Positions 1 to 47,877 of a DNA stretch of 47,877 bases are shown here, in pieces. Numbering within the stretch: position 1 is the stretch's first letter; each line of letters starts with the position of its first letter. Position numbers and translations under genes: made by a program. The stretch is from Sulfurimonas sp. (GTDB lineage: Bacteria > Campylobacterota > Campylobacteria > Campylobacterales > Sulfurimonadaceae): NCBI GenBank assembly GCA_002899765.1, contig PPDH01000040.1, positions 37,478-85,354 on the forward strand, read 5' to 3'. The notes beneath the pieces are model-generated. The model was not told where the DNA came from, ran no database searches, and saw only the letters and a program-made list of their open reading frames with translations.

Positions 1-98
1 AAAAAACTGAAAAATACATGTCAATAGATATGACAAATGCTGAGAGAATACCGCTACTACCGAATGTAACACTACAAAATTAGGTGCGAAAGCTCAGT
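1..98 (+). mobile_element. Terminal repeat, probable insertion-sequence 3' end (left copy)
   Basis: Bases 4-98 are the reverse complement of 47783-47877 with one mismatch (C at 75 against A at 47806). A frame open from the window edge ends in TAG at 81-83, and its last residues include ERIPLLPNV. This would fit the C-terminus of a transposase whose stop lies about 15 nt from the element tip. The family cannot be named from this fragment. Unique sequence starts at about 98, just before the hemerythrin gene. The insertion-sequence reading is inference; a different dispersed repeat is possible. Confidence 0.55.
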
Positions 99-118
99 TT
101 TATTTAAATTATTTTTAA

Positions 119-124
119 TATAAT
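119..124 (+). promoter_or_regulatory. Candidate -10 element for the hemerythrin gene
   Basis: A perfect TATAAT lies 33 nt before the ATG at 157, in AT-rich sequence. The -35 position falls at the junction with the terminal repeat (96-101), and no good hexamer is visible there. If the repeat is an insertion, it may have replaced the native upstream promoter half. Confidence 0.4.
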
Positions 125-156
125 ACGAAAATTTTAATCATTAAGGCATAAAAACA

Positions 157-597
157 ATGAGTACGATAAAAGAGTATTTAGCGGCAGATCACGGTCGTTG
201 CGACGAACTATTTGCAGCGATGGAAGATGCTGTAGCCAACTCAATAGAGAGCGCAAAAGCCTCTTTTGAAGAATTTGCACATGAGACAGAGAGACACTTT
301 CAAATGGAAGAGCGTGTTATGTTTTTGGAGTTTGAGCAAAAAACAGGAATGACGCAAGGTCCGACTGCCATGATGAGACATGAACATACACAGATGAGAG
401 GTCTTATCTCGGATATGGGCAAAGCAATTGAGGCTAAAGACAAAGACAAGTTTTTTGGAAGCAGCGAAACATTGATGATTTTAATGCAGCAGCACAACAT
501 GAAAGAGGAGCAGATGCTCTACACAATGGCGCAACAGCACCTAAGCGCAGAATCAGACCGCATAGTAGAGATGATGCGTTCAATGATTGTACAGTAG
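157..597 (+). CDS. Hemerythrin domain-containing protein
   Basis: This 146-residue soluble protein matches the bacterial hemerythrin/HHE cation-binding family, a four-helix bundle carrying an oxygen-binding di-iron site. Candidate iron ligands follow the expected spacing: H12, H47 with E51 (H-x3-E), H75/H77, and H113 with E117/E118. Length is typical of single-domain bacterial hemerythrins, which act in oxygen or NO sensing, storage or delivery. No signal peptide is visible, so it is probably cytoplasmic. The next gene, a haem-copper-oxidase-like membrane protein, starts 16 nt downstream, so the two are probably co-transcribed and may share a role in oxygen or NO handling. That role is inference. 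The terminal repeat lies only 60 nt upstream. Confidence 0.9.
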   Translation: MSTIKEYLAADHGRCDELFAAMEDAVANSIESAKASFEEFAHETERHFQMEERVMFLEFEQKTGMTQGPTAMMRHEHTQMRGLISDMGKAIEAKDKDKFFGSSETLMILMQQHNMKEEQMLYTMAQQHLSAESDRIVEMMRSMIVQ

Positions 598-613
598 ATA
601 AAAAGATACAGAT

Positions 614-1906
614 TTGGATTTTGACGGACTTTCGGTAGACCAAGCACCGCCTATATCAGCACCTCTTAGATTTTTTCTAACTGCACCTCTTTTTGCTGTT
701 TTAGCAGGGATATTAATTCTTTTTAGTGATGCCGCTGCTCTTATAAGCAGACACTCAATGGAGGCAATCGTAATCACGCATGCCATAACTATCGGTTTTT
801 TAAGCTTTGTAATGTTCGGTGCACTTACTCAAATGCTGCCTGTTTTAGCCGGAGTTAAAATAGCAAAGGTAGATTTGGTTTACAAAATATCGTATATATT
901 TTTGCTAACGGGTACTCTTTGTATGATTTTTGGGTTATGGTTCAACATGTCAATCCTGCTGCTTGGGGCGTCTGCGTTGTTAGGCGGCGGTTTTTTGCTT
1001 ATAATTATCTCCATGTTGGCTGCTTTTAAAAATGTTATCAATTTTACTGCAAGCATAAGAGCTATGATTACAGGTCTGGTTTTTGCTCTTTTTATAACAC
1101 TTATGGGAGTGCATCTTTTGGCATCGCATGGAATCGGCAGATTTTCCGATTCACACTTGCTTTTTGCAAATATTCATAGTGTCTGGGCAATTTTCGGTTT
1201 TGCTGGAGTTTTGATAATAGGGGTTGCTTTTCATATTTTGCCTATGTTTTATGTCGCACCGAAGTTTAAAAGATTTTGTAAGCAGAGAGTTGTCTGGCTT
1301 ATAAGTACGGGGCTTCTTCTTTGGCTGGCGCTTAATATCTTTTTTGATTCATATGCAGTGGCGGCAAAGATATGGATTGCTACATTTTTTTGGGCATTTG
1401 CAACAACGGTTTACATGAAGCTGAGTGCCCGCCGCAGAAAAGTAAGCGACGTAACAATCTGGTACTGGAGAAGTGCGGCTGTTTTTATGACTCTGGGCGC
1501 TTTCTCATGGGTTATTAACGATTTTTTTAACGCAGAGTATATAGTAGTTGTCTCCATATTTATAGGCGGCGGATTTATTTTCTCGATAATGTCGGGAATG
1601 CTTTATAAAATAGTTCCGTTTCTGGTCTGGTTTCATCTTAATGCAAAGGGTTATATGAGTATTCCGACAATGAACGATATGGTCAATAAAAAACTTGCAA
1701 CAACGCAGTTTGTGCTTTTTATAGTTTCGCTGATCGGTTTTAGCATCTCTTTTTTTGTGCCTTATTTTTTAGAGATATCCGCATTTGTATTTATAGCAAG
1801 CATGTTAATATTAGAGTACAATATCGTCATTGCGGTCTTGATATATTTAAAAACCATCAAAACCAAACCTGATTTTGACATGAGCATGTTTACTATGAAA
1901 GTATAA
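614..1906 (+). CDS. Polytopic membrane protein, CcoN/NnrS-like
   Basis: The 430-residue product has about twelve hydrophobic segments. Several conserved-looking histidines lie in or beside membrane spans (ITHAITIGF near residue 53, NIHSVWAIFGF near 188, AFHILPMFY near 206). This pattern recalls the haem-copper oxidase subunit I/NnrS group, which binds haem or acts in NO stress. I cannot assign a precise family. Translation probably starts at TTG 614, because an in-frame stop lies at 599-601 and the next ATG would remove the first membrane span. The start is 16 nt after the hemerythrin stop, which suggests an operon. The function is unknown. Confidence 0.72.
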   Translation: MDFDGLSVDQAPPISAPLRFFLTAPLFAVLAGILILFSDAAALISRHSMEAIVITHAITIGFLSFVMFGALTQMLPVLAGVKIAKVDLVYKISYIFLLTGTLCMIFGLWFNMSILLLGASALLGGGFLLIIISMLAAFKNVINFTASIRAMITGLVFALFITLMGVHLLASHGIGRFSDSHLLFANIHSVWAIFGFAGVLIIGVAFHILPMFYVAPKFKRFCKQRVVWLISTGLLLWLALNIFFDSYAVAAKIWIATFFWAFATTVYMKLSARRRKVSDVTIWYWRSAAVFMTLGAFSWVINDFFNAEYIVVVSIFIGGGFIFSIMSGMLYKIVPFLVWFHLNAKGYMSIPTMNDMVNKKLATTQFVLFIVSLIGFSISFFVPYFLEISAFVFIASMLILEYNIVIAVLIYLKTIKTKPDFDMSMFTMKV

Positions 1907-1984
1907 AATTAAAAGTGATAAGAATTAAGAGTGGAAAGTACCATATGCTAGCACTCATAAAAGTAGAGCGCAGGGAGACGTTAA

Positions 1985-2509
1985 ATGCCGAATAATAAAA
2001 ATATTATTTTAATAGGTTTTATGGGTGTGGGAAAGGGCAGTGTTGCCAGAGAAATTATTAAAATATCTGAGTATATGTCGGTTGACACGGATGACTTGAT
2101 AGAGAGTATGGAAAATAGAACCGTCAAGAAGATATTTGAGCAAGAGGGTGAAGCATATTTTAGAAATTTAGAGAAAAAAATCTCTCTTTGGCTTGAGAAC
2201 TGTGTAAAAAATACTCTTATATCAACAGGCGGCGGATTTTATAAGCAGGAAAATCTCAAAGATATTGGAGTTGTTGTTTTTCTAAACTCCCCGTTTGATA
2301 AAATACTAAAGAGGATAAAAAGTCATCCCAATGCGTCAAAAAAACTTAAAAAAAGACCGTTGTTAAATGATTTGAAAAAGGCAAAGGAGCTTTATAAAGA
2401 GAGGCTGCCGGAGTATATGGCTGTTGCGGATATCGTGATTGACGTGACTGATAAAAGCGCACTTGAATGCGCTAAAGAACTTTTAAAAAAGGTAAAAGAA
2501 CATGCGTAA
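1985..2509 (+). CDS. aroK: Shikimate kinase
   Basis: This enzyme phosphorylates shikimate with ATP, the fifth step of the chorismate pathway to aromatic amino acids, in the cytoplasm. The 174-residue length is normal. A Walker A loop (GFMGVGKGS) lies near the N-terminus. DTDDLI follows, with the shikimate-binding aspartate, then an arginine in EAYFRNLE, the STGGGF substrate-binding loop, and the KKRPLL lid arginine. A good ribosome site (AGGGAG) precedes the ATG. The last 8 nt overlap the following thioredoxin-fold gene, so the two are translationally coupled. The pairing with that gene and hisD looks like a housekeeping operon rather than a pathway-specific one. Confidence 0.95.
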   Translation: MPNNKNIILIGFMGVGKGSVAREIIKISEYMSVDTDDLIESMENRTVKKIFEQEGEAYFRNLEKKISLWLENCVKNTLISTGGGFYKQENLKDIGVVVFLNSPFDKILKRIKSHPNASKKLKKRPLLNDLKKAKELYKERLPEYMAVADIVIDVTDKSALECAKELLKKVKEHA

Positions 2510-2924
2510 TATTTTTATAATTTTGGTATTTGGTATTGTAGTCAATCTCTTTGGCGCGGAGATAAATTGGGCGAAAGATTATCATGAGGGTATTAAAAGT
2601 GCGCAAGAGAAGCAAAAACCGGTACTTTTTGTCTCATCAAGACACTCATGTAAATATTGTGTTATTTTAGATGAAACTACATTTAAGGATGCAAGAGTTG
2701 TAGAACAGCTAAATAAAAACTTTGTCTCGATAATATCGTATAGTGATGAAAATGATTATATGCCAAAAGAATTATGGCAGCCAGGAACTCCAGCTATCTG
2801 GTTTTTGATGCCAAATGCAGAACCTATGTTCCAGCCGCTTATGGGTGCTATTGATGCGGAGAATTTTTTAAAAGCACTTGCTGTTGTTGAAGAAGAGTTT
2901 AAAAACCAAGCGAGCAAAAAATGA
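2502..2924 (+). CDS. Exported thioredoxin-fold protein
   Basis: The 140-residue protein begins with a signal peptide (about residues 1-19, ending FGA). A thioredoxin-like domain follows with a CKYC redox motif at C50/C53 and a probable cis-proline at P97 (GTPA). It resembles the DUF255/thioredoxin_7 group of periplasmic thiol proteins. Likely roles are disulfide reduction or exchange, for example in cytochrome maturation or oxidative protection; the substrate is unknown. It overlaps aroK by 8 nt and hisD by 4 nt (ATGA), so it lies inside an operon of biosynthetic genes without an obvious functional link. Confidence 0.85.
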   Translation: MRNIFIILVFGIVVNLFGAEINWAKDYHEGIKSAQEKQKPVLFVSSRHSCKYCVILDETTFKDARVVEQLNKNFVSIISYSDENDYMPKELWQPGTPAIWFLMPNAEPMFQPLMGAIDAENFLKALAVVEEEFKNQASKK

Positions 2925-4213
2925 TTTTTACGAATACAAAAAATAGTAATTTTAAAGCGGAATTTGAAGAGCTTTTAGGGCGTGGCAAGATGGATATAGA
3001 GTCTGTTACTGCTATAGTCGGAGGAATAATAGCTGAAATAAAAAGTGACAAAAATGATGCACTTAAGCGTCATGTCGCTAAATTTGACAAATGGATTCCA
3101 AGCAGTGATGATGATTTGAAAATATCTACGGAGTCGATGAGTAAAGCGTATGCAAATATTGATGAAAAGCTCAAAAATTCTCTTCATTTGGCGTATGAGA
3201 GAATAAAAAGTTATCATGAAAAACAGAAGCCAAAATCTTGGTTCGATACAGAAGGAAATGGAACGATTTTAGGTCAAAAAGTTACACCAGTTGACAGTGC
3301 GGGTCTTTATATACCCGGAGGAAAGGCAGCATATCCTTCATCGCTTCTTATGAACGTTATTCCGGCTCAAGTTGCGGGAGTTAAAAATATAGTCGTCTGT
3401 ACGCCGACACCGGATAATGAGCCAAATGAGCTTCTGCTTGCGGCATGTCATCTTTGCGGAGTAAGCGAAGTTTATAAAGTCGGAGGTGCGAGTGCCATAG
3501 CGGCTATGGCTTACGGCACACAGACTATTCCAAAAGTCGACGTTATTACGGGGCCTGGCAATATCTTTGTTGCAACTGCAAAAAAGATGGTTTTTGTCGA
3601 TGTCAATATCGACATGATAGCAGGACCCAGCGAGATTGGAATTTTGGCGGACGACAGTGCAAACCCTTCACATATGGCTATTGATATGTTATCGCATGCA
3701 GAACATGACGAGATGGCAAGTTCTATTCTTATTACTCCTTCACAAAAGTTAGCCGATGAGGTAAGGGTCGAATTAGAAAATTGGCTAAGAAAACTTCCTC
3801 GTCAAGAGATTGCAAGAAAATCGATAGAGGAGCGCGGCGCTGTAATTGTGGCTTCTGATATGGATGAAGCAGTGGAGTTAATGAATCAACTTGCACCCGA
3901 GCATTTAGAGGTTGCTACTATGTCTCCTTTTGAGCTGCTTCCAAATATAAAACATGCGGGGGCTATCTTTTTAGGACATAATACGCCTGAGGCGATAGGC
4001 GATTATGTTGCATGTCCAAATCATACGCTGCCAACAGGCGGAACAGCTAAATTTTATTCACCTCTGGGAGTTGAAAATTTTATGAAAAAATCTTCAATTA
4101 TCTCCTTTAGCCAAAAAGCAATAAACGAGATAGGAGAAGAGTGCGCATTAATTGCAAATACGGAAGGACTAAGTGCTCATGAGCAGTCGGTTAGGGTAAG
4201 ACTTAAGAACTAA
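2921..4213 (+). CDS. hisD: Histidinol dehydrogenase
   Basis: HisD oxidises L-histidinol twice with NAD+ to give L-histidine, the last step of histidine synthesis. At 430 residues it is full length. Recognisable features are GPGNIFVATAK, the catalytic Glu-His in APEHLE, the metal-ligand aspartate in IGDYVAC, and the C-terminal metal-ligand histidine in LSAHEQ. The usual zinc ligand glutamine of the SQAEH motif is replaced by histidine here (SHAEH, residue 259, codon at 3695-3697). Histidine can also bind zinc, so activity may be kept. The start overlaps the preceding gene's stop by 4 nt. No other his genes are in the window. Confidence 0.96.
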   Translation: MIFTNTKNSNFKAEFEELLGRGKMDIESVTAIVGGIIAEIKSDKNDALKRHVAKFDKWIPSSDDDLKISTESMSKAYANIDEKLKNSLHLAYERIKSYHEKQKPKSWFDTEGNGTILGQKVTPVDSAGLYIPGGKAAYPSSLLMNVIPAQVAGVKNIVVCTPTPDNEPNELLLAACHLCGVSEVYKVGGASAIAAMAYGTQTIPKVDVITGPGNIFVATAKKMVFVDVNIDMIAGPSEIGILADDSANPSHMAIDMLSHAEHDEMASSILITPSQKLADEVRVELENWLRKLPRQEIARKSIEERGAVIVASDMDEAVELMNQLAPEHLEVATMSPFELLPNIKHAGAIFLGHNTPEAIGDYVACPNHTLPTGGTAKFYSPLGVENFMKKSSIISFSQKAINEIGEECALIANTEGLSAHEQSVRVRLKN

Positions 4214-4356
4214 AAGCCTGGCATTGCTTTTTACTTTTCAAATATTCCTAATAATAGAAAATATTATAAAATTATCACATTTTTATAACTAGTTTAAGGT
4301 TTATATAGGTAGTATATCCATAGTAAGAACTCCTTTTTATTAAAAATAAGAAGGTC

Positions 4357-4385
4357 TTGTTATAAAGATTAACCATAGTTATAAA
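4357..4385 (+). promoter_or_regulatory. Candidate sigma-70 promoter of the molybdoenzyme operon
   Basis: TTGTTA at 4357-4362 and TATAAA at 4380-4385 are separated by exactly 17 nt. The predicted transcript would start near 4392, about 35 nt before the ATG at 4426, which has a strong AAGGAG site. An imperfect hairpin lies just upstream (about 4332-4354). The 212-nt gap after hisD also argues for a new transcription unit. Confidence 0.5.
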
Positions 4386-4425
4386 TACTAAATATTTGTA
4401 TATTTAAAGACTATAAGGAGAGTGT

Positions 4426-5064
4426 ATGCAATTAGGCTTCCTAGTTGATTTGCATCTGTGTATGGGATGTAAAGGGTGTGAAATCGCATGTAAAGTGGAA
4501 AATGAAGTTCCGCTAAGCACATGGAGACTTCGTGTTAAATATGTAGATGTGGGAACTTTCCCTGAGACAAAAAGAACATTTACACCGCTTAGATGTAACC
4601 ACTGTGAAAATGCACCGTGTGAGAGAATTTGTCCGGTTAGTGCGCTTCACTATCTTGAAAATGGTATTGTTAACATCGACAAAGAGCGCTGTATAGGTTG
4701 TGCGGGTTGTGTTATGGCCTGTCCTTACGGAGCGATTTATATCGACCCTCAAACGCAAACAGCAGACAAATGTACATACTGTGCTCACCGCGTTGCTTCA
4801 AGTATGATGCCTGCATGTGTAGTTGCTTGTCCCGTTCAAGCAAATATCTTCGGTGATTTGGAAGACCCGACTTCAAATATCTCTAAGTATATTCAAGTTA
4901 ATCAAAGTAATATACAGGTTCGTAAACCTGAAAAAGGTACAAATCCTCACCACTTCTATGTAAACGGCGGAAATGTTGCGCTTAATCCTCTGGCTTCGCA
5001 TAGAATAGAAGGACACTCTCTGTTTAACAAAATAACAACACTTCCAGTAGGAGGACACCATTAA
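4426..5064 (+). CDS. Four-cluster ferredoxin subunit of a molybdoenzyme (PsrB/PhsB/TtrB type)
   Basis: This is the electron-transfer subunit of a complex iron-sulfur molybdoenzyme. The 212-residue protein has four cysteine groups typical of four [4Fe-4S] clusters: CMGCKGCEIAC (from C12), CNHCENAPCERICP, CIGCAGCVMACP, and CTYC followed by the distant CVVACP. It has no signal peptide; such subunits are usually exported together with the Tat-dependent catalytic partner. Its stop overlaps the start of the NrfD-type anchor gene (TAATG). It is encoded first in a B-C-A arrangement. Family membership is certain; the substrate of the complex is not. Confidence 0.93.
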   Translation: MQLGFLVDLHLCMGCKGCEIACKVENEVPLSTWRLRVKYVDVGTFPETKRTFTPLRCNHCENAPCERICPVSALHYLENGIVNIDKERCIGCAGCVMACPYGAIYIDPQTQTADKCTYCAHRVASSMMPACVVACPVQANIFGDLEDPTSNISKYIQVNQSNIQVRKPEKGTNPHHFYVNGGNVALNPLASHRIEGHSLFNKITTLPVGGHH

Positions 5065-5963
5065 TGGCACATGAAATCTTAGCGGCGACAAATGCTGTAG
5101 TAACTTTAGATGTAGCGCTTCCCGGTATAGTTTGGCCGTGGTTAGTAACGGTTAATATGTGGGCAAAAAGTATCGGGACGGGTGTTATACTTATGCTTTT
5201 TATGCTTATTAGAATGCATCCTGATTCTGTAAAAAATTTAAGGCTGCCTACCGCTGTTGTCGCATTTATTTTTATAAATATTTTCTTACTCTTTACACTT
5301 GCCGATTTACATCAGCCTTTTAGAATGTGGCATATATTTGTTTACTCTAGCTTTTCATCCGCAATCGCTTGGGGTTCATTAATGGCTACGGTATTTTTAG
5401 GTCTTTTGGTAATTTTGGCATTTCTTGCATACAAGAAAAACAATGAAACATTTGACAAAGTATTGGTATGGACAACAATCCTGGCTATTCCTGTAACACT
5501 TTATACGGCTGCTCTTATGGCTCAGTGTACCGCTCGTGAATTGTGGCAAATGCCGACAGAGGCTGCTCAAATGATTCTTGCGGCTACACTTTCTGGTTCT
5601 GCTGCAATGATTTTACTCGGCGGAAGTAAACTTTCTGATGAAGCAAAAAACACTCTGGGTGTTGTTCTTGGACTTAGTGCATTAATGGCTTTTATAATCT
5701 ATATGTCGGAGTATATATTTGGACCTATGAAAGCAGAAGAGGTTGCCGCTGTTCTTGATTATATCAAAGGTGACGGACCGTATGCTGTTATGTTCTGGTT
5801 AGGTCAATGGATAGCTTACCTTTTACCGATGCTGCTTATTTTATTAAGCAGGGCTAGTAAAAGTGAAAGTATTTTAAAACTTGCAGCTATTTTAGCTTTG
5901 GTGGGTCTGGCTATAGTTAAACATGTATGGCTGATGATTCCACAATTATTACCAATGAGTTAG
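5064..5963 (+). CDS. NrfD/PsrC-type membrane anchor subunit
   Basis: The 299-residue protein has roughly eight transmembrane helices and resembles the NrfD/PsrC family. These proteins anchor the ferredoxin and catalytic subunits and exchange electrons with the quinone pool. Supporting features are the early GIVWPWLVTVNMWAKSIGTG stretch and the charged ADLHQPFRMWHIF loop after helix two, which matches the quinone-site region of this family. A strong GGAGG precedes the start, and the ATG overlaps the upstream TAA by one base. The catalytic subunit gene follows after 13 nt. The direction of electron flow, to or from quinone, cannot be told from sequence. Confidence 0.9.
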   Translation: MAHEILAATNAVVTLDVALPGIVWPWLVTVNMWAKSIGTGVILMLFMLIRMHPDSVKNLRLPTAVVAFIFINIFLLFTLADLHQPFRMWHIFVYSSFSSAIAWGSLMATVFLGLLVILAFLAYKKNNETFDKVLVWTTILAIPVTLYTAALMAQCTARELWQMPTEAAQMILAATLSGSAAMILLGGSKLSDEAKNTLGVVLGLSALMAFIIYMSEYIFGPMKAEEVAAVLDYIKGDGPYAVMFWLGQWIAYLLPMLLILLSRASKSESILKLAAILALVGLAIVKHVWLMIPQLLPMS

Positions 5964-5976
5964 GGAGAAGATTTTA

Positions 5977-8900
5977 ATGTATTTAGAAAGTAGAAGAACA
6001 TTTTTAAAAGGCGCTGCATTTACAGTTGCAGGTGCCACAATTGCTAAAGGTGTGTTTACGACCGATGCTATTGCAGATTCTGTTAGCCAAAGCAAGTTTA
6101 CAAACACTCCGGATTCTCTATCATTTTATCCTCCTATGGATCAGTGGTCTGATTTTAAAGAGTTAGACGGAGATGATTGGAAAAGAGGCGGTATAGACCG
6201 TCATGGCGTAAGAAGCGAATCAAACCCTGAGGGTATTGAAGTGAACGATTATGCTATCGTGCCAACTGCTTGTTCAAACTGTGAAGCATCTTGCGGTTTA
6301 ACTGCGTGGATTGACAAGAAAACTTTTACAGTTAAAAAGTATATGGGTAACCCGCTCCACCCTGCTTCTCGCGGTAGAAATTGTGCTAAAGGTTATGCAA
6401 CTCAATCTCAAATGTATGACCCGGATCGTATAGCATTCCCGCTTAAGCGTGCACCCGGTTCTGCTCGCGGTGAAGGTAAATGGATTCGTACCACATGGGA
6501 TGAAGCTATGACTACAATCGGTAATAAAATGCATGATGCAATAAAGGGTGACGATGAGTTATCTAAAAAATCATGTATGTTCCATGTAGGTCGTCCGAAT
6601 GAAAACGGATTTACCGGCAAGGTATGGCATACATTAGGACAAGACTCTTTTAACTCACATACAAATATCTGTAGTTCAGGCGGGCGTACACCGACAATCC
6701 AGTGGGCAAATGACGATAGAACTTCACCTGACTGGGCTAATGCAAAACTTGTTTTTCTTAACTCATCGCATGCTGCCGATGCGGGTCACTATTTTCAACA
6801 ATCAGCTTCGTTTATTGCAGATGCAAGAGCTAAGGGTGCTAAGCTTGTGGTTATGGATCCTCGTATGTCTAACTCGGCAGGTATGGCGGATTTGTGGATA
6901 GCTGCATGGCCTGGAACCGAGCCTGTAATTTATCTCTATTTGGCTCAGCGTATGCTTACTGAAGGCAAAGTTAATAAATCATTTGTAAAAAAATGGTTTA
7001 ACTGGGAAGTTATGATGGATAATAAAAATTATCTAAACTTTATGGTAGAAAAAGGATATATCTCTAAAGCGCCTTCAGGCAATGATTTTGACGCATTTGT
7101 TGATATGTTAAAAGAACTTTACGCTCCATATACACTTGATTATGCCGTAAAAGAGACCCATGTCCCCGCATATAAACTTGAAAAACTTTATGACATGTTT
7201 ATCTGGGCAGGAACTGCTATATCTTCATATTTCTGGAGAGCAACGGCAGCCGGTAACCGCGGTGGATGGATGAGTGGTCGTTCAGGTTATCTATCACTTG
7301 CTCTTCGTGGTGCTATTGGACCAGAAGGAGGAACATTCTTCCATCACTGGCATGTTATCTCTGTTGCAGGAAAGGGCGGAAGCGCTACTGTTGGACAAGG
7401 AAAACGTAGTGCAGATGTGCCTAAAATAGATGTTTACAATGAACTTACATGGCCGCCTGAGTGGCCTCTTTCCACTTATGAGTTATCGTTTCTTTTACCG
7501 CATCTTCTTGCAGATAAGAAGTGGCAGAAAAAATGGATAGATAGAGGTTTTAGCGTACAGCAAAAGCTGGCTGTTTGGATTCCTCGTATGTATAATCCTG
7601 TATGGATTAATCCTGATGGATTTAGATGGATAGATACTATTAAAGATGAATCAAAAATGGAACTTACATTTAATCTTTCTCCGGTATGGAGTGAGACTAA
7701 CTGGTATGTTGATTATATCCTGCCTGTAGGTCTTGCAGGTGAGAGACACGATCAGCACTCTGAAGCAACAATGCCGGCACGTTGGACATCTTTCCGTCAA
7801 CCTGTTATGCGTGTAGCTCTTGAAAAAGCAGGATGGAAACCGAAAAATCCAAATCGTGCGACATTAGAAGCACATATTAAAGCAGGTCTCGGTGAAGTTT
7901 GGGAAGAGAATGAATTTTGGTTTGACATGTGTGTAAATTATATAGATCCAAAAGGTGATATATTCCTAGATGCAGAAAAAACTAAAACTGTTAAATCAAT
8001 GTGGGTATCTAAAAAGAATCCTGGTAAGCCTGTTACTATTTCTGAATGGTATGATGCTGCATTTGGAGATAATCTGCCAAATCTTAAAGCAACGGCTACA
8101 TCTGATGAAAGATATAAAAATTCTGAATATCCTGTTTACGAATACATGAGAGATTATGGTGCATGGATGGAAGAGAATCATATCTACTCTGCTCAAGAGC
8201 GCGAGATTAAAGATGACGGTGAAAATTATATCTCTCACGGACATAAGTATGATAAAAAACATGTTCATATTAACAAAAGAACAGGTGTTATGACTGCAGA
8301 ACACAACGGTAAAAAAGTACCTATGGGTATTGAAATCGACGGTGTTAAGATGGAAGGGTTTGCAACGCTTGACAAGAAGCTTGACTTCTTCTGTGATTGG
8401 ATGGTAGATTGGAAATGGCCTGAGTACGCTATTCCGTTCTACCCAAGAAACGAGCAAGAGAAAAAAGAGATGGTTCATATTGTCTCACATGTAAATCACT
8501 CTTTTATGACTGAAAATAACTCGTATGCATTAAATACCGTATTTAGATTGCCGTATAATATTCATACTCGTTCAGCAAACTCTAAACACTTGATGGAGAT
8601 TTCGCAAAACCATGACCCTATCTGGATTTCGACTCCGGATGCTGCACGTCAAGGATTTAAGCGCGGGGATGCAATACGTGTTAGAATTGTAGACAGCTTA
8701 ACAGGATTGGAGTCAGGTTATTTTGTTGCTATGGCTGTTCCCACAGAGGGTGTTTTACCCGGTACACTGGCATGTTCGCACCATGGCGGACGCTGGAAGC
8801 TTGTTAACTCGGTAAGTATTCCAAACGGTGTTACAGACGGTAAAGTTGATTCTCAGCCAGTTGCCAGAAATATGAATGACCCTAAATTTATGGCACATTC

Positions 8901-9390
8901 ACCTATTAATGCAGGTAAAGAGGGTGGACAAATTAAGATTGAAGATTATAGCGGTCATGGCGGGATAAATAGCTTTGGTGTTCCTACTGCTGAACTTCAG
9001 ATGGACGGAAAAGAGGGTAAACTCAAATATGTTGAGGGTATCAAACCGTTTAAATCAGAAAGATTTGCAGACTATAATAAAGACAGCGGAAATATATGGT
9101 GGGATGGATTGAGCGGTTCATGGCAAAATGCCGTTGCCGCTCCGCATCCTGATCCGATTTCAGGTATGCACTGCTGGCATCAAAAAGTTATTTTAGAACC
9201 TGCGCAAGCCGGTGATAAAATAGGCGATATACATGTTAACTATGATAATAACTTTAAAGTTTATGAGGGATGGAGAGATAAGCTTACTCGCGGATTAGAT
9301 GAGAACTCTACACTTCGCCGTCCAAGACATATTAAACGTCCTTGGGTGCCTTTATCAGCTAAAGCATACGCGGTTAAAATTTCAAAATAA
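5977..9390 (+). CDS. Tat-exported molybdopterin oxidoreductase catalytic subunit (PsrA/SoeA/TtrA-like)
   Basis: This is the catalytic subunit of a DMSO-reductase-superfamily enzyme. A textbook Tat signal (SRRTFLKG, residues 5-12) sends it to the periplasmic side. The [4Fe-4S] motif uses C99, C102, C106 and C136. A cysteine at 232 in HTNICSSGG is the probable molybdenum ligand, as in polysulfide, thiosulfate and tetrathionate reductases rather than serine-type DMSO reductases. A molybdopterin dinucleotide-binding domain begins near residue 830. At 1137 residues it is much longer than classical PsrA/PhsA (about 750-800) and closer to the long TtrA/SoeA-type subunits. An extra stretch between about 650 and 830 is unassigned. 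Sulfur-compound reduction or oxidation is likely for this lineage, but the substrate is inference. Confidence 0.9.
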   Translation: MYLESRRTFLKGAAFTVAGATIAKGVFTTDAIADSVSQSKFTNTPDSLSFYPPMDQWSDFKELDGDDWKRGGIDRHGVRSESNPEGIEVNDYAIVPTACSNCEASCGLTAWIDKKTFTVKKYMGNPLHPASRGRNCAKGYATQSQMYDPDRIAFPLKRAPGSARGEGKWIRTTWDEAMTTIGNKMHDAIKGDDELSKKSCMFHVGRPNENGFTGKVWHTLGQDSFNSHTNICSSGGRTPTIQWANDDRTSPDWANAKLVFLNSSHAADAGHYFQQSASFIADARAKGAKLVVMDPRMSNSAGMADLWIAAWPGTEPVIYLYLAQRMLTEGKVNKSFVKKWFNWEVMMDNKNYLNFMVEKGYISKAPSGNDFDAFVDMLKELYAPYTLDYAVKETHVPAYKLEKLYDMFIWAGTAISSYFWRATAAGNRGGWMSGRSGYLSLALRGAIGPEGGTFFHHWHVISVAGKGGSATVGQGKRSADVPKIDVYNELTWPPEWPLSTYELSFLLPHLLADKKWQKKWIDRGFSVQQKLAVWIPRMYNPVWINPDGFRWIDTIKDESKMELTFNLSPVWSETNWYVDYILPVGLAGERHDQHSEATMPARWTSFRQPVMRVALEKAGWKPKNPNRATLEAHIKAGLGEVWEENEFWFDMCVNYIDPKGDIFLDAEKTKTVKSMWVSKKNPGKPVTISEWYDAAFGDNLPNLKATATSDERYKNSEYPVYEYMRDYGAWMEENHIYSAQEREIKDDGENYISHGHKYDKKHVHINKRTGVMTAEHNGKKVPMGIEIDGVKMEGFATLDKKLDFFCDWMVDWKWPEYAIPFYPRNEQEKKEMVHIVSHVNHSFMTENNSYALNTVFRLPYNIHTRSANSKHLMEISQNHDPIWISTPDAARQGFKRGDAIRVRIVDSLTGLESGYFVAMAVPTEGVLPGTLACSHHGGRWKLVNSVSIPNGVTDGKVDSQPVARNMNDPKFMAHSPINAGKEGGQIKIEDYSGHGGINSFGVPTAELQMDGKEGKLKYVEGIKPFKSERFADYNKDSGNIWWDGLSGSWQNAVAAPHPDPISGMHCWHQKVILEPAQAGDKIGDIHVNYDNNFKVYEGWRDKLTRGLDENSTLRRPRHIKRPWVPLSAKAYAVKISK

Positions 9391-9394
9391 GCCA

Positions 9395-9421
9395 CCAACC
9401 TCGTAAGAGGTTGGCTTTTTT
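9395..9421 (+). terminator. Intrinsic terminator of the molybdoenzyme operon
   Basis: A perfect 8-bp stem (CCAACCTC at 9395-9402 and GAGGTTGG at 9407-9414) with a GTAA loop is followed by C and a run of T from 9416. It lies 5 nt after the catalytic subunit stop and before a convergent gene. This is the clearest rho-independent terminator in the window. Confidence 0.92.
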
Positions 9422-9440
9422 ATATAATATAGTCAAACTT

Positions 9441-9938
9441 TTATAAGCCTGCCCACCACATCCTAAGCCATAATCCAAAAGTACTTGTGTATCCCACTTC
9501 ACTAAATATTACATTTCCCTTTTTATCGTAAATAATAGTTGTGGGAAAAATTGCGACATTAAATTTTTGAGTAATTGAGCCGTCATAATCATTCACAACT
9601 TTAAAATTAAAATTTCTATTTTTTAAATACTCTTCTAACTCTTCATCGCTTCCTGATTTAAGTGCTACGGTTATAACGTTATATTTTTGTGATATTGTTT
9701 GAATGTTTGAAGCTTCTGCTTTACATGTAGGACACCAAGTTGCCCAAAAATGGATTAGGAGGGGTTCATTTTTGGGCAAAGTATAGAAGCTGCTATTTAA
9801 AAGCTCAAATGTTGAGATATTTAATTTATCTTTATTTAACTCCTGACTTCTATATAGGCTTAAAATATTTGCAAATATTGTCATAACAACAATAAAAAGA
9901 ACTATCTCTTTAAAATAGTAAATAATCTTATTTTTCAT
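9441..9938 (-). CDS. Membrane-anchored thioredoxin-like disulfide oxidoreductase (ScsD/TlpA-like)
   Basis: The 165-residue protein has an N-terminal membrane anchor (about residues 10-30) and a periplasmic thioredoxin domain. The active site is ATWCPTCKAEA (C69, C72), with a cis-proline in IFPTT (P132). The C-terminus (LWLRMWWAGL) resembles ScsD, the copper-stress-linked thiol oxidoreductase, more than cytochrome-maturation CcmG. It probably reduces or exchanges disulfides in periplasmic proteins. The gene is divergent from a NosL-like lipoprotein gene 86 nt away, and that copper-linked neighbour supports a shared metal or thiol role. The partner is unknown. Confidence 0.85.
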   Translation of the reverse strand: MKNKIIYYFKEIVLFIVVMTIFANILSLYRSQELNKDKLNISTFELLNSSFYTLPKNEPLLIHFWATWCPTCKAEASNIQTISQKYNVITVALKSGSDEELEEYLKNRNFNFKVVNDYDGSITQKFNVAIFPTTIIYDKKGNVIFSEVGYTSTFGLWLRMWWAGL

Positions 9939-10024
9939 AAACCATCATGATATTGTCAAAATTTTGTCATTTTAACACTTTTGTAATTATCTATTGCTAT
10001 TATTATACAAAGAAAAGGATGATT

Positions 10025-10525
10025 ATGTATAAGATAGTAACTTCATCAGTCTTAGCACTGATGCTAATTGGCTGTAGCTCTGAAAAAGGTGTTACATATA
10101 AATCTACCATGTTTCAGAGTGTAAATGAGAAAGAAGCTGTTTTGCTTCAAGACGGGAAGAACAAAAACTACTGTTATAAATGTGGCATGGATTTGGTTAA
10201 ATATTACAAGACAAGCCATAGTGCAACTGATAACTCAAAAACATATCAATACTGCTCAATTCACTGTTTAGAAGGGCATTTAAATGATGGAGTAGTGCTC
10301 AAGAATCCTAAAGTGGTAGATGTAGAGAGTTTAAAGTTTATAGACAGCACAAAAGCTTATTATGTAGTAGGAAGCAAGAAAAGCGCAACTATGAGCAGAA
10401 TCAGTAAATATGCTTTTTATAATGAAGATATGGCAAAAAAATTTCAAGCGCAACATGGCGGAGAGATTATGGACTTTTATAAAGCTCTGGATATTGCTAA
10501 AAAAGATTTTAAAAACTATAAGTAG
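10025..10525 (+). CDS. NosL-like lipoprotein (first of two)
   Basis: NosL proteins are outer-surface or periplasmic lipoproteins that bind Cu(I) and help assemble nitrous oxide reductase. I place the start at ATG 10025, which follows an AAAAGG site and gives a clean lipoprotein signal with lipobox LIGC (C17). An upstream ATG at 9947 would destroy this signal. Candidate metal ligands are C50 and C53 of YCYKCGM, plus C77, H80 and C81 of YCSIHC. No nos operon is nearby, so copper delivery to another enzyme, or a redox role, is possible. It is clearly paralogous to the protein at 30394-31092. Confidence 0.83.
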   Translation: MYKIVTSSVLALMLIGCSSEKGVTYKSTMFQSVNEKEAVLLQDGKNKNYCYKCGMDLVKYYKTSHSATDNSKTYQYCSIHCLEGHLNDGVVLKNPKVVDVESLKFIDSTKAYYVVGSKKSATMSRISKYAFYNEDMAKKFQAQHGGEIMDFYKALDIAKKDFKNYK

Positions 10526-10562
10526 AAGAGTTTAATAGCAAGAGTGTCTTCTCTTGCTAATT

Positions 10563-12212
10563 TTAAATCATAATTCCTTTTATTGTAAAGAACAGCATCC
10601 CTGCAAGCACTGCGGCAGCCGGCACTGTAATAAGCCATGCAGCAACGATTTTTTTAATTGCATCTCTTCTGACGTACTGAATTTTTTTAGCCTTTTTGAT
10701 ACTTTTTTTAGTTGATTTTATTATCTTTTTTTCATTTGCAATAAGTTTATAAAGTTCGGCAATTCTTGTGTAATCACTTTGTGATTTCTCTTCTTTGTCT
10801 TCTAATGATTTTAACTCATTTTCATACGCACTTTTAGTCAATTTTTCATCTTCAATAATAAGTATATCATCCTCGATTGTATGATTGTTTTCATCTTTAA
10901 CATAGAGCCATTCTCTTAAAAATCCAACTCCGAATACCCCGCCTATAGCGATATGAGTAGAGCTTACCGGCAAACCTAGCTGAGAAGCTATGATAACTGT
11001 AATAGAAGCTGCCATAGCAATAGAAAAGGCTCTTATCTGATCGAGATCTGTTATTTCGCTTCCAACTGTTTTAATTAAACCTGGACCATATAGCGCAAGA
11101 CCTAAAGATATACCTATGGCACCGACAGCCATAACCCAAAGCGGGATAGAAGCGGCTGATGATACTCCACCGTTTACAATGGCATCATTAATTGCAGCCA
11201 ATGGTCCGATTGCATTTGCAACATCATTTGCACCATGGGCAAAGCTAAGCAGAGCAGCTGCAAAAATAAGAGGAATAGTGAAGAGTGTATTTACAGATTC
11301 TCTTGTGTTTTGAAGTGTTGTTGTGTTTGAGTTGACTCTTTTTTTTACAAACATGTAAACAACAATTGCTATGATTAAACCTATCGTAAAAGCTGCTGCA
11401 AAAGATGGTTTTTTTGTTATCTCCAACGAGATTAAAGGGAGTGTGTTAAGAAGTTCCAATATTTTTGACCAAACGTGTTTAACACCTTTTAGTATAAGAT
11501 ATGTGGCAAACGCCCAAGACATAATGGCGACAAAAAATGGAACATAAACTTTTGCCGCTTCGATTTTGTCCTCTTTGAAGACAATTGATTTTTTGATTGC
11601 AAAGAGAAAGGCTGCTGCGATAACCCCGCCTAAAACAGGAGAAACTATCCATGATGCAACTATACTGCCCATGGTTCCCCAATTTACTATGTTAAAACCT
11701 GCAGCTGCAATTCCTGCACCCATTACACCGCCTACTATTGAGTGTGTAGTAGATACCGGAGCTCTCATCATCGTTGCAAAATTTAACCATAGTGCCGCTG
11801 AAAGAAGAGCAGCCATCATAGCCCAGATAAAGGGATCTGGATTTCCGCCAAAAGCGGAGATGTCAATAATCCCGTTTTTAATAGTTTTAACAACATCCCC
11901 GCCTGCTATTAAAGCACCGGCAGCTTCGAAAATAGCAGCAATTATAATAGCTGTTGTAAGAGTCATGGCTTTTGCCCCAACAGCAGGGCTGACGTTGTTT
12001 GCAACGTCATTTGCTCCTATATTCATGGCCATATAAGCGCCGATTAGTGCTGCTACTGCAAGAAATAGATTATTAGAAACACCGCCGTTATTTAAAAAAC
12101 TAAACGTTAAAACGCCTATCATAAAAAAGAGAGCAAAACCCAGCCTAGTAAAATCTGTAGCACTTTTTTTTAGCGCCTGCTTTTGAATTTTATTAACAGT
12201 ACGAATTTCCAT
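10563..12212 (-). CDS. PiT-family inorganic phosphate transporter
   Basis: This is a sodium- or proton-coupled low-affinity phosphate permease. The two inverted PHO4 repeats are marked by GANDVANN and GANDVANA, each with a matching P-V-S-(T/S)-T-H motif (PVSTTHS and PVSSTHI). The 549-residue protein has about eleven or twelve membrane spans. A long charged, lysine/glutamate-rich cytoplasmic insertion lies between about residues 440 and 515, before the last span. This makes it longer than E. coli PitA (499). A good AAAGGT site precedes the ATG. It is a single-gene unit with no PhoU-like partner nearby. Confidence 0.94.
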   Translation of the reverse strand: MEIRTVNKIQKQALKKSATDFTRLGFALFFMIGVLTFSFLNNGGVSNNLFLAVAALIGAYMAMNIGANDVANNVSPAVGAKAMTLTTAIIIAAIFEAAGALIAGGDVVKTIKNGIIDISAFGGNPDPFIWAMMAALLSAALWLNFATMMRAPVSTTHSIVGGVMGAGIAAAGFNIVNWGTMGSIVASWIVSPVLGGVIAAAFLFAIKKSIVFKEDKIEAAKVYVPFFVAIMSWAFATYLILKGVKHVWSKILELLNTLPLISLEITKKPSFAAAFTIGLIIAIVVYMFVKKRVNSNTTTLQNTRESVNTLFTIPLIFAAALLSFAHGANDVANAIGPLAAINDAIVNGGVSSAASIPLWVMAVGAIGISLGLALYGPGLIKTVGSEITDLDQIRAFSIAMAASITVIIASQLGLPVSSTHIAIGGVFGVGFLREWLYVKDENNHTIEDDILIIEDEKLTKSAYENELKSLEDKEEKSQSDYTRIAELYKLIANEKKIIKSTKKSIKKAKKIQYVRRDAIKKIVAAWLITVPAAAVLAGMLFFTIKGIMI

Positions 12213-12295
12213 TAAATACCTTTTTATTGTTGGTGCGATTATATTGTAAAATTAATTATAAATTAATTACAAACTATTATTTAATATAATAAGTA

Positions 12296-12838
12296 CTACT
12301 CTTTTATATATGCTTTTATAATTTTTTGCTCTTCAATCGGTCTGTCTCCGCCTGATCTTCCAAGCGTAGCAACATTTTGCAGCTTATTTATTATCTTTAT
12401 TGATTGTGCAGTTACCTGACCAAATATAGTATGCCTGCCGTTTAACCAAGGAGTCGGAGCCGTTGTTATGAAAAATTGACTACCGTTAGTGTGCGATCCC
12501 TTATTTGCCATAGCAAGTATGCCGGCTTTGTCAAATATTTTGTTTGTAAATTCATCCTTGAAATCTTTCCTCCAGATGCTCTCTCCGCCTCTTCCCGTTC
12601 CGGTAGGATCTCCGCCTTGAATCATAAAGTCTTTGATTATACGATGAAAAATAACACCATTATAGTAACCGTTTTTTATATGTGTTGTAAAATTTTCTAC
12701 TGCTAAAGGGGCAACTTCAGGAAATAATTTAAGTTCAATTATCCCCTGTGTCGTCTCTAAAACCACATAAGGCTTATTGCTTTGCGCATTAATATTTATA
12801 GAAAAAAATATTAGCAATATAAGTAGAATCTTTTTCAT
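12296..12838 (-). CDS. Exported cyclophilin-type peptidyl-prolyl isomerase
   Basis: The 180-residue protein has a signal peptide (about 1-18, ending INAQ) and one cyclophilin domain. The domain shows FHRIIKDFMIQGGDPTGTG with the catalytic arginine, then SQFFITTAPTPWLNGRHTIFGQV. It catalyses cis-trans isomerisation of X-Pro bonds in the periplasm. A strong AAGGAAAT site lies before the ATG. The window also encodes a second, unrelated PPIase of the parvulin type (19945-20775). Confidence 0.94.
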   Translation of the reverse strand: MKKILLILLIFFSININAQSNKPYVVLETTQGIIELKLFPEVAPLAVENFTTHIKNGYYNGVIFHRIIKDFMIQGGDPTGTGRGGESIWRKDFKDEFTNKIFDKAGILAMANKGSHTNGSQFFITTAPTPWLNGRHTIFGQVTAQSIKIINKLQNVATLGRSGGDRPIEEQKIIKAYIKE

Positions 12839-12973
12839 TTTATTTCCTTGTTATAATAATTATATTGTACCTATTTTTATTGAATTTTAGAATATAGTAT
12901 TAAGGGTTTTGTTTTGAAAAAAAAATAGTATTGTTTAAATAAAAGGAGAAAGAAGAGTTTAATTTATTGAAGA

Positions 12974-13002
12974 ATTTTGCCGCAAATAACTTGCGACAAA
13001 AT
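12974..13002 (-). terminator. Hairpin after the HU gene
   Basis: A 12-bp stem with one G-U pair (12974-12985 with 12991-13002) lies 8 nt past the HU stop. Only a weak T-rich stretch follows on the minus strand, so it may be a poor terminator or an mRNA-stabilising 3' hairpin. Confidence 0.5.
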
Positions 13003-13009
13003 GAAAGTT

Positions 13010-13294
13010 TTATTTACCTTCAGCAATACGGTCTTTAAGACCTTTTCCTGCTTTAAACTTAGGAACCATCTTATCTTTTGTAGTATAAGTTTTGTCGGTA
13101 CCAGGAACTTTACCACTTTTCCCTTTTTGCAGTGAAGCGCTAAAGCTTCCAAAACCAACAAGAGAAACGTCTTCTTTTTTTACTAATGCAGATGCTACCG
13201 CATCTGTGAATGCTTTGATAGCTGCTTCAGCTTCAACTTTAGTTTTGTAATTACCACTTGCTTGTACTAGTTCAACGAATTGAGCTTTATTCAT
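13010..13294 (-). CDS. hup: HU-family DNA-binding protein
   Basis: The 94-residue basic protein is a complete HU/IHF-family histone-like protein that bends and compacts DNA as a dimer. Typical features are MNKAQFVELV at the start, the KEDVSLVGFGSFS segment, and the TYTTKDKMVPKFKAGKGLKDRI arm end. A strong AAGGGTAG site precedes the ATG. The gene stands alone with a hairpin downstream. HU rather than IHF is favoured because only one such gene is present and its residues resemble HU, but this is not decisive. Confidence 0.95.
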   Translation of the reverse strand: MNKAQFVELVQASGNYKTKVEAEAAIKAFTDAVASALVKKEDVSLVGFGSFSASLQKGKSGKVPGTDKTYTTKDKMVPKFKAGKGLKDRIAEGK

Positions 13295-13390
13295 AAATCT
13301 ACCCTTGAATTTATAAAGATTTTCCGAAACTACAAAACTCCAAAATATAATTTAACCAGTTAAGTAATTCAGCTACAGACACTTTATAGT

Positions 13391-13624
13391 TTATTTGCTT
13401 AAATATTTCTTCTTTTTATCTAAAAAAGAGAAAAAATTCATATTTTTCTTCTTTTTTAGTCCGAATTTTGCACGTTTGAGTAGTTTAGATACAACACTGC
13501 TGATGTCATTTGCTATAATAAAAGACGATAATTCTTTTAACTTTTCATACTTATTTTTGCCTGTGTGTATAGATAAAAATACATCCTCTAAAGCATCTTT
13601 CTCTTGTCTTGTCAGCGTACTCAT
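13391..13624 (-). CDS. Small basic protein, function unknown
   Basis: This 77-residue protein has an amphipathic first half and a very lysine-rich C-terminal tail (KKKK blocks from about residue 57). I do not recognise a family. It lies 4 nt after an HTH regulator gene on the same strand, and its ribosome site (TAAGGA) overlaps that gene's end, so the two are surely co-expressed. The basic tail could bind nucleic acid or the membrane. A regulator-partner pair is possible but not shown. Confidence 0.62.
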   Translation of the reverse strand: MSTLTRQEKDALEDVFLSIHTGKNKYEKLKELSSFIIANDISSVVSKLLKRAKFGLKKKKNMNFFSFLDKKKKYLSK

Positions 13625-13628
13625 AAGC

Positions 13629-13868
13629 TCAATCCTTAAGTTTATTTATTTTTCTTACTGTTCTAATAATCTCATCATCTTCTAGTCTGCCCAGCATTTG
13701 CATAACTGTAATCGCAGCTTGCGGCTTTGCACGTCCAAGCTTCCAGTCTTGATATGTGCGCATAGATATCCCTAATGAATTGGCCATATCTTTAAGAGAT
13801 ATCTTCTTTCCATTGTTCTGAGACTCTAAAGAGTTATGAAGAATATTAAACAGGTCATTTATTTGCAT
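13629..13868 (-). CDS. Small XRE-like helix-turn-helix protein
   Basis: The 79-residue protein contains a Cro/CI-type helix-turn-helix from about residue 21 to 50 (ISLKDMANSLGISMRTYQDW), followed by a short helical tail. It should be a DNA-binding regulator. It is the first gene of a two-gene unit with the small basic protein at 13391. A very AT-rich 219-nt region lies upstream and may contain its operator; I could not define one. The toxin-antitoxin idea has no further support: the partner shows no recognisable toxin motif. Confidence 0.75.
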   Translation of the reverse strand: MQINDLFNILHNSLESQNNGKKISLKDMANSLGISMRTYQDWKLGRAKPQAAITVMQMLGRLEDDEIIRTVRKINKLKD

Positions 13869-14032
13869 AATGGATTGTACGGAATAAATACTTAAATATA
13901 CATTTATATATTATTAATATACATATTTAGTTGTATTTTGCAAGTATAAAGCTATATAGTATATCTTAAAATATATATAAAGTTATATTTATACTATATT
14001 ACACACGGTATTACGTATATTATTTTAATGAA

Positions 14033-14065
14033 AATTTTCTTAATTTGGTAAAAATTAAGAAAATT
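14033..14065 (-). terminator. Hairpin terminator after the fapA-like operon
   Basis: A perfect 14-bp inverted repeat (14033-14046 and 14052-14065) with a 5-nt loop lies 23 nt past the stop of the gene at 14088. It is AT-rich and followed by TTTT on the minus strand. The remaining gap up to 13868 is AT-rich with no other feature I can support. Confidence 0.6.
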
Positions 14066-14087
14066 AAGAAAAAAAAGAGAAAAAAAA

Positions 14088-15761
14088 TTATGATTCTAGG
14101 GTAATCTTTTTGTTTGTAGGATGAAGAGTGATATAGTTGTCTGACTCAACTATGTAAAATGGTTCATAAGCTCTCTCTTGTGTTTTATAGATAAGTTCCT
14201 CACCATTAATAAATGTGAAAGAGATAGTATTTAGACCTTTAAATGGTTCTTTTACGCTTATTTTTGCATGTTTCACACAGTTGATAATTTTCTCTTGTTG
14301 AGTTTTCAGCCCATTAATTTGTTGTTTTAATATCATAACTTCTGAAGGGCTATGCTTTAGAGCTCCTTCTAGCTTGTATTTCAAATCTTCTATTTCTTGC
14401 GAAATAAAATTATATTTACTATTTAAAGTGGGAATATCTTTGTAGCTTATTTTAAACAGATTATCCTCCCCGCTTACACGTTTTATAGTAATAGAATTAG
14501 ACGCATAAACTTTAAGATTGCTTTTTACATGTTCTATAGTTACATTCTCTGCATAGATCGTTCCGCCAAGAGAGTTCTCTATCTCTACATTTGTAGCATG
14601 AACCTCACCGCCTTCTAAAAGTTTGATTTTTGCGCTATGACATCTTAGTTTACCTTTGTGCCTGTTTATTGTCGCAAATTTTGCTTCTTGCTTGGAGTCC
14701 TTGTGTGTCGCACCGTCTATTGTTAGATTGACTGCTCTAAGAGTCGATTTTGCACCGACATGCCCATTTATGTGAATTGTTTCTGATGTAAGCTCTACGC
14801 CTTCTCCGAGACTGTCTAGGGATGTGTCATTTTGGGAGATGATGACTTCTATATTATTGGTCTCTTCTTTTGCAACAGAATCTTGAACACGAGAGAGGGA
14901 TTGCATTTTTATCTTATTATCAATATAAAAGTTATCTTCATTAAAATGGACATATCCTTTGACTTTGCTTTTATATATTTTTTTATCGTCATCTTCAATA
15001 ATCTCAATGCTATTTTCATCTACATGGCATTTTAAATCTTCATTGTTCTTTGTATAGGTATTTGTTATGATTTCGCCAAATGCGTCGAGTCCGTTTTTTC
15101 CAAAAATCGGTTTTATAAAATCAACTAAAACTTCTCCCGCATCAACTTCTATGACTTGATGTTTTGTCTCTTTTTGTAAAAAACGCATAATGAGCTTGCT
15201 GTTTCTTCTTATCTCAGGTTCTATACCGTTAAAGAGCGGAATCTTTACTTTTTTGACAAATTTGCCATTGTAGAGATATTTTACAAAAGCTTTTAGCTTC
15301 TCTTTCATTTGTATATCAAAAATATTTATAAGAATCCCGTTTAACGCTTTTATGTTGTTAAGTTCTTTAAGCAGAAGCAGGTAGATCTCTTTTGGCTGAT
15401 ATTTTTTATAAGGAATCTGTGACTCAGGATGTAGAATAATTGCAGGAGAGACATTGTTATCCGAGAGATTAATACTGTAGTTTAGTTTTACTATTCTTTT
15501 TGGAGTCTCTTTTACCGTAATAGTGTATATCTGCTTGATTCTTACATGTTCGTTGATAAGTTTGTCATGATCTTTGTAGTAGTCATGTATATCTTCTTTG
15601 TAGAGTACAAAACTATCCTCTGCAACTGTTTTTATATAAGTTTCTACAGCATTTATGCTAAAAGAAAACTCTAACTCTGAACGTTCATTTTCTGCCGCAA
15701 ATTTATTTATGGTGGCGCTGATATTTTTTGTTTTAAACTTTTTAGTAAGCAAGCAAATCAC
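14088..15761 (-). CDS. FapA/DUF342-family protein
   Basis: The 557-residue protein fits the FapA (DUF342, flagellar assembly protein A) family. Its middle part is a repetitive polymer-forming beta-solenoid (about 320-430: ETIHINGHVGAKS, NLTIDGATH and similar turns). A coiled coil follows (about 450-500) and then a C-terminal beta region. Related proteins in Vibrio affect flagellar and chemotaxis localisation and bacteria-specific polarity, but the function in Campylobacterota is not established to my knowledge. It starts at GTG 15761 (a TTG at 15752 is an alternative), overlapping the upstream coiled-coil gene by 20 nt. A functional pair is therefore likely. Confidence 0.75.
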   Translation of the reverse strand: MICLLTKKFKTKNISATINKFAAENERSELEFSFSINAVETYIKTVAEDSFVLYKEDIHDYYKDHDKLINEHVRIKQIYTITVKETPKRIVKLNYSINLSDNNVSPAIILHPESQIPYKKYQPKEIYLLLLKELNNIKALNGILINIFDIQMKEKLKAFVKYLYNGKFVKKVKIPLFNGIEPEIRRNSKLIMRFLQKETKHQVIEVDAGEVLVDFIKPIFGKNGLDAFGEIITNTYTKNNEDLKCHVDENSIEIIEDDDKKIYKSKVKGYVHFNEDNFYIDNKIKMQSLSRVQDSVAKEETNNIEVIISQNDTSLDSLGEGVELTSETIHINGHVGAKSTLRAVNLTIDGATHKDSKQEAKFATINRHKGKLRCHSAKIKLLEGGEVHATNVEIENSLGGTIYAENVTIEHVKSNLKVYASNSITIKRVSGEDNLFKISYKDIPTLNSKYNFISQEIEDLKYKLEGALKHSPSEVMILKQQINGLKTQQEKIINCVKHAKISVKEPFKGLNTISFTFINGEELIYKTQERAYEPFYIVESDNYITLHPTNKKITLES

Positions 15762-16428
15762 TATAGTCGTATTTTGAAAAATCTAGATAAAGTTTTCCGT
15801 CTTTATGAATTACTCTTGCATCATTGTCATAAGCATCTAAAAATCGTTTTTTTATTGTTTTTCTTTGCGATGATTTAAGATCCAAAAGTTTTAAATACTC
15901 TTTTAATTCTACTACTTCAAGATTATGAGGAGCCGTAATCTTGTCTTGATGTTCAAAGCTCTCTATCTCATGTATGGTATGAACGGTAGTAGCTTCGTGC
16001 TCAAATCTCATCTTTTTGTTTACAAGTTCTAAAATGTTTTTTAGCTGTGCATCTTTTGAACTGTAAATTTGCTCGATTTTATCTCTTTCTGCACGAAGCA
16101 TCTGCTCTTTGTCATCTATAAGTTTATCTATTTTAGCCTCAAGTTGCACTATTTTGTTTTTTAGGAAATTATTTTCTTTTTGGTAGAGTGCCAAAACTGT
16201 CGCCACAGTTGTTTTTGGCTTTGCTATTTGGTTTGGCTCTTTTGGAATGCTTTTTTTCTCTTCATAAATTTCTTCTGTTTTATCTCTCTCAAGCGGGCTT
16301 TTTGTTACCATGATATAAGTTTTGCCTTCTTCAATAATATAGTTTAGTTTTTTTGCCCTAATCTTAGAGTTTAGCATCTCTTTAGACATCTTAAAATGTT
16401 TGCAATACTCATCTATAGTTAGTCTCAT
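15742..16428 (-). CDS. Coiled-coil protein with N-terminal HTH-like region
   Basis: This 228-residue protein starts with MRLTIDEYCKHFKMSKEML, which looks like a short helix-turn-helix or Merlike fold. It continues with a proline/lysine linker, a long coiled coil (about residues 82-145) and an acidic C-terminal region. It may belong to one of the Campylobacterota-specific DUF families (DUF3972 is a candidate), but I am not certain. It overlaps the FapA-like gene by 20 nt, so the two products are made together and may interact. The function is unknown. Confidence 0.65.
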   Translation of the reverse strand: MRLTIDEYCKHFKMSKEMLNSKIRAKKLNYIIEEGKTYIMVTKSPLERDKTEEIYEEKKSIPKEPNQIAKPKTTVATVLALYQKENNFLKNKIVQLEAKIDKLIDDKEQMLRAERDKIEQIYSSKDAQLKNILELVNKKMRFEHEATTVHTIHEIESFEHQDKITAPHNLEVVELKEYLKLLDLKSSQRKTIKKRFLDAYDNDARVIHKDGKLYLDFSKYDYSDLLAY

Positions 16429-16541
16429 TTGAATTATCCGATTTTTTTTGTATATTTTAGCATAATAAAGTTTTTATGAAAGTTATTTTAAATGAAGCCT
16501 ATAATATAATTCAGGACAAATTTTATAAAAAGAGTTTAATA

Positions 16542-17615
16542 ATGGGTATTTTAGATATTGTGAAGCCGGGTGTGTTATTTGGCAATGATGTGCAAAAAGT
16601 TTATCAATATGCTAAGGAGAACGGGTTTGCTATTCCCGCAATAAATGTTGTCGGGACAGACTCCGTAAATGCGATACTCGAAGCTGCAGCTAAAGTAAAA
16701 TCACCCGTAATTATTCAGTTTAGTAATGGCGGAGCATCATACTATGCAGGAAAAGGTTTAAGTAACGAAGGAGAAAAAGCGGCGATTTTAGGCGCAGTAT
16801 CGGGTGCGATACATATACATATGATGGCAGAGGCATACGGAATCCCTGTTATTTTACATACAGACCATGCGGCAAAAAAACTTCTTCCTTGGATAGATGC
16901 ACTTCTTGATGAGGGTGAAAAATATTACAAAATACATGGCAAGCCTTTATACTCTTCTCACATGTTAGATCTCTCCGAAGAGCCTTTAGAAGAGAATGTG
17001 GCAATTTGTAAAAAGTATCTTCAAAGAATGAGTAAAATCGGCATGAGTATAGAGATAGAGCTGGGTGTTACCGGCGGCGAAGAGGATGGAGTGGATAACT
17101 CAAACATCGATAACTCACTTCTTTACACGCAGCCTGAAGATGTTGCGTATGCCTACAAAGAGTTGAGCGAAGTATCTCCGCATTTTACTATTGCCGCATC
17201 ATTTGGTAATGTTCACGGTGTATATAAACCCGGTAATGTAGTGCTTACTCCAAAAATTTTGGATAACTCTCAAAAATATATAGAGGAGAAATTTGGCACC
17301 GGCGAAAAGCCTGTTAATTTCGTATTTCACGGAGGTTCAGGCTCAACTTTGCAAGAGATTCGTGAAGCAATTAGTTATGGCGTAATTAAGATGAATATCG
17401 ACACCGATACACAGTGGGCTACATGGATAGGCGTCAAAGAGTATTATGAGAAAAATAGAGATTATCTTCAGGGGCAGATTGGAAATCCACAGGGCGAAGA
17501 TAAGCCGAATAAAAACTACTATGACCCTAGAAAATGGCTTAGAGCAGGTCAGCTTACTTTGATTCAAAGAGTTGAGAGTGCTTTTTCAGATCTGAATGCT
17601 CTAGGTAGAAATTAA
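16542..17615 (+). CDS. fba: Class II fructose-bisphosphate aldolase
   Basis: The enzyme splits or forms fructose 1,6-bisphosphate in glycolysis and gluconeogenesis, and in autotrophs it feeds carbohydrate synthesis. I place the start at ATG 16542 (357 residues), because MGILDIVKPGV aligns with the start of E. coli FbaA, whereas the upstream ATG at 16476 adds 22 unrelated residues. Zinc and substrate motifs are HTDHAAK, GVTGGEEDGVDN, FGNVHGVY and FHGGSGS. It is monocistronic and ends in a bidirectional hairpin. The long FbaA-type class IIA form is evident from the length. Confidence 0.96.
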   Translation: MGILDIVKPGVLFGNDVQKVYQYAKENGFAIPAINVVGTDSVNAILEAAAKVKSPVIIQFSNGGASYYAGKGLSNEGEKAAILGAVSGAIHIHMMAEAYGIPVILHTDHAAKKLLPWIDALLDEGEKYYKIHGKPLYSSHMLDLSEEPLEENVAICKKYLQRMSKIGMSIEIELGVTGGEEDGVDNSNIDNSLLYTQPEDVAYAYKELSEVSPHFTIAASFGNVHGVYKPGNVVLTPKILDNSQKYIEEKFGTGEKPVNFVFHGGSGSTLQEIREAISYGVIKMNIDTDTQWATWIGVKEYYEKNRDYLQGQIGNPQGEDKPNKNYYDPRKWLRAGQLTLIQRVESAFSDLNALGRN

Positions 17616-17620
17616 CACAG

Positions 17621-17647
17621 ATAACATGTAGAGCCTCTACATGTTAT
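17621..17647. terminator. Bidirectional hairpin between convergent genes
   Basis: A perfect 12-bp stem (17621-17632 and 17636-17647) with a GCC loop is followed by a T-rich run on the plus strand. It begins 6 nt after the aldolase stop. The stop codon of the convergent minus-strand gene (17644-17646) lies inside the stem. Confidence 0.8.
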
Positions 17648-17988
17648 TTTAGCTCTTCATAAATGTCTTCTATATTTTTGAGATGCGGGTTTTGTAAAAA
17701 ATATGAAAAGAGCACTCTGTTTAATCTGTTTTCGTTAAATCTCCAAAACTTTTTTTTATCAAATTCTTCATCAGTAATCATTAAATCAAAAAGTTTCTTG
17801 CCCTCAAGATTCCCGCCGTTTTTCTTGATTACCTTTAGCATTAAATGTTGCAGCTCTTCTTGTGCTTCTTTTGTCGTGTCATCATCTTCTAGCTGTTTAT
17901 TGGGTAAAAATGCATATATTTTCCAAAAGCTAACCGCAAAAAGAAGTATAAAAAATATCATCATAAGAGATGATGTTTCAATTTCCAT
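17644..17988 (-). CDS. Small single-span membrane protein, function unknown
   Basis: The 114-residue protein has one N-terminal membrane span (about residues 8-27). A soluble helical domain follows, containing NGGNLEGKKLFDLMITDEEFD. I recognise no family. An AAAGGTAG site supports the ATG at 17988. It is transcribed toward the aldolase gene and shares its terminator. The soluble part should face the cytoplasm or periplasm; the topology is not clear. Confidence 0.68.
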   Translation of the reverse strand: MEIETSSLMMIFFILLFAVSFWKIYAFLPNKQLEDDDTTKEAQEELQHLMLKVIKKNGGNLEGKKLFDLMITDEEFDKKKFWRFNENRLNRVLFSYFLQNPHLKNIEDIYEELK

Positions 17989-18065
17989 AGGCTACCTTTT
18001 GTTTTTAGTTAATTATAGAGGAAGTATCATAATATTTGGTTAAAATTTCAGCCTAGGAAATGAAA

Positions 18066-18773
18066 ATGAATGATAAAGTATTTACAAAACCGATAAAAAA
18101 ACAGTTTGAATTTGATGAAGAGGTTGCTGCAGTCTTTGATGACATGTTACAGCGAAGCGTGCCTTTTTATAAAGAGTCGCAAAAGATTACTGAGTTTTTT
18201 GCCATAAAACAGCTCAAAGATGGCGGAACTGCCTATGATTTAGGGTGCTCAACAGCCACACTCCTCATAAGCATAAGCAGAAAATTAAAAACGGGTGCCA
18301 CTCTTGTCGGACTTGACAACTCAGAAGCAATGCTGGAGCAGGCGAGAAAGAAGTGCGAAGCATTTAAAGCAGATATAGAGTTAGAAAATGCTGATATTTT
18401 AGATTATGACTATAAAGAAGCAGACCTTTTTATCAGTAATTATACTCTGCAATTTATTCGACCGCTGATTCGTGAGAAACTTCTAAAAAAGATATCGGCT
18501 TCACTCAAAAAAGAGGGACTTTTTATCTTTAGCGAAAAAGTTATAAGTCATCACCCAAAGCTTAACAAAGATCTTATTGAGTGTTATTACGACTTTAAAA
18601 AAGAGCAGGGTTATTCTGAGTATGAGATAATGCAAAAAAGAGAAGCGCTTGAGAATGTTCTGGTGCCTTATAGTGAAGATGAAAATATTAAAATGGCAAA
18701 AAACTGTGGTTTTTCGCACTGTGAGGTAGTATTTCGCTGGGCAAATTTTGCAACTTTCATAGCTATAAAATAA
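18066..18773 (+). CDS. cmoA: Carboxy-S-adenosyl-L-methionine synthase
   Basis: CmoA makes carboxy-SAM from SAM and prephenate for the cmo5U wobble modification of tRNA. The 235-residue protein has the class I methyltransferase fold, with [11 protein letters not shown] (SAM loop), [15 protein letters not shown] and NYTLQFI. The last motif and the C-terminal WANFATFIA fit CmoA rather than a general methyltransferase. Two ATGs lie in frame (18060 and 18066); the second has better spacing to TAGGA. CmoB, its partner, is not in the window. Confidence 0.92.
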
Positions 18774-18921
18774 AATTACTTTATATTTCGTCGTTAATTT
18801 ATCTCAATGTATTAGAGTACATTTTTATTAAATTGCCTAGAACTATTTTGTAATTTTAATTTATAGGATTTTTATAAATAGCTTCATATTTAGTTCTTAA
18901 TTTATAAAAATTGTTTTAAAA

Positions 18922-19182
18922 CTACCAGACATTGCCTTTTGGTTTTGTCTCTTTTTCCTCTTTTTCATCTTCCCCTATAATATATTCTACAATTTTATTT
19001 ACATTTTTGCCGATATCCTCGTATGTTACAATATTGTCATCATTGCAATCTTTGTGGTAATAACCTTGAACATCATAATACTCTTTGCACTCGTTTGCAT
19101 AGTATTTAGCAGATATGCCCGTTCTGTTTGCGCAGCCTAAAAAAAGAAAAAGTGTTGAAGTGATTAATATATATTTTCTCAT
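18922..19182 (-). CDS. Small lipoprotein, function unknown
   Basis: The short protein (86 residues from ATG 19182, or 90 from TTG 19194) has a lipoprotein signal with lipobox FLGC and four further cysteines or acidic stretches in the mature part. The mature part is highly charged and ends in a KEEKETKPKG tail. No family is recognised. It follows nth by 35 nt on the same strand, so it may be co-transcribed. No convincing ribosome site is seen for either start. Confidence 0.6.
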   Translation of the reverse strand: MRKYILITSTLFLFLGCANRTGISAKYYANECKEYYDVQGYYHKDCNDDNIVTYEDIGKNVNKIVEYIIGEDEKEEKETKPKGNVW

Positions 19183-19217
19183 AAATAGCTTCAAGCAAAA
19201 ATTAATCCAATTCTGTT

Positions 19218-19859
19218 TTATACTTTAAAACTCTCTTTTGTTTTGCAGTATGAAGTTAAAAAACACTCATCGCATTTTGGATTTTTTGCCCTGCATATAT
19301 AACGCCCAAAAAGAACCATTCCTTGATGAAGCGTACGTAGATTTGTTTTAAATTTTTTTACAAGTGTTGCTTCTGTTTTTATTGCTGTTTTGTCATCGCT
19401 TAGACCCAGTCGGTGGGAAACTCTAAAAACATGTGTGTCAACAGCCATAAGGTTGGCTCCCGTATACTCTATCATGACAACATTTGCCGTCTTTTGTCCG
19501 ACTCCTGCGAGTGTTACAAGTTCTTTTTCGTCCATCGGAATCTCACCGCCGTAAACCTCTACGACTCTTTTTGCCATTGCTATAATATTTTTTGCTTTGT
19601 TGTTGAAAAAGGAGCAGCTTTTAATGATTGATTTAACATCTTCAATGTCAGCTTCGGCTAAAGTTTTTGGATTTGGATACTTTTTAAAGAGAGCGGGTGT
19701 TATAAGATTTACTCTTACATCTGTACATTGCGCCGAAAGTGCAACTGCAACAACTAGTTCATAAGCATTTTTGTAGTTTAATTCGGTAACTGCGTCACTG
19801 TATTTTTCGATAAAAAGGTCGTGAATCTCTTTAATTTCTAGTTTTGTAGCTTTTTTCAT
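19218..19859 (-). CDS. nth: Endonuclease III
   Basis: Nth removes oxidised pyrimidines and cuts the resulting abasic site in base-excision repair. The 213-residue length is normal. The helix-hairpin-helix LAGVGQKTANVV carries the catalytic lysine, and VDTHVFRV carries the catalytic aspartate. The C-terminal [4Fe-4S] loop has C-x6-C-x2-C-x5-C spacing (CRAKNPKCDECFLTSYC). It starts at ATG 19859 without an obvious ribosome site. The divergent ppiC-like gene lies 85 nt upstream. Confidence 0.95.
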   Translation of the reverse strand: MKKATKLEIKEIHDLFIEKYSDAVTELNYKNAYELVVAVALSAQCTDVRVNLITPALFKKYPNPKTLAEADIEDVKSIIKSCSFFNNKAKNIIAMAKRVVEVYGGEIPMDEKELVTLAGVGQKTANVVMIEYTGANLMAVDTHVFRVSHRLGLSDDKTAIKTEATLVKKFKTNLRTLHQGMVLFGRYICRAKNPKCDECFLTSYCKTKESFKV

Positions 19860-19944
19860 GGTGCAATTATATACAAAATGAGAGTTGTTTAATAATCATT
19901 AGTCTTAACTAACTAAAATTTTTTTACATAAATAAGGAAGAATA

Positions 19945-20775
19945 ATTAAAACAGTAACAAAATTGGTAGCTTCATTAGCTATAGTATCGACAATGTCGAT
20001 GGCTCAAACGTTGGTAACGGTTAACGGTACCGCAATTACTCAAGAAGATGTAGATAAAGAGCTTATGAATGCAACACAAGGGAGATTAAATCAGGTTCCT
20101 CAAGAGAAGCAGGCGGAGTTTAGAAAACAGGTGCTAGAACAGCTAGTCGCTAAAGAGCTTGTTTATGATGACGCAAAAAAAACAGGACTGCTAAACTCGC
20201 CGGATTTTAAAGAGAGATATGAAGAAGTAATTAGCAGAATTAAAAAAGAGGTTGCTATTCAAGTTTGGCAAAAAAGAGAGTTTGACAAGATAGCAATATC
20301 CGAAAAAGAGAAAAAAGATTATTATGATGCAAATAAAGAAGAGTTTGCTGAAGATGAGAGTGTGAGAGCCCGTCATATACTTGTGGAAAAAGAGAGCGAT
20401 GCAAAGAACATTATTGCTCAGTTAAAACCTTTAAAAGGCGAAGCACTTAAAAATAAGTTTATGGAGATTGCGAAAGAGAAGTCTTCATGTGCCAGCGCTC
20501 CAGAGGGTGGAGATTTAGGTTATTTCTCTGAGGGGCAAATGGTGCCTGAGTTCAATAATAAAGCATTTTCTATGAAAGAAAAAGAGATTACTTTGGAGCC
20601 TGTAAAAACGCAATTCGGACATCATGTTATCTATATTGAAGATAAAAAACCAAAAACAACAAGAAACTACTCTGAAGTAAAAGCGGCAATTGAGCAGAGG
20701 TTAAAAGTCGAAAAAGCTAAAAATGTAATGCTGCAGAAGATGAAAGAGCTAGAGAAAAAAGCACAAATCAAATAA
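19945..20775 (+). CDS. Periplasmic parvulin-type PPIase/chaperone (PpiC/SurA/PEB4-like), probable ATT start
   Basis: The protein has a signal peptide ending SMAQ, a SurA-N-like helical region, a PpiC parvulin domain (RARHILV to FGHHVIYIEDKKP) and a C-terminal helix. It resembles the PEB4/Cj0596 chaperone-isomerase that helps outer-membrane protein folding. The best start is ATT at 19945: it lies 3-6 nt after AAGGAAGA and gives a normal n-region (KTVTK). TTG 19963 is 21 nt from the ribosome site and would leave a signal lacking basic residues. An in-frame stop lies at 19933-19935. The length is 276 residues from ATT, or 270 from TTG. Confidence 0.88.
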   Translation: MKTVTKLVASLAIVSTMSMAQTLVTVNGTAITQEDVDKELMNATQGRLNQVPQEKQAEFRKQVLEQLVAKELVYDDAKKTGLLNSPDFKERYEEVISRIKKEVAIQVWQKREFDKIAISEKEKKDYYDANKEEFAEDESVRARHILVEKESDAKNIIAQLKPLKGEALKNKFMEIAKEKSSCASAPEGGDLGYFSEGQMVPEFNNKAFSMKEKEITLEPVKTQFGHHVIYIEDKKPKTTRNYSEVKAAIEQRLKVEKAKNVMLQKMKELEKKAQIK

Positions 20776-20786
20776 ATTCAAAATTT

Positions 20787-21557
20787 ATGTATTCTCCTAT
20801 CTCTGAAATAGATGTTGATGGGAGACGTTTTTATGTTAAAAGAGATGATCTTATAGATCTTTTTTTAGCAGGAAACAAATACCGCAAACTTTATACGCTT
20901 CTACAAACCCCATCAAATAAATTTGACACTATTATCTCTTACGGCGGAACACAGTCCAATGCAATGCTTGCAATTGCGGCCATGTGCAAAGACAAAAGCT
21001 GGAAGTTTGTTTATTATACAAAGCCGCTGAGTGAAACTTTGAAAAATGAAGATTGCGGCAATTTTTATCATGCCAAAAATCTTGGAATGCATCATGTTGA
21101 AATCGAACTTGAGTGCTACAGAGATTTTATAACCTCTTTGAGATTCAATCTTGATGAAAAGACATTTATAATTGACCAAGGAGGAGCTGTTTTAGAGGCA
21201 AAAAAAGGCTTAGAAGTTTTGGCACAAGAGATAAGAAGCAGCAGTTTACATGTAAAATCTTTAGCCACTCCATCGGGAACGGGAACAACGGCACTTTATC
21301 TGGCTCTATCCTTGCCTGAGTATAGAGTTTATACAACACCATGTATCGGTGATGTGTCATATTTAAGAGAGCAGATGCAAGCCCTTTCAAAGATTCCTGA
21401 GAACTTAGTAATACTCAAACCTCAAAAAAAGTATCATTTTGCAAAACCCTATAAAGAGTTTTTAGATATTCAACAAAAGCTATTAGCGAGCGGGGTCGAG
21501 TTTGATTTGATATACGCACCCGGCATGTGGAGAGCAATCTTGGAGCAGACAGATTAA
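20787..21557 (+). CDS. ACC deaminase/D-cysteine desulfhydrase homologue, C-terminally truncated by nonsense codon
   Basis: The protein is a PLP-dependent fold-type II enzyme of the 1-aminocyclopropane-1-carboxylate deaminase/D-cysteine desulfhydrase family. The PLP lysine is in AGNKYRKL (K31) and the cofactor-phosphate loop in SGTGTTAL. Reading stops at TAA 21555-21557, but the same frame continues to TGA 21651-21653 with a conserved end (ILYIHSGGVSGNESM). The native gene was therefore 288 codons with one nonsense change at codon 257. The lost part includes the family's conserved glycine-rich C-terminus, so the product is probably inactive. No clear ribosome site precedes the ATG, 11 nt after the ppiC-like gene, which suggests coupling. 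Confidence 0.85.
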   Translation: MYSPISEIDVDGRRFYVKRDDLIDLFLAGNKYRKLYTLLQTPSNKFDTIISYGGTQSNAMLAIAAMCKDKSWKFVYYTKPLSETLKNEDCGNFYHAKNLGMHHVEIELECYRDFITSLRFNLDEKTFIIDQGGAVLEAKKGLEVLAQEIRSSSLHVKSLATPSGTGTTALYLALSLPEYRVYTTPCIGDVSYLREQMQALSKIPENLVILKPQKKYHFAKPYKEFLDIQQKLLASGVEFDLIYAPGMWRAILEQTD

Positions 21558-21645
21558 GAGATTCTCTATATACACAGCGGTGGCGTAAGCGGAAATGAGA
21601 GCATGATTAACAGATACAAACAAAAAGGTTTATTTAAAAACTCTG

Positions 21646-22323
21646 CTAGATGAAAATAACGTTTTCGTCAATATCTGCTCTTTTTGGCTGATATGTATTG
21701 ATTTTTGCATCTTTATCTTCATAACCGAGTACGATGCTATATAAAAATGCAAGATTTTGTGGAACTTTAAGTACATCTGCTACAACTTTTCCATACTCCG
21801 TTGTTGAGCCTTGAGGACAGCTTTCTACCCCGAATTCTCTAGCTGCAAGCATAATTGTCTGCATGTATGCACCGCAATCAATAAGTGCTCCTTGCGCACC
21901 TTCTATCATGGTTTTATCCGTAAAGACGAAAAAAACACTCTGCGCACCGAACCATCTAAAGTTATCATGCCACATCTTTGTCCGCGTCTCTATGTCTTTT
22001 CTATCTACGTCCATTAAAGTGTAAAGTCCAACGCCCGTTTCTACCCTTCTTTTTTTATAAGGAGCTTTCCAGTTTAGGGGGTAATACTGGATAAATTGGT
22101 CGTTTTCTACACCGTTGTTCATTTTATCGATTATTGCATCGCCGATGTTTTTTAAAACTTTATTATCGCTGATAGCGTATGTAATCCAAGGCTGCATGTT
22201 TGCTCCGCTTGGAGTCATAGAAGCAGCTTTTAAAATTTTTTCTTGAATGTCACGCGGCACGGGTTTTGGTAAAAAGGCTCTTTTTGATGAACGATTTACG
22301 ATAGCATCGATAATTGTTGACAT
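21646..22323 (-). CDS. Nitroreductase-family flavoprotein
   Basis: The 225-residue protein is a FMN-dependent NAD(P)H nitroreductase-fold enzyme. It has the N-terminal RSSKRAFLPKPV arginine/serine motif, ASMTPSGANMQPW and the C-terminal GYEDKDAKIN loop. Substrates in this family vary widely (nitroaromatics, quinones, flavins), so none is assigned. Its end overlaps the residual 3' part of the convergent ACC deaminase-like gene by 8 nt. Confidence 0.92.
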   Translation of the reverse strand: MSTIIDAIVNRSSKRAFLPKPVPRDIQEKILKAASMTPSGANMQPWITYAISDNKVLKNIGDAIIDKMNNGVENDQFIQYYPLNWKAPYKKRRVETGVGLYTLMDVDRKDIETRTKMWHDNFRWFGAQSVFFVFTDKTMIEGAQGALIDCGAYMQTIMLAAREFGVESCPQGSTTEYGKVVADVLKVPQNLAFLYSIVLGYEDKDAKINTYQPKRADIDENVIFI

Positions 22324-22406
22324 ATATATAATCCTAAGTAAAACTTTTTTGAAATTATAATATAAATTGAATTAAAAGGTACTATAATAGTTAAAGACTA
22401 AGGAGA

Positions 22407-22437
22407 CTTGACAATATGTAACTCAACTCGATATAAT
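22407..22437 (+). promoter_or_regulatory. clpB promoter overlapped by HAIR-like (HspR) operator
   Basis: A consensus sigma-70 promoter is present: TTGACA at 22408-22413, an 18-nt spacer and TATAAT at 22432-22437. Overlapping it, 22407-22427 reads CTTGA-- N7 ACTCAA- with arms of seven, close to the HAIR element CTTGAGT-N7-ACTCAAG bound by the heat-shock repressor HspR. HspR is known to repress clpB in Campylobacter. Binding here is inferred. Confidence 0.7.
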
Positions 22438-22468
22438 AATCTTCAAAATAAAAAAAAGGAATTTATAA

Positions 22469-25045
22469 ATGAATAATATATTTGAAAAACTTACAAACAA
22501 TATGACAGAGTCGATTGAATCTGCACTCTCGCTTGCACTATATAATAAAAATCAAGAGGTAGAGCCTATACACTTTTTGTGGGCGCAGCTCACTAACTCA
22601 AACTCCGTACTGAATCAGATGTTCAACAAAATGAATATTGACAAAGTAGCGATTGAGCTTGATGTAAAGAGCATAAGCGAAAAACTTCCTAAATCTTCAA
22701 CCGTCTCAAAAGAGAGCATAAGAATTTCTAAAAATTTTGTTCAGACGCTTGAAAACGGTGTCGGGCTTATGACAAAAAACGGAGATTCGTTTTTAGCTGT
22801 TGACACATATCTGCTGGCAAATTTGAAAAATGAACCGTTTTTCACTCTTCTAAAAAAGTACACTGATATATCCGAATTGGCAAAAAATATAGAGGCTTCC
22901 CGTGGCACTACAAAGATTGATTCTCAAAGTTCGGACGAGACGCTGGAGTCGCTTAAAAAATATGGAATAGACTTAACCGCAGAAGCAAAAGAGGGAAAAC
23001 TCTCTCCTGTTATCGGACGCGATGAAGAGATTACGCGCATGATGCAGATACTAATCCGTAAAACTAAAAACAATCCTATGCTGCTCGGAGAACCTGGTGT
23101 GGGTAAAACAGCACTTGTAGAAGGTTTGGCTCAAAGAATCAGTGACGGAAAAGTTCCGACATCTCTGCAAAATAAAAAGGTAATAGCACTTGACATGAGC
23201 GCTTTGATTGCCGGTGCAAAATATAGAGGCGAGTTTGAAGATAGACTCAAAGCCGTTATTGACGAGGTAAAAAAGAGCGGTAATATTATACTTTTCATAG
23301 ATGAGATTCATACGATTGTAGGAGCGGGAGCAAGTGAAGGAAGCATGGATGCGGCAAACATCCTAAAACCTGCACTTGCACGCGGAGAACTTCACACGAT
23401 TGGGGCAACGACACTTAAAGAGTATAGAAAATATTTTGAAAAGGATATGGCGCTTCAGAGACGTTTCTTGCCGATTAATCTTGATGAACCGAGCGTAAAT
23501 CAGTCGCTTCAGATTCTTCGCGGTATAAAAGAGCGACTTGAGACTCACCATAATGTAACTATTACCGATAGCGCTTTAGTTGCCGCGGCAAAACTCTCAG
23601 ACAGATATATAGCAGACAGATTTCTACCTGACAAGGCAATCGACCTTATAGATGAAGCCGCAGCCGAACTTAAGATGCAGATAGAATCAGAGCCGCATGC
23701 CCTAAGCAATGCAAAGATAAAAAGCTCCGAGCTACATGTTGAGCAAGAGGCTCTTAAAATGGAAGATACTCCCGCAAATACAAAACGTCTTGTTGAGATT
23801 AAAAAAGAGCTTGCAGATGTTGAAGAGAAAGTGAGGAGTTTAGAGGCGCAGTTTGCTTATGAGAGAGAGGTTTTTGGAAAAATCTCAAGTATCAAAAATG
23901 AGATTGAAGCAAAAAGAAGAGAAGCTAATGTGGCAAAAAGTTCATCAGAGTTTAACCGTGCCGCGGAGATAGAGTATGGTGAGATTCCTGCACTTTTAAA
24001 ACAAGAAAAAGAGATTACCGAGAGTTGGGAAAAACTTCAAAAGGAGGGAACGCTTCTTAAAAACAGCGTCGATGAGGAGTCAATTGCTTCTATTATCTCA
24101 AGATGGACAGGTATTCCTGTTAAGAAGATGCTCCAAGCCGATAAAGATAAGATTTTAAATGTTGAAGAGGAGCTAAACAAAGAGGTCGTCGGACAGAGCA
24201 AGGCTACACATGCAGTTGCTCGCGCGATAAAAAGAAACAAAGCAGGACTCTCAAGCGGCAACTCGCCGATTGGAAGTTTTCTCTTTTTAGGACCTACGGG
24301 TGTGGGGAAAACGCAAACTGCTAAAACATTGGCAAAATTTCTGTTTGACTCTGCCGATGCTATGATTCGAATAGATATGAGCGAATATATGGAGAAACAT
24401 TCAGTTTCTCGTTTGGTCGGAGCTGCACCAGGATATGTGGGCTATGAAGAGGGCGGACAGCTTACCGAGGCGGTAAGAAGAAAGCCTTACAGCGTAATTT
24501 TATTTGATGAGGTTGAGAAAGCGCATCCTGATGTGTTCAATATTTTACTGCAGGTTTTAGATGATGGAAGATTAACCGATAACAAAGGTGTCACGGTTGA
24601 CTTTACAAACACTATTATAATACTCACTTCAAATATCGCAAGTGATAAGATAATCAACAATCCAAATTCAGATGCGCTTCAAGAGATGGTTTTGGGTGAG
24701 TTGAAACAGGCATTTAAACCGGAATTTTTGAATAGACTTGATGATATAGTTATCTTTAACGCGCTTGGACGTGAGCTGATAGTGGGAATAGTAGATATAT
24801 TTTTTAGTGAAATTGCGCAAAAAGTAGCCTCTAGAGATATAACCCTGACACTTAGCAAAAATGCAAAAGCGTATATAGCTGAAGCCGGATTTGATCCGGT
24901 TTATGGGGCAAGACCTCTTAAGCGTGCTCTTTATGAGATAGTTGAAGACAGACTTGCGGAACTCATTCTTGAAGGTAAAGTTCAAGAGGGTTCACATGTA
25001 GAGTTTGATTTTGAAGACGGTGAAATAAAGGTTAAAATATCTTGA
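22469..25045 (+). CDS. clpB: ATP-dependent chaperone ClpB
   Basis: ClpB is the AAA+ disaggregase that, with DnaK, rescues aggregated proteins after heat stress. The 858-residue protein has the Clp N domain, NBD1 (Walker A GEPGVGKT), the coiled-coil middle domain (about 400-520) and NBD2 (GPTGVGKT, with [10 protein letters not shown] pore loop and [15 protein letters not shown]). A clear AAGGAAT site precedes the ATG. It has its own promoter with a probable HspR operator and is the only heat-shock chaperone gene in this region. Confidence 0.97.
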
Positions 25046-25161
25046 TAAGAATCTTTAGATGTTACATAAGTGTGTTTAATTGCCCTGATGTGCAAATCTT
25101 AACCGCGCTTTAAGTAACTTTCTTATATGATTTCGGACTTAATTTTAAAGAAGGATATGTC

Positions 25162-25296
25162 ATGAAAAGAACATACCAGCCTCATAACACGCCAAGAAAG
25201 AGAACTCACGGTTTTAGATCAAGAATGGCGACAAAAAATGGACGCAATGTAATTAACCGTCGTCGTGCAAAAGGTCGTAAAAAATTGTCGGTTTAG
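25162..25296 (+). CDS. rpmH: 50S ribosomal protein L34
   Basis: The 44-residue protein is complete L34, beginning [14 protein letters not shown] and ending [12 protein letters not shown], with a good AAGGA site before the ATG. It opens the conserved cluster rpmH-rnpA-yidD-yidC-jag-mnmE. Its stop overlaps the start region of rnpA, the normal arrangement for this pair. The 116-nt gap after clpB carries no clear promoter; an oriC was not found. Confidence 0.96.
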
Positions 25297-25637
25297 GAAA
25301 TTTCTATACGCTGAAACTCCACAAAGAGTTTCAGTACATATATAGAAAAGGAAAAGATGCACACGCTGATAGTGTCGTGCTTTTTTTCCTTCCCGCAAAT
25401 GAGATTCATAAAGTGGGTTTTACGGCTACCAAAAAAATCGGCAATGCCGTAAAAAGAAACAGAGCCAAAAGAAGACTTAGAGCTCTTTTTCTTGAATTTT
25501 CCCCCTTACTTAAAGATGGCACATATATTTTTGTAGCCAAGCAAGCAATCAATGACGTAACATATAAAAAACTAAAAAATGATTTCCAAAAGATTTTAAA
25601 TCGTTTAAATGCATTAAAGAAAGAGCTTGATGTTTAG
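25293..25637 (+). CDS. rnpA: Ribonuclease P protein component, non-canonical start
   Basis: RnpA is the protein subunit of RNase P, which cuts tRNA leaders. The core is clear: [13 protein letters not shown], the RNR signature [20 protein letters not shown] and a C-terminal helix. The homologous N-terminus begins upstream of the first canonical start (GTG 25377). Reading back in frame, NF before the LKLHKEF region aligns with the Campylobacter RnpA start as I recall it, placing the initiator at TTA 25293, overlapping the rpmH stop. CTG 25311 and ATT 25284 are other options. The 3' end overlaps yidD. Confidence 0.9.
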
Positions 25638-25965
25638 GAAGTTTTTACTCAAGCTTTTGTGGCTTTATCAGAAGTTTTTTACTCTTATTGGATACGGTAG
25701 TTGCAGATATTACCCGACATGTAGTGAATATGCAAGAATAAACTTTGAAAATAACTCTATTTCAAGTGCTTTTTACCACACTTTTACTAGAATACTGCGT
25801 TGTAATCAATTGTTTGACGGAGGCATAGAGTATCCACTGCTCGATAAACTGTCACTAAAGCCCACAAAAATAGGGGTTGATTCTATAAAATATTGGTTGG
25901 TTCCAAATAAAAAAAACCGTTTTTATATTATAAAAAATTTTTCATTTAAGGGTAAAATGTGTTAG
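25630..25965 (+). CDS. yidD: Membrane protein insertion efficiency factor YidD
   Basis: YidD is a small peripheral membrane protein that assists YidC in inserting inner-membrane proteins. The 111-residue product has the family signature CRYYPTCSEYA, followed by the LRCNQLFDGGIEYPL segment. I take the ATG at 25630; a TTG lies one codon earlier. It overlaps the end of rnpA (8 nt) and the start of yidC (7 nt). The long C-terminal part after the core (from about residue 75) is rather variable. Confidence 0.93.
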   Translation: MFRKFLLKLLWLYQKFFTLIGYGSCRYYPTCSEYARINFENNSISSAFYHTFTRILRCNQLFDGGIEYPLLDKLSLKPTKIGVDSIKYWLVPNKKNRFYIIKNFSFKGKMC

Positions 25966-27581
25966 ACAAAATGACACCAAATCAAAGATTAATGATAGCA
26001 GTTGTGCTCTCAATCCTGTTCTTCGTAGTATATACGTTCATCTTTCCTCCAGAGGAAACACAGAATGCAAAAAGCAATCAGACAATACAAAGTGTAGAAA
26101 ATACTCAAGATCCATCCACCACTCAACCGCAGGTTGCAAAAGTAGAAGATGTTGTAAGTCATGAAATCTCAAACGATGAGAAGATGGCTGCAAATGACTT
26201 AAGTACTTTAGTAACGGTAACGAGCAGTAAGTTTATACTTAAGTTGGATACACTGGGGCGTATCTCTTCAAAAGTTTTACTTCAAGATAAATATAATGAC
26301 AAAGACGACAAACATGCACAGCTTATTCCTGATGCCGGACCTAAGCCTCTTTTTGTTAGATTTTTAGACCCCGCTTTGAACGATGAGGCATCTAAAGTTC
26401 CTTATAAAACAACACACTCAGAGCTGTCTGTAGATAATGGCTCAGGGAAAGTTACGCTGACGCAGGAACTGCCTAGTCTTAAAGTTACAAAAGAGATAGT
26501 ATTTTTTGCAGACGGACACTATGATGTAAAAATTTCACTCTCTGATGATAAAAGATATTTTGTTTATTTGGGTCAAAGACCGCGTATTACAGATCAGATG
26601 ATGACTATTTCAGGCGCTATGATTTATACGGATGATGAAATAGTAACTATTATAGAAGACGGAGATGCGGCAGGAAGAAAAACATTTACGGGTGTTGAAC
26701 TTATATCCGCTTTTGATCAGTACTCAGCGACAATAATGTACGGATTTTCAAAAGATACAAATATAATCGCAGAGAGAGATAGAAATGACGATCCGGTTAT
26801 CTATTTTGAAGCACTTAAAAGCATGGCTTTTAGCGGCTATATAGGACAAAAAGAGTACAAAACTTTAAACAGTATAAACCCTGTTTTGACAAATGCAATT
26901 GAATATGGATGGTTTACATTTGCATCAAAACCGCTCTTTCAGCTGCTGTCATGGCTTCATGGTGTTTTTGGCAACTGGGGCTGGTCTATCGTAGCGCTTA
27001 CGCTTATAATAAGAGCAGTTCTTTATCCTTTAACGTACAAGGGCATGGTCTCTATGCAGAAGATGAAGGACCTATCTCCTCAGATAAAAGAGCTTCAGAA
27101 AAAGTACAAAGGTGATCCACAGCGAATGAATGCAGCCGTGATGGATACATATAAAAAACATGGAGCAAATCCTCTTGGCGGATGTTTGCCGATGCTGCTG
27201 CAAATTCCGGTATTTTTTGCAATCTATCGTGTGCTTCTAAATGCGGTTGAACTTCAGGGTGCCGAGTGGGCATTGTGGATAAACGACCTCTATAGAATGG
27301 ATTCAACGTTTATACTTCCTATACTAATGGGTGCTTCAATGTACTATCAGCAAAAGCTCACACCAAGTAATTTTACCGATCCTATGCAGGAAAAAATATT
27401 TAAGTTTTTACCGATAATATTTACATTTTTCTTTTTAACGTTCCCTTCAGGATTGGTTCTTTACTGGTTTGTTAACAACCTATTTTCTATAGCGCAGCAA
27501 TTTATTGTAAACCAACAATTTAAAAATGCCAAAGAAGCGGAGATAGCAACGCATAAACATGCGGAGAAAAAAAATGATTAA
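25959..27581 (+). CDS. yidC: Membrane protein insertase YidC
   Basis: YidC inserts and folds inner-membrane proteins, alone or with SecYEG. The 540-residue protein is the long Gram-negative type: one N-terminal span, a large periplasmic P1 domain (about residues 70-310), then the conserved core with about five spans. The core includes RAVLYPLTYKGMVSMQKM and ANPLGGCLPMLLQIPVFFAIYRVL. The start is GTG 25959, overlapping the yidD stop by 7 nt; the following jag start overlaps the yidC end. The C-terminus is short and basic (HKHAEKKND). Confidence 0.96.
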   Translation: MLDKMTPNQRLMIAVVLSILFFVVYTFIFPPEETQNAKSNQTIQSVENTQDPSTTQPQVAKVEDVVSHEISNDEKMAANDLSTLVTVTSSKFILKLDTLGRISSKVLLQDKYNDKDDKHAQLIPDAGPKPLFVRFLDPALNDEASKVPYKTTHSELSVDNGSGKVTLTQELPSLKVTKEIVFFADGHYDVKISLSDDKRYFVYLGQRPRITDQMMTISGAMIYTDDEIVTIIEDGDAAGRKTFTGVELISAFDQYSATIMYGFSKDTNIIAERDRNDDPVIYFEALKSMAFSGYIGQKEYKTLNSINPVLTNAIEYGWFTFASKPLFQLLSWLHGVFGNWGWSIVALTLIIRAVLYPLTYKGMVSMQKMKDLSPQIKELQKKYKGDPQRMNAAVMDTYKKHGANPLGGCLPMLLQIPVFFAIYRVLLNAVELQGAEWALWINDLYRMDSTFILPILMGASMYYQQKLTPSNFTDPMQEKIFKFLPIIFTFFFLTFPSGLVLYWFVNNLFSIAQQFIVNQQFKNAKEAEIATHKHAEKKND

Positions 27582-28461
27582 GATAGAATCAACTACTCTG
27601 GAGCAGGCTTGCAAAGATGCTGCAACTGCTTTAGAGTGTTCAGCGAGCGAGCTTATAATAGAGATTGTTCAAAGTCCAAGCAGCGGTTTTATGGGTCTTT
27701 TTAAGAAGAGTGCCATAATCGTTGCTGCTAAGAAAAAGCAAGAGATAAAAAGTGCTGATGAAAAACCTCTCAAAAAACAGATGCAAGAAGTTAAGCCGCA
27801 AGAGAAAAGAACACAAAATAAAGAGTTTAAAAATGAGAGTAAGAAACCTTCGCATAACATAATCAATGATACGATTATGCCCGAGTCATTTGTCAGCATG
27901 CAAGACGATGATGACTATGATATGGCGGATATTAACTATACCGCAGATTATGAAGAGGAAGAAGAGCAGAAGAAAGAGTCTGGCTCTGATAGAGTTTTTA
28001 GTGCGTATGAAGTTGCTAAAAAAGTACAAAAAGAGATTAATGAACTTTTTGCTTTGATTTGCTTTAAAATTGAAAAGATAGAGGTTAGTGCTTATGATGA
28101 AACTACACTTCTTGTAGAGTTTAAAGGAGAAGATGCCGCACTTCTTATAGGAAAAGAGGGTTACAGATACAAAGCTCTCTCGTACATGATTTTTAACTGG
28201 ATAAATACTAAATATCAACTACAGTTGCGTTTGGAGATTGCAGAGTTTTTAAAAAATCAAGAGGAGTCGGTAGCAAGATATCTTCTTAGTGTCTGTGAAA
28301 ATGTAGAAAGAGACGGCAGAGCACAGACAAAAATACTTGACGGTGTTTTAATCCAAATTGCGTTAAAAGAGCTAAGAGAGAAGTATCCAAACAAATATGT
28401 AGCCGTTCGCTCTACACGTGACGGACTTAAATTTATCATTATAAATGATTACCACAACTAA
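27574..28461 (+). CDS. jag: Jag/KhpB RNA-binding protein
   Basis: Jag (SpoIIIJ-associated, KhpB) binds RNA and links translation to cell envelope growth in other bacteria. The N-terminal Jag_N domain (residues 1-50) is followed by a charged low-complexity linker rich in K/E/Q (about 55-155). A KH domain with GKEGYRYKALSYM comes next, and then an R3H-type domain near the C-terminus. The start at ATG 27574 has GGAG at 8-nt spacing; an upstream ATG at 27559 is less likely. It overlaps yidC by 8 nt and is followed after 3 nt by mnmE, the usual order. Confidence 0.93.
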   Translation: MIKIESTTLEQACKDAATALECSASELIIEIVQSPSSGFMGLFKKSAIIVAAKKKQEIKSADEKPLKKQMQEVKPQEKRTQNKEFKNESKKPSHNIINDTIMPESFVSMQDDDDYDMADINYTADYEEEEEQKKESGSDRVFSAYEVAKKVQKEINELFALICFKIEKIEVSAYDETTLLVEFKGEDAALLIGKEGYRYKALSYMIFNWINTKYQLQLRLEIAEFLKNQEESVARYLLSVCENVERDGRAQTKILDGVLIQIALKELREKYPNKYVAVRSTRDGLKFIIINDYHN

Positions 28462-28464
28462 GAG

Positions 28465-29805
28465 ATGAATGAAGATACCATAAGTGCAATCGCGACAGCT
28501 AATGGCATAGGCTCTATTGCGATTATCCGCATAAGCGGAGATAGAGCCTTGAGTATTGCAAAAAAACTTACCCTCAAAGAAGATTTTTCCCCAAGATATG
28601 CAACGCTAAGCAGTGTCTATGACTTTAAGGGCGAGCTTATAGACGAATCAATAGTCATTTATTTCAAAGCACCTTTCTCTTTTACAGCCGAAGATGTAGT
28701 AGAAATTCAGTGTCACGGCGGCTTTATAGTTGCGCAAAGCATACTAAAGGCTACGCTCGCACATGGAGCGAGACTCGCAACTGCCGGCGAGTTTTCTAAA
28801 AGAGCCTTCTTTAACGGCAGGATTGATTTGAGTGAAGCCGAAGCAATTGCACAGCTCATAGAAGCAAAAAGAGAAGATGCCGCAAAAATATTGGCACAAC
28901 AGATGAAGGGTTCACTCAAAGAGTACATTGAGAAAATCCGTGATGAGATTATACATATACTTGCCTATTCTGAAGTTAGTATAGACTATGCCGAGGAGGA
29001 TTTGCCTGAGGATTTGGTAGCGCAAATTGAGGCAAAATTAAAAGAACTCAAAAGTTCGCTTGCCTCAACTCTTCTTGCAAGCATGGCAAGAGAAGGGCTT
29101 ATGCAGGGCTTTAAAGTAGCAATCATCGGTAAGCCCAATGTCGGCAAAAGCTCACTTCTAAATGCGCTGCTTAGTTACAACCGTGCGATTGTAAGCGATA
29201 TCGCAGGAACGACAAGAGATACGATAGAAGAGCAGGTCAAAATAGGCACACATCTTATCCGCATAGTAGATACGGCGGGTATTCGTGAGGCAGGCGATGA
29301 GATAGAGCGCATAGGAATACAGAGGACACTCGAAGCCATAAAAGAGAGCGATATAGTAGTCGCTCTTTTTGATGCCTCAAGAGAAGCCGATGCAGAGGAT
29401 AAGAAGATAATCTCATTACTAAAGTCACATGTCAAAGACAAAGATATTTTGTATGTCAAAAACAAGATAGATTTGGAGCCGAAATTTGAATCTTTGGATA
29501 TAGCGTTTGACATGGAGCTTAATACGAAAGAGAGTGTTGATGAGCTGATTCAATCTCTTGAAGATATTATGAACAGAGCAAACTCTTCCGATGAGATGAT
29601 GCTTATATCGCAGAGACAGATATCTGCGGTGCAAAATACGCTAAAAAATATTGACGAAGCATTTGAGCCGCTTGGCAATGGGGAGCTTGAAATATTCTCG
29701 TTTCATCTAAATGAAGCCGTAAAAGAGATGGCATCGATAACAAGACCTTTTGAGAACGATGAGATGCTCGATAAGATGTTCGGCTCTTTTTGTCTAGGAA
29801 AATAG
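28465..29805 (+). CDS. mnmE: tRNA modification GTPase MnmE
   Basis: MnmE, with MnmG, installs the 5-carboxymethylaminomethyl group on U34 of certain tRNAs. At 446 residues it is complete. It has the N-terminal formyl-THF-binding domain, an internal G domain (GKPNVGKSS, DIAGTTRD, DTAGI, NKID) and a C-terminal CLGK, a variant of the usual C-[IV]-GK catalytic end. It follows jag by 3 nt. The last codons form the 5' arm of a 15-bp hairpin (29795-29828). Confidence 0.97.
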   Translation: MNEDTISAIATANGIGSIAIIRISGDRALSIAKKLTLKEDFSPRYATLSSVYDFKGELIDESIVIYFKAPFSFTAEDVVEIQCHGGFIVAQSILKATLAHGARLATAGEFSKRAFFNGRIDLSEAEAIAQLIEAKREDAAKILAQQMKGSLKEYIEKIRDEIIHILAYSEVSIDYAEEDLPEDLVAQIEAKLKELKSSLASTLLASMAREGLMQGFKVAIIGKPNVGKSSLLNALLSYNRAIVSDIAGTTRDTIEEQVKIGTHLIRIVDTAGIREAGDEIERIGIQRTLEAIKESDIVVALFDASREADAEDKKIISLLKSHVKDKDILYVKNKIDLEPKFESLDIAFDMELNTKESVDELIQSLEDIMNRANSSDEMMLISQRQISAVQNTLKNIDEAFEPLGNGELEIFSFHLNEAVKEMASITRPFENDEMLDKMFGSFCLGK

Positions 29806-29828
29806 AATTGATAAATTCTATTTTCCTA
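29795..29828 (+). terminator. 15-bp hairpin overlapping the mnmE stop
   Basis: A perfect 15-bp stem (29795-29809 and 29814-29828) with a GATA loop begins 11 nt before the mnmE stop ends. There is no clear U-run after it, so it may act as a weak terminator, a 3'-end stabiliser or a processing site between mnmE and ruvX. Confidence 0.6.
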
Positions 29829-29869
29829 AGTCTTGTTAAAGGCTACTTTAGTTACATAGCGGCTAGCGC

Positions 29870-29898
29870 AAACTATATGGGCTTTGCTCATATAGTTT
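29870..29898 (+). other. 10-bp hairpin upstream of ruvX
   Basis: A perfect 10-bp inverted repeat (AAACTATATG at 29870-29879 and CATATAGTTT at 29889-29898) with a 9-nt loop lies 18 nt before the ruvX start. It could be an attenuator, an operator or a simple terminator without a U-run. No -35/-10 pair is convincing here. Confidence 0.4.
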
Positions 29899-29916
29899 AT
29901 ATAAAAGAGTAGAAGA

Positions 29917-30315
29917 TTGAAATATATAGCAATTGATTTGGGGCTTAAGAGAATAGGTTTGGCATATAGCGCGCATAAAGATTTGGTTACTCCTCTAAAG
30001 GCAGTAGAGCGGAAAAACAGAGACCAAGCGGCAAGAGATGTCAAAAAAGTTCTTGACGAATGGGAAGTTGATGCAGTCGTAGTCGGTATACCGATGGGCG
30101 GAAGCAGCGAGGATGAGATGAAGCGCCGCGTTGCACACTTTATGAACCTTGTCGATTTCAAAGGCGAGATTTTTTATCAAGATGAGAGCAACTCATCAAA
30201 AGAGGCAGAGAGCATGATGAAGGGCGAAATAAAGCAGATTCGCGACGGACGCATCGACTCAATCTCCGCTATGATAATTTTGCAGAGATTTTTAGCAAAA
30301 AAGTCAATCTTTTAA
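29917..30315 (+). CDS. ruvX: Putative pre-16S rRNA nuclease / Holliday-junction resolvase RuvX (YqgF)
   Basis: The 132-residue protein has the RNase H-like YqgF fold: IAIDLGLKRIGLAYS at the start (first catalytic aspartate), VVVGIPMGGSS, FYQDESNSSKEAE and a terminal RDGRIDSISAMIIL with the last acidic residue. YqgF proteins process the 5' end of 16S rRNA in E. coli; the resolvase name is older. It begins at TTG 29917, after GAGTAGAAG. It is separate from mnmE by 111 nt containing two hairpins. Confidence 0.93.
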   Translation: MKYIAIDLGLKRIGLAYSAHKDLVTPLKAVERKNRDQAARDVKKVLDEWEVDAVVVGIPMGGSSEDEMKRRVAHFMNLVDFKGEIFYQDESNSSKEAESMMKGEIKQIRDGRIDSISAMIILQRFLAKKSIF

Positions 30316-30393
30316 AGATTTTCATACGACTTAACACTTTCTTAACAATTATTTTATATGATTATACAAATCATAAGAATAGGAGATAGAAAA

Positions 30394-31092
30394 ATGCGTA
30401 AGATTATCGTGAGTATTTTAGTGCTAGGCACTATGTTGTTTGGAGCTATGGGTGAGGGTAAACCTCAAAATAAAGAGATGGAGATGTTTCAAAGTGTGCC
30501 GATGCAAAAAGCCACAATTCTTCAAGAGGGTGAAGCTAAGATGTACTGCCCTGCGTGCGGAATGACGCTTCCTATGTTTTTTAAAACAAATCATGCTGCA
30601 ACTCATGGTGACCATACAGAGCAGTACTGTTCACTTCACTGTTTGGCTGAGACAAATTTAAAAAACAATAACTCTTTAAAAGATATCAAAGTCGTAGATA
30701 CTAAAACTTTAAAATTCATAGATGCGCAAAGTGCTCACTATGTAGTTGGAAGTAGTAAAAAAGGTACTATGAGTATGGTGAGTAAGTATGCGTCTGAAAA
30801 AGCTGAGGATGCAGAAGCATTTAATGCCGAATTTGGTGGAGAACTTATGAATTTTGAGCAAACTTATAAGGTTGCATCAACGGCTCTTGAGGGTGAAATG
30901 AAAATGGTGGCTAAAAAACAAGCTGACATGGCTAAAAAAGGCGAGATGATATATAACAAAATGTGTAAAAAAACAGATAAAAAGTTTAGCTCAACAGCTG
31001 AGGCTAAAGCGTTTGTAATGTCGAACAATCTTTGCGGAGATATTAAAGGCACACAACTCCAAGCAGTCGGGATTTACTTAGGCAAGAGATAG
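30394..31092 (+). CDS. NosL-like periplasmic protein with C-terminal extension (second of two)
   Basis: The start is ATG 30394, after AGGAG, giving a signal peptide (MRKIIVSILVLGTMLFGA) rather than a lipobox. The first 150 residues are paralogous to the NosL-like lipoprotein at 10025. They share YC-x2-CGM at C52/C55, YCSLHC at C79/H82/C83, and the YVVGS.K..TMS..SKYA core. An extra tail (about 180-232: EMIYNKMCKK to LQAVGIYLG) is absent from the first copy. It looks like a cytochrome c remnant or cytochrome-like domain without CxxCH. Copper or redox function is likely; the partner is unknown. Confidence 0.8.
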   Translation: MRKIIVSILVLGTMLFGAMGEGKPQNKEMEMFQSVPMQKATILQEGEAKMYCPACGMTLPMFFKTNHAATHGDHTEQYCSLHCLAETNLKNNNSLKDIKVVDTKTLKFIDAQSAHYVVGSSKKGTMSMVSKYASEKAEDAEAFNAEFGGELMNFEQTYKVASTALEGEMKMVAKKQADMAKKGEMIYNKMCKKTDKKFSSTAEAKAFVMSNNLCGDIKGTQLQAVGIYLGKR

Positions 31093-31100
31093 ATATATAA

Positions 31101-31122
31101 GCCATCCCTCAAAGCGGATGGC
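31101..31122. terminator. Candidate bidirectional hairpin
   Basis: A perfect 7-bp stem (GCCATCC at 31101-31107 and GGATGGC at 31116-31122) with an 8-nt loop lies 8 nt after the NosL-like gene and before the convergent marR gene. No U-run follows, so termination is only possible. Confidence 0.5.
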
Positions 31123-31186
31123 TAGTTGAGAGAGAAGTAATTATATCGTAACTGCTTGCATAGAGATAAAACGTGATTAGGCAGTA

Positions 31187-31684
31187 TCAAATCTTGTTTA
31201 TATTTACAAGAATCTTTTTTAAAAGAGTGCCAAAAAGTTCTCTCTCTTTTGGGTCAAAAATTTCAAAATATTTGTTGCACTCTTTTGAGATCTCACTCAG
31301 AGCTTTTTTCACAAGCTCTTCACCGCTTTCGCTTAGGCAGACAAGCATGCATCTTTTATCCCTTTTGTCCTCTTCTCTATAGACCAAACCTCTATCTTGA
31401 AGTCTTTTTAAAACTTTTGTCATTCCGCCTGATGAGAAGATGGTCAAATCATAAAGCTGTGTGGGGGTTAAAACTTTATTGTGTGTATATAGTGAAGCTA
31501 AAACATCTACTTCGGAGTTTAGCAGGTCAAACTTCTCTTTTAGAAAAACTTCTGCATGTGAGAATATGGTTCTATGAATAAGTGCTATGGGAAAGGTCAT
31601 CATAAAGACCTCTGAGAGCTCTTTAGACTCGACTTTTTCATAAAAGTTTGTAATTAGATTATTATTTATTTTACTTTTTTTCAT
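31187..31684 (-). CDS. MarR-family transcriptional regulator
   Basis: The 165-residue winged-helix protein fits MarR. It has an N-terminal dimer helix, the recognition helix FSSGGMTKVLKRLQDRG and the beta-wing REEDKRDKRCMLVCLSESG. The start is ATG 31684 (MKKSKINNN), 78 nt inside the longest frame; upstream codons run into an AT-rich promoter region. It is divergent from the efflux operon, 92 nt away, so it probably represses itself and that operon in response to a small ligand. The ligand is not known and no operator palindrome was clear to me. Confidence 0.88.
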   Translation of the reverse strand: MKKSKINNNLITNFYEKVESKELSEVFMMTFPIALIHRTIFSHAEVFLKEKFDLLNSEVDVLASLYTHNKVLTPTQLYDLTIFSSGGMTKVLKRLQDRGLVYREEDKRDKRCMLVCLSESGEELVKKALSEISKECNKYFEIFDPKERELFGTLLKKILVNINKI

Positions 31685-31776
31685 AACTGAATTATAACAA
31701 AAATTATATCTTTCTAGCAAGACATATTTAAGAGTTGTTTTGGTACTATTTTGCAAAATCAATTAAGGAAGAACTA

Positions 31777-33006
31777 TTGAGAATTTTTTTACCGATACTT
31801 TGCTTGCCGATTTTTCTATATGCATACACGTTGGATGAGCTTATAGAGTTGTCGCAAAAAAACAGAGTCGTTGAGTCTGCCGCACATATTGTAAATGCGA
31901 AAGAGAAGGCTTATGAGAGTACTAAAAGCTCTTATCTGCCTACGTTGGAGCTTTGTGCGGCTTATCAAAACGTATATGAAGAGACTGCCGTACTAGCAAA
32001 AGATTCCATTAAAGTTCAAGCAAACTTGAAGTACACCATTTACGACGGCGGAAAAAAAGAGAGCCTTTATAATCAACTTGAATCGGGCATAGAGTCTAGC
32101 AAAGAGAGTATTGAGGCTATCAAAAACAGCATCTCGCTTGATGTTTCAATACTCTATTTTGAGTTTATGGCACTGAGTGCAGACAAACAAGCAACGCTTC
32201 AAGAGATAGAGCAGCTCAAAGCCGAATTTCACAGATTGGAGCTTTTTTATGAGTCGGGTTCTGTGACAAAAGATGAGTTAGAGAAGATTGATGCGACACT
32301 TAAAAATGCGTTTGTATCGCTTCATGAGATTGAACTTGAAAAAGAGAAAATCCTTCATGCGTTAGAGTACTATACAACAAAAAAAGTTGACACGATAAAG
32401 AGCGGTTCAAAAATAAAGCTCTCAGATGAACCTGTCTCCGGTGTAAGACCTGACATAAAATCACTTGAGTATGATGCCGCGACACTTTTATATGAAGCAA
32501 ACGGAAGAAAAAGCGAGAATATGCCAAAGGTCTACTTTGACAATATGTTAAGTTACAGTGAGTACTATTTTGAGGATAAGCCCCAAACCAGTTTTTTAGT
32601 AGATACGCAAAATATTGCTATGATTTACGCTTCATGGAACGTCTTTGATTTTGGCTCAACTACAAAAAGTTATGAGTCCAAATATGAAGAGTATCTGAGC
32701 AAAAAAGCAACAATAGAACATGAGAAACATAGAGCAGATGTCGATTATAGACTTGCAAAAAAATCATTAGAGATTTCAAAGCTCAAAATTGATTCATCAA
32801 AAGCCGCACTTGATGCCGCAACATCGGCATACGAACTTATCAAGTTTAAGTATCAAAACGGAACGATTGATAATGTTGCATATCTTTTAGCGCTTAGTCA
32901 AAAGTATGATGCAGCAAGAGATTATGAAAGAGCGCTTTATGATTTAGAGATTAAAAAAGCAGAGTTGATTTATTACAGTGCAAAAGATATTAAGGAGTTT
33001 TTATAG
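31777..33006 (+). CDS. TolC-family outer-membrane efflux protein
   Basis: The product forms the outer-membrane channel of a tripartite efflux pump. The 409-residue protein shows the repeated coiled-coil/OEP pattern (TLDELIELSQKN, ATSAYELIKFKYQNGTID), with a signal peptide ending YAYT. The start is TTG 31777, 6 nt after AAGGAAG; the upstream frame from 31735 would disrupt the signal peptide. It is shorter than E. coli TolC. The adaptor gene starts directly after its stop, so it is the first gene of an operon controlled by the MarR-type regulator. Confidence 0.9.
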   Translation: MRIFLPILCLPIFLYAYTLDELIELSQKNRVVESAAHIVNAKEKAYESTKSSYLPTLELCAAYQNVYEETAVLAKDSIKVQANLKYTIYDGGKKESLYNQLESGIESSKESIEAIKNSISLDVSILYFEFMALSADKQATLQEIEQLKAEFHRLELFYESGSVTKDELEKIDATLKNAFVSLHEIELEKEKILHALEYYTTKKVDTIKSGSKIKLSDEPVSGVRPDIKSLEYDAATLLYEANGRKSENMPKVYFDNMLSYSEYYFEDKPQTSFLVDTQNIAMIYASWNVFDFGSTTKSYESKYEEYLSKKATIEHEKHRADVDYRLAKKSLEISKLKIDSSKAALDAATSAYELIKFKYQNGTIDNVAYLLALSQKYDAARDYERALYDLEIKKAELIYYSAKDIKEFL

Positions 33007-34107
33007 ATGAAAAGTTTAGCATTATCGCTTGTAGTGGCGTCACTACTTTTAGTAGGATGTAGTGATGAAAAAGGTGCCGCTTCAAGTCAGCCGCAAATGG
33101 CTCAAATGCCTCCTCTGCCGGTAAAAGCCCAAGTGGTAAAATATGAAAAAGTCGATTTTGTGAAAAATTACTCGGCAGTTTTAAAACCTTTTAAAGCGGT
33201 AGATATCGTCGCTAGAATAAGCGGAATTTTAGAAAAAGAGAACTTCATCGAAGGTGCGTTTGTAAAAAAAGGCGATGTTTTGTATGAGATACAAAAAAAT
33301 GAGTATAAAGCGGCACTAGATGAAGCAAAAGCGGCTCTCTCAAAAGCAGAGGCAAATTTCAACAAAGCTTCAAAGGACTGGAGCAGAGCAGAGTATCTCT
33401 TTAAAAACAGCGCAATAAGCGAGCAGCAAAGAGACGCATTGCTGTATACCTATGATGATGCAAAAGCCGAGGTACAAAAAGCAAAAGCCGCAGTTGCAAA
33501 TGCAGAGTTAAATTACAGTTACACGACAATAAAAGCGCCGATAAGCGGTGTTATTGCCATGAGCAGCAGCGATGAGGGAAGTTATATTAACGTAGATTCA
33601 CAAAATGCAAATCTTACCACCATAACATCTTTGGATTATGTATATGCAGAGTTCTCCATACCTAGCAGTGACATGTTAAAGTATAGAGCGCAGATAACAA
33701 CGGACGCAAAAATCACACTTAAAGCGGGTGCAAAAAGTTTTATAGGCAGAGTTGATTATGTAGCACCGAGGGCTGACATGCAAACAGACACTCTTTTACT
33801 TAGAGCAACTTTTAAAAATCCTAACAGAGAGCTTGTCGTCGGTTCTTACGTTGAGGTTAGCTTGGAGGGATTTAGTTATGAGAATGTTGCTAAAATCCCG
33901 CAAAATGCTTTGATAAAAACTCCTGATGCAACTGTTGTTTATGTTGTAGAAAACGGAGCCGTTACTATGCGCCCTCTTAAAGTACTTCAAGTGCAAAACG
34001 GTGTTGCCGTAGTTGAGGGTGGAGTAAAAGAGGGAGAGAGTGTTGTTACAAGCAATATTGCAAAACTCAGACCAAATAGCAAAGTAACTATCATGGAAGG
34101 CAAATAA
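33007..34107 (+). CDS. RND efflux periplasmic adaptor (AcrA/MexA family)
   Basis: The 366-residue protein is the membrane-fusion subunit linking pump and outer-membrane channel. A lipoprotein signal (LLLVGC, C18) is followed by a lipoyl-like domain, a long alpha-hairpin (about 95-150, KAALDEAKAALSKAEANFNK), beta-barrel and membrane-proximal domains. It directly follows the TolC-like gene and precedes the pump gene by 1 nt. The order TolC-adaptor-pump differs from the usual adaptor-pump-TolC order of CmeABC/AcrAB. Confidence 0.94.
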   Translation: MKSLALSLVVASLLLVGCSDEKGAASSQPQMAQMPPLPVKAQVVKYEKVDFVKNYSAVLKPFKAVDIVARISGILEKENFIEGAFVKKGDVLYEIQKNEYKAALDEAKAALSKAEANFNKASKDWSRAEYLFKNSAISEQQRDALLYTYDDAKAEVQKAKAAVANAELNYSYTTIKAPISGVIAMSSSDEGSYINVDSQNANLTTITSLDYVYAEFSIPSSDMLKYRAQITTDAKITLKAGAKSFIGRVDYVAPRADMQTDTLLLRATFKNPNRELVVGSYVEVSLEGFSYENVAKIPQNALIKTPDATVVYVVENGAVTMRPLKVLQVQNGVAVVEGGVKEGESVVTSNIAKLRPNSKVTIMEGK

Positions 34108-34108
34108 G

Positions 34109-37100
34109 ATGTTTTCTGCCTTTTTTATTAAAAGACCCATCTTCGCATCGGTAATCGCTATAATTATCGTGCTTGCGGGTGTAATTTCTATGCGTTCACT
34201 GCCGATTAGCGAGTATCCAAGAGTCATTCCCCCGCAAATCGTAGTTTCTACTTCTTATCAAGGTGCAAGTGCCGAGACAATCTCTAAAACAGTTGCAGCA
34301 CCTCTTGAAGAGCAGATAAACGGTGCGAAAGATATGTTATACATGAATTCTCTTGCGGCAGATAACGGTTCTCTTAGCATCAGCATCTTTTTTAAAGTCG
34401 GAACAAATCCCGACGATGCAAAAATAGACGTCAACAATCGTGTTCAAGCAGCACTCTCAAAACTTCCAGAGCAGGTTCAGAGACAGGGTGTCCGCGTCAA
34501 TGAAAAATCGCCGGACATGCTTCAAGTTATAATCCTTAACTCACCTAAACAGACAAAAGATGTAACATTTCTCTCAAACTATGCACTTATGAATGTTGTG
34601 GATAGTTTAAAAAGGATTAAAGGCATCGGTGACGTAGTAATATTTGGTGCAAAAGATTACTCTATGCGTATCTGGATTGACCCCTTGAAGCTCAAAAAAT
34701 ATTCATTAACGGTCAATGACCTTATAGTTGCAATTCGTGAACAAAACGAGCAGTATGCAGCAGGAAAACTCTCCGCAGAGCCTGTTGCCGGAAGTGAAAT
34801 GTTTACCTATACTATTGAGACTCCATCAAGATTTAGCGAGCCTTCACAGTTTTCTGAGATTATCATCAGAGCAAACGAGGATGGAAGCGCACTCAAGCTT
34901 AAAGATGTAGCGACCATAGAGCTTGGTTCTCAAAGCTATGATATGAAAACTAAGCTCAATAACGCTCCTGCTGTTCCAGTAGCTGTTTTTTTACAAAGCG
35001 GAGCAAATGCGATTGAAACCGCAAAAGAGGTAAGAGAAACTATCGCTGTAATCAGTGAGAGTTTTGTTGAAGATGTTGAGTATGTAATTCCTTATGATAT
35101 TACCGATTTTGTTGAGATATCCATTAAAGAAGTTATTAAAACTTTTGTTGAGGCTATTATTTTAGTTATTCTTATTATATACCTTTTCTTGCAAAATTGG
35201 AGGGCTACGCTTATCCCTGTTTTAGCTGTTCCCGTCTCGATTGTAGGAGCATTTGCGGGAATGTACATGTTGGGATTTAGTATCAACCTGCTTACTCTTT
35301 TCGGGCTTGTTCTGGCAATCGGGATAGTTGTTGATGACGCAATTATCGTTATAGAAAATGTGGAGAGACACATGAAAGAGGGTCTCTCTCCTCTTGACGC
35401 ATCCCTAAAAGCCATGAAAGAGGTCTCAGGTGCGCTTGTGGCTATCGTTTTAGTTCTCTCTGCCGTATTTATTCCGGTCGCATTTTTAGGCGGGCTTAGC
35501 GGAGAGATGTACAGACAGTTTGCCGTAACCATCGTTATCTCTTTGGCAATTTCAGGGTTTGTCGCACTTACCTTAACGCCTTCTTTATGTGCGCTTATGT
35601 TAAAACCTGCACACAAAGAGCCGAAATATTTCTTTAAATGGTTTAATAATACATTTGATTTTATGACACGAGGTTATACGAGTGTAGTAAAACTCACAAT
35701 CAGATACGCGTTTTTAAGCCTGCTCCTCTTTGGCGGGCTTATCTATGTAACGTACGATATGTTTGTAAACCTCAAAACTGGATTAGTTCCCTCAGAAGAT
35801 AAAGGAACGGTGTTTGTATTTAGCTACAACCCTCCCGGGTCATCTCTAAGCAGAACGGATAAATTAACGAGAGAGATTCATAATATCGCTTCAAAAGATA
35901 AAGAGAGCATAAAAAATATTGTCCAATTTGCAGGAATGGACTTTGTAACTTTTGCGCAAAGAACAAATTCGGCTGCCACTATCTTAAAGCTTCAGCCGTG
36001 GGATGAGAGAACAAAACCTGAGCAGCATGCAGGCCAAATAGCCGCACAAATGAGTAAAAAGCTCTTTGCTACAAGTGACGGTTTCTCTTTTGGAGTGGTT
36101 CCTCCGCCTATCATGGGCATGGGAGTTGCGGGTGGATTTGAGGTGTATGTGCAAAATAAAACAGGCACGGATATTAAAGAGCTTCAAAAATATGTCAATG
36201 AGATTATCCAAAAAGCAAGTGCAAGACCCGAACTCGCGGGGGTGAGAACAACACTCAATACAGCTGTGCCTAAATATAAAATCAGCGTCGATACCGCAAA
36301 AGCAAAATCAAAAGGAATCGATGTAGATCAGATATACCAAACGCTAAATGCAACTTTTGGAAGTTTTTATGTTAATGACTTTAACCTCTTTGGCAGAACT
36401 TACATGGTAAACATGCAAGCAGATGAATCTTTCAGAAAAACACCGGAGGATTTGGAGAAGATTTATGTCAGAAGCCTCAAAGGCGAAATGCTTCCGCTTA
36501 GCTCTTTTGTAACACTTAAGCAGACAACAAGTGCAGATTTAGTTGAGAGATTTAACCTCTTTAGTGCCGCAAAAGTTGCAGGTCAGGCAAGTTTGGGATA
36601 CAGTTCAGGGGATGCTTTAAGAGCCATGGAAGAGGTTGCAAACGAGGTCTTGCCTCAGGGATATGCTATCAGTTGGATTGGTACGGCGTATCAGGAGAAG
36701 CAGATAAGTAGTGCGGGAAATCTGGCGTTTGTATTTGGAATCATATTTTTGTATCTTATCTTAGCAGCGCAATATGAGAGATGGTTGATGCCGATATCTG
36801 TTATTTTGGCAGTACCGTTTGGAGTCTTTGGAGCAGTCGTGGCAAATAGCATGAGAGGGCTTGAAAACGATATCTACTTCCAGATAGGTATCCTTGTTTT
36901 AGCCGGACTCTCGGCTAAAAATGCGATACTTATCGTGGAGTTTGCTATGCAAAAGAGAGAGCAGGGTATGGAGTTGGTGGATGCTGTTTTGGAAGCGGCA
37001 AAGATTCGTCTGCGACCAATCATCATGACATCACTCGCATTCACACTTGGAGTTATTCCTCTTGCAATTAGCAGCGGAGCGGGAGCGGCAAGCAGACACT

Positions 37101-37207
37101 CCATCGGTACGGGAGTTGTCGGAGGAATGTTAGCCGCAACATTCTTAGCTATCGTGTTTATACCGCTCTTTTATATTCTTGTCTCAAAAATTGGCAAAAA
37201 AAAGTAA
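34109..37207 (+). CDS. RND multidrug efflux transporter, AcrB/HAE1 family
   Basis: The inner-membrane proton antiporter expels toxic compounds, probably drugs, bile-like or aromatic molecules. The 1032-residue length and twelve-span layout with two large periplasmic loops are typical. The proton-relay double aspartate is in GIVVDDAIIVIENVERHM. Further marks are the N-terminal FFIKRPIFASVIAI and the repeated VFIPVAFLGGLSGEMY-type segments. It closes the efflux operon. The palindromic repeat downstream (37255) might end the transcript. Confidence 0.95.
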   Translation: MFSAFFIKRPIFASVIAIIIVLAGVISMRSLPISEYPRVIPPQIVVSTSYQGASAETISKTVAAPLEEQINGAKDMLYMNSLAADNGSLSISIFFKVGTNPDDAKIDVNNRVQAALSKLPEQVQRQGVRVNEKSPDMLQVIILNSPKQTKDVTFLSNYALMNVVDSLKRIKGIGDVVIFGAKDYSMRIWIDPLKLKKYSLTVNDLIVAIREQNEQYAAGKLSAEPVAGSEMFTYTIETPSRFSEPSQFSEIIIRANEDGSALKLKDVATIELGSQSYDMKTKLNNAPAVPVAVFLQSGANAIETAKEVRETIAVISESFVEDVEYVIPYDITDFVEISIKEVIKTFVEAIILVILIIYLFLQNWRATLIPVLAVPVSIVGAFAGMYMLGFSINLLTLFGLVLAIGIVVDDAIIVIENVERHMKEGLSPLDASLKAMKEVSGALVAIVLVLSAVFIPVAFLGGLSGEMYRQFAVTIVISLAISGFVALTLTPSLCALMLKPAHKEPKYFFKWFNNTFDFMTRGYTSVVKLTIRYAFLSLLLFGGLIYVTYDMFVNLKTGLVPSEDKGTVFVFSYNPPGSSLSRTDKLTREIHNIASKDKESIKNIVQFAGMDFVTFAQRTNSAATILKLQPWDERTKPEQHAGQIAAQMSKKLFATSDGFSFGVVPPPIMGMGVAGGFEVYVQNKTGTDIKELQKYVNEIIQKASARPELAGVRTTLNTAVPKYKISVDTAKAKSKGIDVDQIYQTLNATFGSFYVNDFNLFGRTYMVNMQADESFRKTPEDLEKIYVRSLKGEMLPLSSFVTLKQTTSADLVERFNLFSAAKVAGQASLGYSSGDALRAMEEVANEVLPQGYAISWIGTAYQEKQISSAGNLAFVFGIIFLYLILAAQYERWLMPISVILAVPFGVFGAVVANSMRGLENDIYFQIGILVLAGLSAKNAILIVEFAMQKREQGMELVDAVLEAAKIRLRPIIMTSLAFTLGVIPLAISSGAGAASRHSIGTGVVGGMLAATFLAIVFIPLFYILVSKIGKKK

Positions 37208-37254
37208 CTGAAGATTTAGGTAACCATTAAGAATCCAACCACAAGTGGAGATCT

Positions 37255-37344
37255 GTCACTGCGAGGAGCGAAGCGACGTGGCAGTCTCACAGAGTTTTAA
37301 CAAAAAGAGAGATTGCCATGCTTCGCTCGCAATGATAAAATGAC
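37255..37344. repeat. Palindromic repeat element (BIME/REP-like)
   Basis: A 90-bp imperfect inverted repeat is formed by GTCACTGCGAGGAGCGAAGC-type sequence (from 37255) and its counterpart near the end (GCTTCGCTCGCAATGAT). The pattern resembles interspersed palindromes starting GTCATTGCGAGGAGCGAAGCGACG in many bacteria. It lies between the efflux operon and the convergent gene at 37359. Its copy number elsewhere cannot be seen here. Confidence 0.75.
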
Positions 37345-37358
37345 TGCAAATTTAGAAG

Positions 37359-37979
37359 CTAAAGAGCCTTAAAAAACTCTGCGGCTTCAAGTTCATCCTC
37401 GCTTAGATTATCTCGTGCGAAATCTTCATCTTCGGCTATAACTCTTTTAACCTCTTTTTGACAGTAATCAAACATAACATCTTTTGCATGCGTTAAATTA
37501 TCAACAAAACCAAGCCCGCTTAATTGATAAGGTTCCTCTTGTTCTATACAAATAAGAGTGCCGTCGCATTTATCTTCAATTACTTCGACTAAAGTTCTGT
37601 ACTTTATATTAAACTCTGTAGCATGCCATCCTATCTCTTCCATCTCTTTGGTGCTAAACTCATCAACACCGTCCGCGGTCGTGTCATCGTAGGTAGCTCT
37701 TAGTTTATTAAACCCTATAATCTCTTGCAAGTTTGCGGAAGCTTTTATAAGCACTCTCTCATTATCTTCTAAAACTTGATAGTTTTTGCCAAGAGCTGCC
37801 TCTAAAGGAGTGTTTGCTTCAACTGTGCCGGCGTAAATTAGGATATCTTGCGAACCAAAGGGCTCATGACAAATCTCTCCATCGATTCTGATTCCAAATT
37901 TTCTGCCTGAGTTTATAGCTTCTTGTAGACTCTTTTTATCTGCAGTGATGATTTCTTTAAAAAGATTAAACTTTTTCAT
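37359..37979 (-). CDS. Conserved-looking hypothetical protein
   Basis: The 206-residue protein is acidic and soluble with no signal peptide or membrane span. I recognise no family. A well-spaced GAGGAAT site precedes the ATG and the coding frame is clean, so it is real. A striking feature is the strongly acidic end (EDEDFARDNLSEDELEAAEFF). Its neighbours are an efflux operon and ilvC with no evident link. Confidence 0.7.
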   Translation of the reverse strand: MKKFNLFKEIITADKKSLQEAINSGRKFGIRIDGEICHEPFGSQDILIYAGTVEANTPLEAALGKNYQVLEDNERVLIKASANLQEIIGFNKLRATYDDTTADGVDEFSTKEMEEIGWHATEFNIKYRTLVEVIEDKCDGTLICIEQEEPYQLSGLGFVDNLTHAKDVMFDYCQKEVKRVIAEDEDFARDNLSEDELEAAEFFKAL

Positions 37980-38030
37980 AAATATTCCTCTGTTTTTGCC
38001 GACATTATAAAAGTTTTTGCTTTATTTTAG

Positions 38031-38036
38031 TATAAT
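38031..38036 (+). promoter_or_regulatory. Candidate -10 element for ilvC
   Basis: A perfect TATAAT lies 51 nt before the ilvC ATG. The T-rich -35 region lacks a clear hexamer, which is common for promoters in this phylum. A 6-bp inverted repeat (AATGCC and GGCATT) follows directly in the leader. Confidence 0.5.
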
Positions 38037-38071
38037 GCCAAAAAAATTTTAGGCATTTAAGCTTAATATAA

Positions 38072-39109
<1,038 letters not shown>

Positions 39110-39111
39110 AA

Positions 39112-39170
39112 TAGCGACGCATTTTCTGCGTTGCTACACTCGTCACGTGCTTTAGCACGCTTCCTCGCTA
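39112..39170. repeat. Structured palindromic element after ilvC
   Basis: This element has nested inverted repeats: an outer TAGCGA/TCGCTA pair (39112-39117 and 39165-39170), an inner 9-bp stem with one mismatch (39113-39121 and 39127-39135), and CGTGC/GCACG (39146-39150 and 39155-39159). The pattern suggests a folded RNA or mobile palindromic repeat that may also act as a transcription terminator. Family membership is not established. Confidence 0.6.
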
Positions 39171-39210
39171 TGCGCCTTGAAACTCCACCACTCTTTTAGT
39201 TTTTACATTT

Positions 39211-40173
39211 TTACAATAGCTGCTGTACTCTTAAAAGCGTAGAGAGTAAAATAGCGTCTTTGTCTACATGTGAGCTTTTCATCTTTAGTTCGCTCTCAAG
39301 AAGCAGCTCATGTAATTTATAGTAAGTTTGCGGTTTTATTTTTATAGACATTGCGGCTTTTTCATCTACTACAAACTTTGGAGCTGGATATCCAAGTATC
39401 TCTAGCGCATTTGGAGCGCCGTTTACGCGTATGTAGATATGAAACATGTAGAGCTGCGTGAGATAGGATGTTATGGCCGTTAGCACTCTTATCTCATCTT
39501 CTCCATGTTCAATAATACTTTTTAAGTCCTCTTTGAAATCTTTTTTGTTTAAAATCTTTTTTATAAAATCGTCTATGCTTGTTTGTGCAAGTCCAAAAAC
39601 TAGACTGTCTATGTCCTTAATCGTTATGACTCTGTCATAAACTCTCAATTTTTCTATCTCGTTGGATGCCAGAGCGATATCCCAGTTGTGAATTGCTAAA
39701 AGATGGTTGATTGTATGGTTGTCGATATTTACATTTTTTTCACGGGCTACTTGTGATACGGTAAAAATAGCTTCACCTTGATTTGGGTGGAAAAATCTGA
39801 CACACATTGTTTTTGTTTTGGCACTCGGTTTTGCATATGCTTTTTGATCATCCCCATAATAGGCGTAAACGAAAATATTGTTTGGATTTTTTTCACACTG
39901 CTCTACAAGCGTGTCCAGCTCTTTTTTTGGAATTTTCTTTTCACTTTTGATTATAAGAACATTTTGATCGCCAAAGAGTGAAGCTTGCGATAAGTGTGCT
40001 TTTGCAGAGGCAAAATCATACTCGTCATGATAAAATTTTGCCACAGAAGCATCTTTGATATCTGTTAAAATCCCAAGATATCTCTCTATAAGAAAAGTGC
40101 TCTCTCCAAAAAGGATAAAACTGTTTGAGAGAGAGCCGTTTTGAATATGTTTGTCTAGTTCGCTTTTGTACAA
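39211..40173 (-). CDS. holA: DNA polymerase III delta subunit-like protein
   Basis: HolA opens the sliding clamp as part of the clamp loader. The 320-residue protein has the delta-fold: an early SFILFGESTFLIERYL, an AAA-like domain with SQASLFGDQNVLIIKSEKK, and a C-terminal helical domain. Sequence divergence from E. coli HolA is expected in this phylum. The start is TTG 40173, 1 nt after the rnr-like stop with AGAGAGAAAG as ribosome site, so the two genes are coupled. Confidence 0.85.
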   Translation of the reverse strand: MYKSELDKHIQNGSLSNSFILFGESTFLIERYLGILTDIKDASVAKFYHDEYDFASAKAHLSQASLFGDQNVLIIKSEKKIPKKELDTLVEQCEKNPNNIFVYAYYGDDQKAYAKPSAKTKTMCVRFFHPNQGEAIFTVSQVAREKNVNIDNHTINHLLAIHNWDIALASNEIEKLRVYDRVITIKDIDSLVFGLAQTSIDDFIKKILNKKDFKEDLKSIIEHGEDEIRVLTAITSYLTQLYMFHIYIRVNGAPNALEILGYPAPKFVVDEKAAMSIKIKPQTYYKLHELLLESELKMKSSHVDKDAILLSTLLRVQQLL

Positions 40174-40174
40174 A

Positions 40175-42130
40175 TCAGCTTTCTCTCTCTATTCGTTCAA
40201 CAACGCTTGCATAGATTTTTGCTTTGGCAATGTCTGCTTTGTCGATTCTTACTTTTACATCTTCAAAGAGTTGTGCATCCTCTCCATGGTTTATTAAAAA
40301 TCTAGCTCCCTGAATCTCATCATGAAGTTCGGCTTTTAGGTATGGGTCGGTGGAGGTGATTCGTGCTTTAAAGATACCGCCGATATTTTCATCTGCCCAG
40401 CGTGCAAATTTCCTAGCCATAAACTCATTTTCAATCGATGAAGCTTCTCTCTCTTTTTCGCTCACACTCATACAGAGCGATTCGATATTTCTAAGCACGT
40501 AAGAGCTCTCTTCCTTATCGCCTCTTGCAATCGCTTTTAAGAGTCTGTGAACAATCAAATCGGAGTATCTTCTGATGGGTGATGTAAAGTGTGTATACTC
40601 ATCAAAACCGAGTCCGAAATGCCCAACATTAAACGGTGCATACCTTGCCTGCATTTGAGACTGGATGATAAGCGTATCGACTTCGCTGGAGAGCCCTATT
40701 TCCCGTGCTTGTCTTTGTATCTCGGTAATGGTTTCTTTAATCGATTTTTTAATATCTACAAACATACCGATGCCTGCGAGTTCCTGATAGAGATTTTGGA
40801 GTTTTATTTGATTTGGCGGTTCATGGATACGAAATACGCCCTTTGTAAATCTCTTGGCAGCTTCTTTGTTTGCAAGCAGCATACAGTCTTCAATTAAGGC
40901 ATGAGAGGGAGTTTCCTGCGCATAAGTAGTATGCGTGATGTTTGAGTTTTCATCTATAAACATCTCAAGTTCGTTTGAGCGGAAATCGTAACCGACTTCA
41001 AGTCTTTTTGCTTTTAGTTTGTCCGTTATGATTTTTAGTTTGGATATATACTCAAATATTATCTTCTCGGATTCATTTTTTGCTTCTAATTTTCCTTCTA
41101 AAAACTCATCAATCTCTTCGTAGTTAAATCTTCTTTGCGAATGGATTATCGCTTCGTAAACTTTCGAGTTCTCTACTTCAAGCGAGTCAAGGTTTAGTTT
41201 TATCTCAAAAACATAGGAAAGTCTGTCAACATCGGGCTGTAAAGAACAGAGAGTTTCACTTAGTTGACGCGGAAGCATCGGAATGGAGCGGTGGGGAAGG
41301 TAGATAGAGAAACTTCTGTAAATAGCCTCGTTGTCGATTGCTCCAAAAGGAGTAACATATTCGCTGACATCGGCTATGGCGACATAAAGCGTGGAGTTTT
41401 TATCATCCCAAAATATTGCATCGTCAAAATCTTTTGCCGTCACGGGGTCGATTGTACAAAACGGCAACTCTCTTAAATCTGCTCTTGAAGGATATTTTGA
41501 GACATCTACCTCTTTAAAAGAGGAAGCTAGTTCTAATACTTCAGGCTCAAATTCGTCATGCTTGTTAAATTGCGCAAGAACTATTTTCTCATCAACTAGA
41601 GGGTCTTTTATGTTGCCAAGACGCTCCATAATAGTAAAGTCTTGATTGTTGATTTTAAATACGTCGCCATATTCATACGCGTCTAACTCTTCTTGTGATA
41701 ACTCTACGCCCGTCGGGTACTCGGTTTTTAAATCAACCAAAGATTTTCTACCCTCTTTTGAGATTATATAAGCGACGCTGTAGCTCTGCGCTCTTCCGAG
41801 AATCTCAACAACTTTTGCGGCAGGAGAGCCTCTTTTGCCAAGCAGTCTTTGCACGATAACAAGGTCGCCCGCTTTAGCGCTTGCTAAATCTCCTTCGCCT
41901 ATAAACATGTCACGGGTGTATTCTCCGATGACATGCAGATATGCAGTCTCTTTTTGAATAAGACCCAAAGTGCCTGCGCGGTATTTGGAGTTGAATTTGT
42001 AAACATTCTCTTTTTTGGTGATGTAGCCTTTGGCTAAAAAACTCTGTATAAGCTCAAGTTCATCTGAGGCAGCATCCTGCTCGCTTAGACCGTTTGTAAG
42101 TTTTATCAGAAGTAATTTTATATCAAGCAT
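40175..42130 (-). CDS. rnr: RNase R/VacB-family ribonuclease
   Basis: This 3'-5' exoribonuclease degrades structured RNA. The 651-residue protein has cold-shock-like N-terminal regions and the RNB domain with catalytic aspartates in CTIDPVTAKDFDDAI. Later conserved marks are LPHRSIPMLPRQLSE, HFGLGFDEYTHFTSPIRRYSD and a short C-terminal S1-like part. It is shorter than E. coli RNase R (813), as in other Campylobacterota. The ATG overlaps the HDOD stop (TAATG). Confidence 0.93.
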   Translation of the reverse strand: MLDIKLLLIKLTNGLSEQDAASDELELIQSFLAKGYITKKENVYKFNSKYRAGTLGLIQKETAYLHVIGEYTRDMFIGEGDLASAKAGDLVIVQRLLGKRGSPAAKVVEILGRAQSYSVAYIISKEGRKSLVDLKTEYPTGVELSQEELDAYEYGDVFKINNQDFTIMERLGNIKDPLVDEKIVLAQFNKHDEFEPEVLELASSFKEVDVSKYPSRADLRELPFCTIDPVTAKDFDDAIFWDDKNSTLYVAIADVSEYVTPFGAIDNEAIYRSFSIYLPHRSIPMLPRQLSETLCSLQPDVDRLSYVFEIKLNLDSLEVENSKVYEAIIHSQRRFNYEEIDEFLEGKLEAKNESEKIIFEYISKLKIITDKLKAKRLEVGYDFRSNELEMFIDENSNITHTTYAQETPSHALIEDCMLLANKEAAKRFTKGVFRIHEPPNQIKLQNLYQELAGIGMFVDIKKSIKETITEIQRQAREIGLSSEVDTLIIQSQMQARYAPFNVGHFGLGFDEYTHFTSPIRRYSDLIVHRLLKAIARGDKEESSYVLRNIESLCMSVSEKEREASSIENEFMARKFARWADENIGGIFKARITSTDPYLKAELHDEIQGARFLINHGEDAQLFEDVKVRIDKADIAKAKIYASVVERIERES

Positions 42131-42927
42131 TAAAAGTTTTGCAACGCTTTCTCAAAGCTTTCCATGTCAAGGTCATATTTGGTTACTAACTCTTTTGCAG
42201 CGGCCGTGCTTTCCTCTGTAGTTGCACCGTTTATCTGCACGGCAGTACGAACTACATGTAATATTTTGACAGCTTTTTGATTATTTTCTTTTGCGTTTTG
42301 CGGGTTTTCGCAATTACGTATTGTGTCTATAAGATCTTGTTCAAATCTCCAATGCTCAAAAACACTGGCACTAACTTCGGGAGTATCAACTCCAACTACT
42401 TCTCTCTCTGCCGCTTCAACATTTTTAAGAGATAAAAGAGCATTTTTAAATTCCAGTTGAGCATTATTTGCAATAATTTGCTGGGCTATTAAAACCTTGC
42501 CGATTTCAACCAGAAATGCAGCAGGCGATAAAATTCCTAAAAGTTTAGGCTCTTTTCTAATGCACCAAGCAGTTGTTAGGGCATGCTGTTTTTTTGAGAG
42601 AAGAGAAAACATGTCATTTGTAATGCCGTAAGGTGAAAGGTCAAGAGCAAAGCTTTTTTTTACAATGCTGGCAAGAGCAAAGCCTCTTACGGTTCCCATT
42701 CCAAAAAGACCGACTGCTTGATTTATAGAGTTAATCTCACGAGAAAAACCATAAAGAGGAGAGTTAGCAGCTTTTAAAATATCTGCCGTTAAGAGAGGAT
42801 CCCTCTCTAAAATCTTGACCATGTCGTTAAAAGTACTCTCAGAATTTTGGTAAACAGACTCAATTTGCATCACTGATTCGGGAAGCGGCGGTAGTTGTTT
42901 GATTTTTTTAAGTATCTCTTCGGTCAT
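42130..42927 (-). CDS. HDOD domain protein
   Basis: The 265-residue protein has one HDOD domain (LPPLPESVMQIESVY; LLTADILKAANSPLYG; INQAVGLFGMGTVRGFAL), related to HD phosphohydrolases but lacking the full metal site. HDOD proteins act in signalling, often with c-di-GMP or two-component modules; the role here is unknown. It starts after AGAGAGAA and its stop overlaps the rnr-like start, so regulation of RNA decay is imaginable but not shown. Confidence 0.9.
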   Translation of the reverse strand: MTEEILKKIKQLPPLPESVMQIESVYQNSESTFNDMVKILERDPLLTADILKAANSPLYGFSREINSINQAVGLFGMGTVRGFALASIVKKSFALDLSPYGITNDMFSLLSKKQHALTTAWCIRKEPKLLGILSPAAFLVEIGKVLIAQQIIANNAQLEFKNALLSLKNVEAAEREVVGVDTPEVSASVFEHWRFEQDLIDTIRNCENPQNAKENNQKAVKILHVVRTAVQINGATTEESTAAAKELVTKYDLDMESFEKALQNF

Positions 42928-43052
42928 CTAATTCTCTCTTTTATCAAATATTAATTTAGCTAGATAATACATGTTTATTCATAAAAAAGTACTGAATATT
43001 TACAAAATGTAGATATTATTTTCCTACCTTTTTTAAAAAAAGAGGGAAGAAT

Positions 43053-43379
43053 ATGCAAAAAGAAGCGATGCTTATACAGTTAGGTTATGTACCAAATGAT
43101 GCTTTAATGAAACAACTCCAGAGAATAGAAGAGAACACCTCGGGTTATGAAAAAATACAAAAACACATCATGGATTTGCATGATCATTTGAAAGTTGATG
43201 ATTCTTATGTTGCAATGTCAAACTCAAACGATTTTTTTAAAATAAAGATTGAAGCCCAAAGCCAAGAAATCGCCGAAGAAGCACATGAAAAAATTAGACA
43301 TTTTTGTGAAAAATACAAAGTAATAATAAATAAACTAGAAGATAAAAACACTTATTATATAATAGGATTTAACCATTAA
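43053..43379 (+). CDS. Small soluble protein, function unknown
   Basis: The 108-residue, mostly helical protein has no recognisable domain, signal or membrane span. It contains several glutamate/lysine-rich helices. A very good GGGAAG site precedes ATG 43053. Its stop (TAA) overlaps the probable ATT start of the greA/B gene, so it seems translationally coupled to it. The family and role are not known to me. Confidence 0.65.
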   Translation: MQKEAMLIQLGYVPNDALMKQLQRIEENTSGYEKIQKHIMDLHDHLKVDDSYVAMSNSNDFFKIKIEAQSQEIAEEAHEKIRHFCEKYKVIINKLEDKNTYYIIGFNH

Positions 43380-43902
43380 CAAAGAGCCGATGAGTGTTGA
43401 GGGTTATGACCTTTTAATCGAAGAGTTTAAGTTTTTGCTTGAAGTGGAAAAACCTAAAGTTGCAGAGGAGAAATTAGTTGCGGCAGCTTTGGGTGACAGA
43501 AGTGAAAATGCGGATTATCAGGCGGCAAAAGAGAAGCTCAGATTTATAGATAAAAGACTCTTTTATCTAAACTCAATGATAGAGAAATCACAAATCATAG
43601 ACCCTTCAAAGCTCTCGCATGAGAGAGTAAGCTTCGGCAGCAGCGTAAAGATTTTAAATCTTGAGACGGATGAAGAGGAGAGTTATACTATCTGCGGGGT
43701 GTTGGAGTCAGAACCCGAAAACGGGCTTATATCGATACACTCCCCTTTAGCTCGTGCTATGATGGGAAAAGCTGTAGAAGATGAGTTTAAAATCAAACTT
43801 CCCCTTACAAAGAAAGAGTATGAGATAGTCGAAATATTTTACAAAAACATCTTCTCTTTAAAGAAAAATATTCGTACAAAAGCAGACTTTTCGTTTCATT
43901 AA
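43375..43902 (+). CDS. greA: Transcription elongation factor of the GreA/GreB family, probable ATT start
   Basis: Gre factors rescue backtracked RNA polymerase by stimulating transcript cleavage. The N-terminal coiled coil carries the acidic tip [15 protein letters not shown], which resembles GreB, while the rest ([26 protein letters not shown]) matches Campylobacterota GreA. The canonical ATG is 43390, but the frame upstream reads N-K-E-P-M-S, the start of GreA in Helicobacter and Campylobacter as I recall. It is preceded by ATT 43375 with TAGGA 8 nt before it. ATT overlaps the upstream TAA. The protein is 175 residues from ATT. The C-terminus is lysine-rich and extended. Confidence 0.9.
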
Positions 43903-43925
43903 AACTCTTTTTACTTCATGTTGGA

Positions 43926-43931
43926 TATAAT
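43926..43931 (+). promoter_or_regulatory. Candidate -10 element for purL
   Basis: A perfect TATAAT preceded by TTGGA lies 34 nt before the GTG start of purL. No clear -35 hexamer is seen, so it may be an extended or T-rich-spaced promoter typical of the phylum. Confidence 0.5.
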
Positions 43932-43964
43932 CTGCGCTTAAAAACCAAATTTTTAGGATTTCCC

Positions 43965-46178
43965 GTGAGCCAACAACTAGAAAATATTGAAAAAGTACTT
44001 GCTTCACATAAGCTCTCAAGTGAAGATTACACACATATTAAGCAAATTTTAGGGCGTGAGCCGAACTTAGTAGAAATAGGTATCTTTTCTGCAATGTGGA
44101 GTGAACACTGCAGTTATAAATCATCAAAAGTTCACTTAAGCGGTTTTCCGACCAAAGCTCCGTGGGTTATTCAAGGTCCCGGTGAGAATGCGGGAGTCAT
44201 AGATATCGGTGATGGTTATGCGGCGGTATTTAAGATGGAGTCGCACAATCATCCGAGTTTTATAGAGCCTTATCAGGGTGCTGCAACGGGTGTAGGCGGG
44301 ATTATGCGTGACGTCTTTACAATGGGTGCTCGTCCTGTTGCAAACCTTAACGCACTAAGATTCGGCAATGTGTTAAATGATGATGATATCTCAAAACATC
44401 AAAGATATTTGGTTCGCGGCGTAGTTGAAGGAATCGGCGGTTACGGTAACTGTATGGGAGTTCCTACTATTGGTGGAGAAACAAGCTTTGATGAGTGTTA
44501 TAACGGTAATATCTTAGTCAATGCTTTTACTTTGGGTATTGCAAAGAGCGATGAGATTTTTTATGGTCGTGCGGATGGCATAGGCAATCCTGTAATCTAT
44601 GTAGGCGCTAAAACTGGTCGTGACGGATTAGGCGGAGCCGTGATGAGTTCTGACAGCTTTACCGAAGAGTCAAAATCTCTTCGCCCGACTGTTCAAGTTG
44701 GTGATCCTTTTACAGAAAAACTTCTTCTTGAGGCATGTTTAGAGCTTTTTAAAACAGATCATGTCGTCGGTATCCAAGATATGGGAGCGGCAGGACTTAC
44801 ATCTTCATCTTTTGAGATGGCAGGACGCAGCGGCAGCGGTATGATTATGCACTTAGATAAAGTACCTGCCCGTGAAGAGGGGATGACTCCTTATGACTTT
44901 ATGCTCTCGGAGTCTCAAGAGCGTATGCTTCTTTGTGCGAAAAAAGGAAGCGAAGCCGAGATTATTAAGATTTTTGAGAAATGGGATTTGGATGCGGCAG
45001 TAATCGGTGAGGTAACTGCAACTGGAAATATGGAGCTTTTCTGGCATGGAGACAAGGTTGCAGAAGTTCCGGTTAATCCGGTAAGTGAAGAGGCGCCCGT
45101 TCTTAATCGTCCTATGGTGCGCCCTGCATATTTGGATAAAATCGGTGATGTGACAATTGATGATTTTGAGCGTGTTGCAAATCAAGAAGCATTTGAGAGG
45201 CTTACAAAATCTATGGAAGTTGTTGATAAATCGTGGATTTATACGCAGTATGACTCAATGGTACAAACAAATACTATTAAAAAAGGCGGTATGCTTGACG
45301 CTTCGGTTATCCGTGTAAAAGAGAATGGAAAAGCTCTTGCAATGTCGGCTGACTGCAATGTGCGCTACTGCTATATAGACCCAAAAGGCGGAGCAGCTGC
45401 GGCTGTAATCGAGAGCGGGCGAAATGTTGCCATGAGCGGTGCGAGACCTTTGGCAATTACAGATTGTCTTAACTACGGTAACCCTGAAAATCCTGAAGTC
45501 ATGTGGCAGTTTGGACAAGGATGCCTAGGCATAAAAGAGGCTTGCGCGGCACTTACAACTCCGGTAATCGGCGGTAATGTCTCTCTTTACAATGAAACAA
45601 ACGGCGTGTCTGTTTTTCCGACACCTTCTATCGCAACCGTGGGTGTAAACGACGATGCGGATAAAGTGTTGATGTCAAGTTTTCAAGGTGAGGGAAATAC
45701 TCTTTACTTAGTGGGAGAGAGCAAAAGCGAGTTTGGCGGTTCACTCTACATGAAAGAGATTTGCGGAGCTGTTGCGGGAAAACTTCCCGAGATTAACTAC
45801 GAAGAAGAACTTGCTCTTTGGGAATTGGTTATAGAAGCAAACAAAAAAGGTATCCTGGAGTGTGCAAAAGACGCAAGCAGCGGCGGTATGGCTATCGCTC
45901 TGGCAAAAATGGCAGCTGTTAGCGGGCTTGGATGCAGTGTTAGAATACCTGTAAATGATGAAAGAGATATTTTTGCAGAGAGCATGAGCCGCGCCATAAT
46001 TGAAGTCAAGCAAGAAAATTGTGCTTCTTTTGAAAGTATGGCAGGAATTTTAGCGTGCCAAAAACTAGGTATGGTCGGCGGAGATAAGATTAAAATCAAT
46101 AATGTCTCATTAAGCATGCAAGAGCTTCAAGATAACTATTTTAATACATTTAAAAAAGTTGTTGAGTCAGATTTATAA
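43965..46178 (+). CDS. purL: Phosphoribosylformylglycinamidine synthase II
   Basis: PurL converts FGAR to FGAM with ATP and ammonia in de novo purine synthesis, normally together with PurS and PurQ. The 737-residue length is that of the small PurL type. It has [16 protein letters not shown] and [23 protein letters not shown] early. [17 protein letters not shown] and [21 protein letters not shown] are the two repeated ATP-grasp-like segments. The start is GTG 43965, after TTAGGA. PurS and PurQ are not in the window. Confidence 0.97.
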
Positions 46179-46271
46179 AATGATATAAATTGAAGCATCT
46201 GTTTTTTAGCACCTTTTTTCTGTTTATTGTATCTTTACATGTAGATAAAACACAAGGAATAGATAAATAAT

Positions 46272-47801
46272 ATGGGCAAGAAGACAACATACACAAGGGT
46301 TACGGCAAAAATAATGCTTATAACGCTTCTTTTTACTTTGGCATCTGCTTTTATTTATGGCGAATATATGAAAAAAAATGCCATACATACTCTTGCTTAT
46401 GAAGATGCCAAAAAAACAAGTATGCTTATTTTTGAGAGTCTCTATTAGGCTATGCAAAAAGGGTGGAATAAAGAGGACTTAAGAGAGATTATAAGCAGAC
46501 TCAATCATGTAGACCCGGATATGAAAATTGATATCTATAGAACAGATTTGGTAGCTGAGATTTTTGGTGTTATAGAAAAAGATAAGCTTGCAATCACTCA
46601 AAACAGAGATATACAAAAAGCGATGAATGGTGAAGAGATTTTAAATATATCCGATTCAACTTTTATAAAATATTACTATCCCGTTACAACAAAACAGGAT
46701 TGTCTCAGGTGTCATACAAATGCAAAAGAGGGTGATGTCTTAGGCATCATAGATGTATCTTATCCGGTCAATAATTTAAAAATATCCTTAGATGAGATGA
46801 TAAACTTTTTTATAATATTTATTATTGTGTTTACAGTCGTGATTTTTTTGGCAATTTTCGTTGAATTTAATCAGTACATTATTAAGCCCATTAAAAAGTT
46901 TTCAAATGTAATTCAAAATATAACCAAGTCACATGACATGACCAAAAGAATAGAAGTTGATGATGACATCGAAGAGATAGATTCGATTAAAGATGTCTTT
47001 AATGTCATGTTGGATTCAATAGAGCATCAATTTTATTACGATGTTTTAACTGGTCTGGAAAATAGAAGAAAATTAACCGAGAAGTTAGAAGAGAAAAAAA
47101 GAGTATTTTTAATGATTATAAATATAGACTCTTTTCAAGAGATAAACGACCTTTACGGAAATGAGGCAGGAGACTCTATACTTAAAGATTTTGCCCACTT
47201 TTTAAAAGATATTATACCTACAGACAATGCTGTATACAGGCTTCACTCCGACGAGTTTTCATATATATGCGATAAAAATATCAATATTGAGGAGTTTAAA
47301 GCTTTTGCTTCTGTGTTAAGTGAAAAAATATCGCACAAATCTTTTAAGATTAACTCAAACGGAGAAGTGAGCCTAAGTGCTACATTCGGTATATCTTACG
47401 GACATGAAACACTGCTCGAAAATGCAGACATAGCTCTTAAAATCGCAAAAAAAAGTAAAAGAGACTTTTTGGTATATGATGAGACGATGTACATGGCAAA
47501 AGAGTATGAAAAAAATCTTGAGTGGACTAAACGTTTAAAAAGAGCTATAGAAGAGGATATGATAGTTCCGCTTTTTCAGCCTATAGTAGATACGAAAACA
47601 CAAAAAATCGTAAAATATGAAGCGTTGATGAGAATAATCGATGACAACGGAACATATATCGCTCCGATACATTTTTTAGAACTCGCTAAAAAGAATAAAC
47701 TTTATCATCAACTTACAAAAACAATAATTGAAAAAACATTTCAAAAATTTCAAGACTTGCCTTATTCGGTCTCAATTAATATACTGAGCTTTCGCACCTA
47801 A
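46272..47801 (+). pseudogene. Broken sensor GGDEF/EAL c-di-GMP gene, TAG and repeat insertion
   Basis: Reading from ATG 46272, the frame has an N-terminal membrane span, then an in-frame TAG at 46446-46448 (codon 59). Downstream, ATG 46452 opens the rest: a periplasmic sensor part with a CLRCH (CxxCH) haem-binding motif, a second span (about 110-135 from the ATG), HAMP, a degenerate GGDEF domain (HSDEF) and the start of an EAL domain (KYEALMRI). The EAL part ends where the terminal repeat begins (47783). The gene was probably a haem-linked c-di-GMP phosphodiesterase sensor of the DUF3365/Tll0287-like type, now inactive. Confidence 0.8.
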
Positions 47802-47877
47802 TTTTATAGTGTTACATTCGGTAGTAGCGGTATTCTCTCAGCATTTGTCATATCTATTGACATGTATTTTTCAGTTT
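47783..47877 (-). mobile_element. Terminal repeat, probable insertion-sequence 3' end (right copy)
   Basis: Inverted copy of 4-98 with one mismatch. Read on the minus strand, the open frame from the window edge ends in TAA at 47804-47806, two codons before the TAG position of the left copy, because of that mismatch. It replaces the rest of the EAL domain of the gene at 46272. The identity as an insertion sequence is inferred from the frame, the gene disruption and the presence at both contig ends. Confidence 0.55.

Follow-up and report, generated by a model that had tools for sequence, protein, structure and literature searches.

Several described complexes resemble the locus analyzed here. 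PsrABC and PhsABC share its Mo/Fe-S/membrane three-subunit plan, NrfD-type anchor (PsrC), cysteine ligand, Tat export and outward face (described in part in PMC8076601), and SoeABC (sulfite:quinone oxidoreductase) is a quinone-linked Mo/Fe-S/NrfD complex for which passages of the same source give a proposed sulfur-oxidizing role (PMC8076601). Sulfurimonas homologues have already been named psrA or PSR in print (PMC4584964, PMC9122950), which does not support the operon being new to the field, and an excerpt of PMC4584964 places PSR homologues in all sequenced Sulfurimonas. A three-gene operon of Thiovulum, comprising nrfD and genes labeled narB and ttrB, with nrfD transcribed, is described in part of PMC9938260 and looks like the operon studied here. 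Judging from distribution and subunit set, the published Sulfurimonas and Sulfurovum PSR genes and the Thiovulum nrfD-narB-ttrB genes are probably the same genes as ours.

Operon and subunit architecture

The window, a 47,877-nucleotide stretch of a Sulfurimonas sp. contig, carries three neighboring plus-strand open reading frames (ORFs) in the B-C-A order originally predicted for a molybdoenzyme operon. The B subunit (4426..5064, plus strand; 212 aa, 16 Cys), identified from the ORF list, Pfam Fer4_11 and a cysteine listing, is expected by homology to hold four [4Fe-4S] clusters; its top NCBIfam model was TtrB, at 199 bits below the 416-bit cut-off. The start of the C subunit (5064..5963, plus strand; 299 aa), an NrfD/PsrC-type anchor according to the ORF list and Pfam NrfD, shares one base with the end of B. 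The catalytic molybdopterin subunit A (5977..9390, plus strand), assigned from the ORF list, Pfam and family trees, begins 13 bases downstream of the end of C, and the ORF list confirmed its predicted length of 1137 residues. Gene order was B-C-A in 77 of 96 loci inspected (the window included), the remaining 19 being contig-end cuts, fusions of B and C, or ORF-caller misses; this conservation rules out a chance run of ORFs.

All features of A described below lie on the plus strand. Motif reading placed a Tat signal region at residues 1–35 (5977..6081; SRRTFLKG at 5), and 77 of 80 relatives examined carry the pattern RRxF[LIVM]K, contig ends truncating the remaining three. Pfam matched residues 94–147, 151–592, and 857–958 and left 593–856 uncovered. 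The first match (Molybdop_Fe4S4; 6256..6417) is the [4Fe-4S] domain, with Cys 99, 102, 106, and 136, and the last (Molydop_binding; 8545..8850) is the C-terminal cofactor-binding domain. Cys232 (6670..6672), within HTNICSSGG, is the predicted molybdenum ligand by homology; it was invariant in both a 33-row alignment and a 20-row family alignment. The C-terminal part (residues 959–1137; 8851..9387) was delimited with the PhsA profile alignment, which stops at residue 1007, and with the 33-row alignment, which contains a conserved block at W1049–K1070. Fe4S4, molybdopterin, dinucleotide-binding, Fe-S and NrfD matches, all above Pfam cut-offs, place the complex in the DMSO reductase/CISM superfamily with an NrfD anchor. 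Motifs and Pfam thus bore out the expectation of a Tat-signaled, NrfD-anchored molybdoenzyme, Cys-ligated by homology.

Phylogenetic placement and the enlarged linker

The A subunit fell in a clade (support 100/99) comprising Campylobacterota, Azoarcus KH32C, and five sister rows from Rhodococcus RHA1, Thermomicrobium and haloarchaea, outside the sampled PhsA rows. The trees were built without SoeA, SreA, ArxA, Wolinella PsrA or Thermus PsrA rows, and the careful tree omits 12 of 55 rows (four divergent singles and eight from groups still represented). Sisterhood to PhsA was rejected (p-AU 0.002), and a PhsA-related group of 900-aa proteins was rejected as sister still more strongly (p-AU 6.7e-67). 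For TtrA-like rows, which sit on long branches and themselves score below the TtrA cut-off, sisterhood was not rejected (p-AU 0.452), and ArrA-like rows (below the ArrA cut-off) joined the clade in one wider group (94/94). Model scores placed A in none of these families: PhsA was its best NCBIfam model at 121 bits (cut-off 694), and A scored 69 bits with ArrA (cut-off 1600) and 46 bits with TtrA (cut-off 1750; a model of 1022 positions). TtrA was above cut-off in 0 of 120 genomes. Clustering inside a characterized clade with the same insert, against which the original prediction was to be checked, was not seen; the insert-sharing clade appears, as far as could be found, uncharacterized and separate from the PhsA rows sampled. 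The literature passages on its homologues contained no biochemical test of the clade. A group of 758–779 aa was tried as a stand-in for SreA/SoeA and rejected, since it groups with NasC/NapA in the trees; in one genome (G016), a member of this group adjoins a 638-aa reductase-like ORF, as judged by eye.

The catalytic subunit had also been thought to carry an insertion at about 650–830 outside known domains. Pfam does leave a gap there, but a PhsA-family profile-profile alignment continues through the uncovered segment, and the distance from the ..DYILP motif to the ..KKLDF motif is 213 residues in the window's A subunit vs. 116 in DmsA and 123 in a PhsA from an E. coli plasmid. Given this alignment and these lengths, the "insertion" is, at the level of sequence, the canonical linker before the C-terminal cofactor domain, enlarged by about 90 residues spread over several loops (residues 584–796; 7726..8364), rather than a separate domain. 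The linker-length pattern did not match most rows outside the family, nor one row within it, and the comparison is based on the PhsA, DmsA, and Halomicrobium rows that it did match. The enlarged linker is common to the clade, and further extra length in A lies near the N-terminus and past residue 1007. The structure prediction originally proposed for the insert was run on the whole of A (33-row alignment) and gave a mean pLDDT of 50.7, too poor for a fold search.

Membrane orientation, gene neighborhoods and distribution

In the family alignment the C subunit has eight hydrophobic segments, and its K/R counts put the face bound to B and A outside. On this criterion the Campylobacterota and Azoarcus enzymes appear outward-facing and the Rhodococcus, Thermomicrobium and haloarchaeal sisters inward-facing, two opposite orientations within one clade that are described here for the first time. 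For the GC-rich Azoarcus locus, where the greedy ORF caller chose wrong frames, annotated coordinates were used, and one haloarchaeal locus (L183) with wrongly called frames was excluded from the anchor count. Since the sisters seemingly face inward, their substrate may differ. They also appear to share the cytoplasmic orientation of SoeABC, whereas the window enzyme, compared with the SoeABC description of a cytoplasm-facing complex with no signal peptide rather than with any SoeA sequence, has a Tat signal and an outward charge bias. The two orientations offer a natural comparison for the determinants of topology and energetics in NrfD-type complexes.

Several sister operons adjoin sulfur genes. 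Beside the RHA1 operon, in which B and C are fused, lie TusA, a DsrE2-like protein that at 77.6 bits does not reach its cut-off of 210, and two rhodanese/metallo-beta-lactamase fusions of the persulfide-dioxygenase type; a rhodanese/metallo-beta-lactamase fusion and TauE neighbor the operon in Natrinema caseinilyticum, and an annotated rhodanese and TauE that in Halomicrococcus. Thermomicrobium has only a CsoR-type repressor, and Mrp is the sole neighbor shown at the N. halophilum locus, which counts against a role in sulfur oxidation. The organisms of the five sister rows are usually regarded as aerobes.

The gene occurred in 108 of 298 genomes of the order, including all 29 in the window's family and all five of the Thiovulum family. 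The 20 carrier genomes tested all contain a module of TorD and a poly-ferredoxin, a co-conservation with the clade that is new here; in the window's genome, the module lies on a different contig from the operon. NiFe hydrogenase was above cut-off in 65 of 80 carriers tested and absent by this measure from 15 (seven with no match, eight with weak matches only), among them all four tested from the family of Ca. Thiovulum karukerense; such carriers, the Thiovulum family included, are also a new observation. The 80 were chosen by us from the 108, some complete carriers being left out, and 79 are ≥90% complete with ≤5% contamination. Genes soxB or soxC were found in 65 of 108 carriers vs. 51 of 190 non-carriers (raw counts, ignoring kinship) and in none of the five Thiovulum-family genomes. 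Strict dependence on Sox was rejected, given that 43 of the 108 carriers have neither gene above cut-off. Among 61 sampled genomes, none of the 13 in which PhsA exceeded its cut-off was one of the 14 carriers, both sets following family lines. Of the 80 named relatives retained, 55 are Sulfurimonas or Sulfuricurvum, both sulfur chemolithotrophs.

Proposed sulfur-compound oxidation and rival readings

Beyond what the sequences themselves establish (the subunit make-up, the conserved Cys232, the Tat signal, the charge pattern of the anchor, membership of the clade, and the TorD/poly-ferredoxin module), we tentatively assign the operon, at a probability of roughly 0.4, to dissimilatory sulfur metabolism: it would encode an outward (periplasm-facing), quinone-linked molybdoenzyme of an uncharacterized clade, working mainly in the oxidative direction. 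Electrons would pass between the molybdenum site in A, the [4Fe-4S] clusters in B, and quinone on the outer side of C, with the main flow running into the quinone pool from an externally released sulfur compound, for which sulfite, polysulfide-derived sulfane and a polythionate-type oxyanion are candidates. Such a role would parallel that of SoeABC, which is thought to work from inside. The sulfur genes beside several sister operons support oxidation, as do the usually aerobic sister organisms, the carriers lacking an above-cut-off hydrogenase, and the Thiovulum family, in which soxB and soxC were not found. The partial co-occurrence with Sox counts against it, as does the part of PMC8076601 that describes Psr, Ttr and Arr complexes, which also face outward, as reductases. 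The substrate, originally left as a sulfur oxyanion, polysulfide or another oxyanion, is probably a sulfur compound, in a clade for which we found no characterized member.

Periplasmic polysulfide or sulfur reduction, driven by menaquinol that hydrogenase or formate dehydrogenase generates, is the annotation used in the field (in passages of PMC4584964, PMC9122950, and PMC10045233), and it fits the PsrABC-like outward topology, the best NCBIfam score of A (PhsA), the best PDB sequence match (2vpw, there "thiosulfate reductase", of the T. thermophilus Psr set), and the hydrogenase found in most carriers tested. We nevertheless consider it doubtful: A scores far below the PhsA cut-off and lies outside the PhsA clade; PhsA genomes and carriers did not overlap, although both follow family lines; and the 15 carriers lacking an above-cut-off hydrogenase, the Thiovulum family among them, make H2-driven polysulfide respiration unlikely as a general role. 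With modest confidence, we favor quinone-linked sulfur-compound oxidation over H2-driven polysulfide reduction. The hydrogenase-less carriers could use formate, a possibility that, like the 65 carriers with hydrogenase, speaks against oxidation.

We regard as improbable a polythionate or thiosulfate enzyme (tetrathionate reductase or thiosulfate:quinone type) or a part in sulfur disproportionation. B matches TtrB best, sisterhood with TtrA-like rows was not rejected, and Campylobacterota isolates that may or may not carry the gene disproportionate sulfur compounds (passages of PMC9948710 and PMC12403661), but the TtrA score of A is far below cut-off and the TtrA-like rows are themselves long-branched and sub-threshold. 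An arsenic, selenium or nitrogen oxyanion seems less probable still: the superfamily is catalytically diverse (PMC10100899, in part) and ArrA-like rows share the wider group, set against the low ArrA score, the sulfur genes at sister loci, and the predominance of Sulfurimonas and Sulfuricurvum among relatives.

Thiovulum has no known route from S0 to sulfate in the account excerpted from PMC9938260, leaving further oxidation of its stored sulfur without a known pathway; the window's enzyme type is a candidate for this step, and it occurs in all five genomes of that family and in 43 carriers in which neither of the two sox genes exceeds the cut-off. A broader proposal, which we consider unlikely as a whole, is that the clade is a new quinone-linked sulfur-compound dehydrogenase that evolved in opposite membrane orientations, the Campylobacterota and Azoarcus enzymes facing out and those of Rhodococcus, Thermomicrobium and haloarchaea facing in. 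In this proposal the outward enzyme would be the missing step by which Thiovulum and other Sox-less sulfur-oxidizing Campylobacterota oxidize sulfur intermediates independently of Sox. S. denitrificans, without sorAB, does not grow on sulfite according to a passage of PMC4584964, which argues against a role for sulfite as the substrate, provided that the PSR homologue of that species corresponds to the window gene.

The "polysulfide reductase" label shapes how metatranscriptomes are read: in the relevant part of PMC9122950, psrABC expression, which showed no direct coupling to that of sqr and soxCDYZH, was taken as S0 reduction. In S. indicum, psrA1B1C1, possibly of the family of the window operon, was highly transcribed and 1.21–2.10-fold up under S0 reduction, a change that was not significant (PMC10045233, in part); both accounts count against oxidation. 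The S. indicum PsrAs are said there to lack a Tat motif, whereas the window family has one; in favor of the genes being the same, S. indicum PsrA carries a cysteine at 247, as does relative G151.

Operon Anatomy and Phylogenetic Placement

Three plus-strand ORFs make up the operon in the order originally predicted: an Fe-S subunit with 16 cysteines (B, 4426–5064), an NrfD-type anchor (C, 5064–5963) and the 1137-aa catalytic molybdopterin subunit (A, 5977–9390). They were adjacent in 77 of 96 loci examined. The proposed Tat signal and cysteine molybdenum ligand of A were also recovered, as an SRRTFLKG motif and as predicted ligand Cys232 within HTNICSSGG, together with four Fe-S cysteines. Pfam assigned Fe4S4, Molybdopterin and Molydop_binding domains to A, and none of 20 matching NCBIfam models reached its cut-off (PhsA, 121 bits against 694; ArrA, 69 against 1600; TtrA, 46 against 1750). 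The nearest PDB sequence, 2vpw from the Thermus Psr set (PDB name thiosulfate reductase), scored 98 bits over residues 96–340. In the window's subclade, a TlpA-like thioredoxin and a NosL-like protein lie 3′ of the operon (9441–10525), and occurred in 39 and 29 of the 96 loci, respectively.

The catalytic gene (best E < 1e-50) was found in 108 of 298 genomes of the order, including all 29 of the window's family; named organisms among the best 80 of 184 matches include Sulfurimonas, Sulfuricurvum and Ca. Thiovulum karukerense. A Sulfurovum mangrovi plasmid (L038, 8001–11302) carries a copy in three tblastn pieces with no listed CDS, the gene being either broken or affected by a sequencing error. 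More distant, full-length relatives are plasmid-borne in Rhodococcus jostii RHA1, Thermomicrobium roseum and haloarchaea (33–37% identity), and a relative in Azoarcus KH32C shares 26%.

In a 43-row tree, A grouped with 10 more Campylobacterota rows, five distant rows and Azoarcus in a separate clade (support 100/99), which a 55-row tree recovered; the rows of both comprised neither SoeA, SreA and ArxA nor the Wolinella and Thermus PsrA. Outside the clade fell PhsA, a 900-aa group (320–344 bits with the PhsA model), TtrA-like, ArrA-like, DmsA and NasC/NapA-like rows, several of these groups being named by their NCBIfam scores, which exceed the cut-off for the PhsA rows but not for the TtrA-like and ArrA-like ones. 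A sister relationship to PhsA (p-AU 0.002) or to the 900-aa group (p-AU 6.7e-67) was rejected, and one to the TtrA-like rows was not (p-AU 0.452). Operon anatomy and clade are well supported, and the field's label "polysulfide reductase" draws no backing from membership of the PhsA clade.

An Enlarged Linker and Two Predicted Membrane Orientations

The segment of A at about 650–830 had been taken for an unexplained insertion. Pfam indeed assigns no domain to residues 593–856, but the PhsA-family profile alignment continues across 610–830 with scattered gaps. From the ..DYILP to the ..KKLDF motif, the window protein has a spacing of 213 residues; the range is 197–217 across the Campylobacterota rows matched by the pattern (13 of 14, window included) and 187–229 in all five distant rows. 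Outside the family, the pattern gave 123 residues for an E. coli plasmid PhsA, 116 for DmsA and 95 for a Halomicrobium enzyme, a comparison limited to matched rows as it failed on most other non-family rows. Because the profile crosses the segment and the spacing is long family-wide, the "insertion" is, as judged by alignment, an enlarged linker common to the family. Conservation is strong near its start (G639–E646) and lowest at 736–790 (13–24% identity with three distant rows); the predicted structure of A (mean pLDDT 50.7) was too poor to describe it.

A Tat motif (RRxF[LIV]K or RRxFMK) stood near the N-terminus of all 77 family A proteins with intact ends (80 sampled, three cut by contig ends), and inspection by eye of the annotated starts of the distant rows, in which B and C form a single fused protein, revealed no Tat signal. 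We counted K and R per loop of the eight-segment anchor, with segments taken from hydropathy peaks of our own alignment rather than a trained predictor. Odd loops were richer in all 79 Campylobacterota-type anchors and in Azoarcus (9 vs. 2), and even loops in all five distant anchors with a usable ORF (9–14 vs. 1–3; a sixth locus, L183, had none), an excess that persisted with the ends omitted. By the positive-inside rule, B and A are predicted to lie outside in Campylobacterota and Azoarcus, and inside in the distant rows, a topology supported by two concordant sequence signs. A comparable inversion has been predicted for SoeC (PMC8076601). We found no report of opposite orientations within this clade in the literature searched, which covers export little.

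Oxidative or Reductive Role

We tentatively favor BCA as a putative oxidative, quinone-reducing sulfur enzyme, at a probability of about 0.4; a rival is polysulfide reduction. In several distant relatives, the genes alongside suggest a link to persulfide and sulfite handling. RHA1 has rhodanese/metallo-beta-lactamase fusions together with TusA and a DsrE2-like protein there; Natrinema caseinilyticum has a fusion of that type and TauE, Halomicrococcus a rhodanese and TauE, and Thermomicrobium a CsoR-type repressor. In Natrinema halophilum, Mrp was the sole neighbor seen. Across the order, soxB or soxC exceeded cut-off in 65 of 108 carriers vs. 51 of 190 non-carriers, uncorrected for relatedness. 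NiFe hydrogenase exceeded cut-off in 65 of 80 carriers tested and did not in 15, including all four tested from Thiovulum's family, which makes H2-driven polysulfide reduction unlikely as the enzyme's general role; formate may serve as donor. That family also lacked soxB and soxC (0 of 5 genomes), and a Thiovulum study reports finding no known S0-to-sulfate route (PMC9938260). The same text describes a three-gene operon of transcribed nrfD and genes labeled narB and ttrB, whose layout matches the window operon, and interprets nrfD as polysulfide-reducing.

Against the oxidative reading we count that S. denitrificans, without sorAB, does not grow on sulfite, in a source that reports PSR homologues in all sequenced Sulfurimonas (PMC4584964). 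We also count the interpretation of Black Sea psrABC expression as S0 reduction, in a study that found this expression not to be directly coupled to sqr and sox (PMC9122950). In S. indicum, psrA1B1C1 was highly transcribed, with a non-significant increase under S0 reduction (PMC10045233). One S. indicum PsrA has a conserved cysteine at 247, as does a family member (G151), but 247 comes second in that paper's list and, according to the paper, all S. indicum PsrAs lack the Tat motif present in this protein family, so membership is uncertain.

Maturation Genes and Other Molybdoenzymes

In many genera, further genes extend the operon downstream. Among the 96 loci examined, many of which are truncated, these encode TorD in 33, a polyferredoxin of 365 aa in 35, and a shikimate-dehydrogenase-like protein and a 164-aa protein in 30 each. 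The TorD-like protein matches Pfam Nitrate_red_del, the third protein matches Shikimate_DH only below cut-off, and the polyferredoxin also matches that of the Azoarcus operon. TorD and polyferredoxin homologues occurred in all 20 carriers tested (in G039 the polyferredoxin spans two frames). None of the module genes lies near the window operon; TorD, polyferredoxin, shikimate-dehydrogenase-like and 167-aa genes sit on another contig of the genome (C36, 4434–7474), followed by one more ORF and then, as in Sulfuricurvum, pgpA- and sulfate-adenylyltransferase-type neighbors. Of 14 genomes of the same genus tested, 13 have the module apart from BCA (two of them at some distance on the same contig), which suggests that the two were once joined and then split.

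In another genome (L209, 5180–12673), a 958-aa molybdoenzyme precedes a second, diverged TorD/polyferredoxin pair, suggesting that the pair may serve more than one molybdoenzyme type. The window's genome also encodes, on contig C44 (L123, 2048–10804), a second Tat-signaled molybdopterin subunit of 949 aa, accompanied by genes for an Fe-S subunit and a TorD-like protein and by more small ORFs. At L166 (787–8031), an Fe-S protein of 521 aa sits together with a signal-less molybdoenzyme of 766 aa and a reductase-like ORF of 638 aa; this type of group might be the psrA2B2 of the literature, but it places with NasC in our trees.
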